DNA of 64,000 bases, from assembly GCA_010356995.1 (NCBI GenBank), contig ML996690.1, positions 1 to 64,000 of the forward strand, in the 5' to 3' direction. The DNA comes from Trichodelitschia bisporula (Eukaryota > Ascomycota > Dothideomycetes > Phaeotrichales > Phaeotrichaceae). The notes beneath the pieces are model-generated. The model was given only the letters and a program-made list of their open reading frames with translations, was not told where the DNA came from and searched no databases. The position numbers and the translations under genes were made by a program. This document shows positions 1 to 64,000 of the stretch, piece after piece; the stretch's first letter is position 1, and each line of letters begins with the position of its first letter.

Positions 1-1872
1 ATATGAGCTTCGGGTCGGCTCGTCAGAAATACTCGGAGCCTGGTTTGGTGCGATCCTCGAAGTTCGGCGAAAAGCTGAAGAATGATCCGCACATCGCTCT
101 CATTTGTGCACTCGTCAAGAGCGTCGACAACCAGGAGAAATGTTGGAGAGGATTGATCGGTTCCAAACAGCGATAAAGGAGCGAGAACAAGACGGCCCCA
201 CTGCTCGCGTAGAGACAGGCTTGCGATGTTGCTGTGCTTGGCGATGGCATCGCAAATGACCGGCTTTAGATCCGGCACATTGTTTGCAAGCTGCACTGCG
301 ATGCTTGTAACAAACATGCCGGCGTGGCCAACATCTCCGCCGCCTTTGGTGAAGAAGAAACTGGCGCTAAGGCCTTTCTTGAAACACCTGGCAGCCACTG
401 TACGCGCAACCGTAGACTTACCATAACCGGCCAACCCGCTCAGCCAGAATATATTTGGGGAGTCCATGCCATCAGCCCATTCATATATCTGCTTGAGAAG
501 TGCGACACGGGTATCAGGAAGGCAGGCAGTGTCGTGTTCTCGTTTGCGTACATTGAACGGCGTATCCACAGCAGTGGGTAGTTTACCGAGGACCTGATTG
601 AATTCTAACGACAGCGGTTAGCCCTCTCTTCCATACCGTATGACAACTACCATCATAGAAAGGTAAAAGCCACTTACCGAGATTTTGTTTCATCACCTCA
701 ACCGCAGATGATCCTGTCTCGACTTCGGCTGCCGGTATCGACAACAGGATCTCTTTCGCATACGCAGCTGCCGTCACTGCCGCATACGGTTGCCAGCTCT
801 TGTTCTTATGCGAGTCGGCATAGTCGCAGACGCCCCGCACAACAAGGCAGGGGAAATGGTTCATAAGCCCCGCCGCCTCCATCTCAAAGCAAAGAACGCC
901 TCCAAAATCCTTGCTGAGTCTGTCCCTTGTCGTGGCATCTCGCACAACTTGGTTTCCGGATGCTATGGTGCCGTAATGAATGACAAAATCATTACCACGT
1001 GGCTGTCGCCGTTTGATAAAGTCCGTCTTGCATTCACTACAATCACTAGTACCGGGTCGCTCGTGGTTGTAGTCAGCGCGGTATAAAACATCCGGTCCGG
1101 CATTCTCCCGTGCAAATAAAGGTTGACGGGACAGCTGCGTAAGGTGGCACAAGATCTTCCCTCCCAGATCATAATTGGCCCTCAGATTCGCTACCGCATT
1201 CAGCAAGACGATGGGAGGCGAATTCAGGAAGCCAGTCCGCTCAAACTTGTCTGGTGTTGTTTTCCCGAAGTCGTACTGAATTACTCCGCCATGGCCATTG
1301 GATGGTTGGCTCACAACAACATCCCCCAGCCGAATATCATTTTTGCAGCTCGGCACACCACCTCCAATGCCCACCATCAGGCCGAACCGAATCGAGCTGA
1401 AAGTCGCCTGCATTTTACTAGCCGCCCAGGCCGCTGTGGAGGTGCCCATTAACCCTGCCGGCAAGCCCACAATGACCGTATTGTGCTCGCCAATGCGGCC
1501 AAGCGTGTAGACATTGTCGTCTGATGGATTCTGAGGGAGACTTGGGTGCTCTTCGTCCAGCATCCCCCGTGCAGCCTTGTGTTCGATAGGGAGTGCGCAT
1601 ATCCATCCTATTGTGTATTGCGAATGCTTCAATCGGATCCCCGGCGGGCTCCGAACAACGGTTGTGCCAGTATTGGATAGCTTGACAATGTCAGTGGATT
1701 TGCATTCGATCTCTGTAGGCCACTGGGCAGATCATACGAACGAAGAACCTCCCTCATTGTTGGGTTGCAGACTATCCTCACTGGAAGACGAGACTCCATA
1801 TCCCGGTGATGAGAGCCTCAGCCTTTTCGACGGTTCGATCAAATCGTCTGGCCTCGGCCTCTTTGACGCCAT
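1..1872 (-). CDS. PNP-NACHT NLR-type receptor (3' end outside window)
   Basis: Fungal NOD-like receptor with a nucleoside-phosphorylase (PNP_UDP) head, the kind of protein linked to non-self recognition. Three exons seen: 1872-1738, 1680-678 and 604 to the window edge; introns of 57 and 73 nt join in frame. The start gives a basic leader (MASKRPRPDD..) typical of these proteins. The head opens with YTIGWICALPIE and contains GIGGGVPS and FEMEAAGLMNHFP, as in PNP/UDP phosphorylases. Exon 3 holds the NACHT domain: P-loop GLAGYGKSTVA and Walker B LLVVDALDEC, then FLTSRPEAH. The C-terminal sensor repeats (ankyrin, TPR or WD) lie beyond position 1, so the subclass is unknown. No lesion is seen in the visible part. 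Confidence 0.88.
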
Positions 1873-3154
1873 CCGCAGGGCTGCACACTTTAGAGGGAGC
1901 CGGCAGCGTGGTGTGGTGTAAGACGGTGATAGTAGAGCAACAGCTTTTGAGAAAGATGATCCTGAGGTGGTTCCTGGCTTGCCTGGCCTTACTGGCTTCG
2001 GGCTATACGCGAGTTAGAGGAGACTGGGATTAAAGAAGTGTGTTCGTACCGATGATGTAGCTTCCTGATCCGATGATCGCAGAAGATGTTGTACGAACAG
2101 TCGAGAAGAAAGGCCCGATGATGGTGAAGCGTGCGTTTTGAAGTTGACTGAGCGTAGAGTGAACGGGAAGGGAATGAGAGCCCCACTCCTCCTCTTCAAA
2201 GGCGCAGCCTGATCCCTCCACCTCAGAGGCACAGCCCCAACTCCTCTTCTTCACAGGCGCAAGCCTAACATGCCAACGCGCCTCTGCAGTCTACATGCAT
2301 ACTGCATGGCGATGCGTCCACCAATAATCAAGGCTTAAATTTACCGCAGTATGAATGGAAGGGTAGGTGGCCAGCTGGCAAAACCATTGTCCGCTCCGCT
2401 GTACCCTGGGTGTCGACGAGGCCTGCTCTCAAAAGTTTTCCCATCATGTCGGTTGACCACTGCGGATTTGTACATTACTGCACCCCTCCCGAAGGCAGAT
2501 GCCGGCGGAGCTCGAAGAGTCGTGTGGTTCGTGCTTAAACTACCATGGTACGAAACAGTAAGGCGATTTTCTTGCGTGAGGTGCTTGACTGTGCTGTACC
2601 TCCCGTCCATGCGGAGTAGGCTGCACCAGCTTTTGTGGCCTTGTATCGGGGGAGAAGCGCCTGCGAGGGAACAAGAAAAATAGTCTGCAGAAGCCGCCTC
2701 CTCACTGACATGTGCGCGACAACAACGCGACGACATCAAGCGACAGATAAATGTCTAAACTCGGTCTTCGGGTCGTCCCACCCACCCCTCTGGCTGTCAG
2801 TAAGCATCAGTACGGTACCGCGTGGGTGTGAAGTAACGTTGTACTGTACCTCGTACTTACGTGGGGGAAAAACCAATCAACTGTGCTGTACATCCGTACG
2901 ACACAAAGACAGGCCTCTGCAGGACCAAATCGATGATTAGAGAATGTGAAACGCTCACTTTCCAAAGTTGCTTCAGTTGTCCAATAATTTCGTCTCGAGC
3001 TGCATCCTTCATGAGGCGTTGAAATAGTCATAGCTTTGAGCATTGAGTCTGTCATGTCTGCCTAGAACTAGAGCTTTCCCCCAGACTTAAATACCCTGCC
3101 TGCTGTGAACCTCGAACCTCACCTCACTTCGGCAAAGCCATCAAAACATTCACA
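1873..3154. other. Intergenic, no gene seen
   Basis: Upstream regions of the divergent NLR gene and MOG1. Open frames here are short and overlap on both strands. No RNA gene or repeat was recognised. Confidence 0.6.
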
Positions 3155-3885
3155 ATGACCACCTTCACTACCGTCCCACTCTTCGGCGGCGCCCTCACAG
3201 CCGACCTTCCCCGCGACTTCGCGGACGTTAGGTGAGATTCACGGAAGCCTCCACTCTGCGCCCATCTAACCCCACAGCACCATCCGCCAGGTTCCCGATA
3301 ACCAGGAAGTCTACCTCCACACCACCGGCCTCACGAGCATCATCTTCGACATAACTGAGCGCGTCATCCAGCCGAACGACAGCTCGGATGAAGCCGCTCT
3401 GCGTTTCCATTACACCGATATCGTCACCAGCAGCGCCGACGAGACGCGCATCTGGGCGGATTTTGCCCCAGCGGCGCTGGCGAAAATGCCGTATGTATGC
3501 CCCGCTAATATGAGTACAGCTCTCCTTTACGCGTTAACTACCTCGTCTGTGCCCCATTCCCCACCTAACCTCACTCCGTAGGTCGATCCCAGCGTTCACT
3601 CTGTTTGCTACCCAACACCCAAGTGCCACGCCCTCCCGCTCTCCGCAGGCCGACTTCATGGGCGTCCTCCTGGTGCTCGTGCGGCTCGCGGCGCAGAAGA
3701 CCGACACTGTCATTTCGATTAATGTCCCACACGTGGCAGACGAGTATGCCCGTGAAGATGTTGACCTCGAGGCGCGCAAGCCGGGCCCGCTTCTCGGGGC
3801 GGCGATACAGATGCGCGACCGCATTTTGGAGACCTTTGAGGTCAAGGATTGGGACCTGTTTGTCAACGAGGAAGAGGAGGCATAG
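3155..3885 (+). CDS. MOG1: Ran-binding nuclear import factor Mog1
   Basis: Mog1 binds the GTPase Ran and promotes nucleotide release during nuclear protein import. Three exons: 3155-3231, 3278-3490, 3582-3885; introns of 46 and 91 nt keep frame and give 197 residues, close to the family length. The N-terminus TTVPLFGGALTADLP and the segment RQVPDNQEVY match the conserved Mog1 opening, and SINVPHVADEY matches the conserved strand late in the fold. The C-terminus is acidic (NEEEEA). For exon 3 an acceptor at 3581 was preferred to one at 3649 because it keeps the frame and the domain length. It is head to head with the NLR gene. Confidence 0.85.
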
Positions 3886-4589
3886 ATAGCTTTGTGCGTA
3901 TGGTGCTTGATTTCACGAGTGCGACACCGGCGAAATTCCCACCAGAATGCCCTCGAGACTGAGACCAAGCTCGGTGAAGCCCTATCCTATTCAACATCAG
4001 TCCATTTTTTCGTCCTCAGTGTAACATCACCACCATCACCCAGCTCCCTGCGAGGCAACCGTGGCCGAAAGCCTCTAAGTTAAAGGCACAGACCTTGGAT
4101 GGATTAGGGGCTATCTACTCCCAGTAACTCCTTGAGGTTGGCCTCAAGATCTAGCACAAGTGCCGCCTCTCTCGTCCAGAGCTACTGTACAGTGACAAGA
4201 GTGGCTGAAGCTCTTGCCCCACCTCGCAGTATATATTTACGGCTTGGCGCGGGGTTTATAACCCCGCCAACTCAAGTTAAAGTTCACTCTCATCTACTAC
4301 GTACAAAGCCATAAGGCTGAGGGATCATTAGAGCGGATATGTTTCATACCGATCAAGCAGAGTAAACCCTTTGAGAATCATCCGACATATCTCCGCTTCC
4401 CGCACCCTACCACCCTCCTCGCTTACCGCGAGCTTCGCTCGACGAGACCAAGCAACCTTCAAAGTGACCCCACGTCAACCTCTGCTCCACCTCCCAGAAA
4501 GCCCAGACAGCTTCATTGCAGCACACTTACCGGCTGGCAGTGTCAGAACTAGCCTTGCTAAGCCTTGAAGACCTACAGTCACACCCACG
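3886..4589. other. Intergenic with TATA-like motif
   Basis: No gene seen. A TATATATTT stretch near 4231-4239 lies about 350 nt upstream of the BET2-like start and could be its promoter element. Confidence 0.5.
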
Positions 4590-5554
4590 ATGTCCCTCGT
4601 CGCCGGCCCCGGCCGCGGCGGCGCCCTCTCCTCGGCACCCTCCCCACAGCAACTTCACACCAGCGCCCACGTGCGCTACATTCAAACGCTAGACAAGCGG
4701 CGCGACGAATATGAGTACTGGTTGACGGAACATCTACGACTAAACGGATTATACTGGGGCTTGACCGCGCTGCACCTGCTCGGGAAGCCGGACGCCTTGC
4801 CCCACGCGGAGGTGCTCGACATCGTGCTCAGCTGTCTGCATGAGTCGGGCGGGATGAGTGCTGCTCCAGGACATGATGCGCATATGCTGTGTACTGTGAG
4901 CGGAGTGCAGATTTTGGTGCTGGTGGATGGATTTGAGGAGCTTGAGGCGAGAGTGCCAGCGGGGAAGGAGAAAATTGCTAAGTGTGAGTTTGCTGGATAG
5001 ATGTGGACTGGACTGACGGAGCAGTTATTGCGGGGCTGCAGGATCCGGCTACGGGGACGTTCTTCGGCGATCAGTATGGAGAGCCTGACACGCGCTTCCT
5101 GTACGGAGCGTTGAATGGGCTGTCGCTCCTTGGTCGGTTGGATCTCGTCGATGTTCCCCGTGCGGTCACATGTATCGAGTCCTGCGCCAATCCCGACGGT
5201 GGATATGGCAATTCGCCTGGTGCAGAATTGCATTCGGGCCAGATATTTACCTGCCTTGCGGCGCTGTCGATTGCGGCCCGCCTTGATACAGTCGATACGG
5301 AGCACTTGGCTGGATGGTTGTGTTGGGATGCGGTGGCTGTGTTCAACCTTACCCAGTTTCAGCCACAGGGCTCGAGTATAAGTAGACTCGGGATCCCAAT
5401 CTCTTTGACAATTAAGCAACTTGTTTATGGACAGACCCTTGGTCCAACTTATGATGCTGTGATGTCTTCATTGATCACTCATCCCCTTTCAACAACCACG
5501 GGCCCTTGGGCCTTTGAACCGTATCTCCTCCGCAATCCGGACCGCATCTCGTAG
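4590..5554 (+). pseudogene. Truncated BET2-like Rab geranylgeranyltransferase beta subunit
   Basis: The first ~220 residues are clearly the beta subunit of Rab geranylgeranyltransferase: YWLTEHLRLNGLYWGLTAL, then GDQYGEPDTRFLYGALN, CANPDGGYG and SGQIFTCLAAL. Exon 1 is 4590-4983; a 41-nt intron (4984-5024) joins to 5025 in frame. After HLAGWL, near 5320, similarity stops abruptly and the frame runs 70-80 more unrelated codons to 5554. Missing is the C-terminal third, including the family's DVCYSWW and FHT.FG segments that carry the catalytic zinc ligands Asp, Cys and His. The product could not be an active prenyltransferase. Since the function is essential in fungi, an intact gene is expected elsewhere. 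Alternatively this is an assembly or rearrangement breakpoint. Confidence 0.75.
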
Positions 5555-6376
5555 TGGCTTTCGAGCCTCGACCGTGCCCCTGTAGGAGCCAACTTTGGAA
5601 ACCATTGGCGGACGCAGCTTGCACAGGAGCAGGCGACGTAGGGACATCACCGACAGGCCCTTAATCCCCACGACCTCTTCGTACGGAAACTGGAGTGTGG
5701 TGCAAAAGGAGTTTTAGCCCACGTTGGCAAAACGAACTTCCGCGCAGCCATATAGATGCGACAGAATGGGCATATTGTGCCCGCTGTGTGTGGCTAGCAA
5801 AGAGTATGACCTCGGGTACCAAGTGAGCATACGCTCTCGGATGTCGTCACCTGGATGCCAGACGAGGACGCTCAGTGAGGGGCAGGGATAAGACTCATTT
5901 ACCGACAGGCGACCCCGAATGTGGTAGCTTTCAGAGTGGAGGTACTAAGGAGGAGCGCTGTTGGACCTAATGGAGTGAAGATGCATGGCGTACGCGCCGC
6001 CAGTACTCCACCCGATTGTTGTTGGGAACTCCAAGGATTGTACGTCGCCAATGAGGATCCGCATGAGCGCCTCAAGGGGAGCTTCCAGGGTGCTATCCGA
6101 TAGAGACATGTTTCCTAGTGATGGGGGGTGAGCTTTGGACAACGAAAAGACCTCTTTGGAGAGGGAGTTTGAAGTGTATGGTGTCGCGTCCAAATCTTAG
6201 AGTATACCTGGACGTGGGGGCCGCGCCTTCATGCTCTGCCTTTGCTCGTTTCCAACCTATGGACGGCAGTCACCTTGCACGGCATGGAAGCCACTCGAAT
6301 CTGGGCACCTGTCCAAATGGTCCTGCTTTGCGCACTCAGAAGCCTTATTATTTTGAACACTACTTCCCCTACCAGC
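5555..6376. other. Gene remnant region, unidentified
   Basis: No intact gene. On the minus strand, neighbouring open stretches about 5680-6190 have a coding-like composition but lie in different frames and were not recognised. They may be debris of the rearrangement that truncated the BET2-like gene. Confidence 0.35.
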
Positions 6377-8130
6377 TCAGCGCCTCGTCCACTTTAGCAC
6401 TACCTTCTTCGGGTCCTTGATCGTCAGCGTCACAACAGGCTGCGCGTCCCGCAGTAGCTCCTCGAACCTGCTCCGCGCCTGCTTCATCGTCTCTCCCGGC
6501 TCCCGCACGGGCTCCAACCTGCACTTGCGAAACAGCGTTGCAATCACCCCGACAAACTCGACCTGCGACATTTTCTGGCCGGGACACACGCGCGGGCCTG
6601 CCGCCCATGCCATAAACGTCCCCTTTGGCGGATGGATCAGCTTTTCGCCAATCGGCGGCCGTCCGCTGGAGAAAAAGCGTGCGGGGCGATAGACGCGGGC
6701 ATCGGGGCCCCAATTGCGCGGATCCGTCTGGATCGCGTACGAGTTGATGAAAATTTCCGTTTTGGCAGGAATGTAGACGGGACGCGGGCCGCTGGTGAGG
6801 GTGACGGCGGCAGGGTTTTGCCGCGAAATGTGCGCAAACGGTGGGTAAATCCGGACCGTCTCGTACTGTGGACTGAGCAGCGTTCTTTGGAAGGAGGGAG
6901 GACCGACATACCATTATCGCTAAACAGCGTGTCAGACGCGGGAACGTGGATGCATAGTCAAACTCTTCGCCATCGCCGGAAAGCACTTGGTCAATCTCTT
7001 CAATGATCCAATCCTGCCACTCGGGGTAGCAAGCCAAGACGGTAATGGCAAAGGAGAGCACACTCGACGTCGTGTCGTAGCCGCCGACAGTAAACATGAA
7101 GAGATTGCCCGTAATCTCGGACTCGGAGAGATACTGACGTACTTCGCCCTGCTTCCCGTCGAGCTGCTTTTCCTGGTCTGACAGCTGCACCAGCATGCTC
7201 ATCAGATTGCCGCGTGAATCCGTCTTGCCCTTGAGCAGCACGCGCTCCCGCTCCAGCATGTCAGCAGTGAAAGGCGGTACGTTCTTTACAGCTCGCCCCA
7301 GCTTCTTGGATGCGGCAGGCATGAACGGCAAGCGCATGATCCAGTGAGGGACAATGGCGGCGGGAACTAGGCCTTTGGTGACGGTCTGCACGGCGTCGAA
7401 ATATGCCATGCCAGAGTCCTGACCTGGCACCACGGTCCAAGGCTTTTTCAGGCCATAGCCCATGAATCCCAGGACGTTGAACGCGATGCTGCACACGCCG
7501 TCGATTACGTTGTCCGTTATGCCACCCGGTTGATCCAGCGCGTATTCGACCATCTGCCGCGATTGGTCCAGAGCCTCGGTCCAGACGAGGTTGCTGATGC
7601 GCTCGTTCAAGGTTGGGGCTACGATGCGACGGTGGCGCACCCAGGCCTCGCCATTTGACTTGGGCCTATCAGTAGATGGCCACTGCGTGACGGCTCCCAC
7701 TTACTGTGACGAGGTTCTCTCCAAAGAAGCCCATGAACACGCCCGTCAGGTCCCCTTGTCCAAAGTCCTTCGTCCGCGCCATCAGTTCAACGGCAAGATC
7801 CAACTCGCCGGTCCACAGTGTAACTCCGCCCGGCGAGGCCCGCATGACGCTCCACCCCAGCCTCTCGTGGAACTCGGTGTTGTCGGCAAATTCCCAGCCA
7901 TGGACGGTAAATTGCATGCCCTCGTACAGATATCTCGGGAGCCATCGCTTCAAGAAGGGCGCCAACGGCGTGACAAAGATCATGAAGAGGCCATTTCTAT
8001 GATTGAAGGGAGAGGCGAGGACAGTGAGGCCGGACTTGCGCGCTAATCGGTAGTTTCTCACGAGACAGTAGGCACTGGAAGCCAGCCAGGTGCCAATGGC
8101 TACCCAAAATATGGTCGCGTACAGTCCCAT
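6377..8130 (-). CDS. Cytochrome P450 monooxygenase
   Basis: Membrane-bound haem-thiolate monooxygenase of 553 residues in three exons: 8130-7705, 7658-6912, 6865-6377. Both introns are 46 nt with CTGAT or CTCAG-type branch sites. An N-terminal hydrophobic segment (about residues 3-20) would anchor it in the ER. Signature elements: I-helix VGGYDTTSS, K-helix YETVRIYPP, PERF-like RPARFFS, and the haem loop AAGPRVCPGQKMS with the cysteine ligand. WVRHRRIVAPTLNE is the usual C-helix region, which fixed the exon 2 acceptor at 7659. Substrate unknown; no biosynthetic backbone gene is adjacent, so no cluster is inferred. The first in-frame ATG after a GTG codon was taken as start. Confidence 0.9.
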
Positions 8131-9048
8131 CACGTTTACGCTTGCGCAAGCTCGCGGCCGCGGGCTGCCGTATGCTTAAATGCTGCATGTCGTTGAGAAT
8201 AAGGCCACCCATCTTGGCATGTGGCTAAGGAAAGGAGGTTAGCATCGCGTGGGGAGTGTCCAATCCCGCATTGGAGAAACGATAGTCAATTTGCAGGGCA
8301 GTCATGGCGTCGACCGTCGTCGGGGCTCGGAAGAATTGCAAACTTTAAGTATGAGCTCAAGTTGGCGAGCCGACAGCGCCCATTATTTCCGTAGGATAGT
8401 TCTACGATCCTACTCGCAGCAGATGAGTAGTCGTCGAAGACGGCTTCAAGGAACGCGCATAAGGTTACTTGCTCAGAAAAGGCGCTCCGAACTTGGTCAA
8501 TGTGTCTCTCCAGCACCAGCAGTGTTGGAGACTTGGTATTTGAATACGAAATTCACGATGGCGAAGAGTATGGTGTAGGAAGGAGGTTGTCAGTTGAGAG
8601 TGGAGCAAGATGACGCGCATTCATCGTGTGCGCGTGGAGTCCCGAGTCCCGACCGCGCGGACTCTCTTCCGGGACCAATGAGAGAGGTCTAATTTCCGTT
8701 GACCACTACATCACGTTGGCATGCGCAGCACTATCCATTCTTCGAATGTTTACAGAGTACGCCGTATGCAGCTCCAACTTCATCGTTTATTGCCGTTAAT
8801 ATCAGCTTCCGATCTGCTGGAACAGCTCGCAGATGACATTGGACATGGCCATCTCTTACCTCGCAATCGCCGTCGTAGCACGTCGGATGGGTGCAAATAG
8901 CATGGAGAAGGAAGGAGCACGAATTCCTCTTTCGAACCATGAACCTCAACTTGAGTCGCGAATTAATAGATTGGAAGAAAATTATAGACCTCGGTGAGCC
9001 GGGCCTTACAATTCAGTAGACTGTTGACATCTAGTAAATAAATCACTC
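8131..9048. other. Intergenic, no supported gene
   Basis: Holds the P450 promoter and the 3' flank of the lectin gene. Short minus-strand frames at 8286-8516 and 8731-8949 exist but have no recognisable family or convincing start context. Confidence 0.5.
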
Positions 9049-10824
9049 CTACAAATGCCGTGCTCTCCACTGTGCGTGCATTAAATCGCCGGCCAAAGAC
9101 ACAAACCACAAGTGCAGTACATTGCCACAAGCAGCGAACCCGAGCGGCGTCCGCAGTGCTGCTACACCGGGTTCAGCAACGAGGTACCGTGTCCATTCGG
9201 CCCCCGCGCTGCTGAACGCACCCTGCAGCGATCCATCCGGGGCAACCCACACCAGATCTGCGCAATCGGGTGCGCGTGTCACGGCTTTGATGTCACTGGA
9301 GGGGAGCGCGCTGTGTGCCGGAGCGATGTTGTGCTCCTTCCAAGACCCTGCGGTGTAGGAGTAGGTATTGACGGCGCCCGCGGGGGAGATGAAGAAGACT
9401 TCCATCCGTGTCGGCTTGCGGCTGATGGCGGTGATGTGCCCGGTGTCGAGAGCTGCGCCTCCGGATGTGAGCTTACCGGAACTAAATGACTTCCGGCCCT
9501 CCAGCCACCAGCTCTGCCAAATGGCGCCGCCTGAACCCACCCAGAAGACCTCCTTGTGGGCCGATTCACGGCTGATGGCGACAATGTTCGTTTTCGACAT
9601 GGCGGAGTTGCTGCCGGCAATCTCGGTCACTCTGTCGATGTTGTTTCTGCTGTCGAGAGTTGCCATCACTACTGATCCAAGGGGGCGAATCCAAAAAATG
9701 GAGTTTTTCCCATCCCGCCGCTGTACAGTGCAGATTCCAGCTTCAGGCTCTGCGGAGCTAGCCCCGAATGACAAAATTGACGTGTTGGAATGTACCCTAC
9801 CATCAGCTCTGATCCAAAAGGCTGAGTCTTTCCCGGAGAAGGCGATGGCGCCGCTTGCGTCGATTCCTCCTCGGTGAAGCACCCATTTGGAGCTGGGGTG
9901 TTGCGACAGCATGCGCCACATACCAGAGCGTTTGACATAGGCGATCTGCAGATCTCCGGCTGCCGTGCACAGAGCAGCGATTGTACTCGTAGGCAAGTCG
10001 GATATGTCGACTCCAGACTCGGCAAGGGTGACAGTTACCATGGGCATGACGCTGGGGCGGACCGTCAAGGGGAGTGACCTGCGAGCAACGATGTGGTCTT
10101 GCGGAGAAGCCGCATCGGGACTGACCCCTTGCACAACGATATCGGGCCCGTCGTACTCGAAGTGATTCCCCCAAACAAACCCAAGCTTCGGAACGTCCCC
10201 GTGGCCAGCCAGCGACGGCAGAGAACGAAATCCCCAGAAGCCTTTCAGATGGTCGTGACCACGCCCAGGATCAAAGTCGACGATTTTGCTTGTGGGCCCA
10301 TTGGAACGGACAACCAGCGACTGCCCGCGGTTGGTGTACAGTATAATACCACTAAGGTCTCGTTCGTCGCACTCCATAGACGCGGCGATGATCTTCTCCT
10401 TGCGGTGCAGTGCCAACGTCAGCCGCTGCGAAGAATTGCGGCGATCTATGGCCCCATGCAGAATGCGTAGACCGTTAGAATACATTACGCCTATGCCGGA
10501 CAGGCGGTTGTCAACAAGTTGAACGTCGACCGCTTGGATCAAGAAGTCGGGCTGGATGATGGACAGGTCGTTAAAGGCGACGTTGGTGCGGACCGCTCCA
10601 CGCGCTTCAAGCCCCAGAAAGCCCATGGCTTCGGTCATGGAAAAGTGCTTCCCCATCGAGTAACGTGAAATCTGGATCTTATCGAGAAGCTCCTGGTGAT
10701 GGCGGCCTAGGTCTGGTCCGGTATATAGCGGCGGTGTGGGGTCGACGTCGATTTGGGAAAAGTCGAGAGTGATGGATGGCGTGTTGCGACCAGTGGAGGT
10801 CGGTGAGATGGTAGAGTCATCCAT
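9049..10824 (-). CDS. Two-domain lectin-like protein (jacalin-type plus beta-propeller)
   Basis: Single exon of 591 residues. Residues ~75-230 form a jacalin-type beta-prism domain as found in many fungal lectins: LYTNRGQSL, then HDHLKGFWGFRS and KLGFVWG. Residues ~260-590 contain five or six repeated blades of the form [IV].A..R......VFWI...G.V, resembling fucose-specific-lectin-type propellers (IFWIRPLGS, VFWVGSGGAIWQ, VFFISPAGAV, LVWVAPDGSLQG). No signal peptide or membrane segment is seen, so it is probably cytosolic. The start at MDDSTIS was chosen because the neighbouring paralogue begins MDDSGS and codons upstream lack an ATG. Sugar specificity cannot be read from sequence. Role likely glycan binding, by family inference only. 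Confidence 0.75.
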   Translation of the reverse strand: MDDSTISPTSTGRNTPSITLDFSQIDVDPTPPLYTGPDLGRHHQELLDKIQISRYSMGKHFSMTEAMGFLGLEARGAVRTNVAFNDLSIIQPDFLIQAVDVQLVDNRLSGIGVMYSNGLRILHGAIDRRNSSQRLTLALHRKEKIIAASMECDERDLSGIILYTNRGQSLVVRSNGPTSKIVDFDPGRGHDHLKGFWGFRSLPSLAGHGDVPKLGFVWGNHFEYDGPDIVVQGVSPDAASPQDHIVARRSLPLTVRPSVMPMVTVTLAESGVDISDLPTSTIAALCTAAGDLQIAYVKRSGMWRMLSQHPSSKWVLHRGGIDASGAIAFSGKDSAFWIRADGRVHSNTSILSFGASSAEPEAGICTVQRRDGKNSIFWIRPLGSVVMATLDSRNNIDRVTEIAGSNSAMSKTNIVAISRESAHKEVFWVGSGGAIWQSWWLEGRKSFSSGKLTSGGAALDTGHITAISRKPTRMEVFFISPAGAVNTYSYTAGSWKEHNIAPAHSALPSSDIKAVTRAPDCADLVWVAPDGSLQGAFSSAGAEWTRYLVAEPGVAALRTPLGFAACGNVLHLWFVSLAGDLMHAQWRARHL

Positions 10825-11239
10825 TTTCGCTGAGACGTCTTCCAGCACCGACGGAGATAGGATAAATGAAGCTGTTCTGATGGTTGACAGATGGAATCAG
10901 CACTGGTATGGGTGCTGAAGGCTGCCGCTGCGGCGCAGCAATGCGAGGCAAGGCCCGGCAAACGAGTGGTTCAGACTCATCGGATTTGTACCACCTTGAA
11001 GCGAAGACAAACAAACAGATGCCAATCGCAAGTCATTAACTGCAGGTGAGGGCGGTAGAGCGTCGTTGCAGGGAAAATGAAAGTGATTCAATTCAAATCG
11101 GACAGAAAAATGCTGCATAAATATGCCTCTCATCAGGCTGAACCGCGGGCGCTAGCGACCTGATGATATCCCCGCGCTCGACCGACGGTGTTCCCGCAGC
11201 ATCAACGAATTGCCATCGGACAGGGCAATCACCAGCCCA
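10825..11239. other. Spacer between tandem lectin paralogues
   Basis: About 400 nt separating the decayed copy from the intact one; serves as upstream region of the intact gene. Nothing else recognised. Confidence 0.5.
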
Positions 11240-12983
11240 TCATGTTGTACGGTAGCGGAACGGCAAAAACTTCAGGTCACCTTGGTGCCCCAAATACCAG
11301 AGTCGCAGCGTACAACTCGCATCGTCGCAGCCCAAGGCGAGAGGCGAATGAAGCGCAGCTATGCCTTCGTCCAAAACGAGGAATTGCTCAAAGGGCCCAC
11401 GGTGCGGGCCGCACGCGCTCCGGATGGCACCCCTGGTGTCCATCCACACTACGACGGCAGCCCTCTCGAGCGCAACTGCGACGATGGCACCATACGGGTG
11501 CGCGCTCCCAGCAGGTGCAATTTCATCCTCAAGCCCATCTAGAGCCGCAATGCTGCCCTCTGTGCTCTTTTCCGTTTGCCACCACATATGGGCCATTACC
11601 GCGCCGTGAAAGTCAATATAGAGCACTATCATTTCGTCCGGCCAGTCAATAGCGGCAATAGGTTCAAAAGTCCGCAACGTCCACGGCTCTGTCAATTGGA
11701 GAGGCCTCTCACGAATCACGCCGCGAACAAGGACGCCATTGGAGGTGGCCCAAAAAGCCGTGATCTTATTCAAGAAACGATCGATGGTAGCGATGCCAGA
11801 GTGTAGGGTAGGGAGGGTCTTCGGGTCGGAGATCTCAAAAGCACTGCCGCCCTCTAGCGCATATACTTTCCGTCCTGAGTTAAGGCTCTCTCCTGAGATA
11901 AAGCAGACGGAGCCTTGCCGCGTGGCAGCAATCGCGTATGCTCCGCCATCCTCATAGACTCTCCCCTGCGAGTGCACATTGCCATTTTTGATGTAGGACA
12001 AGCTGTTTCCAAATGCAGCCGCGCAGCAGTCCAGCACTTGAGTGCAGTCAATGGAAGCTGGGGTGCCAATCGACGCATGACCCCACCCGATGTCCAGCTT
12101 AAAGATCTTGATGACCCCTGACAACATACAGGCAACTAGCTCTGCATCGCGACTAGTGGCCAGCCTCAGCCCTGGGCGAAACAGATCGATGGAGGACCGA
12201 GTGGAAATCGCGGGCGTGGTAGGCAACTTCTCAAGCAGTTGAACGACTGGCGGCCCGGTGGTGTTCGCAACTGGCAGTTCATCGGTGGGCGGCCCGGTGG
12301 CGTTCGCAGCTGGCAGTTCCAAGGGCAGTCTAGGGGCCGGCTGAACGACCGACTCCATGTCAGCGTCCTCGGAGCCCCACACGAAGCCCAGGCCTGGAAC
12401 GCTGAATCGATAGTTGCGTGATGAGTAGCCTCAGAAGCCCTTAAGGATATATCCCGTGGACGGGGTGATGCCGACTTTGTCGCCGCTGAGAGAGCGACCG
12501 TGGTTAGTGTAGAGTTGAATACCGCTGCATGTGCCGGAGTTGTTGATCTCGATACGGCCTGCGATGATCTCCCCGTGGTGATGCAGGTCCAGTCTTAGTA
12601 CCTTTACCTGGGGGTCAAAGTGGACAACGATGCGACCGTATACCAGCTTCAGGCCGTTATCGTACTCCACGGTCAGACCCTTGAGATGGTTGTTGACCTT
12701 GAGGCTTGCGAAAATACTGGGCCATGACCAATCGGATCCGAAAGTCCGGTTGGATGGCACAGAGAGCGTTGAAGGCGACGGTCCCGCTCGCGTGGCGGCC
12801 CCACAGCTCGCTCATAAGGAAATTTTGATCAAACGACGGTGATTGACGTCAAATCTGGCTGAGGAGGATGCGGTGTGAGCGCCCAAGTTGCGGCCCGGAG
12901 TAAAGATTTAGGCTCATAGCGTAGTCTCTCAAAGGAGCATGGCAGAGAGCAGAGAGAGTAGTCTCGCTGCCCGAGTCGTCCAT
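11240..12983 (-). pseudogene. Decayed paralogue of the adjacent lectin-like gene
   Basis: Same order as the neighbour: MDDSGS start, LYSGPQLGRSH (neighbour LYTGPDLGRHH), TVAFNALCAIQPDF (neighbour NVAFNDLSIIQPDF), jacalin segment LYTNHGRSL then ILKGF..GY and PGLGFVWG, then the propeller to 11240. The frame is broken: an in-frame TGA after LLSQI, a frameshift just after AIQPDF, and a TGA where the intact copy has Trp in LKGFWGF. The downstream 380-codon stretch is still open. A proline-rich linker with repeated LPVAN/TTGPP motifs (~12,235-12,340) separates the domains. Introns that remove all three lesions were not found. It is a tandem duplicate that has lost function, unless only the propeller half is expressed from an internal start. 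Confidence 0.72.
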
Positions 12984-13697
12984 GGCTGGTTGGATGAGCG
13001 TAAGAATACCAGCCTTGATCAAATTCGAAGGACTGCAGGCAAGTTGGGGAGTGTTCGGAGGCAAACCAAGCTTCTAACAGCAGTCCGCAGCACGAAGTAC
13101 GTGTTGGAAACTGCAAGGAGCAAAAAGGTCTTTCCTGCATAACGATCACGGCTCCCTGTTAGTCGGGTACGCACTCACCACTTTCTGCGCCTGGAAGATA
13201 TCACCAAGCCTTTGCCGTCAAGAATAGCACCAACGTGCAGTTGCGACTGACATGCCGCAGACGGGTAATCTCGTTGATAATATTTTGCAGATGCAGTATC
13301 TGAGCATTCGCGTCTATCGCACAGTTGTTGTCCATATCAGCGCATATACTCCACGACTCTAAGCAGGGCCAACCATTATCGACCGGTTTCAACCAACATC
13401 CAGAAAGCCAGAGCCTCAGTGTACCCCACAAAGCCATCAACAAGGCTGACACTCAGCCCGCACAGACCGCCCCGCAACCACCCCCCAAAGCGTCGGCTCC
13501 CGGGTAGGGCATGCCGGCCCCAAAGCAGCAAGGCCCACGCGACAGGGCGGACATGTGCCCAAAGCGGGTATGCGCGCGAGCGAGAACGCCGTTGCAATAC
13601 ACATACTCCATAAAATGCGCGCCGCCACATAAAATGCGCGCCGCCCCCCAGGGACGCAGATGCCAGCACCCGCACGACATCTCCGGCCAGCACAACG
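12984..13697. other. Intergenic, no gene seen
   Basis: Upstream of the decayed lectin gene and of the VOC gene. Open frames are overlapping and compositionally biased. Confidence 0.5.
13611..13646. repeat. Short tandem duplication, 18-nt unit
   Basis: The unit CATAAAATGCGCGCCGCC occurs twice in a row (the first copy begins with a C to C-A change at its edge). It lies ~60 nt before the VOC gene start. Probably replication slippage; no function inferred. Confidence 0.6.
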
Positions 13698-14508
13698 ATG
13701 AAGCTCACCCCGCTGCTCCTCGCGAGCCTCGCGAGTACGTCCTCCGCACCTAATGTCCTGCCTGAACTGACCCCCAGCCTCCACTCCTTTCGCAACAACC
13801 GGGACCATCACCGCCATCGGACTAGGTGTCAACAGCCTCACAGCTTCGCAATCCTTCTACACGGGACTCGGCTACGGCAAAGGCTCGCGCATGTCCTTCG
13901 GCGGCTGGGATGAAATCATCATGACACCAAAGACCGGCACGCAGGGCCCGGCCATCATCCCCATGAAATTCAAGCCCGATCGTCCGACGCGCGACCTGCC
14001 CGTTAAACTCACTTTCGCATCGCCAGACCCGGCGGCGCTGCTCGCAAAGATCGTCGCCGCGGGCGGGAAGGCTGCTTCTGGGCCCGAGGGCGCGCTGTGG
14101 GCCAAGGACATCGACGGCTACCTCCTCGAGCTCGTCCACGGCACGACAGGGCTCGTGGCCGCGGGCTACGGCAGTGGGAACGTCAGCGCAAGCGCGGCGT
14201 TCTTCGCCGCTCTTGCTGGGACAACGCCCGGGTCAGTCACCAAGCGCGGAACGTGGGATGTGGCCGCGGTTCCGACACGGAAGAAGATGCGGCTCGAATT
14301 CGTCGCGCACCATGACGGGCGACCAACGGCAAAACTGCCCCTCAAGATCGTCTGGGGCGTCTCCAGCATCCCGGGCTTCAAGAGCACCATAACGGGCGCC
14401 GGCGGAACGCTCGTCACAAAGGGTCTTGGCGCGTTGGGAGGCATGGTCGGGTTGGCATGGGATCCTGTGGAGCAGATTATGATTGAGATCAACTCGGGGG
14501 GGGACTAA
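13698..14508 (+). CDS. Secreted VOC-superfamily (glyoxalase-like) protein
   Basis: 255 residues in two exons: 13698-13734 and 13778-14508, with a 43-nt intron. The splice removes an out-of-frame leader and yields MKLTPLLLASLATSTPFA, a credible signal peptide. The rest has the two tandem beta-alpha-beta-beta-beta modules of the vicinal oxygen chelate fold: first FYTGLGYGKG..., DPAALLAKIVAAGGK, DIDGYLLELVHG; second ASAAFFAALAG..., STITGAGGTLVTKG, WDPVEQIMIEIN. Glu of LELV and EIN sit where metal ligands usually lie. Most fungal VOC proteins are intracellular, so the secretion signal is unusual. Reaction and substrate unknown. It converges on ERG20, 116 nt apart. Confidence 0.75.
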
Positions 14509-14624
14509 ATCATGATGGCTCAACTCGGGGGTAACTGAATCTCGATAGTTCAACTTTGGGGACTAGCATGCCCCACTGTCATGCCAATCAACCGGACCTG
14601 ACAGACACTCAGATGTTGGGTATA

Positions 14625-15747
14625 TTACTTGCTGCGCTTGTAGATTTTGCCGAGAAACAACTCGAATACGGCCGGCTTCAGGCCCTCGCTCTCGTCGACA
14701 GCGGCAATTAGCCCCCGGATCTCGGCCACCTTCGTCTCCTCGTAGCGCTCGTAGATCTCCTTCAGCCGCAGCTCATTGAACAGCGCCTTGACCTTGGCCT
14801 CACTCGCCTTATCCTTGCGGCCGTAGTTCTCGTTGAGCACGCGGCGCTGCTCAGGCGTCACCAGCTTGAGCGCTTGGTTCACTGCCGACGTTAGCGCCAA
14901 AACGCAAAGCCATTCACGACTCACCCAGCCACGAGCACTTGTTATCCTGAATGTCAGTCCCAATCTTCCCGAGCACCTCTGGATCGGCAAAGTTGTCGAG
15001 ATAGTCATCCTGCACCTGGAAGTACTCGCCCATCGGGATCAAAATGCTCTCGGCCTGCTTCAGGTTGCGCGGCGTAGCCAGCCCTGAATGGTACAGCGCC
15101 AGCGCGACTGGCAGGTAGAAGGAGTAGTAGGCCGTCTTGTAAATCACAATGAACGTGTATTTGTCGAGCGAGAAGTTGTCGAGATCGACTTTGTCCTCCG
15201 GCGCGGTCAAGAGGTCGCACGTCTGGCCGAGCTCGGTCTGGAAGGTAACGTCGTGGAAAAGCTCGATGAGGTCGACATAGGCGGGGTCGGTGCGGAAATA
15301 CTTCTTCAACAGGATGTAAATCGCCGACTCGAGCATGAAGGCGTCGTTGATGGCGATCATGCCGACGTTGGGCATGCGGTACCAGCAGGGCGAGCCGCGG
15401 CGCGTGATGCTGCTGTCCATGATGTCGTCGCTAACCAAAAAGAAGGCCTGCAACAGCTCGATCATCCAACCGAGGGTGGCAGCTTTAAAGTATTCATCGG
15501 CAGTCAGATCGCGGCCGAGCAGGATCTGGGTGCTGTCGACGACGGACATGCCGCGGTTGTACTTGCCGCCCGTCGTGTTGTGGTTGAGGGACTGGCGGTC
15601 AGCGCGGCTCCCTCAAACGGAGTAGAGGCGTACGTTGCGGAACCAGACGAGGGCGTTCTCGGGGAGACCATACTGGCAGCAGTGATTCGTGAGATCCTGC
15701 ACCAGCTGGGGGAAGATGGCCTCGAAGTCGGCGCGGGTGATAGGCAT
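14625..15747 (-). CDS. ERG20: Farnesyl diphosphate synthase
   Basis: Condenses IPP with DMAPP and then GPP to make farnesyl diphosphate for sterols, prenylation, dolichol and ubiquinone. 345 residues in three exons: 15747-15634, 15591-14925, 14881-14625; introns 42 and 43 nt. First aspartate-rich motif SDDIMD is preceded by FF at the positions that limit chain length to C15; second motif is [21 protein letters not shown] and the basic C-terminus KIYKRSK are standard. It shares a 436-nt upstream region with APC8. Length and motifs are complete, so it should be functional. GGPP synthase is unlikely because of the FF pair. Confidence 0.95.
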
Positions 15748-16183
15748 AACGGCGGGTTGGGGGGTAGGGATTGAGACGAGAGAGAAGGGGGAGAGAGCGA
15801 GACGGCGAAACGTCGAGACGAGACGACGGGAGAGAGAAATTGGTGGGAAGACGAGAAGAGAGGAGGAGATCAAGAAGAGTGGAAAGGCAAAGGCGTTGAG
15901 TTGTGTACAGACCACCGAGGGGTAGTGTGCAGATGCCAAGGCGCCATCGCGGGCAACGAGTGGCCAGCAGACCCCAGCTAAACTCCGGACATTGGTATCA
16001 CAGTAAACACTCAACACCACGCCTAGCATCGCGACATCCGCCCTGCAGTGCTCTTTGATTTCCCTCGTTTCTCCTACCCCTCGATTCTTCAATTCGCCTT
16101 CGCCATACGCCTTTAATCCACCTTTCCTCCCCCTCCTCTCCCCCTCCTCTCCCTCCTCCCTCTCCCTCCTCCCTCTCCCCACC
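15748..16183. promoter_or_regulatory. Bidirectional promoter between ERG20 and APC8
   Basis: The two start codons point away from each other with 436 nt between. On the + strand the last ~60 nt before the APC8 start (16120-16183) is an almost pure pyrimidine tract (TCCCTCC repeats) ending in ACCATG. Such tracts are common in fungal core promoters. No TATA box was seen. Confidence 0.55.
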
Positions 16184-18147
16184 ATGTCTCTCACCCCCAC
16201 CCAGCGCGCCGACCTCGAACGCAATCTCGCGCATGCGGTGACAGGCTGTTCGGAACGCGGACTCTATCACGGCGCGAAATGGTATGTCCTGCTCTGTTCT
16301 ACTCTTTATCAGCTTCTCGTCTCCTCCATTCGCCTCCTCCATCTCCTCTCTATCCTCTGTTATCTCCCATCTGCCCCTCACACCCCCGCTAATCTCCCTG
16401 TTCTCCCACTTCCAGGGCCGCCGAGCTGCTCAACTCGCTCCCCGAAGGCGAACACAGTATCACCGACCCGCCGCCTGCCCCCGATGCGCACCTTGAACGC
16501 CGCGAGCTCCCCCGCTTCCTCCTCGCAAAAGCGCTCTTCGACTCGCGCGAGTACGACCGTGCCGCCGCCGTCTTCCTTCCCCGCCCACCTCCGCCGCCCG
16601 CCCCCCACCCCGTTCCGCCAACTCCTCCACAGCCACCTCTTTCCGCCCTCTCCAAGAAAGCAGTCTTCCTCGCGCTTTACGCCAAATACCTCGCCGGGGA
16701 GAAACGTAAGGATGAGGAGAGCGAGATGGTGCTCGGCCCTGCCGACGGCCCGCTGACCCCCAACAAGGACCTGGTCATGCTCAGCAATACCCTCGAGGGT
16801 CTCCTTACATCATACTACGCCGCCGGCAGCAACGGGGATGGCTGGCTCGAGTACCTCTACGGCGTATTCCTCGCCAAGGGTAAGAACGAGACTCAGGCAA
16901 AGGAATGGCTCATCAAGAGCGCGCGCCTCCGCCCGTTCCATTGGGGCGTGTGGCAGGAGCTCACGGCACTCACTGCGAACGCAGAAGAGGTAGCACCACT
17001 CCCCGTCCTTTCGTATCCCACTCTAACAGAGGAGCAGCTGCAACAGTCGATCGCTGCACTCCCTGAAAACGTCATGACGTTCATCTTCCACGTCTTTGCG
17101 AACCAAGAGCAAATGCGCTTCAACGCCCATGTGCACACCGCGCTCACGCAGCTACTGGCGCTTTTCCCGCAAAGCCCGTTCCTCAAATCGCAGCGCGCTT
17201 TGCTCTACTATCATAGCAACGACTACGAAGAGGCGGCCGCCGTCTTCAACGATATCCTGCGCTCGAACCCGTTCCGCCTCGACAGCCTCGACTGCTACAG
17301 CAACGTGCTCTACGTGCTCGGACACCGTGCCAAGCTCTCAAACATAGCGCAATGTGCCGCCCTCATCGACAAGTTCCGCCCCGAGACCTGCTGCATCATT
17401 GGCAATTACTACAGTATCATGTCGGAGCACGAGAAGGCGGTCATGTACTTCCGGCGCGCACTCACCCTCGACCGCACATTCCTTTCCGCCTGGACACTCA
17501 TGGGCCTCGAATACATCGAGATGAAGAACACGCACGCTGCACTCGAGGCGTACCGCCGCGCCGTTGACGTCAACCGCCGCGACTACCGAGCGTGGTACGG
17601 CATGGGTCAAATCTACGAGATTCTCGAGATGCACGCCTACGGCCTGTACTACTACCAGCGCGCGGCGGCGCTGCGCCCCTTCGATCCCAAGATGTGGATG
17701 GCGGTCGGGGCTTCCTTCGCGCGCGGCGGCAAGCTGTCCAACGCCATCCGTGCCTACAAGCGCGCGCTCGTCGCCGGCAGCTACCAGAAGAAGATGGGCG
17801 GGAGCGCGGCCGAGCTGCGTGCTTCCGGCGGTGCGCTCGATCCCGACACGCTCTACGAAGTTGCGAAGCTGTACGAGCGCGTGGGCGACCGGCGCGAGGC
17901 GCGTGCGTTCATGGAGCTCGTCATTGCGCAGGAGGAGTCGCACCCGACGGACAACGATGCCACCTTCGGCGTCGGCGTCACGCCCAACACCAGCAAGGCG
18001 CGCATGTGGCTCGCCAAATTCCATTACGCCGCCGGGGACTACAATGCCGCCAATGAGCTGGCGACCCAGCTGTGCCAGGACGGGTTCGATGTCGAAGAGG
18101 CCAAGGCCTTGCAGCGTGATATCCGCGCGCGAATCGAAGCTATGTAG
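16184..18147 (+). CDS. CDC23: Anaphase-promoting complex subunit 8 (Cdc23)
   Basis: TPR scaffold subunit of the APC/C ubiquitin ligase, which targets securin and mitotic cyclins. 609 residues; exon 1 16184-16281, a 134-nt intron, exon 2 16416-18147. The N-terminal part (AAELLNSLPEG..., LLAKALFDSREYDRAA) matches the Apc8 N-terminal domain; then YLYGVFLAKGKNETQAKEWL and at least seven TPR units, including SRALLYYHSNDYEEA-type, CIIGNYYSIMSEHEKAVMYF, AWTLMGLEYIEMKNTHAALE and YRAWYGMGQIYEILEM, which are diagnostic for Cdc23. A proline-rich insert follows residue ~75. Head to head with ERG20. Confidence 0.93.
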
Positions 18148-18881
18148 CGCAAGGCCGATTGATTGGACGCGGCATTTGCAATATAGGATATACGAGGTTG
18201 AGCTGGGACGCTGGGCAATGAGGTACGAGTTGCGGCCCTTATTCGGTCGAGCGTTGCGCCACTAACACCAGCCTCCAGAAACCGATGCGCTAGAATTAAC
18301 CGGCCCACGTGCGAGTAGCGCATATAACCGTTGGCAGATATTAGCGGTAGCCCTCGAATTCACGTGGCCCAGCCCACGACGTCAGACGTCGCAGCGATAT
18401 TGCCCAGCGAATCGGCTGGCCACCCTTGATAAATTGCCCTGCCAGGACACCGGGTCGGTCTGCCGATATCCGGGGCGCTCGGATCGAAGACATATCGTGG
18501 GATCGTTAAGAGCGGTTTTTTTGGCCAGTGTGATCGGCGCGCTCGCGTGATGCGGATAGATGAATGGTACGGTGGAGCGATAGCTTCAGAAGTGTGTGGA
18601 AGGCGTGGCATATGGAACCTCGATGGGCCTGCGGGATGAGCGTGTGGGCGTGGGGATATGTAAAGCTCGTGTTCTCCTCAGTTATCTCCGTGACTCGCCT
18701 CGCATCAGTACATTTTGCTCGTGCTCCGCCCTCATCACCACCACACTCGTCCCAGGTGGCTCGCCGCGCTTTAGTATAACTCGTTCGTGATTCAACCTCA
18801 TCACCCCCACCCTCATTCAAACCACCACTCCCCGCTCCCATCCCTCCCACAAGTGCCTCACTCGCTCTAGAACCCACCAAA
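18148..18881. other. Intergenic, no gene seen
   Basis: 3' flank of CDC23 and upstream region of the next gene. The 310-codon minus-strand frame that crosses it is a proline-rich shadow of the glycine-rich gene. Confidence 0.5.
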
Positions 18882-19553
18882 ATGCGCACCCTCCTCCTCT
18901 TCACACCCCTAACCCTCGCCGCCCCTTTGCCACAACTCTTCGGTCCGTCCCCCCCCCCCCCCCCAAACCCCACATCCCACACTAACCCCACAACAGGCTC
19001 CCTCTTCCCCACATCCTCCACCAGCGATACCTCAGCCTCCAGTACCGGCGGGCTAGGCAGCCTGTTCGGCGGGCTGGGTGGCGGGCTCCCCTCGATAGGG
19101 AGCGGATTGGGTGGGCTGGGCGGGCTAGGCGGGTTGGGTGGACTTCGTGGCGGCAGCAACAGCGGCAGCGGAACCCGCGGCCAGTTATTCGGGATCGGAG
19201 AAGGGGAGTTGATTTCCGAGACGACGAACAACCCGGACGCGACTATGACGGCGGATGGTGTGCCACTTCCGGGAAAGGGGGCAAAGAAAGAGCCCGCAAC
19301 AAAGGAGCCAGCAGCAAAGAAACCGGCCGTAAAGGAGCCGGCAAAGAAGGAGCCGGCAAAGAAGGAACCGGCTGCGGCGGCGCCAGCGGCTGAGGCATCC
19401 ACGGCGGCGGGGATGGAGGGTATGGAGGGCATGGACATGGGACATACCGAGGGAGGACATAGTCATGGGAACTCAGTGGCGACGACGGGGGCGCCTAGCC
19501 CGGCTGCGACGGCGAAGCCAAAGAAGAAGGCTGGAGGGAGCTGCAGTGAGTGA
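18882..19553 (+). CDS. Secreted low-complexity protein (Gly-rich, KEPA repeats)
   Basis: Short signal peptide (MRTLLLFTPLTLAAPLP), then a Ser/Thr region, a glycine-rich block of GLGGLGG units (about residues 55-90), a lysine block with repeated KEPA/KKEPA motifs (about 135-165), a His/Met-rich stretch (GMEGMEGMDMGHTEGGHSHG) and a Lys-rich tail ending GGSCSE. A likely 54-nt intron (18943-18996) starts at a non-standard GTCCGT, contains a 16-C run and ends with ACTAAC...CAACAG; being a multiple of three it leaves the frame open either way (223 or 205 residues). The His/Met stretch could bind metal, but this is only a guess. Not a recognised family. Confidence 0.55.
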   Translation: MRTLLLFTPLTLAAPLPQLFGPSPPPPPNPTSHTNPTTGSLFPTSSTSDTSASSTGGLGSLFGGLGGGLPSIGSGLGGLGGLGGLGGLRGGSNSGSGTRGQLFGIGEGELISETTNNPDATMTADGVPLPGKGAKKEPATKEPAAKKPAVKEPAKKEPAKKEPAAAAPAAEASTAAGMEGMEGMDMGHTEGGHSHGNSVATTGAPSPAATAKPKKKAGGSCSE

Positions 19554-19637
19554 TTAAGGATATCGTTAGTGAGCTTTTGAGCGAGTAGTACTGTAATCAG
19601 ATATTCAAGCATTCATTCATTGGGGTATCATATCTCA

Positions 19638-21974
19638 TCAACGCTTCCGCTTGCCCTGTCCCTTTGCCTTGGCCACCTTAGGAGGAGGCGGAGAGTCCGC
19701 TTCCCCAGAGGGCTCCTCGTCCTCCTGAACAGCCGTCTCGTCTTGTTGAACGGCGGCTGTGTCCTGTTCGACTGCCGCCTCGTCCTGCTCACCCGCAGCT
19801 TCGTCTTGCTCGCCCTCCGCTTCGTCTTCCTCACCCACCGCCTCGTCTCCCTCACCCTCCTCGGCATCCTCTGCGCCTTCCTCCCCATCCTCGCCCTCTC
19901 CTAAAGTTTCACCCTCGGATGCCGAGCCAGACTCTTCGTCACTGAAACCCGTGAACTCTTCGTCCAGGTTGCCAATGTCTGCCGGATCGACGGCGCCAAA
20001 CTCTTCGCTATCCTCACCGGCATCCTCAACTCCCTCGCCCTCCTTGTCCAGCCGCTGCTTCTTCATTTCCCCCAACCGCCCGTCTTTTGTCTTCCCCTCC
20101 TCCTCGCCTCCCTCGGTCGGCGGTGGCGTGTACCACGGCAGCTTCCCACGCAAAAAGTCGTGCAGTACCATGCGCGCTACGGCATCATAATCCGCCTCAC
20201 CGCCCTTCAGCAGCTTGCCCGTCTTGCGCGCCAGTAGCTCCAGAAACTGGTCCGGCGTCTCCCACTCCTTCAGCTCGTATGTGCGCTCGACATGCCGCTT
20301 CTGGCACTTGGCCAGCGCCGCCGCGACGTACTGCGCCGGGTTCTCAACTGCCTCGACGCGGACTACGCCGCGCAGCAGAATGTCCTGCTCAGAATCGGAC
20401 GCGTTAGGCGGCACCACGCCAGGGCAGTCAATGAGGTAGATCCGCCGTGTGAGCGTAATATACTGCCACACCTTCGTCTCACCGGGAATCGGCGCCGTCT
20501 TGCACACCATCTTCTTGCGCAGCGTGTTGATGATGGATGACTTGCCAGCATTCGGATAGCCGATGAAGCCAGCGCTGATCTGCTTGCGGTCTGCATGCAA
20601 AATCGCAAACTGCCGCAGCAGCGCGATCAGGGATCCTTTGCCAAACGAGTTGGTGATTGACGCGTGGAAGGCGAGCGTAGGGTACTCGAGCGACAACGCC
20701 TTCACCCATTTTGCCTACATACGTCAGCGTGATCTTAAAATGTCAAGAACGCCGAAGGACAATGGTATGTATGAAACGTAACTACGAGCGCCGCCACAGA
20801 CAGGCGGCCCTCAACTCAACGGATCACTCTCCAGTCCTAAGACGGCCAAAACGGCCGCCGGCACAAGGCGGCGGAAAGGAGCTTGCTTTCCCATCGTTGT
20901 AACAGATTACTTCCATAGAGGCACGAGGCGGAAGAAGCCTTGACTAAACAATGGGGGCGGAGGCCTTGATTGGGGGGGGTATGGAAAGAGAGCGGGGAAA
21001 GAGGGGTGTGAAAATATTCAGGATGACTTACAGCAACTGAAGTCGGTACTAGGTCGCACTTGTTCAGCACAAACACCAGGTGCTTATGCGGTGCCTCCTC
21101 TCGCAGATACTTCTCCACTGCACGACACCGTGTCCCAAGGGGGTCACGCGCATCAAGCACGTGGATGATCACATCGCTTGAGTCCATGACTTTGTACAGC
21201 TCGTTCCAGATGCGGCGGCTCTGCCCCTTTGTGAAGATGGCCTCTCGCGGGGCCGCCAGTTGCCCGTTGGTCAGGTCCTCGATCTCTGCATCCGAGTCGG
21301 CATTCCCGCGCAGCAGGCGTGCCTGTTCGAGACGGTCGAGATACGAGTCGTGCATGGTTGTCGACTCGCTGGCCAACGCCGAGAAGCTGTCGAGCCCAAT
21401 CTTGACACGCTTGCGCTGTGCCTTGGGCCCAAAGGTGTCGCCGTAGCTTGACGTCTCAACGACCATCTTGGCATGGTGCCGCTTCAGTCCATTCACCGTC
21501 GGTGTCGGGTCGTCGCGGATCAGGCTCATGGGCAGCTTGTTCGTTTTGAGGAGGAAGGTGTTTGGGTTGCTCGTCTGCTTCGCAACGGCATCACGGAACG
21601 ACGACAGCGCCTCTTGTGAGATGACACGCGAGTTGGTGAACCTGTGTTGTCAGCGATAGGACGCAGACGATGACGACGACGGACGCACCATTTCCGATTC
21701 GGCTCGATGCGGGCGTTTGGGACCTCGCGTGACTGGAACGTCGCCGCCTGGGTGATCTCGCCGCGGGCGTTGCGCTGCGCCTTGCCCTCCTTCAGGCGGT
21801 TGAGCGAGCGCACCTTTTTGGCATCACGGTAAAAATTCTCGCCCTGCAGGTGTCAGCGGTTGATGTAAGCGGGATAGTGGGAAGAGTACACACCTTGGTC
21901 TTGACATTGGCCATGCCATCGCCGGTTTTACCCTGGCGCTCCTTGCGGGAGGCCTCTTTCTTGCCTGTGCCCAT
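19638..21974 (-). CDS. NOG2: Nucleolar GTP-binding protein 2 (Nog2/Nug2)
   Basis: Circularly permuted GTPase needed for late 60S ribosomal subunit maturation and export. 640 residues in four exons: 21974-21894, 21843-21689, 21641-21032, 20714-19638; introns 50, 47 and 317 nt. N-terminal NGP1NT features: [28 protein letters not shown]. Permuted G motifs in order: [16 protein letters not shown] (G4), GYPNAGKSS (G1), DCPGVVPP (G3). The C-terminus is a long acidic tail of alternating Glu/Asp with EQDEAA repeats, ending in a basic KGQGKRKR. The unusually long third intron houses an snoRNA (separate entry). Complete and apparently functional. Confidence 0.95.
20765..20958 (-). ncRNA. snR191: snR191-like H/ACA snoRNA in NOG2 intron 3
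   Basis: Two-hairpin H/ACA RNA predicted to guide pseudouridylation of the two adjacent sites in LSU rRNA (yeast 2258 and 2260, in GUAACUAUGACUCUC). Hairpin 1: basal stem CCCATTGTT (20955-20947) with AACGATGGG (20898-20890); guide halves AGTCA (20945-20941) and GTTAC (20903-20899), complementary to UGACU and GUAAC around the first U. Then H box AAAGCA (20889-20884), 14 nt from the upper stem. Hairpin 2: guide halves GAGAGT (20831-20826) and TAGTTAC (20784-20778), complementary to ACUCUC and GUAACUA around the second U; apical stem at 20812-20786; ACA at 20770-20768, 15 nt from the stem, three bases before the inferred end. A 13-nt bulge after GAGAGT makes the second pocket less tidy. In yeast snR191 also sits in the NOG2 intron. 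Confidence 0.85.
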
Positions 21975-22660
21975 GGTTGGAGTTGATGGGGATGGGGATG
22001 GGAGGAAAAAGTCGGCGTTGAACTTTTTTCACAGCGGAGCACGCCAAGATTTCGAGTGGCTGGTTGCCGCTAGCCGTGTGTGGTCTGGCGGGGCTACGGC
22101 TCCAATGCATGCTCGGTGATATCGGGAGCGAAGAGCAGGAAGCAGACAGAATCAGAGCAGAACTCTGAATTATTGCAAGAACTTATCATGATCTCGGGAG
22201 GGATGTTGGATTCCGGCTGCGATGCGCGCTCTGCAATAGTGGAGTTGTTGCACTGGTTTCTCTAGTTCTCTGAACCTCAACCTTCGCGGCAGTTCAACTT
22301 CACTTCGAGACTTAAAGTGCCCGAATAAACAGCCTTGAAATTCGTGCTAATCGTTAACAAGGCCAGTTCAAAAGCTAAACTGCACAGAGCTAATGGCGAG
22401 GCCATTAAAAGTCTAATCACCGACTTAAGACAATATCTTTATCGCTCATGGTGATGCAAAGGCACCAGACTTTCAGACCGGCGGTGGTTTAGGGTTAGGG
22501 TTGAGCAAGCAGAATGCCAAGGCTGGCGGCCCATCGTTGATCCGGACAGAAGTCTGAAGCTCACAACTTCCACCGCACCACGACGCCGCACGACAACAGA
22601 CCGTCGCTTCCGGCCACCAGTTCGTTCTCCCCTCACCTCAGTCCACCTCACCTCGCCGCC
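21975..22660. other. Divergent upstream region NOG2/mS26
   Basis: No gene. It separates two divergent ribosome-related genes and holds the telobox-like motif listed next. Confidence 0.5.
22488..22502 (+). promoter_or_regulatory. Telobox-like motif upstream of mS26
   Basis: The sequence TTTAGGGTTAGGGTT, two direct TTAGGG units, lies ~160 nt before the mS26 start. TTAGGG sites of this kind bind Tbf1-type factors in fungal promoters of ribosome-related genes. Placement fits a promoter element rather than a telomere remnant. Confidence 0.5.
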
Positions 22661-23536
22661 ATGGCTCTTCCCCACGCCATGCGGTCCCTCCGCCCCTCCT
22701 CCCGCTGCTTCTCCACCAGCACCCGCCTCGCAAACTACCCCCCAGAATCACCCCGCTTCATCGGCGTCCCGACCACGCTCCAAACCCCACAAGAGCGCGC
22801 CGCACCTATCAAAGGCGTCCTCCCCGTACCGCGCAACATCTTCCCCCGCGGCCACAATAAGACATCCCCCGAATACCTCGCCCTGACAGCACCCGAACCC
22901 ACCTCCGCCGACACGCCAACGCCAGCGCCCAAGCGCCAGTCCCCAGACGCCGCGCGCCTAAAATGGAAAGCCGACATGGCGGCCCTGCGCCGGCGCAACC
23001 TCGCCGAAGGTCTCAATGAGCTCGCTTCGCGGAAAAACGCCGCCGATGTCGGGCGCCGGCAACGCAGTGCTGAGAACCGGGCGTGGCGCGAGAAGCGGCT
23101 GCATGCGCGGGAGCGGACGGCGGATCGGCTGACGCGGCCGTCGGTGTCGGAGGCGCTGATTGCGTACCTGGAGCACAAGGGGCCGGTCGCGGTGAAGAAG
23201 GCTGATCCCGCGAATGTGGAACGGCAGAGGCGGAGGGAGGAGCTGGATCGGATGAATTCGCTGCATGCGCTGTATATGCATGCTGCCGAGTTCATTACCA
23301 CTGAGAAGGAATTGGGAGAGGCGCTGGATAAGGCGTTTGGGTCGGATGAGGATCCGGTTACGTGGGGTGCGGATGGGCACAGTATTTGGGACACGGGGAA
23401 CAAGCCGGATGGGATTGAGGAGATGCTCCGGCCGGAGATGCGCGCGAACATTGACTACTCTTCTGGTGCGGCGGAAACCACGACGCAGAAGCGGATGCGG
23501 CAGCTTGTGGAGGAGTTGACAGGCGGCAGGATGTAG
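22661..23536 (+). CDS. PET123: Mitochondrial small-subunit ribosomal protein mS26 (Pet123-like)
   Basis: Single exon of 291 residues. The N-terminus (RSLRPSSRCFSTSTRLANYP) is a typical cleavable mitochondrial presequence. It is followed by the conserved GVLPVPRNIFPRGH block, a Lys/Arg-rich helical middle (KWKADMAALRRRNLAEGL, RRQRSAENRAWREKRLHARE, DRLTRPSV) and a C-terminal helix (MNSLHALYMHAAEFITTEKEL). This pattern matches the fungal mS26/Pet123 family of the 37S mitoribosome. Divergent from NOG2 with a telobox-like site between. The family assignment is by memory of motifs, without a search. Confidence 0.75.
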   Translation: MALPHAMRSLRPSSRCFSTSTRLANYPPESPRFIGVPTTLQTPQERAAPIKGVLPVPRNIFPRGHNKTSPEYLALTAPEPTSADTPTPAPKRQSPDAARLKWKADMAALRRRNLAEGLNELASRKNAADVGRRQRSAENRAWREKRLHARERTADRLTRPSVSEALIAYLEHKGPVAVKKADPANVERQRRREELDRMNSLHALYMHAAEFITTEKELGEALDKAFGSDEDPVTWGADGHSIWDTGNKPDGIEEMLRPEMRANIDYSSGAAETTTQKRMRQLVEELTGGRM

Positions 23537-23985
23537 GTGGGAATGTAGGCATAGATGTATCTGGTCGAAACGCATGTGTCATGTCCGATGGCTGGAAAAC
23601 ATTCCATGCAACACTGAATTTCCAGTTTTCACTCTCGGCCTCTGGGCCATGCGGCGAACCGCCCAGTGCGTGAAAATTTCGCCTTCATCACCATCTCGAG
23701 GGCAGCCATTAAGATTGTGACTTTGCAGAGAAGTCTGATTCTTCAAGCCGTCAAACAGCGATGGTATCTAACAAGTCCTCCAACTTGAGGTTGGATTCAA
23801 CCCGGGCTAGGCCGGGCTATAGGTGATTGACGGTCATCAACTACGATTTTTTGGTGGTGGATCTATAAGGGGTGGGGGAAGTAAAATGACCAGGCCTAAC
23901 CCGGGCCCCAACCTCCCCAGAGAACAACAAAGTGAGTGAAGCTAAAGCAATGAAGGTGTCCACGGGCCACCTAGCCCTCATACGT
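23537..23985. other. Intergenic, no gene seen
   Basis: 3' flank of mS26 and of the decayed gene on the other strand. Nothing recognised. Confidence 0.5.
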
Positions 23986-26010
23986 CTAGTATGGAAACTT
24001 CGCCAGCACCCCATGTACAGGTAAAATCGGCTGGCCCTCCTCAAATGGTGGCTCAACCACAAACTTCAGCTTGACATGTGGTTGGAAAACCAGGCAGTAT
24101 GAAAATCCGCCGTGATGAAACTTGCATCGTCAGTACCAGCATCAACGTCCGCGGCGGCTACTCACATTCCCAGCTCCTGCCCTTTGGACACGGCCTGCCC
24201 CCGGCTTATGCACACGTCGCCGCTCGATGCCAGCGTCATGCCGACGAACATACAGCACATCAGCCCAATGTGCGGATCGTGAGCCTGGATATACACCAAC
24301 GTTGGCGGCACCACATGCGCTAGGAACGCCTGCCTTTGGTCCTGGACCTTGGGATCTGGATTATCACGCCACCGATCGGCAGCGTCTCGACGAACTTCAC
24401 AACGAGCTCGTCGGCGTCTGCGACCGGTCCTTCCTGTACAGCATTTTATGTAGCGAAAGGCGTTACAACGCGAGGTGGACCTGAGAACGAAACTCTGGAT
24501 AAAGACCTTCGCTACATCTGCATTTCTCCATGGGTGGCATTGCTTCTCGCATATTTATGAAGTCATATGCAGAGAGGTGGCATAATTGAATGAACTCCTG
24601 ATGATGTATTCTCTAGGACTCCTTGTTGAAATCCTCAGCCTGGTGCGTTTCAAGCAGGCCTTTGCATTCGTAGATGAGGCGGAAGCGTGCCCGTTCTAAC
24701 CGGCTAGCGCACTCGAATGGTTCCCCAATCGGCGGGTATCCAGTGATGTGAGGAACGATCACTTGAACAGCGTTGGAGCAAAAAGAGCGGAGTTGAAAGA
24801 CAACATCGTCGATAAAGTCTTTGGTGTATTGTCGGTGTGACCGCAACATGCGATCCATCTGTCTCTGGGCGTTTGGAGGGTTATTGCAAAAGCCCATGGG
24901 GGCGACTCCATAGGACTGCTGTCCTCGATGACTGATGATGGTGAGTTCATGGCCATCGACCCCAGCACCGGACTTTTCCACCATCCAGGATCCACAACAA
25001 AGTTGTGATTGGCGTTGAAGTCATGAAACCACGAGTACCTGAGAAGGGAAATATCTTCAACCTCATGCGACACCAGTAACGCCGCGACGGAGAGAGTTCG
25101 ATATGCTGAACGAGGCACCGCAGGCCCGTCGCGTAGTCGACGTAAGCGAACCCCGTCCAGAAGTTTACCCCATCATGCGATCCCGGCACCTTCACCACCT
25201 TGGTGACCCGGTCATCCAGCGGGCTGTGCCACCGTTGGTAGCCAAGGGACGACGGGCAGGCCAAGTAGAGGGTCCCGCCGAGGAAGTGTGCTGCATCGTC
25301 GGTGCAGTCGAGCATCCGCGAAGTAAGTACGACTGCTTAGCTCCAATCTTGGTACAGGTCGTTGCGAAGAATCCATTCGCAGGTTTCTTTTGCCGTTTCC
25401 TGTGATGCTCATGGTGAAAAACAGATGGGTCCAGGGGGGACAGCCATTGGAGTACGGCTTGCCACTGTTGATCTGCATCTTTTGCTATCCCACCAAAGGC
25501 GACCGTCAGCCCCACATTGCGGACCAGTGTGTGCAGTGCCGTCCGGCTCGTTGTCGACAGGTCGCACGCCCGGAAGGAACTCCGGAGTGAAGAAGGAGTC
25601 CCATGAGTGGAAGCCCTAGGACGGCGAGATGAAGGTCTGGTTGAAGGTCCGAGTCTGACCGGGATGGCTCGGAAGGTGGCCCAAGTGATCCACCGCCTCC
25701 GAGTTGAACCAGTAATTCCAGTCGGAGGAGAGGTCGTTCATGAACGGGGGCACGAAAGGAAGGCGCGGTACTCGGAGAGGATGCAGAGCATGCAACTGGT
25801 AGCGTCGGTGCGCGCGAAGGCGCACATGCCGGCCGCGTGGCCATGAGCAAGTGCTGTACAGTCAGCGGCGTCATACTGTGAGGAAGGATGCACCAGAACG
25901 GCGGTGAACTGGAAGCCCACAGGGGCTTTCTCGCCTGAGGAGTACGAATGCCACTCCGGGCACTGGATGAGCAAGTCGTCAAAGACCTGCAACGGAGTTG
26001 GTAGCGTATG
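23986..26010 (-). pseudogene. Decayed phosphatidylserine-decarboxylase-family gene
   Basis: Pieces in order on the minus strand match the fungal PSD-related proteins that carry an N-terminal PSDC domain. Seen: VFDDLLIQCPEWHS and HGHAAGMCAFARTD then ILSEYRAFLS (~25,990-25,740); WNYWFNSEA and GFHSWDSFFTPEF..GVRPV (~25,720-25,560); GGTLYLACPS..YQRWHSPLDDRVTKVVKVPG and FAYVDYATGL (~25,300-25,110); QAFLAHVVPPTLVYIQAHD and HIGLMCCMFVGMT then KGQELGM (~24,340-24,170); YCLVFQPHVKLKFVVEPPF to a stop at 23986. The pieces lie in different frames with several stops between. A Ty3/gypsy fragment is inserted between the third and fourth pieces. No function remains likely. Confidence 0.75.
24610..24990 (-). 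mobile_element. Broken Ty3/gypsy reverse-transcriptase fragment
   Basis: Fossil fragment of a Ty3/gypsy LTR retrotransposon. Only part of the reverse-transcriptase domain is present, recognised by ISHRGQQSYGV, MGFCNNPPNAQRQMDRMLR and FIDDVVF. It is broken: no gag, protease, RNase H, integrase or LTRs were found nearby. It lies inside the decayed PSD-family gene, in the same orientation, so it arrived before or during that gene's decay. Not AT-rich, so no strong RIP signature. Age: old, given the loss of nearly all of the element. Confidence 0.7.
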
Positions 26011-26368
26011 ATCTGGCCTTTCATGCCAATGGAATCAGAGAGAAAGGCTTCCTTCGGAGCCAGCTGGTTCAACTGTCGCTTCTGCTGGAGAGTTGGGCGT
26101 GCTTTCCCCAGACCTCTTGTTTTGCTTAGGTGCTATCCAGGTGGCTACTTAAACCATTGCTCCATGACTTCACATCATTCCATTACCGTCAACGTTCCAT
26201 TCCCCATCAACGTTTCTACTCAACTGATGTTCAACAGAACGGGGAAGCTGCGTCATCCATCAAGAGGAAGCTACCGCACACATTGGGGAAGGCAGCATGA
26301 TAGACGGAAGGCCCGAGTTGAAGTCATAGTGTGCCTACCAGCTCTTGAACTTATACCACGTCTCACCT
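26011..26368. other. Intergenic, no gene seen
   Basis: Upstream side of the decayed PSD gene and 3' flank of SAM37. Nothing recognised. Confidence 0.5.
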
Positions 26369-27714
26369 TCATCGCTCCCGCCTAGCCACAACCACCCCTT
26401 CCTTCTCCCTCGCCCCACCATCATCACCCATAACTGCACCCAACAGCGCTCCTGCCTCTCCTAAGTCACTGAAGCGCCGCACCTCCGCCTCACCCCCCAC
26501 GTGCACCACCTTTGCCGCAACACCCACCGCCACGCCCAGCACGCCCAGCATGCCGAGGACCACTGCCGGAGCTGAGACATCCCACCCGATGCGCTCCCGG
26601 CATACACCTGGCCCTCTCCCCATCAGAAGCTCCTCGGGTGTATATCCCCTTGGCCTCACTATGCCGTCCCCCACCCATCCACCCACCACACGCCGCGCCA
26701 CAAGCCCAACCCCCCCTGCAAGCCCCGCCGGCGGTGCACTCCGCTCCCTTGCCTCCCACGCCGAAGCCACAGCAGCATTCACCACGGGCCCACGCGGCTT
26801 CCGCCCGAACACGCGCACATACTCCTCCTCCGCCCACGCCGCCAGCCCCGCATACTCACGCACCCCATCCGCGAGCCAAGTCTCCGGGACGGGCGCCCAG
26901 AGCGCGAGGCTCAAGACGCCGAGTGCGAGACTGGGGAGCGGGGAGGCGGGATCAGCGGTGCCGAGACGGGGGAGGAGGTCGGCGAAGGCGGTGCGGGTGA
27001 GGGCTGTAAGGCGGATGGCGTGGGCGCGGGCGGGGTCGGAGCGGAGGGAGGAGGTGATGGAGGGGGTGCGCGGGGTTATTGGGGGGGTTGCTGCGGAAGG
27101 AAGGCGGGGTGTGGGAGCGGGGTCTGGGTCGAGGGAGAGGTGTGCTGTGCGGCGGAGGGCGGCGGCGCGGTGCGCGGGCGGGATAACGTAGTTTGCGTAC
27201 CAGGGGAGGATGGCGGTGTAGGCAGGACTGGTGGCGGCCCAGTAGTTTGTGCTCGAGGCGTAGAGGGCGAGGTCTAGGAGGGGAGCGGTAGAGGCGTGGA
27301 AGGCTGCTGCTTTGGGGAGGTCGGGATAGGGTGGTGCGGGTTCTAGAGTACGCAGAGACGAGATGAAGGATGCGATGGCGAAGTAGCCGGTGCATGAGAA
27401 GTCGGCGCCGTTGAGGGTGAGTAGAGGAAAGGCACCTGAGATGTTAGATGTTTAGTGAGGAGAGATGTGGAGAGCGTACCGTTCGGGCTGATGCTCGTGT
27501 CATAGCTCTTGATGACGACCCAGCGCGCGACGCGCGATATGTGAGCCTCGTGCTGTGCCATGAAGGCCATTGCGGCGATACAGTCGGCGGAGATGGAAGG
27601 CAGATCAAAGCCGTCACCACCCCAAATGTGAAGCTGCAGCTCCATATCTTGTTCCGGCGTAGACATGGAGGCTTTGAGTGCCGCGAGCGCGGCTTCGGGT
27701 CCGGTGAAGGCCAT
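26369..27714 (-). CDS. SAM37: Mitochondrial outer-membrane SAM complex subunit Sam37/Tom37 (metaxin family)
   Basis: Subunit of the sorting and assembly machinery that inserts beta-barrel proteins into the mitochondrial outer membrane. 433 residues; exon 1 27714-27480, intron 44 nt, exon 2 27435-26369. The GST-N-like metaxin opening is clear: ELQLHIWGGDGFDLPSISAD, then WVVIKSYDTSISPNG and AFPLLTLNG. The C-terminal half has the Tom37_C pattern (LALYASSTNYW, YANYVIPPAHR) and one C-terminal hydrophobic segment (APAVVLGMLGVLGVAVGVAA). Later in-frame Met codons (MSTPEQ or MELQLHIWG) could also be the start; family members often begin just before ELQLHIWG. Head to head with the next gene. Confidence 0.8.
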
Positions 27715-28069
27715 TCCGGATGTGGTAATAGGATTGAGATGCCGGTGTTTCGAAACGCTGGGGATGTGTGCTGAAGAGATGTCAATTGGGTAGAGTATTG
27801 GTCTCAATGGGGTAGCATGAGATAATTGCTTCAATTCCCGCTAGCTCCTGCACTTGTACATGTTCATCCAGACGGTGAAGTTATGAAGAAGGTTACTTGC
27901 AAGGCATCGAAATCAGGCCCATAGCTTGGCACGATGTCCCCGACGCGCCCCCACGTGCCTACCCGCCGATCTACCCGGCACTAGCCAGGTGGACGCGCCA
28001 CCTCCACCAACATCACGACTTCACGACGACCACGACAAGGAAATAGACGAGACTACACGCCGAACCATC

Positions 28070-28889
28070 ATGGCCCCCATCCGCCGCTACCTCCGCATAA
28101 CCAAGTACTCCGTCCTCGAAGTCCTAATCTACCTCGACCCCCCCAGCGCAACGCCCTGGCTCCTCCACAGCCGCGACCCAGCCCTCCCCCGCATCCTCGC
28201 CGCCGCCCGCCCTTACATCCTCCCAAAACTGCGCGAAGAGCGCATGGCCGTGCGTCCCACTGCCAGCAGTAAGCGCAAAGCCGGTGTGCGAGACACCATC
28301 GAGCAAGGTGCGTCTGCCCACACAGCCGCAGGCGTAGCTGTACACCCCCGCTGACCGACCGCCAGACGACTTCGAAGTCGCAATCTACCTACGCACGCAG
28401 CCTACCCCGCACGCCATCCTCGCCAAGGAGAAGCACTTCGCCGAGCCCGGGCCGCGCCTGCGTAGCAATGCGTCTAAGCTAACGTCCTGGCTGCAGACCG
28501 GTGCAGCGGCAGGCGACGCCATCGACGTTGATGCCCCCGTGATCCTACAGGAAGACGACGATGACGACGACGAATTCGCCTTATCTCGTATCCCCCCCGC
28601 ACGAACACGGACAGCGGTCCCAGACTCGGACGACGATGCAGAAGAGCTCTTCGTATCGAGTGCGTCGGCATCGCCCGCCCCCGCTGCGCCGGAGGACGAG
28701 GAAGAGAAGAAACTCGCAGTCCACAACACATACACCGGCTTCGCCATACACGGTCGCGTGCTCTGCCTATGCGTCAAGCGGCGCACACCCAACGCCCCCG
28801 CCACAGTCTCAAGCCAAGCGCTTATGGAGACGTGGGTGAGTACGCAGGCGGTGCGGGCGGGTGGCGAGGCAGACGGCGCTGAGGAGTGA
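28070..28889 (+). CDS. Conserved fungal protein of unknown function
   Basis: 253 residues; exon 1 28070-28307, a 58-nt intron, exon 2 28366-28889. The start (MAPIRRYLRITKYSVLEVLI) was chosen because it opens the ordered part and follows a good context. An ordered N-terminal half (VLEVLIYLDPPSATPWLLHS, ILPKLREER, then DDFEVAIYLRTQPTPHAILA) looks like a small alpha-beta domain. An acidic linker with a run of seven aspartates (EDDDDDDEF) and a C-terminal segment (HNTYTGFAIHGRVLCLCVKR) follow. I do not recognise the family. The intron has a CTGAC branch site. Divergent from SAM37, 355 nt apart. Confidence 0.65.
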
Positions 28890-31800
28890 CCTTCCGTTCC
28901 GCTTCCCCACATTTTACGCTTTGAGCCGTTGCGCCTGCGGTGTGCGCGGGCAGGAGGATGCGAAGCGGGTGCTATTCCCGCCGCCGGGGACGCTGTGACC
29001 GCAGGGCCAGGACCGTGCTTAAGCTCTGCGGGCCCGCGCGCATGACGCGCAGCGCACATGGTGAAACGCTCCCCGCATGCCATGGCCCGCATGCTATGGC
29101 GCCATCAACCCCATGCACGGCACCGCATCCCCGCGCGCATCATCCGTGGGATGGGGGAGGGGGCGCGTGACTGGCGCGAGGCGCGGCTGCGGGTGGAAGT
29201 TGGATGCGAGTTGGGAAACATGCCTGCGCATATGATATCGCGTTAACGCTTTGGTTCAGCGCTTTCCCTGGCGCAGCCCTCTGGTATCCCGTCTTACGTG
29301 CGCAGTCCTTACTTTCCCATGCTGCCCCGCGTCGCAGCGCAGCGGGGTAGCGTGGGGTACTCATCACGCCGGCGTTTGGCCTTCATGACGCGCGTCAGCG
29401 GGCGGGGTGTTAGTGTGGGGGTTGAGGGGGAGGTGATACACGCTACGCCTACGCGAGGTGTGGGGGTGCGGGGTTGCCCATATGTGGCGTGATATACCTG
29501 TTCGAGCGCGGGGATACACGCTGAACATCTGGTTGCAGTGTATTCGCAGGCCATTGACCGCGTTGTAGGGCTCAGCAATGCGAGCTCCATACCCCTCTTC
29601 CACACCCCGCTTGAGTGCCCGCGTGAGATCCAATGCAGACGTGGAAACACGAAACGGGCAGCCTGCAGCCGTCCCCGCAAACCTCGGAACCACCGATATC
29701 TCCGAGTAACGCGGCGGACCGCGCGCAAGGCTGGCGCAGCCTTGCCGCTGCCCCAATGCGGGGTACTGTCGTGCGAGCGCGGACGGCAGACGCGGGATGT
29801 GCGGATTGGGCGTGCGGGGGACCGGGGGCGGTTTATTGGTGCGCCGGTGGGTGGTGCGACGGGGGCGGTGGGGGTGGATGGGAACGCTGGCAGGAAAGTG
29901 CTTCGTGTGTTGTTTCTTCGTAGGATGAGGGATTGACGACGGGTGGGAGTTGCGCTGATGGACAATGCTTACGGTACTCACACTCACACAGCATCTGGCT
30001 GACCGTTTCCATCGTCACCAAGCATGACAACACGCCCGCCCGCGCGCCTGGCGTACTTCGTAATGAATGACCTGCATCAGCGCAGGTACCACAAGGCCGC
30101 CATCATCACACCTCAGGCCACACCGCCACACTCCTCCGAAAGCGGAAATGACCCATCGCCCTCACCAGGCAACGTGGCATCACGACAAGACTTCCAATTC
30201 TTTTGCGCCTCATCAAAACTCACATCGCGCATGCCGCTTCTACCGTACGGTACTTCCCGTCGCCGTCTCGCTCTCGCCCGCCCGCCAGCGCGGAACCTCG
30301 ATGCCCACCTCCCCCCCTGCGGCGGGCCAGATCGCGTGCGCGCGCCGCAATCGGCATCGGCATCGGTCTGGCCACGCGGTCGCTGCGACGGGGCGCCGCT
30401 GAGGCTTGCGTTGGGGGGCTCGTGCTTTGCCCATTTCGGGGTGTGGCGCACGGTTTGGGGATGTGGCGCTCATTTGGGATATGTGGCATTTTCGGGGGCG
30501 CCAGGGCGGTGAGGCCTGGAGCGCGGCAGGCGCGGCTGGGGTGAGATAGGGAAGGGCGAGGCCGATGAGGTGCCGTGTACGCAATGTTGGCGTTTTGCCT
30601 TACCGTGCGGTGGTTGGGAGCAGGGTGGATTGGAATTGGGAAGGCCGGCGGTATGATGGGATTTGAGGCCGGGATGGATGCGTGCTCGCGTGGCGCGGAG
30701 CCGCAGTGGCGATGGTCACGGGGAAGGAAAGGGCGGAGATGAACGCGACCAAGCGAGATTTTGCATTTGGATAGGGCGCGGGTAATTTGGATTTCCGTTT
30801 TCCCTTCGACGTTGGTGTCGGCGTTAGGCTTGTAGGCTAGTACGGTATGTACACCGTACCGTTGTTAGTGCGGCTATGTTTGGATGTGGGGAATGGAAGC
30901 GGTGGGCTGGGAGGGAGGGACAGCAATATCTGGTGCAACGTGCTGCGAGAACCGGCGACGTAACAACGAATGGGTCTGGCGGTGGAGGGAGGTGAGTGGC
31001 ATGTCGAGCGTTGCGCTTTGGGTCGCTTGTCTCTGGATCGTCTGTTCTGGATGTTCGCAATTTTGTCTGTCGCATTTTGTCTCTTGTGTGCGCTGGCGCA
31101 TTGTGCATGAAGTGTCCCCAGGCTCCTGGCCGGCTTCAATAGCGCGCACATGTGTTTCGGGAAATAAGAGGAAAAGGAGTTTGTTGACTTGTTGGCGTTA
31201 TCCTCACCGACTTGGCGACAAGACAGGGCGCCCACGTGGAAGTCTGAGCGGGGCGCGATGTGGGTACTGGTGACGAGGGATGGGATGGCTAGGGACGGCT
31301 ATGGAGATACCTATTACGAAGGCGGGTGGGTCACGGGCTGATCATGGGGTTTGCAAGAGATTGAGATTGAGACGAGCGGTGCTTCTTGGACTGTGGATCT
31401 TGTGGGAGTTGGTGATAACGGGAGGCGGGAGTGGGAGGGAGCCGAAGACGGAGAGACGGTGTTGATGTCGACTCGGTGAAGAAGAGTGGAGCCTCTGAAC
31501 TGTGAAGATTTTCCGAGTTGGAGATCAGGGGAGGCATGAGTAGGGGTCGAGATGGAGATCCTGTCAATCATCGACTCGGTGAAGGAGGCATGAACTGCAT
31601 GCCCCGTGCTATTTCCGCTTATCTTGACTTGCATGTATGTTTCTAGGCTCTCGTTTCCACGGCATAGAGTAAAATGAGACTTTGCCAGGGGCGGTCGATC
31701 ATGAATGGTTAATGGATTGCTCATCTGCCGTCGCACAGCAATTGCACCGCCATTACACCAACTCACAAATATCACAGCGACAGACAGCTCCCGCAACATC

Positions 31801-32970
31801 TTCCCTTTACCGTACTATCACATCCGCGCAAAACAATCAGCATGACGTCGCCTCCTCCCCCCAATTCACCTCAAACACTAGTCCCTCCCCATCACCACCC
31901 AGCCACACGGCCGTCCCGAACACACTCAGCTCCCCTTCAACCCCCCAACCCCCCGCCCTACCCACCAGCCTGACCAACCAGCGCCCAACCCCACCACGCG
32001 CTGCGTGGAAGCTGCGGTAGAAGCACGGCAGAAGAACGGCGGGCCTGCGCCTTCGCCCGCGCTGACTGGTCCCGCCCGCAACGATGCGCGGCACTTCACG
32101 CTTCCGGCCTAGCCGCTTGGGCGCGTTCGGTGCCGAGGCCGGCGACAAGCGCGTGCATGCAAAGGGGGTTAGGGGCGCCGAGGCAACGAGCGGGCGATCG
32201 TGGGAAGGGGAGAAGGATTTGCGTGTTTCAGATCATCGTGATGCGTGCGGGAGGGGGTGTTGTGAGGGGGTGAGGGCGATGTGACGAAGCCACCTTGCGG
32301 TTATGGCGAGCACGTATGGACGGGGGCGAGGGAGTGACGATGTGACAACCTGACTGACAACGAATCTAAGGCTTAACGCGGCAGCGCGTAAAACGGACAG
32401 TCAGCGTTTCAATCATCATCGGTCACGGGGTGAGTTGGTTGTGTGAGCACGGTTGCGTGTGGAAAAAAGATGAGAGACAACGGCCAGCACACAAGAAACC
32501 GGCAGAAAGGCGGTATAAGGAGCCACCCACGCGCTCCACACCGGGCCGGTCTCTTCTCCTGCCCCTATGCAAGTTCCCCCTTCTGAAATACGGAGATCCC
32601 TCCCCTTGCCCTGTCCGTGTGGCCGGGTCGCACGCTGTTCCCGCCCAAAAATGTTCACCGCTGCTCAAGCAGAAATACGGCACCCGCATGAGAAACAGTG
32701 CTGGCAAGGCAACGGCCCAGGGCGCAACAAGCACAAGGCAATGAAGTGAGCAAGGCACCGGCCTCTCTCCGCCCCCGAAAAAAAGAGGCCCAAGGCGCGG
32801 CAATCCCGACAGCAGTGCGCCCTGCAGTAACGAACAGACAGCCGGGATGGGTCGTGCATGGGCATAATGACTCCATCAGCCATCGTCATGTTTCCCTTTT
32901 CTCTTCTCTCCCCCCCCGGCCCGCCCGTAAAGTGATCCACACCACCCCCCTCAACCATTCCCCGGCCGCG
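28890..32970. other. Gene-poor stretch, no supported gene
   Basis: Over 4 kb without a convincing gene. Open frames occur on both strands but overlap each other, show strong G/C strand skew or proline-rich translations, and have no recognised motif. No RNA gene or transposon was seen. Confidence 0.5.
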
Positions 32971-32975
32971 CGCGC

Positions 32976-32986
32976 ATATATAGATG
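32976..32986 (+). promoter_or_regulatory. TATA box upstream of a short ORF
   Basis: CATATATAGAT in a GC-rich context, followed by ~300 nt of pyrimidine-rich sequence that looks like a transcribed leader and ends at the ATG of a 25-codon ORF. Confidence 0.45.
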
Positions 32987-33285
32987 ACGCCCGCCCACTC
33001 TGCCTAGCCGCCCGTTTCATCTACAGCATCCCCGATCGATTCTTGTCTTTGATATCGCCCGAGCTTCACCCAGCTACAAATACCTGCCTCTCGTCCTCGT
33101 CTTGCTCATCGATCATCACATCGCCTCCTCCAATCCTCAAGCTCAAAGCTCAAACTTCCACTCCAGTCTTCAGACTCCAAGCTCCATCCATCTCCAGCTT
33201 CTCCTCCCAGCTCAGCCTCACCTCCAGAGCTTCCACAAGCTCAATTCAACCAACCTACCTTACCACCGCCCAACCCATCCTCACA

Positions 33286-33363
33286 ATGCCCGCCATGGTC
33301 AGCCTTCCGCCTTGCCCCGGCCCGCCGCCCAACCGTCCCCTCCCACCCGTCCCCAAACAGTAA
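33286..33363 (+). CDS. Possible 25-residue proline-rich peptide
   Basis: ATG in the context CACAATG, preceded by a TATA box 300 nt upstream and a CT-rich leader with no other long ORF. The product starts MPAMVSLPPCPGPPPN and ends RPLPPVPKQ, with nine prolines and one cysteine. Could be a real short peptide gene, the first exon of something longer, or chance. No family recognised. Confidence 0.3.
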   Translation: MPAMVSLPPCPGPPPNRPLPPVPKQ

Positions 33364-36300
33364 ACGAGGACTGGAAACCCATTCACCACACCCCAACGAT
33401 GTCCCTCCACATCCACCCCCGAGCTCGCTCGCCCCACACCGCGATGGCACATCGTCATCACCCGCGCTGTTCGGCCTGACGCTCACAACGCCGGCCGATC
33501 CACGCCCGGCAATTTCCACTCCGCTGGCCGGGAAGGGAAGGCACACGCGCACTCGAACCAAGGCAGCCGGCTCAGTTCCAAGGCACAATCACGGCTCACG
33601 CCGCCCACACCCGCACGCACGACAACCCACCACTCACCGTCTTCATACATCATCCACCTAATGTAATCAACACCCCACCATTGCTTTTCGGCGTCCACGG
33701 AGTGCAGTGGCGCGCGGAGGAAGCCAGACGCGATCGCCCTTGCGCATGGCTTATGATCTCAATTCCTGTATTTTAGCGATTTGTTTTTTTGCCCTTTTCA
33801 TTGCGCATTTTTGGTTGGTCGCGCACAGCGTGGGCCACGTCTGCGGCGCGCCCAATGGCGCATGTCACGCGCGCGCTGCCCCGCGCGAGTGCGCCGCGCC
33901 GGGAGAAAGGGGTTAGGCTAGCGGCAGCTGCGGTGCGCAGGGCAGATCTTGCAGTTCGAAGGGGAAGGATATTCGGCCCGGCAGGAACGGGTCCTATTTT
34001 TGCGTTTCAGGTTCCCGTTGCAGGATATTCCCGCTACGGCGGATGAGGGGGAAACAGGGCACATTGCCATAATATCACGCGCTCCGGCGCACATCCACGA
34101 TCGCAATTTCTCATCTGCAACCCGTGCCTTGCTATTCCCGCAGCGCTGCCGCGTTTCCCGCCTTTCTTCATCTTATCACGAAGTCCACGTACTAGCCAGA
34201 GCCCAACCGGTCCGGCGCCAGGCGGTGCTCCAAATCTCCCCGCGATCGCCCACGCGGTCGCCGCGCTGACCGCAAGAATGACGAACGCCGCGCCAGGCCG
34301 AACGCCAACCTGACGGCGCACGAACCAACGCTCAAGTCGGCGCTAGCCTCGTAATCACCTCACCTAATCTGGCGAGGCGGTAGACGTATCGGTAATGGAA
34401 GCATAGGCTTGACACGAGCACGACGAGGAATGGCTACGGTGTGAAGTAAAAGATTGTAAAAGGACGAAAGAGGAGGGAGTTAGAGAGGCTCGAGAAGAAA
34501 TACCCGCTTGATGCCAAGTATCCTCCCATGCCCCGTCCTCGAAACATGCGCACATTTGCCATGTTTCCTTCCCAACAGTAACATGCTCCTCCCTGCCTCC
34601 ACAGCAATGCTCTTGCCTCGTGTCTCCATTGGCTCCTGCCTCACATCAACATCAAGAGGTGAGCTGGGCAGGCACGGCAGAGAGCGTGATCGGCACTCTC
34701 CCGGCCCTGACTGGTAGGGCGAATGAGCGGAGTTCGCGGTTCGGGTTTACCTACGGCTTACGAGGCTGCAAGGTAAGAGGGCAATTGCGCGGATTCTGGT
34801 AAGATGCGCGGATTGGTGATATGGTTGGTCGGCGGCGCAAGGCGGGGCAGGGGCTACTACTGGCAGGGCTGAGTGCGCGCGTTGCTGACTCCATCCAGCC
34901 TGACGGCGGCGGACCGGCTGCGTCAGCGCTCGGCCTGCTCGTGTTGGCTGCTGCTGCGGCTGCCGTGGGGGCTATCTACGACACGGTATCGTGCCCGAGG
35001 CTGCTTCCTGCGCTGAGTCTTACGGGTTTTGGGCTTGAAGCGCGGTTCGCGCGGTGCTGGCCTTGCATTCCTGGGCTTGGGATGAGAAGGAGGGGAGGGG
35101 GTTCGCGATGGGATTGGCGCCCTGCCCTGCACCGAACTAGGCTGCCACGCAGCGCAGGCCTTGGGATGCGTGGGGGCGATGCGTTCTCGGCCGCGGTAGG
35201 GCCGAGGTAGAACGCGATCGCGAGTGTTTGCGGGCCCCGCGATGGGCGGCGTGAATCGCGATGAAACGCTGGGCCAGTACCGAGGGGAGGGGGGAGCACG
35301 TGGAGCGGCGCGGGGGGCGTTATCGTGAGGTTTGGGATGGGCAGGAGGAGCGGGAGGGGGAGGAGCTGAGGAAGCACAGGTGACAACGGGATGGTGTGGT
35401 GTGCGTGTGGGCGGGAGCGGCGGCTTGGGAGATATTGAGAAGGGTAAGGAGGATGATGATGAGGATGAGGAGGGGAGGGGGATCGTGGGAGTGTGCTTAA
35501 GGAATTGAGGGCGTGGTTGGTCGGCGGGCCTTGCGGAGGATGGTCTGCCTGGGATGGGGTGCTGGGACATGCCGGAGGATGATGCACTGCCATGTGGTTT
35601 GCGAGGGCGGTGTGTATGGTTTCCCGGGGCGGTGGGTGCGGGTTTGGGTTTGGTTGGAGATGGATGGAGATGCGAGGGGATGGTTGGATGGATGGGTTCT
35701 GAGGGTGCCGTGGAGGTTGGCGGTGTGGAAGGTACAGTGCGCGGGGGAGCGTAGTTTGTGGCACGCCATCACCTGAGCTTCGACGTCTGTTGTGATTCTT
35801 GACGTTGTGGACTTGGTGAAACGGCACGATGCGAGACTGGATATCATGTTCCATGCTGAGAGACGACACCATGCGATGCTCGACGCTGAGAGACCGTTAG
35901 CATGCTAGACACGGGTCCTCCGTACGAATGATATACCGTACAGTACATCCTCGTCCCGCTCGCCTGCCGTTTGATGAGCCGCCCGACTGCCTTCCGCGGA
36001 TAGTCCAAGGTTCATGACATCGCTCCGCAGCGATCACCAGCACCTCCCGCCGTCATAATCGTCCGATAACCCCCCATGATCACCGCCGCCGAAACCAGCT
36101 CGCCGGCTCCCGAAACCAGCCCTCGACATCCGAAACAACAACATCACCGACACATCGGCAAGTTCCAACCGCACCGTCCCCGGTTACCCACCATGCCCCA
36201 GTATCACTCATAAGGAATTTGCCGCTCCCCTCCTCCTCATTTCCGCTACTATCCCCATGTATACAACCACTGACAATCCATATCCTCACCGGTCCCGTCC

Positions 36301-38989
36301 TCTACACCACCATCCCACGCCCAGTCTTGATCTACCAGACAGCCCGACTCTCTACACGGCACGGCAAGCCTCGCGGTACCTTGGAAGCCTCGCGGGACCT
36401 GACGAGGCTGACGGTGCCTTGCGACGAGCGGTGACGCCTCGCGCCTCACTCCGCGCCTGAATGCGGCTCTGCAACCCGCACCCGCCGTGGCGGTCGTGAC
36501 GCGCTCGGCCGCCATCTGCAGTAACCGCCTAACAAGGCTCTGCGTGAGCCGTCCAAGAGCCACCAAAAAGTCATACCCCTCCCCAACCAAAATTTGGCAG
36601 AGCTCTAGTCGCGGGTGTGTCCATGACTTTTCCGCCTAGCCCGTCGTACCTGCCTCCGGCACCCTCCCCCCTCACTCTACCAGGAAGCCGCGTCCCTCCC
36701 CCTCACCGCCCTTCACCTCACCCACGATTCATACATCCCTACGGACCTCACAACCCCCATCACCACTTCCCAACCAGCCCAAACTCCGGTACGCGCACTC
36801 TACCCACCAGCCCCGCTTAATCAACACACCCCCACGCCACGGCACCAGGAACGCCCGTTCGGCGCCGCACATAGGGCGCCACATACAGCACGTTTGCCCG
36901 GGTCCCCTCCGTGGATCTAATTCCGTACCTGTCCGCGGACACCAGCGTTGCTTAACCTGCGACACCCCCACGCGGCCACCCCACGGTTTGCGAAACGCGG
37001 GCCCGAGTCAGGTGGCGGCAAAGGAAACGAGTTTCGCGTCGGGCTGCCAGCCGGCGCCGACCCCAAGCCGATATCCCGGGCTGTGATGGACTCGGCCGCG
37101 CCAGCTGAGCGGGACCGATTGATCGAGGCTGTGACGGCTGAAAGAGATGCGGATGGGGAGTGGCGGCGGCTGGCTGCAGCACTGATGCCGTTTGATGACG
37201 GGTGGGTGGGCGCCACTCTGCGTACTCTACGCGGTGACCAGTGCACGCGCGGAGCCCATGTACGCAGATTGCTCCCGGGCCGTCATCATTTCGGAAGGGC
37301 TCAGGGGTGTGGGTGAGGTCAGCCTTGTCGTCTGGGCACGGGGGGCAAGACGCTCCGCAGTTAGTAAGTACATCCAGGCAAGGTACAGTAGACACACTTT
37401 GCACATCCGGGTATGGATCGTAAAGCGGGCAATATCTAGGGCGCGCAACGCACCCCTCCAGCTTCATTCATCTCGCCTATGTATGTCCCCCATCCGACCT
37501 TCCCATCCGCGCATACAATGCAGCAACCGCTGCAAGGCCCCCGGCGTGCGCCCCGTCCCGCACCCGCACCCGCCCGCGTCCCGAAATACCCTTCCTAATG
37601 AAGCACCCATCACACCCAACATACGGCGGCAGGCACGACGCGAATGCGAGCCCTCATCGCGATCCCCTCGCCCCCGGGCAGAGCAGACGGGTGCTCCCGC
37701 CAGACAAGTGTCGTCAAGACCAGGCGGTCCAGGGCGGTCCAGTACGCGCCGCGCAAATGAGGCGCACTATCAAGGCGCGCCGGGGCACGCCCCACAACCA
37801 CTATCGTAGTATGAGTTATACCATTCGAAAGCCCAAGGCGAGCGCTTTCGGTGCATACCTATCTCGCCTTTGACGAAGCGCATGGATGAAGCTTCTTGGC
37901 GGCGCGCTCCGTGTGCGCGTAGCCGTGGACTCCGGCTCGGTTGCTGGTATCAGGAGCATTAAGCTTGCGGTCCCGCCTGCGGGGCTGGGATGGTCCGTAC
38001 CATAGGGACAAGGCGATTTGGGTGCTCCGGGGCGGGACGGCGAAGGCGGTCAAGAAACGATGAATTTACTGCGGAGCAAAGTAAATTGAGAACATTTTTG
38101 ATATCCCCGTGCCGCAGAGCAGCCGTATGACGAAGGAACATCAGATCCGTTATCCATTTACTCATCTATGCAGCATATTCACGGTTACTTAACCACCTGA
38201 GCCCCCCCTGCCCTGGAATTCGTGCTTCTCGCGGCCTCGACCCTCTTCCCCCGAATGTGAGTTCCTCTCTCGTCTTCGAAGGGAAGAGGGCGCAAGCGGG
38301 AAGGGAAGCTTGGTGATGAAGTGATAGGTGATGGGCGAATAAGGCACTGTAATGACTGAGGGCAAAGAGAGAGAACCTTTGGCCTTGGAGAGCTCGCGGT
38401 TCGGGGTTATATGCAATGACCGGAGTTCGATGATAATTCGAACCGATGTAGTTTCACCAGCCAGCAGCGACACCGGATCTAATCCAATCAACAATCGGCA
38501 ATTGCTAATGCCTCGCCGACGCCCGAGTCCCCCATCAGCAAGCTCCCTCAGTGACCGTCCTACAGCGACGAGAGGTTAGGCACGGCAAGCACACCGGCAG
38601 CAAAGTGGCACGGGTAAAGTCATCTCCATAGGCATGGTATGTAGACAGCGCGCTCGTCCCGCCAGCCCCGATATCAGGGCGGCGTCGACGAGGCCTCGTT
38701 TCCAAGTCATGTCCGTTGCTATCAGCACATCTTCGGCGCAACCACAGCCATAGAGAAGGGCTGGATTGTAATTTGACATCCGTGCTGGGAATTCACGACA
38801 CTCACCACTCACTCACGTCACCTTTTCCTCACATTACGTTCCCATCATTACATCCCCCCATCGCATCAGCAACATTTACAGGCCGTGGTATCCCGCGCCC
38901 CAACCGTCGAGCCCACGCCCGCCGCCCAGGAAGCAGTCATCACATTAAACAAAACTAGGTATTAGCAACGTCGCACATTACGCCACCCA
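33364..38989. other. Gene-poor stretch, no supported gene
   Basis: More than 5 kb. The longest frame (34976-35872, minus, 298 codons) is proline/histidine-rich and overlaps a second open frame, which points to base skew and not coding. A plus-strand frame at 36948-37316 contains a helical-looking stretch (AERDRLIEAVTAERDADGEW) but no family or gene structure. Nothing else recognised. Confidence 0.5.
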
Positions 38990-40562
38990 CTACAGTTCCC
39001 CGTGGCCCCTCGCTTCTTGCACCTGTTTGGCTGCCTCAGCCGGTGCCGGGATCTTGAAGTTGCCCTGCTTGATCTGCTCGAAAGCAAGATCGAACCGCGC
39101 GCCCGCGAGCCATGCCACGCCAAGCTGGGGACGTTAGTGGTACTCATCAATAGTCGGGGAACTCACCATCAGGAGAGTGACAGTCGCCAACGTCGCCAGT
39201 ACCGCCAGCATCATGTACACCATGTCCCACCGCGACTCCGCCTCCTCTGCCTTCTTCTTCTCGAGCGCTTCCGGCGTCGCGCCCTGGCCCACGGCCGTCG
39301 CACCGGGCACCTGCGACGGGAAGATGCCCTCAATGAACTGCTCAATCTAGGCCAGTTAGCAGAGCAAAGAGATACCACGACGAGCACCCACCTTGCCACA
39401 CGCGATGCTGATCTGCAGGAAGTTCGGGTCCCGCGGGTCATTCTTCTGGTGGATCTTCCGCGCGAACCGGCGGAACACGCCGCACACAGTCTCCAGATTC
39501 TGCGTGCTCTCCATCATCAGCTGGCACGCCTCGCCCTTGCTGATCTTGACGTTACGCTCGAAGAGCGCTGGGTTGCGAAAGCAGACGGAGAGGGTTGCCA
39601 TGGCCATGCTCTGCGGGATGGCGCAGAAGTTGAAGACGCTCTGGTCACGGATCCCAGCGAGATAGTATATGCAATCGGGAGCGCGCCGCAGGGCGTTCAA
39701 GATCATATCCGACGAGCAGTTGAGCGCAGCTGCGCGGTGGGCCGGGTCCAACAGATCCTCAAACTTGTCGACGTGCTTGCTCCAGATCTCACGTGGCCAG
39801 AACTTGCGGTGGTCCACAAAGTCCTCGTGGATGTCGCGGATGATATTGACCTGCTGAAGCAGCTGGCCCATGCTCTCGTGGAGGTCCGGGCGCTCCATCA
39901 GCATCTCGTTCGCGAGCTTCCCCTCGACGAACAGCCGCGTGAGACCCTCACCGACCAGTCCGGCCACGTAATGGCAGTACTGCTCGTAGTCCTTGATCGT
40001 TTGGATACCGGCCACGACGTGCTCCTTGTCTTGTGCGTAGCGGGCCATGCCAGCGCCCATGCGCTCCGTGATGTCACGGATGATGTCCCGGTACGCCGGC
40101 TTGAGTTTGCCGAATTCGGTAATGACATAATGGAATTCAACAAGTAGATCGCGGTCCTTTTCACGCTCGTGGTTGCCCGAGTACGTCCAGCCGGGCTGGT
40201 CGAGGATGTTGACGAAGTTCTCGAGGAGTGGCACCTTTTCCTCCAGAGGGATTGTCATGTCGTCTTCGATGGTGTCGAGCCCGCGCAGGATGAGGTAGAA
40301 TATGCATATCGGAACGAGCAACTCGGGATGCAGCTCCTTGATGACGGCGCTGAAGCTGCGGCTGGTCATGTCGAGGTAGAAAAAGCATTTATGTAGCTCC
40401 GGGGACTCTTTGGTGGGGTCCCGCTCATGGACCGGCTGGTGCCAGAGTTTCCTGCGATATTAGATGGGGATTAAGATAGGGGCTATACAGCACAAACCAT
40501 TGGATGATGGAGCGCAGTTCTTGAGGGCGTGCGAGAAGGTAGAGGATCTCGGAGGACTTCAT
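38990..40562 (-). CDS. ERG9: Squalene synthase
   Basis: Joins two farnesyl diphosphates to squalene, the first committed sterol step, on the ER membrane. 479 residues in four exons: 40562-40498, 40451-39392, 39346-39167, 39124-38990; introns 46, 45 and 42 nt. Motifs: [11 protein letters not shown] (first Asp-rich), [27 protein letters not shown] with FWPREIW (second region) and [17 protein letters not shown]. The C-terminus has the expected membrane anchor ([18 protein letters not shown] then [11 protein letters not shown]). Complete by length and motif. It uses the product of ERG20, which lies 24 kb away on the same strand. Confidence 0.96.
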
Positions 40563-41741
40563 GGTGCCGCTACGTACGTCAAACTGATGCGAAGCGAGAC
40601 GCGGCAATTGAGGGATGACCGGTACGATGAGCTCGAGTCCTGTCACAGTAGTCGATGTGTGCAGAGTGCGCGTAGAGTACGGATGTCTGGAGAAGTGGCA
40701 GTGATCGTCTTCAGCGATGGTCGATTATTGTCGACGTTCTCTCCGGTCCCTGCATTTGTCTCCGCATGCCAAGCCGCTGCCAGGGGGACACGGGCTGCAC
40801 GTGCAGTGAGATTTTCATTAACTTTGTTGACTTCATCGTCGTAGCGTCCGGCTGGCGATGGTGAGGTGAGCGGAGATGAAGGCCCAATTCTGGCATTTTG
40901 TGCTGCTCCGAGCCGAGTTTTCAGTTGCCGGTTTCGGGTGGAATGAGTTGCGTCCGGTCGCCCGGCGCTACGATTGGTATGCTGAGGTTGGGAATCTGGG
41001 GCTGGGGAGAAACGGAGGCACGGGGACAAAGATCGGATTGGACGTCACGGAGGACTTGAGGAGACATAGGGTGGACAGCACTGATGGGACGGAAGCTGGC
41101 ATATGATTCTGCGGTGTTCGATGCCTCCCCCCGCTGAGGGGAGCACCATCACGACAGAAACGCTCTTCACGTCCAGACGCGCAGCTACGCGCAGTTTAAG
41201 CGACAGATAGATTGACGTGCACGGCGTTGGGTCCGTCTCAACGTCGATGGTGTTTCAGAAGACAGCGTAGAAGACGCGTGGAACAACTTGTCACACTGTT
41301 TGCCTCGATGGCGGCGCATCGAGCGTGCATATTGACATGCATTGGACAGCTGTTGAACCGGCAAACTTGCGTGCTCGTGCTGTGTGCTGCGTGCGTCGTT
41401 CTCTGCTTGATATCGAAATGTCTCTTGCTCGCTGGGCAGGAGCATTCTGAGGCCAAGGAGCAGGCATCAGGTGACCGCAGCTTCTGCGCATTGTGGGATC
41501 GCCATCGCCCAAAAAATACACCAAACGCCCGACTCCTTCCACCTCATACAACCGTCCCTCATCCTCCCACACGCACAAAACCCGCGCTCTCCCACTAACA
41601 CACCCTCCCCAACACCCTCTTTCTCATCACTCTGCGACTGGCTTGCCTGCGTCCTTCACCCACCCTCAGCCAGCCGTAGAGCCCCTACATCCCACTACCC
41701 CACTTCCCCATCCATATACCACACACTCCGTCACACTCGCC
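40563..41741. other. Divergent upstream region ERG9/eIF4E
   Basis: About 1.2 kb between start codons. A C/T-rich tract covers the last ~200 nt before the eIF4E start. No gene or clear regulatory site recognised. Confidence 0.5.
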
Positions 41742-42589
41742 ATGGCTCAAGTTGCGAACCCCAACCAGCCTGTGCCGCTGGACACCATCCCCATCTCTCC
41801 TGAGGGCTCTATGCGCGTGGAGAATGGCGCGAGCGACGCTCCCGTCACCGTCTTCCACGACCCGGAGAACTTCAACGTCAAGCACCCGCTGATGAACAAG
41901 TGGACTCTGTGGTTTACAAAGCCGCCGACCGGCAAGGTGCGTAATATTTGTCGTTGCTTACCATTGGCTGACCGAAGCAGGACAACAACTGGAACGACCT
42001 GCTGAAGGAGGTGATTTCGTTTGACTCAGTCGAGGAGTTCTGGGGCATTTACGTATGTCTCCCACTTGAATCGCTCCATATTTCGTAACTAACCGCCCAG
42101 AACAACATCACGCCCGCCTCAGAGCTCGCCCAAAAGTCCGACTACCACCTCTTCAAAGCAGGCGTGCGTCCCGAGTGGGAAGACCCCCAGAACAAGCACG
42201 GCGGCAAGTGGGCCTTCCAGTTCCGCGACAAGAAGAACATCAACATCGACAACCTGTGGCTGCACGTCATGCTCGCCGCCATCGGCGAGACGCTCGAGGA
42301 GGAAGACGACGGAGAAGTCATGGGCGTCGTAGTCAACGTGCGCAAGGGCTTCTACCGCATCGGCCTGTGGACCCGCTCGACAGGCCGCCCCTTCCCCGGC
42401 GGCGGCGACGGCAACACAGCCGGCGGCAAGGGGCGCTCCGTCGAGGCGGGCGCTGAGGTGCTGAAGCGCATTGGCCGCGCGTTCAAGGAGACGCTTGGGC
42501 TGAAGGACAGCGAGCAGGTCGAGTTCTCCGGGCACACGGATGCGGCGACGAGCGGCAGCACGCGCGCGAAGGCGAAGCTGTCGGTCTAG
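41742..42589 (+). CDS. CDC33: Translation initiation factor eIF4E (cap-binding)
   Basis: Binds the mRNA 5' cap and recruits eIF4G. 251 residues in three exons: 41742-41936, 41981-42052, 42101-42589; introns 44 and 48 nt. Typical elements: HPLMNKWTLWF, WNDLLKEVISFDSVEEFWG (eIF4G-binding surface and first cap-stacking region), GVRPEWEDPQNKHGGKW with the second cap-stacking Trp and following Glu, NLWLHVMLAAIGE, and GFYRIGLWTR. The C-terminal extension (GGGDGNTAGGKG then a Lys/Ser-rich tail) is longer than in yeast. Complete and apparently functional. Confidence 0.95.
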
Positions 42590-43175
42590 TTCTAGGCCTC
42601 CGTGGGTAGATGTGTGCTGTAGACGGTTGAATGAGCAATGAGCGTTTGACGTGCATTCGGCGTTTTGTGGGAGTCGACGGGTGGAGCATGTGGCCCCGTT
42701 CGACTGGTGACTGGTTAGCTGTCCGGCGCGACGGCATGGACTCTGACGGCTGGCAATGTTGGCACGGCCGAGGCGTTGGCTGGTGTTATGCGGTATAGTG
42801 GGCAGCTTAGCCTAATATCTCCTGGTCTGTCGTGACATTGGGCATGCATTGGTGACTGGTTTTTGGCCTGCTTGGTTATTGATTTCTGGCCGAGTGCTTG
42901 TCATGCATACGGGCATGAGGGGTTGGATTCTCCTCGACGCGCATCCTGGGGTAGTGGCCGAACAGGTGGTCTGCACGACAATGTCCCAGTGCCCGCTACC
43001 GGCTGCCGCTACACGACTCCCAGCACATCATCGTTATCAAGGGAGATGAATTAGTCTACCTGTCCAACACCTGAAGACAAGCGCGGGGAATCAAGTTCTA
43101 CAGTGGCCTCATAACAACCCACCAGCCAGACCAACTCGCAAAGCCAAACGACGTCAAAAGGACAAGCAAGCAAAA
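42590..43175. other. Intergenic between convergent genes
   Basis: 3' flanks of eIF4E and the DnaJ gene; no gene or repeat seen. Confidence 0.5.
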
Positions 43176-45039
43176 CTAAGCCTTCTCGCGATTCCACGAC
43201 TCGGGGAAGTCGCTCTTGTCGTTGACGTCCTCGCTGCTCGTCTTCTTCTTTTCCTTCTTCTTCTCGGACAGCGGCGCCTTGCCATCTTCGCTGCTAGTCT
43301 TCTTCTTGTCCTTCTTGTCCGCTGTCTTCTCCTTCTTCATTTGCGCTTCGGCCATCAGTTGCTCGAAGGCCATGAAGTCGCCCTCTTCGTCGGGATCACG
43401 CGCCGCCTATCAGGGTTAGTTGTCAGTTCTCTCATGCGACAGTTCTCTCATGCGACGATTCCAGCACATACCTTAGCGAACAGCTCGCCAATGATCATAA
43501 GCCCATGAGCACGCTCAATGCGCTTATCCAGCTTGACAGTCTTGTCATTGAGCACGCGATCACAGACATCCCTCAGCACGCCCTGAATCTCGAACTTCGA
43601 TATCCGCCAAGCAGCCGCAAGGATCTTCCCCGTAACCCTCTTCTCATACTCAGCGCGCTTCTCATCCGTCCAGTCCTCGCCGCCCTTCTCCTCAGCCTTT
43701 GCCATCTCTTCCATAGACAACTGCGCATCGATCGCCGTGCTAATCGTGCCCCACGTATCCTTAGCCAGCTGCCCCTTGTCCTTGATACGCGACCAGAGGC
43801 CCGTGATGCCGAACAGCTTCTGGCTCTTGAGGAAGGACGACGCCTTGGACGTGTACGTCGCGCCAATGGCGTGAAGGATTTCCAGCCCGAACGACTCCAT
43901 CTTGAGATTCTCGACCTCAAGCGCGATCTTGTCGCGGAACGCACGGGTGACATCCTGGGTGCGGTCCGTCTCCGTCCACACGCTGAGCTTGTCAATGAGC
44001 TTGCGCACCAGGTGGGCGACACGCTCATCGCGCTGCCGCTTGCGCTCCTGCTCGAACGCCAGTAGCTCCTCGCGCTGCTCCTTCGTCAGGCCGCCCTTCT
44101 TCTTCTGCTTCTCCCGCAGCATCTTTTCCTCCTCCGTCATGCTCCCGGTGCTTGAGCGTGCATCCGCTTCGGCCTCGTGCGCCTTGTGGTCGATGGCGAG
44201 CCGCGTGGGAAGCGCGCGAGGAGTGCTCGTGCCGGAAGCAGAGGCGGTTGGCGAGTCGAAGCCCGTCGGGCGGGGACCGGGAGACTCAGTGCGGGACGGC
44301 TCCTCGGGGACGTGTACCTTGGGGGCGGTGCCGGCGTCGGCGCCGGGAGCGGCTGTAAATGCAGATGCGGACGCCTCGGCGGACTTCTCGGCGGCAGTCG
44401 ATGATTCGGCCTCGGGTGTCTCAGAGACTGAAGGCTTGTCTGTCCTGATCTCAGCTTTGCTCTCTTCTTCCTCCATGTCCTTCATCGTGATGTCCATGGT
44501 CTTGGTGAGGTCTTTCATGAGGGCGATTTCGCCGATCCTAGGGTGGGCTGTTAGGCGGAGATTTAGACGGGCTTAGGGAAAGTGACATACCAGTCCACAA
44601 AGGCATCGCCGCCGAAGATCATGGAGAAGAACTCGGCCGGATCCTCTGCTACCGTTAGTCCCGCTCCGTAACAGCAGCGTTCCACACACCAAATCCACTA
44701 CTCGGCATCGCCTTTTCTATGCCAAACTTGTCATACTGACTCCGCAGGCCCTTGTCGCTGAGCACCTGGTACGCTTCTCCGATCTAAGATGTTCAGCATG
44801 TGTCCAGTATGCGTCCAGTACGTTATTGTGCCACTTACGGCCTGGAACTTTGCGCCTGCGGTCTCATCGCCGGGATTCTTGTCTACCGAGGTCAGTGTCG
44901 TTCGCAAGTCTTTGCCGCTCCGTTGCTACACACCCGGATGCAGTTTGATAGCGAGTTTCCGGTACGCCTTCTTGATCTCTAGCTCAGTAGCATCAGGCGT
45001 CACCTGCAGCGCATCGTAGTACGTTGTGTCGACAACCAT
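43176..45039 (-). CDS. CAJ1: CAJ1-like DnaJ/Hsp40 co-chaperone
   Basis: J-domain protein that stimulates Hsp70 ATPase. 532 residues in six exons: 45039-44934, 44882-44839, 44783-44690, 44648-44591, 44537-43472, 43406-43176; introns 51, 55, 41, 53 and 65 nt. The J domain starts at residue 5 ([19 protein letters not shown]) and has HPD restored across intron 1 (KLHP|DKNPGD). After [20 protein letters not shown] come [20 protein letters not shown] and a charged linker, then the DnaJ-X domain ([37 protein letters not shown]). The tail is Lys-rich with two KKKTSSED repeats. Only the joined exon frame gives an uninterrupted J domain. Confidence 0.92.
43425..43456. repeat. 16-nt tandem duplication inside CAJ1 intron 5
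   Basis: AGTTCTCTCATGCGAC occurs twice in succession within the 65-nt intron 43471-43407. The duplication makes this intron longer than its neighbours; splice signals at both ends are intact. Confidence 0.8.
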
Positions 45040-45959
45040 GGCGGCGGGGTGGGGGTGTGTGCCGCGGGTGAGGGGATGTGCCGCTCGACGAGGGCTTCGG
45101 GGTGCTGTGGGCGAGGCAGACTATGTATGCGGTGGAAGTGGGGAGAATAAGAAGACGATAAGAAGCGAGGCAGATCTCGGGTGGAGTTGTAAGGAGCAAA
45201 GTTCCAGAGGAGGTGCGCGGTGAACAAATGACGCGCGCCTGGGGCTTGGACATGTCAAGGCTTGGTCGTCTGCCTTTGGTGCGTGAGCGCCACACGCGCG
45301 CCAGTTGTGGCTCAGACCGTAGGGCAGGCTTGGCGGGTGAACGACGTATTGTCATGAGACAACGGCGACCTTTCGCTATTCGTCTCTTTGTCACTCCATC
45401 TTGTGTGTCCTCTTTGGTTAGATGACAAGGCTGCGACTTTGACTGTTTTGGAGTGGCGCCTTTGAGCTGGCCATTGACGCTGGCCATTGACGCTGGCCAC
45501 ATCGGCGGCCCCCATGTTTGCCGTATCTTCAGCTCTACATTAGGGACATCATGCGACCTATGCATGGACTCTTTATAGAGATACACAAGCATCAGCGATA
45601 GCAGCCATACTGATGGCGCGGTTGTTATATCCATGCGTAGGATGCTTGATATGTGCTGTTGGCTCGCATTGATCAATTCATGTGGATCGTACTCGTATGG
45701 TGCAGGCACACTTACCATCGCTTTCGCCCTCTGGTCCCATCACCACGACGCTTTTTAAGTCGAGCAGGCATCAAGGCAAGCATGTTAGTTTGCTCCTCGG
45801 AACGTGGGAGGATACTTGGCACCCACAGTGTATTTGATCTCGAGCGTATGACTCCCTCCTCTCTTTCGTCTTTTTACAATTCGATCCTTCACCTCGTAGT
45901 CATTGCACGCGTCAAGCCTATGCCTCCATTCTCATAGACGACTGGCATTCAAGCCATAA
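45040..45959. other. Intergenic upstream of CAJ1
   Basis: No supported gene; the 241-codon minus frame at 44993-45718 merges into the CAJ1 first exon in another frame and looks like chance. It contains the short repeat listed next. Confidence 0.5.
45466..45498. repeat. 13-nt tandem repeat, about 2.5 copies
   Basis: Unit GCTGGCCATTGAC, two full copies and a partial third. No function inferred. Confidence 0.7.
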
Positions 45960-48900
45960 CTACTCGGATGGCGTTTCCCAGAATTCAAACCGAGGCTGTA
46001 TTACCGCCATTTCCCATCCACGTGGGAAGAACAGTGAGCCATCCGCCCCAACCCAGGCATACGCCGTGTACTCCACCCATTCCTTCGGCAGGAAGTAGTG
46101 GCGGCGGATTTGCGCCGCTGATACCGCGGGCCCAAAGTCCAGTCGCCATGTGCACAGCGCATGGTCGTTGTCGAAGAATACCAATGCCTCGTTCTGGGCC
46201 GCAATGACCCAGTTAATCTCACGCGAAATGCACCGCGGAATCAGTTTGTACGGGACTCGGCCGGGCTTGATTGCGATATCGGATGGTGCGACCAGCGCCC
46301 AGTCGGTTACGTCGCGGCCCGCGTCCTGTGTGCGTATTGCGAGTAGCAAGCCGTGCGCGGTGGGTTTCGTTCCACCTACTTTTGCTGCATCGCCGAAGGA
46401 GAGAAATGAGCTCCCCAGTGCATGAGACGGGAGCTTATCGAAGAAGGTTTCGCCGATTTTGTGTAGCGTCGTCCAATTCAGCCGGATGATGGCGTCGAGG
46501 ACGACGACGAGGAGATGCCCGGTGTTGGGGTCGGTGAGCATGCCCATACATGTTCTATCCATGTCTTGCATTGCAATACGGGCCCCGTTTGCGCAACTTA
46601 CTACGCTGATACCTTTTCCGGAGGCTGAAGAGTGCGTCATCGCCAGGTGGCTGCCGTCGGGGCTGAACGAGACCCAGCCGAATGCTTGAACGTCCAGACC
46701 CGCCAATGTGCCCGCAAGCGAGACTTCGCATACTAGCCAAACCTGCGGCGAAGGTCGTTTCGTCAAGTCGGAGAGCACTTCGAAAGAGAGAACCGTGATA
46801 GTGTCGCGAGACATCACGATGGCTAGACGCGTGCCTCTGGCGTCCCACTCCAGATGGAGGTGAAGCGGGTTGTGACCGCTCGGCGTCTGCGGCGGGATGT
46901 TCCACACGCACGACACAAAGTCGCCGTCCTTGTCAAACAGCTTGATATCCCCGGCGCGATTCATCGTGCAAAAGTACCTCCCGAATGGTTCAACTGCAAA
47001 CGTCAGGGGCTTCGTGCGCTGGTCCCAAACTTGAACGTCCTGCAGGGCTAGTGTCTTAGCGACATTTTCCGGCTCTTCAGCAGCGATTTGTAATACCGGT
47101 GGCTCCCACACGGTGCACGCGGCACTGGTATGATGATAAAGTCGTCTGCTGTCCGGACTGAACACCGCGCAGGACCAGATCGACATTCGTCCGGACGCCA
47201 TCGTGCACAGCTGAGCGAAAGTCTCAAAATGGAATAGCGTGACCACTCCGCTTTGGTCGCAGACCGCAAACAACCGGCCATTCGGACTGCACTGGATGTT
47301 TAGCTTCTGTGGATGCGAGCCCAGCATGAGTTCGTTATTTGACCCCTCATCCGGGTTCCACTTGAAGACGCAAGCATCTTTGTAGAGGCCAAGGACATGA
47401 TGGCTGCGAGGATTCCAGCAAACAGCGATGGCTTGGTCTTCATCCCGTGGTGACTCGTGAGGTCGCATCGGCTGTACCGGTCCATTCCGTCGATGGCGTC
47501 GGACTTCAGACTTGTTGGGATTGATATAATAGACAGTGACCGGAGCTCCCCTATACCCAACGACAATCCGCTTCTTGTCGGGACTAAAAGCCACGCAACA
47601 CCACCAGTACCGCAATTCGTCCGGTTCCTCGAACGAACGCCTGTGCTCCCACGTGTGCCGCTGTGAGAGCCGTCGGATAGCCTTGTCATCGAACGCGGCA
47701 ATGATTGTTGTCCCGCCCAGGTACGTGACGCTCATGATGCGACCGCGCAGGTCCGGTGGGTGCTCGATGACCATAGGCTCACGTCCTTCGAGCGGTATCT
47801 GCCAGATCCGAGTCGTGTATACCCCGCAGTACACGTAAGTGTCGCCTTTGAGGCTAAAGCACGAGGCGGTGAAGTAGGGATGGGTGCTCAGCTCCCCGGC
47901 CCGCGGCTCCTCTACCGATATATCTTCCACAAAGTTCTGCGCCGTCCATACCGTACTGGTACCCATGACTTGCCGATGGTCAAACACCGACGTGGAGAGA
48001 GCCACGTGCTCATTGCTGCACACCAGCTGCGGCTCGTACTCGGAATAGCTGGCCATGTGCATTTGCGCAACAGAGTGATCCCAGTCCAGGTTTGAAACTC
48101 CCGTAAGCGATATCCGTGCCTTGCGAGAAAACTGCTGATGTAGCTTCGAATTCCGAGGACAAAACGCCGGAATGGTCCACCGAATGGCTGTCGGGGCCCT
48201 CAACAGAATGTAGCCAAAGCGGCCGAACAGTTTCCGCAGATCGACTGACCATGGCCCGTAAATTTCCTGGAACGCTTCATTCGTGCAAATGCCTTTCAGA
48301 GACTCGGCCGCTGATGTCAAGGCATCGAGCTCACGCAAGCGACCTAGCACCTCAATCCACAGAAGTACTCGCTCTGAGGTAAACAGCCCCATCAGCAACA
48401 TGGCTCTGCGCCATGCAATTGTCCGGCTTTGGCTCAGGTGAAAGGGCCACGAAGTTGCCGCGTATCGGAGGAAACTCGGTCCACACTCTTCAAGGATGCT
48501 AGCATCACGCTCCGGAAGGCGCTTCATGCAGCGCACAAAGTGCGCGCCATGTGTCAAATCGAGGTCGACGAAAAAGTGCGGGCGAGGGGCCTTGTTCAAG
48601 ACGATAAAATCCCTGGCCGTCTGATGGAGCATGTTGACCTGATCTTTGTTGTCAATGACGACAAAGTGTCCACAGAGTAGCGGAATGGTAGTTCGCAGGT
48701 CTGAGACCAGGTCATAGTCGTGGTCGAGGGCCTCAGCTAACTGACTAAGCGTCAAGAGGGTCCGCGAGCAGGTTGTCCAGGCCAGGATTTTGTGCGCAAG
48801 CTCCCGACTCTGACGCTGGAGACGCTTAGCCATATTTTGGTCCATGCGGTGGTACAGGGCGTCCAAGTCAGGTGGCAAATCCTTCAGCGCCTCTTCTATA

Positions 48901-50999
48901 TCGGCTTCGGTAAAGCACTCGGGCATTTGCTCGACTACCAGATGGACCCACAGGAAATTACCATTGGCCCTCTCAACGATGTTCTTCTTGACCTTGTGTT
49001 CCAGGCTCTGATTCCAGTTTGGGATCCTGATTCGGCTTATGGTGTAGAGGTGAATGTCCGGATCTGAATGGCGCATTGCAAGCTGCCGAATGAACATGTG
49101 CTCGGGCACAGACAAGTTGAGTTGATGGAATGCGACGTTAAGCTTTTGCGAATGCTGACTTAAGACAAGAATGTGAACGGGGAGGCGAACAGCACCCTTC
49201 AAGCTGCTCAGAAGTTCAAAAACAACCGGCGCTTCATCACACTCATCCAGTCCATCGATGATCCAATATAGCGGCCTTTGAACATCAAGGCTAAGCAGGT
49301 GAGGGACAAAGACATTGCGCCACAGTGTCTTCGCGGCCTTCTCTCCCAGTCGCTCCTCATTCTCGTGCATATCGAGCAGGGCCTTGCGGAACTGCGGGAC
49401 ACTGTGTGCAATCTGGAAAGCCAAGGATCTCAAAAGGGCGCTCGCCGATCGCTTCAGAGGCTCGCTGAAGCGGAAAAAGAAGAATTGGCACGACAGGTTC
49501 AGTTCGCGAACGTGGTTGATGATAAATGATGCTAGGACAGACTTCCCCGAAGCAGGTAAAGCGTGGAGCCACAATACGGCACATCGTACATGGCTCTGCC
49601 GCTGCTCGAGCCACTCCCCAAAGATTGGCTCCTGTAAAATCCACTCGCAGGTGCCCTCCATCCACCGGTCGCGAAAGAAATCATAGTCGTCCTCCGGTGA
49701 GGCGTCGACCGCTAGAAGTGCTTTAAGCCGATGTATCTCGTCACGTCGCCCACTCGCGTCAGCGCCCGACGCTTCGATATGCTTGGGGGGCTTTACTTTA
49801 CCGGCGTCCCGGACGTATGCTCTGATCTGGTTCCGGACTTTCTTGTAATTAGGGTCGTCCCGGCTGGTGAATTTACACACACCGTGGTGGTCGGCATCCA
49901 GCGACATAAACGCCTCACCCGGGTACAGCAAAGTGGCCGAGTCTTGCACAAGAACCATGACCCGCACCGGAAAACCAAGACTGAGGTTCCCCTTGACGAG
50001 CGGCGTTTCAAGTGTCTCCCAGAATGAAAAGAGGCTGAGCTTCGAGATATGGTGGCGAAACTGCTGATTGATTTGCTGCAAGGTGCGCGAGTTGCGGTCC
50101 AGACTCGTCAGGAAGTCTTTCTTCGGAATTAAGATGGAAACAGAAAGCAGCGTATTAAGCGTCCCAGCAAAGTCGGAACCCCTGTGAGGAGTGGCTAGGA
50201 AGATCATTGAGTGGACAGCCTGCACGATCTCGCTGTACTCCGGGTCGTCCTGGCCCCGGAGGAAAGCTGCTTTCGCCACCAATCCGCCCATCGAGTGGGC
50301 GACAAATATGATGGGCGTCTTTCCGATCCCGAGCTCTTCGCCGGTGTCATCATCTTGTGCATTCTTCATCAAGGCGAGCAGATCCTGTGCAAAATCTGGA
50401 ATGTCTAAGATATTCGAATTCGTGGCCTGCCAGTTCGCGTTATATCCATAAGTGATGATTCTAACGGTCTGAAGCCCCGCTTCCGCCGGCAGCCACTTGG
50501 CCGGCCAGAAGAGAGCTCGATCACCATCTTTGCACCAAGTGGAATGGCTAGTGCCGCCGAGTCCATGGATGAAGATGATGTCTGCAGTAGGTTGACCGTC
50601 GGGCGTGTAAAGAACTGTAAGTCCCAGCGGATTGTATTGCGGATCTGAGGAAGGCTCCTTTGAGAGTGAAGCGCTTTCCGCTGGACGGCTGACAAGACTT
50701 GAAGCTCCGACCGGAGATACGCTTCGCTGGCTCGATGGCACGATGGTTGTGAGTCGAGTGTTGCCACTAGATGGTGTCGAACTGGGAGCATGTGGCCTGG
50801 GATCCTCGGTGACTTCTGTTCTGCGACCGGCCTTGGAGAAGAGCTTCCGCTACAACGAATGGTCAGCATCAAGGACAACCACGACTTCTATGTTGCAACG
50901 ATACATTTTCAAAAACTGAGTGCTCTATTTCCCCAGGGCAACTACGAGTACCCAGCCTGAGCGAATAGGTGCTAGGAAAATGCGTCGCATACGTACCAT
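45960..50999 (-). CDS. NLR receptor: SesB-type lipase, NACHT, WD-like propeller
   Basis: Intact fungal NLR of about 1,630 residues. Residues ~80-330 are an alpha/beta-hydrolase of the SesB type: IIFIHGLGGTSHSTWC, nucleophile elbow FVAHSMGGLVAK and MIFLATPHRGSDF. NACHT follows (~430-600): P-loop LHALPASGKSVLASF, Walker B YWIIDGLDECDE; then a helical region with DLDALYHRMDQN and LLTLSQLAEALDHDYD. The last ~650 residues are a degenerate beta-propeller with WD-like blades (FSPDKKRIVVGYRG, FSPDSRRLYHH, FSPDGSHLAMTHS). Most is one exon (50849-45960). A 147-nt intron (50996-50850) directly after an ATG at 50997-50999 is proposed because RKLFSKAGRRTE upstream of the first open codons lacks another start. 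Sensor and trigger unknown. Confidence 0.88.
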
Positions 51000-51711
51000 G
51001 GCGCAATGGCTCCTTGTATGCCGTCGAGTTCTTCTCGGCGCTCAAAGCCTGGGAGAAGCAATGTTCATTGAGAGCTACGAGCGACTTCCTGTGCTGATGG
51101 ACTGAGTCTGAATGATAAAGCGCGGGGTAATGATGCCTAGCTGGGGCCGCTGCAGATATGCAAGCCCCTGCCCTCCACCTTTAGTTGACGATTCAGCCTC
51201 AATGTCGCTGACCAATGCCCGCGAAATGCCCATGGTTCCATGATACTGTGAGGTGAAACTGATAGTCTCCCGATAGTACCTGGTAGACCGTCAGATCTGT
51301 GACCACGGTACGTCCCCAACAAGAAATAGAGAAACGCCTAAGCGCAATCTGCAGATACACCCAGGTGTTGGGACCACACTGAAAGGCCTTCCAAGTTCCT
51401 TATGGGTTGTTGTGGGTTGATATCCTTTCCTGATCACAAAGGCATGAGGCAATCACTTTTTCAGCTAGGCTGCCCGGCCCCGGAAAAATGTTGTTCCGGC
51501 AAACACTCGAGCTTCAGGATAGGTAAGTACTGTACGACTGCAACACTGAAGTCGCGACTTCCACATCGCGGCCCGATGTAGCGCCAATTCACCCCCACGA
51601 GCCGTGAGCTCTTGCGCCTCCCCTTTCAATTCTCCTATCACTGCCTAGCTGCTCCGCCCATCCTCCACCTTTAGTTCTTGCAAGCTACATACACAGCCAT
51701 CGTTATCGCTA
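51000..51711. other. Divergent upstream region, NLR and ZZ/EF-hand gene
   Basis: No gene seen. C/T-rich sequence precedes the ZZ/EF-hand start. Confidence 0.5.
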
Positions 51712-53994
51712 ATGGCGCCCTCAACACCAGCATCGCTAGCACGCTCGCGACCCGTCGTTCTTACCATTGTTGGCTTCAGCGCAGCCTTTGGTGTCTTTCT
51801 GCTCTATTCCACTTATTTATCTCCCAACTCCAAGCCGCCGCTGCAAAGGAGCAACGCTGTCCACCGCCGTCGCGCCGCTCCAACGATATCCAACGCCACC
51901 GTCATCACGGACGTCGAGGAAGGGATTGTGAGCGACAGCGACGCCGACTCCCTTGACCCTTTCTACCCTGGAGAGGATGGCAAGACTATCAGCCTGGGGA
52001 CGTTTTACTTCGGCGGCGGACCCTCCGACACTGGGCATAAAATACCCCTGCGCATGAGTGATATCCGTCCCGTCGAGGCGATCATGAACAACTATGGTTT
52101 CACTGAGCTGGTGGCTAAGGTTTTCTACCGGCGATACTGCTTTGAATTGGTCCGTGAGTGCGTCTGCCGATACGGCATCGAATATGGACACGTCCAGTTT
52201 GACGATATCCCCATGAGACACGCGGCTGCGTTGCAGCGCCTGGAGGACGAGTTCAGGAGGTTCGGCGTCTCACCCTATGATTTCAACCAATATGTTCAGC
52301 AATGTATGGGCTTGTTGTATCCGCATCTTGCCCTTGGCCATGGCGAAAGCGAAAGCGACATCCCGATGCTGACGTACCGGCCTCACGACTCGGCTCCGGA
52401 AAACCTCAACCAGCTGCTCTACTACATCTCAGAGGAACAATCCCGCTCGGAAGCCTACGTCCACCGAGAAGTGATGTGTAACGAGTGCTCCCACATGCGG
52501 CCCATCCGAGGCATCCGTTGGCACTGCATCAACTGCGTCGACTTCGACCTCTGCGCTGATTGCAAAACCAAGACGGCGCATTTTAAGCACCATATCTTCG
52601 CCGAAATACGTATCCCGGTGCCGTTCAATAGCACTCTGAATGAGCGGCAACCCGTGGCCTACACTGGCAATCCCGACCCAATGTCGCCTCCTCTGTTCCC
52701 CACCGTACGGAAGCGTCTGGAGGCCCTGACGAACTTCGACATTTACGAGCTGGACGCGCTGTACGACCAGTTTACGTGCACGGCCAACCAGTATTTGCAC
52801 GAAGCACAGGAGTGGGTCATAAACGGTCAGGCCTTCGTTCAGGCGTTCGCTCCACGGCAAGCCAAAGCTCGTCCGCGTCCGAACATTGTCTACGACAGGT
52901 TATTCAACTTCTTTTCGTCTGGGTCCGATTACATCAACTTTGAGGACTTTGCGACAGCGCTCGCGTACATTCGCAACAAAATGCATCCCTCTGCCAAGCT
53001 CCGCAAAATCTTTCAAGGCTTTGACTTCGATGACGATGGCTACATCGGTAGGCGGGACGTCATGCGTTTGCTCAAGGCTTTCCATGTGATCCAGCTACAG
53101 GCAATGCAGGATCTCGTCATCTTACAGGCAGACTCCTCTACTCTGAGAACCTACCGTGAGCACCTTACATCCACCCAGCCTCTGGGGGCCCCATTTCTTC
53201 CTGACTGGTCTCGAAGCCTGGGCTTGTATGTCGGCCACAATACGACCCCGAAGCCCCCGAACCAGTTTGGTGATGTGAGGACGGCCACAAGCCCACTTCG
53301 CGCTCACGCGCGGAGCATTATCACCGATGAGGACCCACTTGCACATGGCGAGGCCGATACTGAAGAGGTCAAATGCGACCTGCCGACCGTGTGCGAAGAC
53401 ATCGAAGATACATCCATGGAATCTGGCGAACCCAACGGTCTACCCACGGTCAAGCCTAGCGAATCGTCCGGCACCGCAAGTGCGCCGCATGTGAATGGCC
53501 AAAAGGCCCATGTGCTGCCGACGGCGGAGGTTGGATCCAGCTCGACGTCATCAGCCCGCCAACATCCCTCAGGGTACGAAATTCCGCTAGCGGATAAGGA
53601 CTGTTACCAAGACCTTTCTTGGCGGGTGCTAGATGAGGCTTTGGGGCAAATCCTAGATCCGCTGTTTAAGAGCAGAGAGGACGAGGAACGCAATGCCGTT
53701 AAGACGCTCGAGGACGGACTCACTGACGAGGCAAAGCTCACCGCACGGCTGCATCGCCTGGAACCCCGTCTTGAGAGTCTGGAAGCCAAATGTGCTGCGG
53801 GTAGTGCTAGCGCAGAAGAACGGAACGAGTGGGCGGAAATGAGTCTCGAGGCGTACAAAATCAAACTTGCAATCCGCGTTGCGTTCAGAGGCGGTGCGGG
53901 TCTACTCAGCATGGACGAGTTTGTTGAGTGGGCAGAGGAGAGCGACCAACAGCTCGAATTCTTAGGCGAATGGTTGTTGCTGGGGGGGTTCTGA
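51712..53994 (+). CDS. Membrane-anchored ZZ zinc finger / EF-hand protein
   Basis: Single exon, 760 residues. A hydrophobic segment near the N-terminus (VVLTIVGFSAAFGVFLLYST, ~15-35) suggests a membrane anchor with the rest in the cytosol. A ZZ-type zinc finger at ~250-310 shows the Cys pairs VMCNECSHMRPIRG, HCINCVDFDLCADC and the closing His pair in FKHHIFAE. One canonical calcium loop, DFDDDGYIGRRD (~445-456), and degenerate EF-hands before and after it (NFEDFATALAYIRNK, LSMDEFVEWAE). The C-terminal ~150 residues are helical with a likely coiled coil. The family occurs widely in filamentous fungi; a calcium-signalling role is inferred from domains only. Confidence 0.8.
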   Translation: MAPSTPASLARSRPVVLTIVGFSAAFGVFLLYSTYLSPNSKPPLQRSNAVHRRRAAPTISNATVITDVEEGIVSDSDADSLDPFYPGEDGKTISLGTFYFGGGPSDTGHKIPLRMSDIRPVEAIMNNYGFTELVAKVFYRRYCFELVRECVCRYGIEYGHVQFDDIPMRHAAALQRLEDEFRRFGVSPYDFNQYVQQCMGLLYPHLALGHGESESDIPMLTYRPHDSAPENLNQLLYYISEEQSRSEAYVHREVMCNECSHMRPIRGIRWHCINCVDFDLCADCKTKTAHFKHHIFAEIRIPVPFNSTLNERQPVAYTGNPDPMSPPLFPTVRKRLEALTNFDIYELDALYDQFTCTANQYLHEAQEWVINGQAFVQAFAPRQAKARPRPNIVYDRLFNFFSSGSDYINFEDFATALAYIRNKMHPSAKLRKIFQGFDFDDDGYIGRRDVMRLLKAFHVIQLQAMQDLVILQADSSTLRTYREHLTSTQPLGAPFLPDWSRSLGLYVGHNTTPKPPNQFGDVRTATSPLRAHARSIITDEDPLAHGEADTEEVKCDLPTVCEDIEDTSMESGEPNGLPTVKPSESSGTASAPHVNGQKAHVLPTAEVGSSSTSSARQHPSGYEIPLADKDCYQDLSWRVLDEALGQILDPLFKSREDEERNAVKTLEDGLTDEAKLTARLHRLEPRLESLEAKCAAGSASAEERNEWAEMSLEAYKIKLAIRVAFRGGAGLLSMDEFVEWAEESDQQLEFLGEWLLLGGF

Positions 53995-55295
53995 TTTCGG
54001 TTGCACAAACTAGGTTTGGCGTCGGGGTGGACAGAATCAAGGCGGCTCGAAGTCATCAGTGGATTCTAGCGATTATACCCCCGTTTGCATATGAATATCT
54101 GCTAATGATCAACGAAGATGCAATGACTCTCGTACGTGTCGTCCCGCTCCAACGTCATCTCCTAAAACACGAGGTGGAATATGGACCAATATCAAGGGTG
54201 ATTTACCACCGTCGTTTGGCCACGAAAATCCCTGGGCCGCCGAAATTGTTGTAGTGCTTACTGTTAGAAACCGCTGGAGATGGCACGAGCAACCAACGTC
54301 ATTGTCACGGAAGGCTTCGCGATTGTTCCTTCTCGCCGCTGATCGCGCGAGCTGGGACGCCTAAGCAGGATCCGCTCCATGCTATGGAATCATTTTGCCT
54401 TCTGCTTGCTGCCCTGGCACTGGCTAGTCAGTGCGTCGCGCCAGCGAAGCCCTGCCTTGCGTTCAGTGCTAGTTCATTGCCCACTCGTTGCTGGTTCAGT
54501 GCTCCGTGCAGGGCTCCGGCTCTTTTGCAGGGCTTCGTTTTTCGCAAGGGCTCTGATTTCCCCTCTACGCTCATCCATTCAATTGGCGCCGGAACGCCCA
54601 TATTCCCCAGCTGAAGGAGTCCTTCTAGACGACAGCGGCGCGCGTCGCGATCCCCGCAACCCGGCCAGCACGCGTCTCCAGCCCATAATGAGCCATTACG
54701 GGCAATATGTCGTAATGCGCAAGTCGTTGGCGAGACGGGCGACGGACGGGCCCCGCGCCTGCATGCTGCCCCGGACCACACATGCACGCCCGCTATACCC
54801 GCCCCGATGCAGCGCCGCATTTCCCCAGATTCGACGGCCGGGGCAGTCCCTGCATCGCCGGGGCCCCGGCCGGCTCAGCTTCCTCTACCGGCGACGTGAG
54901 ACGGATTTTCTCCGGGGCACTTTATGGTGCCGAGGTTGGCTCACGTGCAAGCGGGCAATGGGAGTGACGGGCTGCTCGTCTACGCATATGATGCGGGCGA
55001 GGGTTGGGCGCCGGAGGAGTGTGTGCGCTGGGGCCAGGTGCTCCGGCCCTGGCCCTCTGGCCGGTCGCGCGTAGATTGCGTGGGCAATTCCGCATGGCAA
55101 GGCTGTTTGCGCGCGGCGGCAGGGCTGCCTCGTGCTATATAAGTGACGCCCGTCGTTTCTTGCCCTCCCACTCGTGCTACATAACAACTGCTGCCTTCCG
55201 TTCTTCTAGCCTTTGCATCTCCGTTTCCAGACTCTGCTCTTCCACGCCCGACTCTACACTCGTTAAGCATACTCCTCCGGTTTAGATCAGTCACA
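53995..55295. other. Intergenic, promoter of the HsbA-like gene
   Basis: No supported gene; overlapping biased frames only. The TATA box listed next is the only clear element. Confidence 0.5.
55136..55143 (+). promoter_or_regulatory. TATA box of the HsbA-like gene
   Basis: TATATAAG, 153 nt upstream of the start codon, followed by a C/T-rich leader. A strong TATA box fits a highly expressed or inducible surface-protein gene. Confidence 0.7.
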
Positions 55296-56102
55296 ATGCG
55301 CTACTCCTTCGCCGCCCTCTTCCTCTCCGGCGCCGCCCTCGTGGCCGCTGAGCCCAGCCTCATGCAGCGCCAGGCGCAACTCGTCGTCGGCGTCGTCAAC
55401 GGCATCGAAAAGGCGACCGGCGACCTCGACTCGGCGGTCAAGTCCTTCAGCGGTGACGCCAGCAGCCTTCTTGCCGCGAGCAAGAAGGTTCTCTCCACGG
55501 TCACCTCCGGCGTGTCCACCGTGCAGGGCAGCAGCAGCATCAGCCTGAACGACGCCCTCGCCATCCAATCCCAGGTCACCAACCTGCAGACCACCGTGAC
55601 CAGCACCGTCAACGACCTGATCGAGAAGAAGTCCGCCCTCATCGCCGCCGGTCAGGGCGCCGCCGTCGAGCAGTCCCTCGTCGACCAGCTCTCGGGCGCC
55701 AAGGCCCTGTCCTCGGCCATTGCCTCCAAGCTCCCGACTGAGCTCCAGAGCCTCGCCGTGCAGCTTAGCTCCGGCATTGCGGACAGCCTGCAGAAGGGCG
55801 TGGATGCGTTTGCGGGTGCGCCCGGTGGTGCGCCGTCCACTGGCGGGTCGGCCAGCTCTGCTGCGCCTGCCTCGCCGTCTGCGTCTGCCTCGCCGTCTGC
55901 GTCTGCGGGCTCTGGCTCGCACTCTGGCAGCGGCTCGCACACTGGTGGTTCCGCGTCATCGGCTGGCACTGGCACCAAGCCCGCTGTTTACACCAGCGCC
56001 GCTGCGAAGCCGCAGGTTTACACGGGTGCGGCCGCTGGCCGTGAGGTCCAGGGCAGCCTGGTTGGTGCGCTTGTCATGGGCGCTGTTGCGTGGGCCTTGT
56101 AA
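55296..56102 (+). CDS. HsbA-like hydrophobic-surface-binding cell-wall protein
   Basis: 268 residues, single exon. Signal peptide MRYSFAALFLSGAALVAAEP; then a ~170-residue helical domain of the HsbA (galactomannoprotein) type with LVVGVVNGIEKATGDLDSAV, SLNDALAIQSQVTNLQTTV and LPTELQSLAVQLSSGIADSL; then a Ser/Ala/Pro-rich glycosylatable linker and a hydrophobic C-terminus (LVGALVMGAVAWAL) after small residues, the pattern of a GPI-anchor signal. Such proteins sit in the wall and bind hydrophobic surfaces. The gene has a strong TATA box. Confidence 0.85.
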   Translation: MRYSFAALFLSGAALVAAEPSLMQRQAQLVVGVVNGIEKATGDLDSAVKSFSGDASSLLAASKKVLSTVTSGVSTVQGSSSISLNDALAIQSQVTNLQTTVTSTVNDLIEKKSALIAAGQGAAVEQSLVDQLSGAKALSSAIASKLPTELQSLAVQLSSGIADSLQKGVDAFAGAPGGAPSTGGSASSAAPASPSASASPSASAGSGSHSGSGSHTGGSASSAGTGTKPAVYTSAAAKPQVYTGAAAGREVQGSLVGALVMGAVAWAL

Positions 56103-56449
56103 GGGATGAACTGAATGGGTGATGGGCATGAGGGGGATCTGCGGCGCTGCTTTCGGGGTTTAGGACGGGGGATACATGTGTAGGTCAGTTGGGGGTGGGT
56201 GCTGAGGGTGAGGTGTGAGAGAGCAGTGGTCGTAGTGTAATAATCTGTATTGCCTAAAAGACGTGGTGTTTTTGCTTCTAGGCTTTAGCACGAATTCTGT
56301 TTCTTTGGCTGCGCTGGAATTTTTGCAATTGTGGTCTTTTTTTGGTGGTTGAAGGGACGAGCATGGATGCATTAATCCAGTTGTACGGAGTATATACATT
56401 GACCAATGCGCATCATGTTTCATGTACATGCGGGACTATGATTATGGCT

Positions 56450-57051
56450 ATCGATTGCTTGCGAGCCCTGCGCTGCACTGTCGTGGCGGTCTACCCTGCC
56501 CCACCAACGGCGCATAAACGCCATCAGCCTCGAGGAAGCCCAGAAACTCAGAATCGAAACGCCCAGCCTCGTCGGCAAACTGCTCGATCCAGAAGCAATG
56601 CCAAAAGCCCACACCGAACTCTTCACAGAACTGAGCTTCCAGTCTCCGCAAGAGGCGCAAATATCGCGAACCCAGGAACCGCACCCCTCCCCCGGGCCAA
56701 TACAGCGCATATTAAGGGGCGAGCGGCGATCGGACAACATCCCTGCGTCGCCTGGCTTGTCGATTGGGGGCCGTCATACGGGCGTAGATGGCCGGCAGGG
56801 GGTACAGTATGCTAGGGGACGTTTCCACGGGCAGGAAGAGGGCAGGCCGGTGGACATGGCCGATCAATCTTGTTGTCGTTATGTTATTCATTTGCGTTGG
56901 CTAGGCGAAGCATGCTGTTTCGGTGCGCTGGGGCAGCGGAGGAGAGGAGGAACTGGACTGGTTGGGGGCAGGCGAGCTCACGGACATGGTGACGCGTGAG
57001 GACTTGCCATCTAATTTGGCTGTACGGTATCTTTGGTACCAGGAGCCCTAG
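56450..57051 (+). pseudogene. Decayed gene for an unknown one-pass membrane protein
   Basis: A coding-like stretch RRINAISLEEAQKLRIET, LVGKLLDPEAMPKAHTELF, FQSPQEAQISRTQEPHPSPG and GRHTGVDGRQGVQYARGRF runs in one frame to ~56,840. It continues after a one-base shift in a second frame with a membrane segment (WPINLVVVMLFICVG), an in-frame TAG, and then GGEEELDWLGAGELTDMV and REDLPSNLAVRYLW up to a stop at 57051. No intron removes both lesions. No start codon is clear. The family is not recognised; the overlapping minus-strand frame is an alternative reading. Confidence 0.45.
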
Positions 57052-57780
57052 CATCAGCGCTTTGCGGGTTATCAGACTGCTTGGACCTCTGACGTCGTTT
57101 TTGATGGTGACATACGAGCCGGAGGAGTTGGCCGGTTGCCATCTTCGCCGGCACGGAACGGAACTGACATGATGCTGTGCCTGGGACGGAAGGATTCTGA
57201 GTATGCTTCCGGACGGAATGAATACTCTTCCTATCTGCTCGTACCGGTAACGAATCTGTCGTCAATTGACATGTGCGATAAATGAAGCGGCTCGGCTGGA
57301 TACTTGGGACGGCGGATAATGATGCTTCGGTTCGCTTTGGCATGCGGAAAGGGAAAGTGTGATCAATTCCCCGCTGAACGATGGCATTGGTTTCTCTGAT
57401 TCTGAGCAGCGCTGTTAGTCAGTACTTAGCAGTCTCTTTGGTCGGGAGACATATACTCCCAACTCTAGGCCTCCATTGACGCTTTCGGTCATGTACGGAG
57501 ACCGGACGTCAGCAATGGACTTTGAGCAGGGGCAGAAGCTGCTCAGACAGTCTTCCCTATTTGCGTTGAGTTAGGGAACGAGCTTCACTTATGCCCTTCC
57601 CATCACCCTTTGTGCTCCTACCGCTCGTGGCCGGGCGTGTATGCATGCTCAACGATGAATGCTGATTCAAGTCTACAGTACCACCATTCAATACTCCCTA
57701 ACTCCGCTCAGCATCAAGGACCCGCCTCTCGCACCATTCGCCTCACCTCTCCCCAACAGCATCCCACCCTCGGGACCGCC
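57052..57780. other. Intergenic, no gene seen
   Basis: Nothing recognised. Confidence 0.5.
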
Positions 57781-58621
57781 TCACCTCCCCTCCTCCCCCT
57801 CAATCCACTCCTCCAACCTCACCCCTCTTGTCCCATCCTCCACAACCAACCTCCACGTCGAAAACTCAAACCCCTCATAAAACTCCCCCGCCGCCCGTCG
57901 CGCCCTCGCATGTCCCGGCCCCTTCCCACCGCGATGCGCATCCGCGCGGCTATGCCAGATACCTATCCCATTAGCGCCTCCCCAGCACCGCACCACTCGC
58001 CTACTCACAAGTCGCCAGATTCCGCCTCTCGCCATCCGTGTCCCCGAACCAGTACTTCAACAGGCCACCGCTGGCCACTGCCTCGACGTGGCTCCCCTCA
58101 TCTAGCTCCCCGAGACGCGTGCGGTAGGCCGCGCCTTTGTGCTTTAGGGTTGAGCGGAAGATGACTGTGTAGAAGGTCGTGTTGGTCCAGACGTGCTGTG
58201 TGGCGGTGCAGAGGTCCCGCAGCAGCGCCAGCACGGCGGGCCAGTTGAACGACTCGAGGTACGGCGCCGTGGCGTAATCCGCCCGCGTCGGGGTCAAGGT
58301 CGTGAGGGCTAGGCTGAGGAGGGCGGAGGCGCGGGGAAGGGGGGTCAGGTCTTGCGTGTGGAAGGGGGTGTTGTAAGGGGAGGTTATAAGGCGGTGGACC
58401 GTGGTTGGGAGTTGGAAGAACGAGGAGATGGTGGGCGTGAGGAGGGGAGTTAGTTGGAGGGCTGCTGCGGCGTGGAAGCGGAGGGCGGTGGAGGAGGTGG
58501 TTATTAGGTCCGGAGAGAGGATTGAGATAGACGCTGCTTCGACCGGTGGAGTAAGCGGCGGAGTCGCCCCGATCGTGGTAGAGGGGGGGGTGATGTGCTT
58601 CGGCTCGAGCTGGAGAGCCAT
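57781..58621 (-). CDS. UPF0643-family protein
   Basis: 264 residues; exon 1 58621-58009, intron 46 nt, exon 2 57962-57781. The conserved core is FNWPAVLALLRDLCTATQHV, FYTVIFRSTLK, LGELDEGSHVEAVASGGLLK and YWFGDTDGERRNLATC, continuing across the intron into IWHSRADAHRGGKGPGHARA and FYEGFEFSTWRL. This matches the fungal UPF0643 family. Biochemical role unknown. The splice is needed to join NLATC to IWHSR. Confidence 0.8.
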
Positions 58622-59491
58622 GATGCTGGTGGTGACGGATGTGAGAAAAGAAGATAGGGAGTTTGTTCACGATGTGTGAGAAGCAATGCGCGCTAGAGGA
58701 TGACAGAGGATGTACGGCTGTGGTGGAAGGTGTTTGCCAGTACGCCATTTCTGAGCCCGGAGCCGTGCGCGCACGGCGGTATGGCGTCAGATTACGCCAT
58801 CGCTGTGATGAAGTTTTGGGAAGGAGGGCGGTGGGAATGCGCGATGGCGTATATTGCGCGTTTGGTGTTTCGGGATGTCTCCTGGTACTTTTTGCGGGAC
58901 GGCAATTAGGTCCGATGTCGCGGTCGCGGCCGAGGTCGCATTCTGTACCTCGCTGCTGGTGCATCTGAAGCTTCATGGTCGGATGGTTTTGGCGATCCGG
59001 TTCTTCTCAAGGTATAAATGATCTGACATGTGCGCCTACGATGGAAAGCCTGGTGGTTTTGAGGTAGACTTGGTGCGCAATATCATTGGCTCGTGATGCT
59101 GTTGTACCTAGATGGCGTCTGACAAGGCTGGCGTCCCCACTAGGGATCTTGTGCCCCCACATCACGAACCCCCACACTGTGAGGCTGAACTGTCGACAGC
59201 GTCAAAACCAATTCACGAAACAATGCACTTGGTTTAAACTTCACACTTAACATTTGATTAGACGGAGCATTTGAGCGGCATGCCAGATGAGTGAATTTTT
59301 CAGGATCTGGAAAGGCTTCATTTTGATGAGTGGAATTAGCCTTCCGATCGTCACCTCCCGTTGCAAGTGACGCCTTCCCATATCTCTCAGGCTTCCTTTG
59401 AGCTTTCTTTACTTTGGCCCCTAGGCTGACCCTCCTTCAACTGAACTTCCTCGCATGTCCGAAACCCTCCAGCGCTGGCAAGCTTACAGCC
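58622..59491. other. Intergenic, no gene seen
   Basis: Short frames only; nothing recognised. Confidence 0.5.
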
Positions 59492-59737
59492 TCAGCTTGC
59501 ATTACAACCGTTCCCGCCCGCATGCTTTCCCACGTCCTTTTCAGCCTTGCAACCACCACAGATTCGCCGCCCCCAAGGAACTGCAGCGACAAGATCGCGA
59601 CCCTTGACCTCATGCCACCTCAAGCAGCCATCATTGGTGCCCTTCGCCTTTGGATGGGGCCTCTCGCATTCCTTGAGGATGTGAAGGAACGCCCGCTCGT
59701 CGCACTGTGTACAGTGCAGCATCACAGCTTCGCACAT
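59492..59737 (-). CDS. Small Cys-rich protein, MC.AV.LHC family
   Basis: 81 residues in one exon, beginning MCEAVMLHCTQCDERAF with a later CGGC. The N-terminus matches the larger gene at 60137-61247 (MCRAVELHCTSC). Pattern shared: Met-Cys-x-Ala-Val-x-Leu-His-Cys-Thr-x-Cys, then His-x-Leu and further cysteines, which suggests zinc binding. No signal peptide. It may be a complete short gene or a truncated paralogue. Function unknown. Confidence 0.5.
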   Translation of the reverse strand: MCEAVMLHCTQCDERAFLHILKECERPHPKAKGTNDGCLRWHEVKGRDLVAAVPWGRRICGGCKAEKDVGKHAGGNGCNAS

Positions 59738-60136
59738 TGTTTTGAATGAGGAATAACAGTGCTCTGAGTCGTTTGAGATATTCGAGTTTGCTTAAGGGGA
59801 GGAGATCTGGGGAAAACTTCAACCGCCGCTTTATGCTTCGGGATGTGTGACTTGAAGCTTCTGTGACGGCACGCCGCGGTGTCTTAGTCTTGTAACCCTT
59901 TTGGAAGAAGTGTATACGGAACAAAAGCATAGAACGAATGACATTATGGCATCAAGACATCAAGGTACTAGGGCATTAAGCAAACGCATGAAAGCCAGAA
60001 CCGTTCTCCAATGTATCATTCGCCGCAAGGCTTCCAATCTCGTGTTCCAAGCATCATTCAAGACATCTGCCATTGCCGAAGCAGCTTTCCAACATGGCTC
60101 TGAGAGACCAAGTCATCCATCATTTTATCAACCAAA

Positions 60137-61247
60137 TTAATCGGTCGCGTCGATGGCGAAATCCTGTTCGACGATACCATTAAGGAAACGGTCGATGGCG
60201 CCGAAGCAACGCTCTTCGATCTCCTAGATCCACATCAGCTTCACCAAACGGCATAAACCCAAACCCACTGACCATTTCAACTAATATCTCTCGAGCAAGC
60301 ATGATGTCGTCGAGATCGCAATGCTCAACCTCCTTTATTCACATCAGCTCAATCTAGCGGCACGACCCCGAGTCCACTCACCACTTCAAATGACATCCCC
60401 TCATCCAGCATAATGCCGTCAACGCGGCAATATTCGTCCTCCTGGATCCACATGAGCTCCGTCCAGCGGCATAAACCCGAACCCACTCACCACTTCAATT
60501 AACATCTCTCGATCAAACATGATGTCGTCGACACCACAATGTTCAACCTTCTAAATACACATCAGCTCCATCCAGCAGCATTACCCGAACCCACCCACCG
60601 CTTCCGGGGACGTCCATCCATTGGGCATCATGGAGTCAACACTGCGATATTCGCCCTCCTGATACATATCACCTCCATCGAACGGCATGCAACCAAACCC
60701 CTCCATCACCTCATATGACGCCCCCCGGCTGGCCGCGGCATGGGCGTCAAGAGCATCGAAGACGATATCGGGGATCTGGTTTTGCTGGACAGCCTACTCC
60801 ACATAAGCTCATCCAACCGCAAAAAGTCCTCCCACTCACCCTCTCCGGCGTCCCCAAATCATGCACAGCACACGGCCTGTCCGGCGCCCCAATCCACAGC
60901 CGCGCCCGGCAAGGCCAGTCCAAACGTCCCAGTTCCGCCTCATCCATCATGACAAGCTCACTCTGAGGCGAGATCGAACTATACCCGCTGTCGCGTCGCT
61001 CGAGAACAACGATACCGGGACTTTCAAGAGCAAGTTTGACGACCGCATTAGCTTTCTCGGCTGGAGACGGGAGCTTGACACACCCGCAGTGGCGCGTGGT
61101 GAAGGGGATGGTGTCGAGGAGGGCTATGGTCATGTCGACGCGCATCCGGGACTGCTTGGAACATGCTTCTCCCCATTGACAGCAGTAAAGGAGGTGCTCG
61201 TACTTGCTTGCGCAGGACGTGCAGTGCAACTCCACGGCACGGCACAT
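60137..61247 (-). CDS. Cys-rich protein with tandemly repeated exon-intron units
   Basis: Seven-exon model, 272 residues: 61247-60840, 60793-60710, 60658-60599, 60550-60491, 60441-60382, 60332-60273, 60223-60137. Every intron is phase 0 (46, 51, 48, 49, 49, 49 nt) and starts GTGAGT/GTGGGT/GTCAGT/GTGATG; most have CTGAT ~10 nt before the AG. Exon 1 encodes MCRAVELHCTSCASKYEHLL, more cysteines and a Ser-rich part. Exons 3-6 are each exactly 20 codons and similar: EGEYRSVDSMMP.., KVEHCGVDDIMFDREMLIEV, EDEYCRVDGIMLDEGMSFEV, EVEHCDLDDIMLAREILVEM. The last exon ends FAIDATD. Without splicing, the ~109-nt period would shift the frame at each repeat. Function unknown; acidic repeat region. Confidence 0.72.
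60224..60709 (-). repeat. Tandem array, ~109-nt unit (60-nt exon plus ~49-nt intron)
   Basis: On the + strand the marker CACATCAGCT (or close variants) recurs at 60231, 60340, 60449, 60558 and ~60665: spacings 109, 109, 109 and 107. Five imperfect units, roughly 70-85% alike by eye. The repeat covers both the short exons and the introns of the gene above, so exon-intron units were copied together. Confidence 0.85.
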
Positions 61248-62049
61248 GTTGTGCGGCTATCAATGGGGTCGCTCTGGGGTGAGGATGTGGGAGAATGTGG
61301 AAGTCTGCGAATAGTGAGCTGAGGATAGGGTGTGGTGGTGCACTCACGAGGCTGAGGGCAAAAGTGTTGACCACAACTGGACACTGGAGAACGGAGAAAT
61401 GGAAAAACGCTTAAATGCACGACTACTCGCTGATAGTGATGTTGCGTGAAATGTGCTCGTCCCAACGGCATACTTGTAGGCCATGTATATACTCCTTCCA
61501 GCTTGTAAGTCGCTCCTTCCCAAGGCCACGACAGTACGTCGGATGGACTATGTTGACCGCTGGGCTAGATTTGTTGTCGACACCAATTACGAATCCGAAG
61601 CCGCCCTGGAGTATTATTGCACCTTTGAAAAATGGGTCCTTCAAAAGTCCTATTCATGTCTTGTGGATACGCTACACCCGAAGCAGTCCTGATAGAAAGC
61701 CCTGTTGATGTCGTGTTGATGCAGTATACCCCAAGCAGTAACTGTGGTCAAGGTGAAGGAAGGAACGCACGAGGGCATCATCCGACATGACGATAACTGC
61801 GAACCATAAGCATACATTGATGACTGTACAGCAGAGCACATGTGGTGAAGATAAAGCGCAGCAACAAGAAGCCCGACCCAACCCGACGCAAGCCAGATTC
61901 AAACTTACCGCAGAAGCCAAACCAGATACACACAGTTCAGTGCGAACTCACCGTGCAAGCCAAACCGAGCGTACACACCTCAAATCCGACCAAACGGTCA
62001 GCCATACCCACCTCACCCCCTCTCCACACGCAAACACCATCCCCAGCAC
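61248..62049. other. Intergenic, possible decayed third Cys-rich copy
   Basis: No supported gene. A start at 61841 (minus) reads MCSAVQ, like the other two members, but similarity ends there. Confidence 0.4.
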
Positions 62050-62829
62050 CTAAACCTCCTCCCAACTTGGATACGCCTCCAGCGCCTTCCCCATCGTAAC
62101 CTCAAGCCCATCCCACTCATCCGCCGCCCTTGCCCTCACACCGGCATACCGATCCCCGAGCGCAGCTCGGAACGCCTATAGTCATCAAGCATTAGCCCAG
62201 TCTCAAACATCTACCAAATTCCCCCTCCCGCCCACCCGACCGGGACTCAGGGACAAGTACTCACATCCAGCACCAACCGCTGCCGATGCAAGCAGTGCGC
62301 AAGGGACGCATAGAACCCCCCCGTCGTCTTGAGCACATCGCGCTGCTCCATGAGCAGGTGCAGCATGCGGCCGTGCTCGGAGACGAACTGCCCCCCCATT
62401 AGTCTCCCCCCTCCGATCCCGGGGACATAACTCACATTCCCCACCGCCGCCCCCAGCGCGCGCTCATCCGCCCCTCCCTCACTCAGCAAGTCCCCCTCAT
62501 CCTCCGCCCTAAGCTCGCGAATCGACAGATTCGCAATTCCCGAGATCCTCTGCAGGAGGAGCAGAATCTCCTTTATACACAGTGGTTTCATCAGCCGTGC
62601 CCTTGCCCACTCTGTAATCCCAAAACGAAGGGGATGGAGGACCTACGGGGGCGATATAACAATAAGCCTCCTCACTCAACAACCCATAGCACTCCCCATC
62701 CTCCCTAATACACCCGAGCGCCACATCCAACGCCCCGCACGCCGCGCGCATATCCTCCAGATTCGCCTTCAAGGGGCTCCAGGTGCCTGACGCTGAGGTC
62801 GGCAGCGCAGGATGACTCAAAAACGGCAT
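62050..62829 (-). CDS. Four-exon unknown protein
   Basis: 188 residues; exons 62829-62647, 62570-62436, 62387-62265, 62175-62050; introns 76, 48 and 89 nt, all phase 0. The splices join coherent helical segments: LKANLEDMRAACGALDVALG, EAYCYIAP|EILLLLQRISGIANLSIREL, AAVGN|FVSEHGRMLHLLMEQRDVL, FYASLAHCLHRQRLVLD|AFRAALGDRYAGVR and EWDGLEVTMGKALEAYPSWE. It is all-helical by appearance, without signal peptide or membrane segment. I do not recognise the family. Confidence 0.65.
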
Positions 62830-64000
62830 TCTCGTAGTAACCTTATCTTTCTCCTCCTGAATCGTTTCCAAAATGAAAGAGGAGAAACAAGACGGGAAGC
62901 AAACCGGCAGAGAAGACACTCGGAGAGATACCCAGCGCGGAAGTCCCCGGGCCACGCGAGCCCACGACCGCGTGCGGAGCATGTCTTTATCTCTCCCCTC
63001 GACCCTGGCGAGCACGCAAGCCTGATCCTCCCAGCTTCAAGCCTAGATCCGTTCACCATCGCTCGATAGATAGCCCGCTCCAAGCCGGATCCCACGGCCG
63101 AACGCACAATCCATCCCATACACGCTTCCCCCGCACAAACAGCTTCCTCCAGCCCTCCTAATCCCCCAATATCCGCCGTCAATTGCGCCGTCGTCCGTCT
63201 TTGATTCGAATGCTTGCATTCCTCCCAAGCGCGCCGAGACTCCGACGTCATTCACATGTCACCCCTCACTCACCCCCACCCCCCCAGTAATGCGCCCCAC
63301 ATGACGCGCCCCACCAGCAAATCACACACTCCCCCAGCCCTATCGCGATCCACACCAGGCCGATCGAGTCCGATCCGGCACGTGCCGAGCCGTAAGCTGC
63401 CGCGTCGTCGGATACGGATATCGAGGCCGCATGCAGCCGGCCGAACTTACAGCACAAAGAACGCTCTCCTCCCACTCCGCGAACGCAGCGGAAAACGCAG
63501 ACGGAAACGAAACCGAGCAAAGTCCACCCCGAACATCCTAGTTCGACCGTCCCATCCCGGTCCGTTTCAAAAATAGCCCATCCAAAGAAGCTTCCTCCAC
63601 CCCGCAGATAAATCCCCCCACTTACGGGGCACGGCAACACCATCAAGCGCCACATAAAAGGCTTGTCCAGGCCCCTGGAGCCCTGTCATTTGCGCTGTAA
63701 TGCCTATCTGCCGGGTGAACATTTTGTTCCTTCCGAGGGCCGCGTCGCCTCATCTATCAATTCATCTTCTGCCTGCCCCGCCGTTTGATAGTGATCCTCC
63801 CACTGCCCTACCTCGCCATCAAAGTGATCCTCCCCGCCTGCCCTACCCCGCTGTCAACGGCGCCACCCCGCACCACGAATGATCGTCAGCAAGGTCCCGT
63901 TACGTCTAGCTAGCCACTGTGCAACTCCGTACACGGCCCGGCACCATCCCGACTCGGGCATCTCCCAGGCGCCGTACTCTCCACGCCGCTCATCGTCACA
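62830..64000. other. Intergenic to window end, no gene seen
   Basis: Proline/arginine-rich translations on both strands; nothing recognised. A gene could begin just outside the window. Confidence 0.5.

What the first reader, a model, noticed from the sequence alone, without database searches (positions are those of the whole stretch)
60137..61247. Gene built from a tandemly repeated exon-intron unit
Four exons of exactly 60 nt (20 codons) alternate with introns of 48-51 nt in a ~109-nt DNA repeat. All introns are phase 0, so each added unit would extend the protein by 20 residues without shifting the frame. The period is not a multiple of three, so splicing is needed to read through; the repeats keep splice signals and a CTGAT branch site while exon codons vary. 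This suggests protein length grows or shrinks by copying intron-containing units, possibly varying between strains.
Basis: partly seen in the sequence, partly recalled or inferred. Interest (0 to 1): 0.8.

Follow-up and report, generated by a model that had tools for sequence, protein, structure and literature searches.

The report
Fungal gene with duplicated exon-intron units
In a fungal gene of unknown function, a short exon and the intron beside it appear to have been copied together several times in a row, which would lengthen an acidic protein tail by 20 amino acids per copy; this is a neat example of a known way genes grow, not a new one.

Summary
On the minus strand at 61247-60137, six GT-AG introns of 46-51 nt, all phase 0, interrupt a 272-residue frame; four exons are exactly 60 nt in a 109-nt repeat. 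The gene is annotated in Trichodelitschia bisporula (EJ06DRAFT_519723). That model holds the same repeated exons, but keeps the 51-nt intron 2 as coding and uses other acceptors at introns 1 and 4, so the splice pattern is supported, not proven.

New here: all six introns, including the one before the array, look homologous (63-82% alike; six short introns of two other genes in the window reach at most 60%). Exon sites record a two-unit duplication, 6 of 6 informative sites. The joined exons score as coding. Neutral drift keeps splice sites and open exons in all five copies in 0.08% of simulations. The CTGAT branch site is exact in only 3 of 6 introns.

Best explanation: tandem internal duplication multiplying one intron with its exon, a known process. 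Strain variation and function are untested. Three protein searches found no other protein.

The parts
60840..61247 (-). Exon 1, 408 nt, 136 residues, 10 cysteines, not part of the repeat
   Evidence: model; public protein begins with the same 136 residues; composition
60794..60839 (-). Intron 1, 46 nt, GTGAGT...CTTAT...TAG; resembles the repeated introns (the public model ends it 9 nt later)
   Evidence: best match to the unit model outside its own training copies in the window, E 0.0091 (rough)
60710..60793 (-). Exon 2, 84 nt, 28 residues, not clearly alignable to the 60-nt units
60659..60709 (-). Intron 2, 51 nt, donor GTGATG and no CTNA branch; in-frame and open, kept as coding by the public gene model
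60599..60658 (-). Unit exon U1, 60 nt, EGEYRSVDSMMPNGWTSPEA
60551..60598 (-). Intron 3, 48 nt (contains an in-frame TAA if read through)
60491..60550 (-). Unit exon U2, 60 nt, KVEHCGVDDIMFDREMLIEV
60442..60490 (-). Intron 4, 49 nt (public model implies a 34-nt intron ending inside it)
60382..60441 (-). Unit exon U3, 60 nt, EDEYCRVDGIMLDEGMSFEV
60333..60381 (-). Intron 5, 49 nt (contains an in-frame TGA if read through)
60273..60332 (-). Unit exon U4, 60 nt, EVEHCDLDDIMLAREILVEM
60224..60272 (-). Intron 6, 49 nt
60137..60223 (-). Last exon, 87 nt with stop; its first 60 nt may be a strongly diverged fifth unit
   Evidence: identity 40-47% to U1-U4, z 2.4-3.8

Best explanation
This is a real, spliced gene, so far known from one species, whose acidic C-terminal tail was built by tandem internal duplication of a DNA segment holding one pre-existing short phase-0 intron and one 60-nt exon. 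The intron was multiplied together with the exon (one ancestral intron, now six copies), at least one event copied two units at once (218 nt), and because each exon is 60 nt and every intron is phase 0, splicing turns each copy into 20 extra in-frame residues. Shown by sequence: the repeat, similarity of all six introns beyond shared splice signals, coding character of the joined exons, the two-unit pattern. Supported by a public gene model but by no reads held here: splicing. Inferred: the order of events and that selection keeps the frame. Not shown: present-day length variation, function of the acidic tail.
For: Frame open through six phase-0 introns. Annotated protein of Trichodelitschia bisporula with the same repeated exons. 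Joined exons 2-7 score 0.152 in the model's frame against -0.29 and -0.57 in the other two frames of that strand; in-frame training pieces average 0.088; 2.6% of 3000 random window pieces reach it. Neutral divergence of the consensus keeps GT/AG in all five simulated copies in 0.9%, open exons in 10.9%, both in 0.08% of 20000 runs (the consensus comes from the copies themselves, so this is a test after the fact). All 15 intron pairs of the array are 63-82% alike; 15 pairs among six control introns mean 54%, maximum 59%; array against control maximum 60%. Array introns (46-51 nt) lie within the length range of the six short controls (44-55 nt; acceptors TAG, CAG, AAG in both; a CTRAN branch in 5 of 6 controls). 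Six of six informative exon sites group U1 with U3 and U2 with U4; 174 nt repeat at 218-nt distance with 78% identity against 66% at 109 nt. U1-U4 have no length change, introns do. dN/dS below 1 in 10 of 10 unit pairs.
Against: No RNA evidence. The public model disagrees at three of six introns. Substitutions among units show no clear excess at third codon positions, and dN/dS is 0.5 or more in 7 of 10 pairs. On the reverse complement the joined exons also score fairly high in one frame (0.108). Exon 1 scores only 0.006, low but above the 5% point of the training pieces. Introns are at least as alike as exons: invariant columns 24 of 52 against 16 of 60, p 0.047, and intron divergence is below exon synonymous divergence in 9 of 10 pairs, which plain duplication does not predict.
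Confidence: 0.78

Rival explanations
1. A non-coding minisatellite downstream of a short single-exon gene (the 166-residue ORF 61247-60747); the exon-intron reading is accidental.
For: Exon 1 runs on into an open frame to 60747; no clear third-position excess among units; no RNA held.
Against: Coding score and frame; splice sites and open frame kept in all copies, 0.08% under neutral divergence; public gene model.
Confidence: 0.12
2. The introns are copies of a mobile introner-like element inserted into an already repeated coding region.
For: Introns I1 and I6 resemble the others although neighbouring exons E2 and U5 hardly do; introner-like elements are known in Dothideomycetes (PMC4457414, abstract start and passages).
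Against: A whole-genome DNA search with the whole locus found only this place, though it could miss 49-nt copies; the unit model found no further strong copy in the 64-kb window. Introns and exons share one 109-nt register and a 218-nt repeat spans both.
Confidence: 0.05
3. The repeat was once wholly coding (about 37 codons) and part of it became intronic (intronization); intron 2 still sits in the coding state, as the public model has it.
For: Introns 2, 4 and 6 read in frame as similar peptides (GFGxMP) without a stop, by eye; intron 2 plus U1 is 111 nt, in frame and open.
Against: Introns read in frame mostly score as non-coding (I1 -0.44, I2 -0.03, I3 -0.51, I4 -0.06, I5 -0.21, I6 0.00, against a training mean of 0.088), though I2, I4 and I6 are above the 5% point of training pieces, which were longer; I1, outside the array, already has the same intron form with an ordinary donor.
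Confidence: 0.08

Closest known systems
Internal gene duplication that multiplies a pre-existing intron (Arabidopsis TOUCH3, Knowles and McLysaght 2006, and Gao and Lynch 2009, both only as described in PMC4974935, passages)
   Same: A segment with a whole intron and the exonic sequence on both sides is tandemly duplicated.
   Different: Here serial: six related introns and four to five 20-residue units in about 0.7 kb, with a two-unit event.
Agaricus crocodilinus metallothionein AcMT1 (PMC12508003, passages)
   Same: Fungal gene lengthened by internal duplication of part of an exon with a downstream intron; its introns are about 50 bp.
   Different: One duplication, inserted within itself; a known metal-binding family. 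Here several copies head to tail and no known family.
Fission-yeast introns made from 24-nt tandem repeats (PMC3629103, passages)
   Same: Tandem duplication inside fungal genes linked to intron number.
   Different: There the intron arises from exonic repeats; here no clear intron-exon similarity.
Introner-like elements of Dothideomycetes (PMC4457414, passages)
   Same: Several similar introns in a fungus of the same class.
   Different: [quoted passage not shown] here only this locus came up in the searches made.
SP7-like repeat effectors of Rhizophagus (PMC11333574, passages)
   Same: Fungal proteins with hydrophilic tandem repeats and a conserved intron before the first repeat.
   Different: No intron within each repeat is mentioned in the passages seen; secretion of the protein here was not tested.
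Human LPA kringle IV and NBPF/Olduvai arrays (recalled; for NBPF only the abstract start of PMC9313022 in the listing)
   Same: Protein length set by the number of intron-containing units (recalled).
   Different: Much larger units, with variation among people (recalled); here 109-nt units, variation untested.

Membership tests
Internal tandem duplication carrying an intron | Exon and intron repeated in one register | tested here: met
Internal tandem duplication carrying an intron | Introns of the copies alike beyond shared splice signals | tested here: met
   63-82% within the array, at most 60% against six control introns
Internal tandem duplication carrying an intron | Unduplicated form in a relative or paralogue | tested here: inconclusive
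   no relative found; a neighbouring ORF shares only a short N-terminal pattern
Internal tandem duplication carrying an intron | Splicing of each copied intron in RNA | not testable with these tools
   only a public gene model, which agrees in part
[quoted passage not shown]
Intron made from a duplicated exonic AGGT segment | Intron similar to neighbouring exon | tested here: inconclusive
   36 intron-exon comparisons, z from -1.3 to 3.2, three at 2.5 or more; no clear similarity
Described protein family (Pfam, NCBIfam) | Match to a curated family | tested here: not met
   none above cut-off

The most novel reading that the evidence does not exclude
The array is a frame-neutral length module in which the copied introns, more alike than synonymous exon sites, act as the shared tract where unequal crossing-over or gene conversion takes place: introns are kept alike and splice-competent while exons diverge, so the protein tail can gain or lose 20- or 40-residue blocks without frameshift; intron 2, whose splice signals are weak, adds a retained-intron form of the tail.
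Probability: 0.12. Interest if true: 0.65.

Novelty: new member of a known kind. Interest (0 to 1): 0.4.

Why it matters
It is a compact case in which intron number, exon number and protein length rose together by one mechanism, with unit order still readable. One paper states that intron duplications other than introner-like elements, tandem duplication within a gene included, make up under 1% of single intron gains in Zymoseptoria tritici (PMC4457414, passage), so an example with six related introns, in a fungus that I recall to be of the same class, is useful. It is also a hard case for gene finders: the public model and the reading here differ at three of six introns.

Tried and rejected
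Structure prediction of the annotated protein P0001 alone gave mean pLDDT 37.6, unusable, and no fold search was made. A consensus RNA fold of five units has 16 pairs, 2 of them with a both-sides change: not pursued. Diversifying selection on the exons: not supported, dN/dS below 1 in 10 of 10 pairs of U1-U5 (the exon 2 segment was left out because it does not align). Introns derived from exons: no clear similarity. Paralogues in the genome: the protein search returned six matches, all exons of this gene; a neighbouring ORF shares a short N-terminal Cys pattern (E 0.013 in a search of window ORFs). A survey of the genome for further intron-bearing arrays and a larger control set of introns could not be made, because the server did not answer.

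Literature: nine searches were answered (two of them returned no paper). In the titles and abstract starts listed, which are capped lists (for instance 30 of 109 and 12 of 1,192), I saw none about this locus. The one paper found for the species name with 'genome' was PMC7501314 (listing only). Gao and Lynch 2009 is not held.

Full report
WHAT IS THERE. The gene lies on the minus strand from 61247 to 60137. Exons measure 408, 84, 60, 60, 60, 60 and 87 nt; introns 46, 51, 48, 49, 49 and 49 nt; every intron is phase 0. Tandem Repeats Finder, which knows nothing of genes, reports a 109-nt period over 60221-60604 with score 353, the highest of its 21 rows in the window. Without splicing the array cannot be read as one protein: introns 3 and 5 hold in-frame stops and the 49-nt introns shift the frame (read by eye).

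WHOSE GENE IT IS. The protein search returned one protein at E up to 1 among 836 candidates: EJ06DRAFT_519723, a hypothetical protein of Trichodelitschia bisporula (Dothideomycetes, Phaeotrichales), 291 residues, 91% identical over the whole query. I take it to be this gene, as modelled by someone else. Matching its letters to the DNA by eye: introns 3, 5 and 6 are removed as here; intron 1 ends 9 nt later; intron 2 is kept as 17 residues; intron 4 would be 34 nt long, adding five residues (272 - 3 + 17 + 5 = 291). A 34-nt intron is shorter than any of the six short control introns (44-55 nt), so I guess that the public model is an automatic one; no call says how it was made. Agreement on the repeated exons is support; disagreement at three introns is a real uncertainty. 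Two more searches with residues 1-136 and 137-291 of that protein returned only itself at E up to 10, among 98 and 62 candidates. These searches need shared short words and similar length, so a distant relative could be missed. Pfam and NCBIfam give nothing above cut-off.

IS IT CODING. A codon score was trained on 31 long stop-to-stop frames of the window (180 codons or more, 11317 in all, not checked one by one to be genes; the candidate region left out). It gives the joined exons 2-7 a value of 0.152 in the model's frame; the two other frames of that strand give -0.29 and -0.57; in-frame training pieces average 0.088 (5% point -0.068); of 3000 random window pieces 2.6% score as high. Against this, one frame of the reverse complement scores 0.108, exon 1 only 0.006, and unit-to-unit changes show no clear third-position excess. 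dN/dS by Nei-Gojobori is 0.19-0.99 over the 10 pairs of U1-U5: weak constraint, no sign of positive selection.

IS THE LAYOUT CHANCE. I simulated arrays from dinucleotide-shuffled ancestors with the observed divergence of each of five copies. Any shared GT-AG pair with intron 40-70 nt, exon a multiple of three and an open frame occurred in 1.45% of 4000 arrays; with a CTNA branch in at least four copies in 0.1% of another 4000. Starting from the real consensus, neutral divergence kept GT and AG in all five copies in 0.9%, open exons in 10.9% and both in 0.08% of 20000 runs. The simulations had no indels, and the second one tests features picked after seeing the copies. Real length changes fall in the introns and not in U1-U4, which adds a little.

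HOW IT GREW. All six introns look related: the 15 pairs are 63-82% identical. As a control I picked six short introns by hand from a DnaJ-like gene (four) and a P450 gene (two) in this window; the splice points rest partly on recalled family motifs, and one P450 intron has no CTRAN branch. A seventh, 134 nt in an ANAPC8-like gene, was left out of the comparison for its length. The 15 pairs of the six average 54%, at most 59%, and against the array introns at most 60%. So intron 1, which precedes the recognisable exon units, is most likely the same intron as the rest. A sequence model built from five units (introns 2-6 with U1-U5) ranks intron 1 first among all places outside its training copies in the 64 kb (11.6 bits, E 0.0091, a rough E-value; next 10.3 bits, E 0.024). 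Exons tell more of the order: all six informative sites group U1 with U3 and U2 with U4, and a 174-nt stretch repeats 218 nt away with 78% identity against 66% at 109 nt. The simplest account is an original exon-intron-exon gene, an early duplication across intron 1, and a later duplication of a pair of units. Introns carry no such signal (0 sites for downstream introns, 1 site for another grouping in upstream introns).

WHAT DOES NOT FIT NEATLY. Introns are at least as conserved as exons: 24 of 52 columns against 16 of 60 are invariant in five copies (Fisher p 0.047); in four copies 27 (introns 2-5) or 30 (introns 3-6) of 52 against 26 of 60. With splice signals removed, intron divergence (0.15-0.38) is below synonymous divergence in 9 of 10 pairs, the exception being U2-U4. 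Pairs are not independent and numbers small. Constraint on very short introns may suffice; homogenisation by gene conversion is the bolder reading given in the section on the most novel reading.

WHAT IT MAY DO. Residues 137-272 have a computed pI of 4.05 and a charge near -28; the first 136 residues hold 10 cysteines. A cysteine-rich, possibly metal-binding head with an acidic tail is an inference; the fold prediction was unusable.

COMPARISON. Tandem internal duplication that carries a whole intron is known: Arabidopsis TOUCH3 and the work of Gao and Lynch, as told in PMC4974935 (passages), and a fungal metallothionein whose copied segment holds an intron (PMC12508003, passages). Fission-yeast cases make introns out of exonic repeats (PMC3629103, passages), of which there is no clear sign here. 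Introner-like elements need many copies in unrelated genes (PMC4457414, passages); none was seen, but the one whole-genome DNA search used the whole locus and could miss 49-nt copies. I therefore file it as a new member of a known kind, notable for its small unit, for six related introns in one gene and for the two-unit step.

LIMITS. No reads, no second strain, no relative. The genome server did not answer 20 requests (10 each of two tools) for wider sampling and control introns, so I cannot say whether other genes of this fungus are built likewise.

Noticed in passing
window 59492-59737 (-): A small ORF 0.4 kb downstream begins MCEAVMLHCTQC, like MCRAVELHCTSC of this gene; possibly a diverged tandem paralogue of exon 1 without the array (E 0.013 in a search of window ORFs).
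   Followed up: partly
window 45963-50849 (-): A 1629-residue ORF matches an NLR-like layout: alpha/beta hydrolase-like N-terminus, NPHP3_N/NACHT, winged helix, beta-propeller.
   Followed up: no
window 60659-60709 (-): Intron 2 is the only one of the six without a CTNA branch and is open in frame; candidate for intron retention.
   Followed up: partly
window 55185-56099 (+): ORF with a hydrophobic surface binding protein A domain (HsbA, E 4.1e-24).
   Followed up: no
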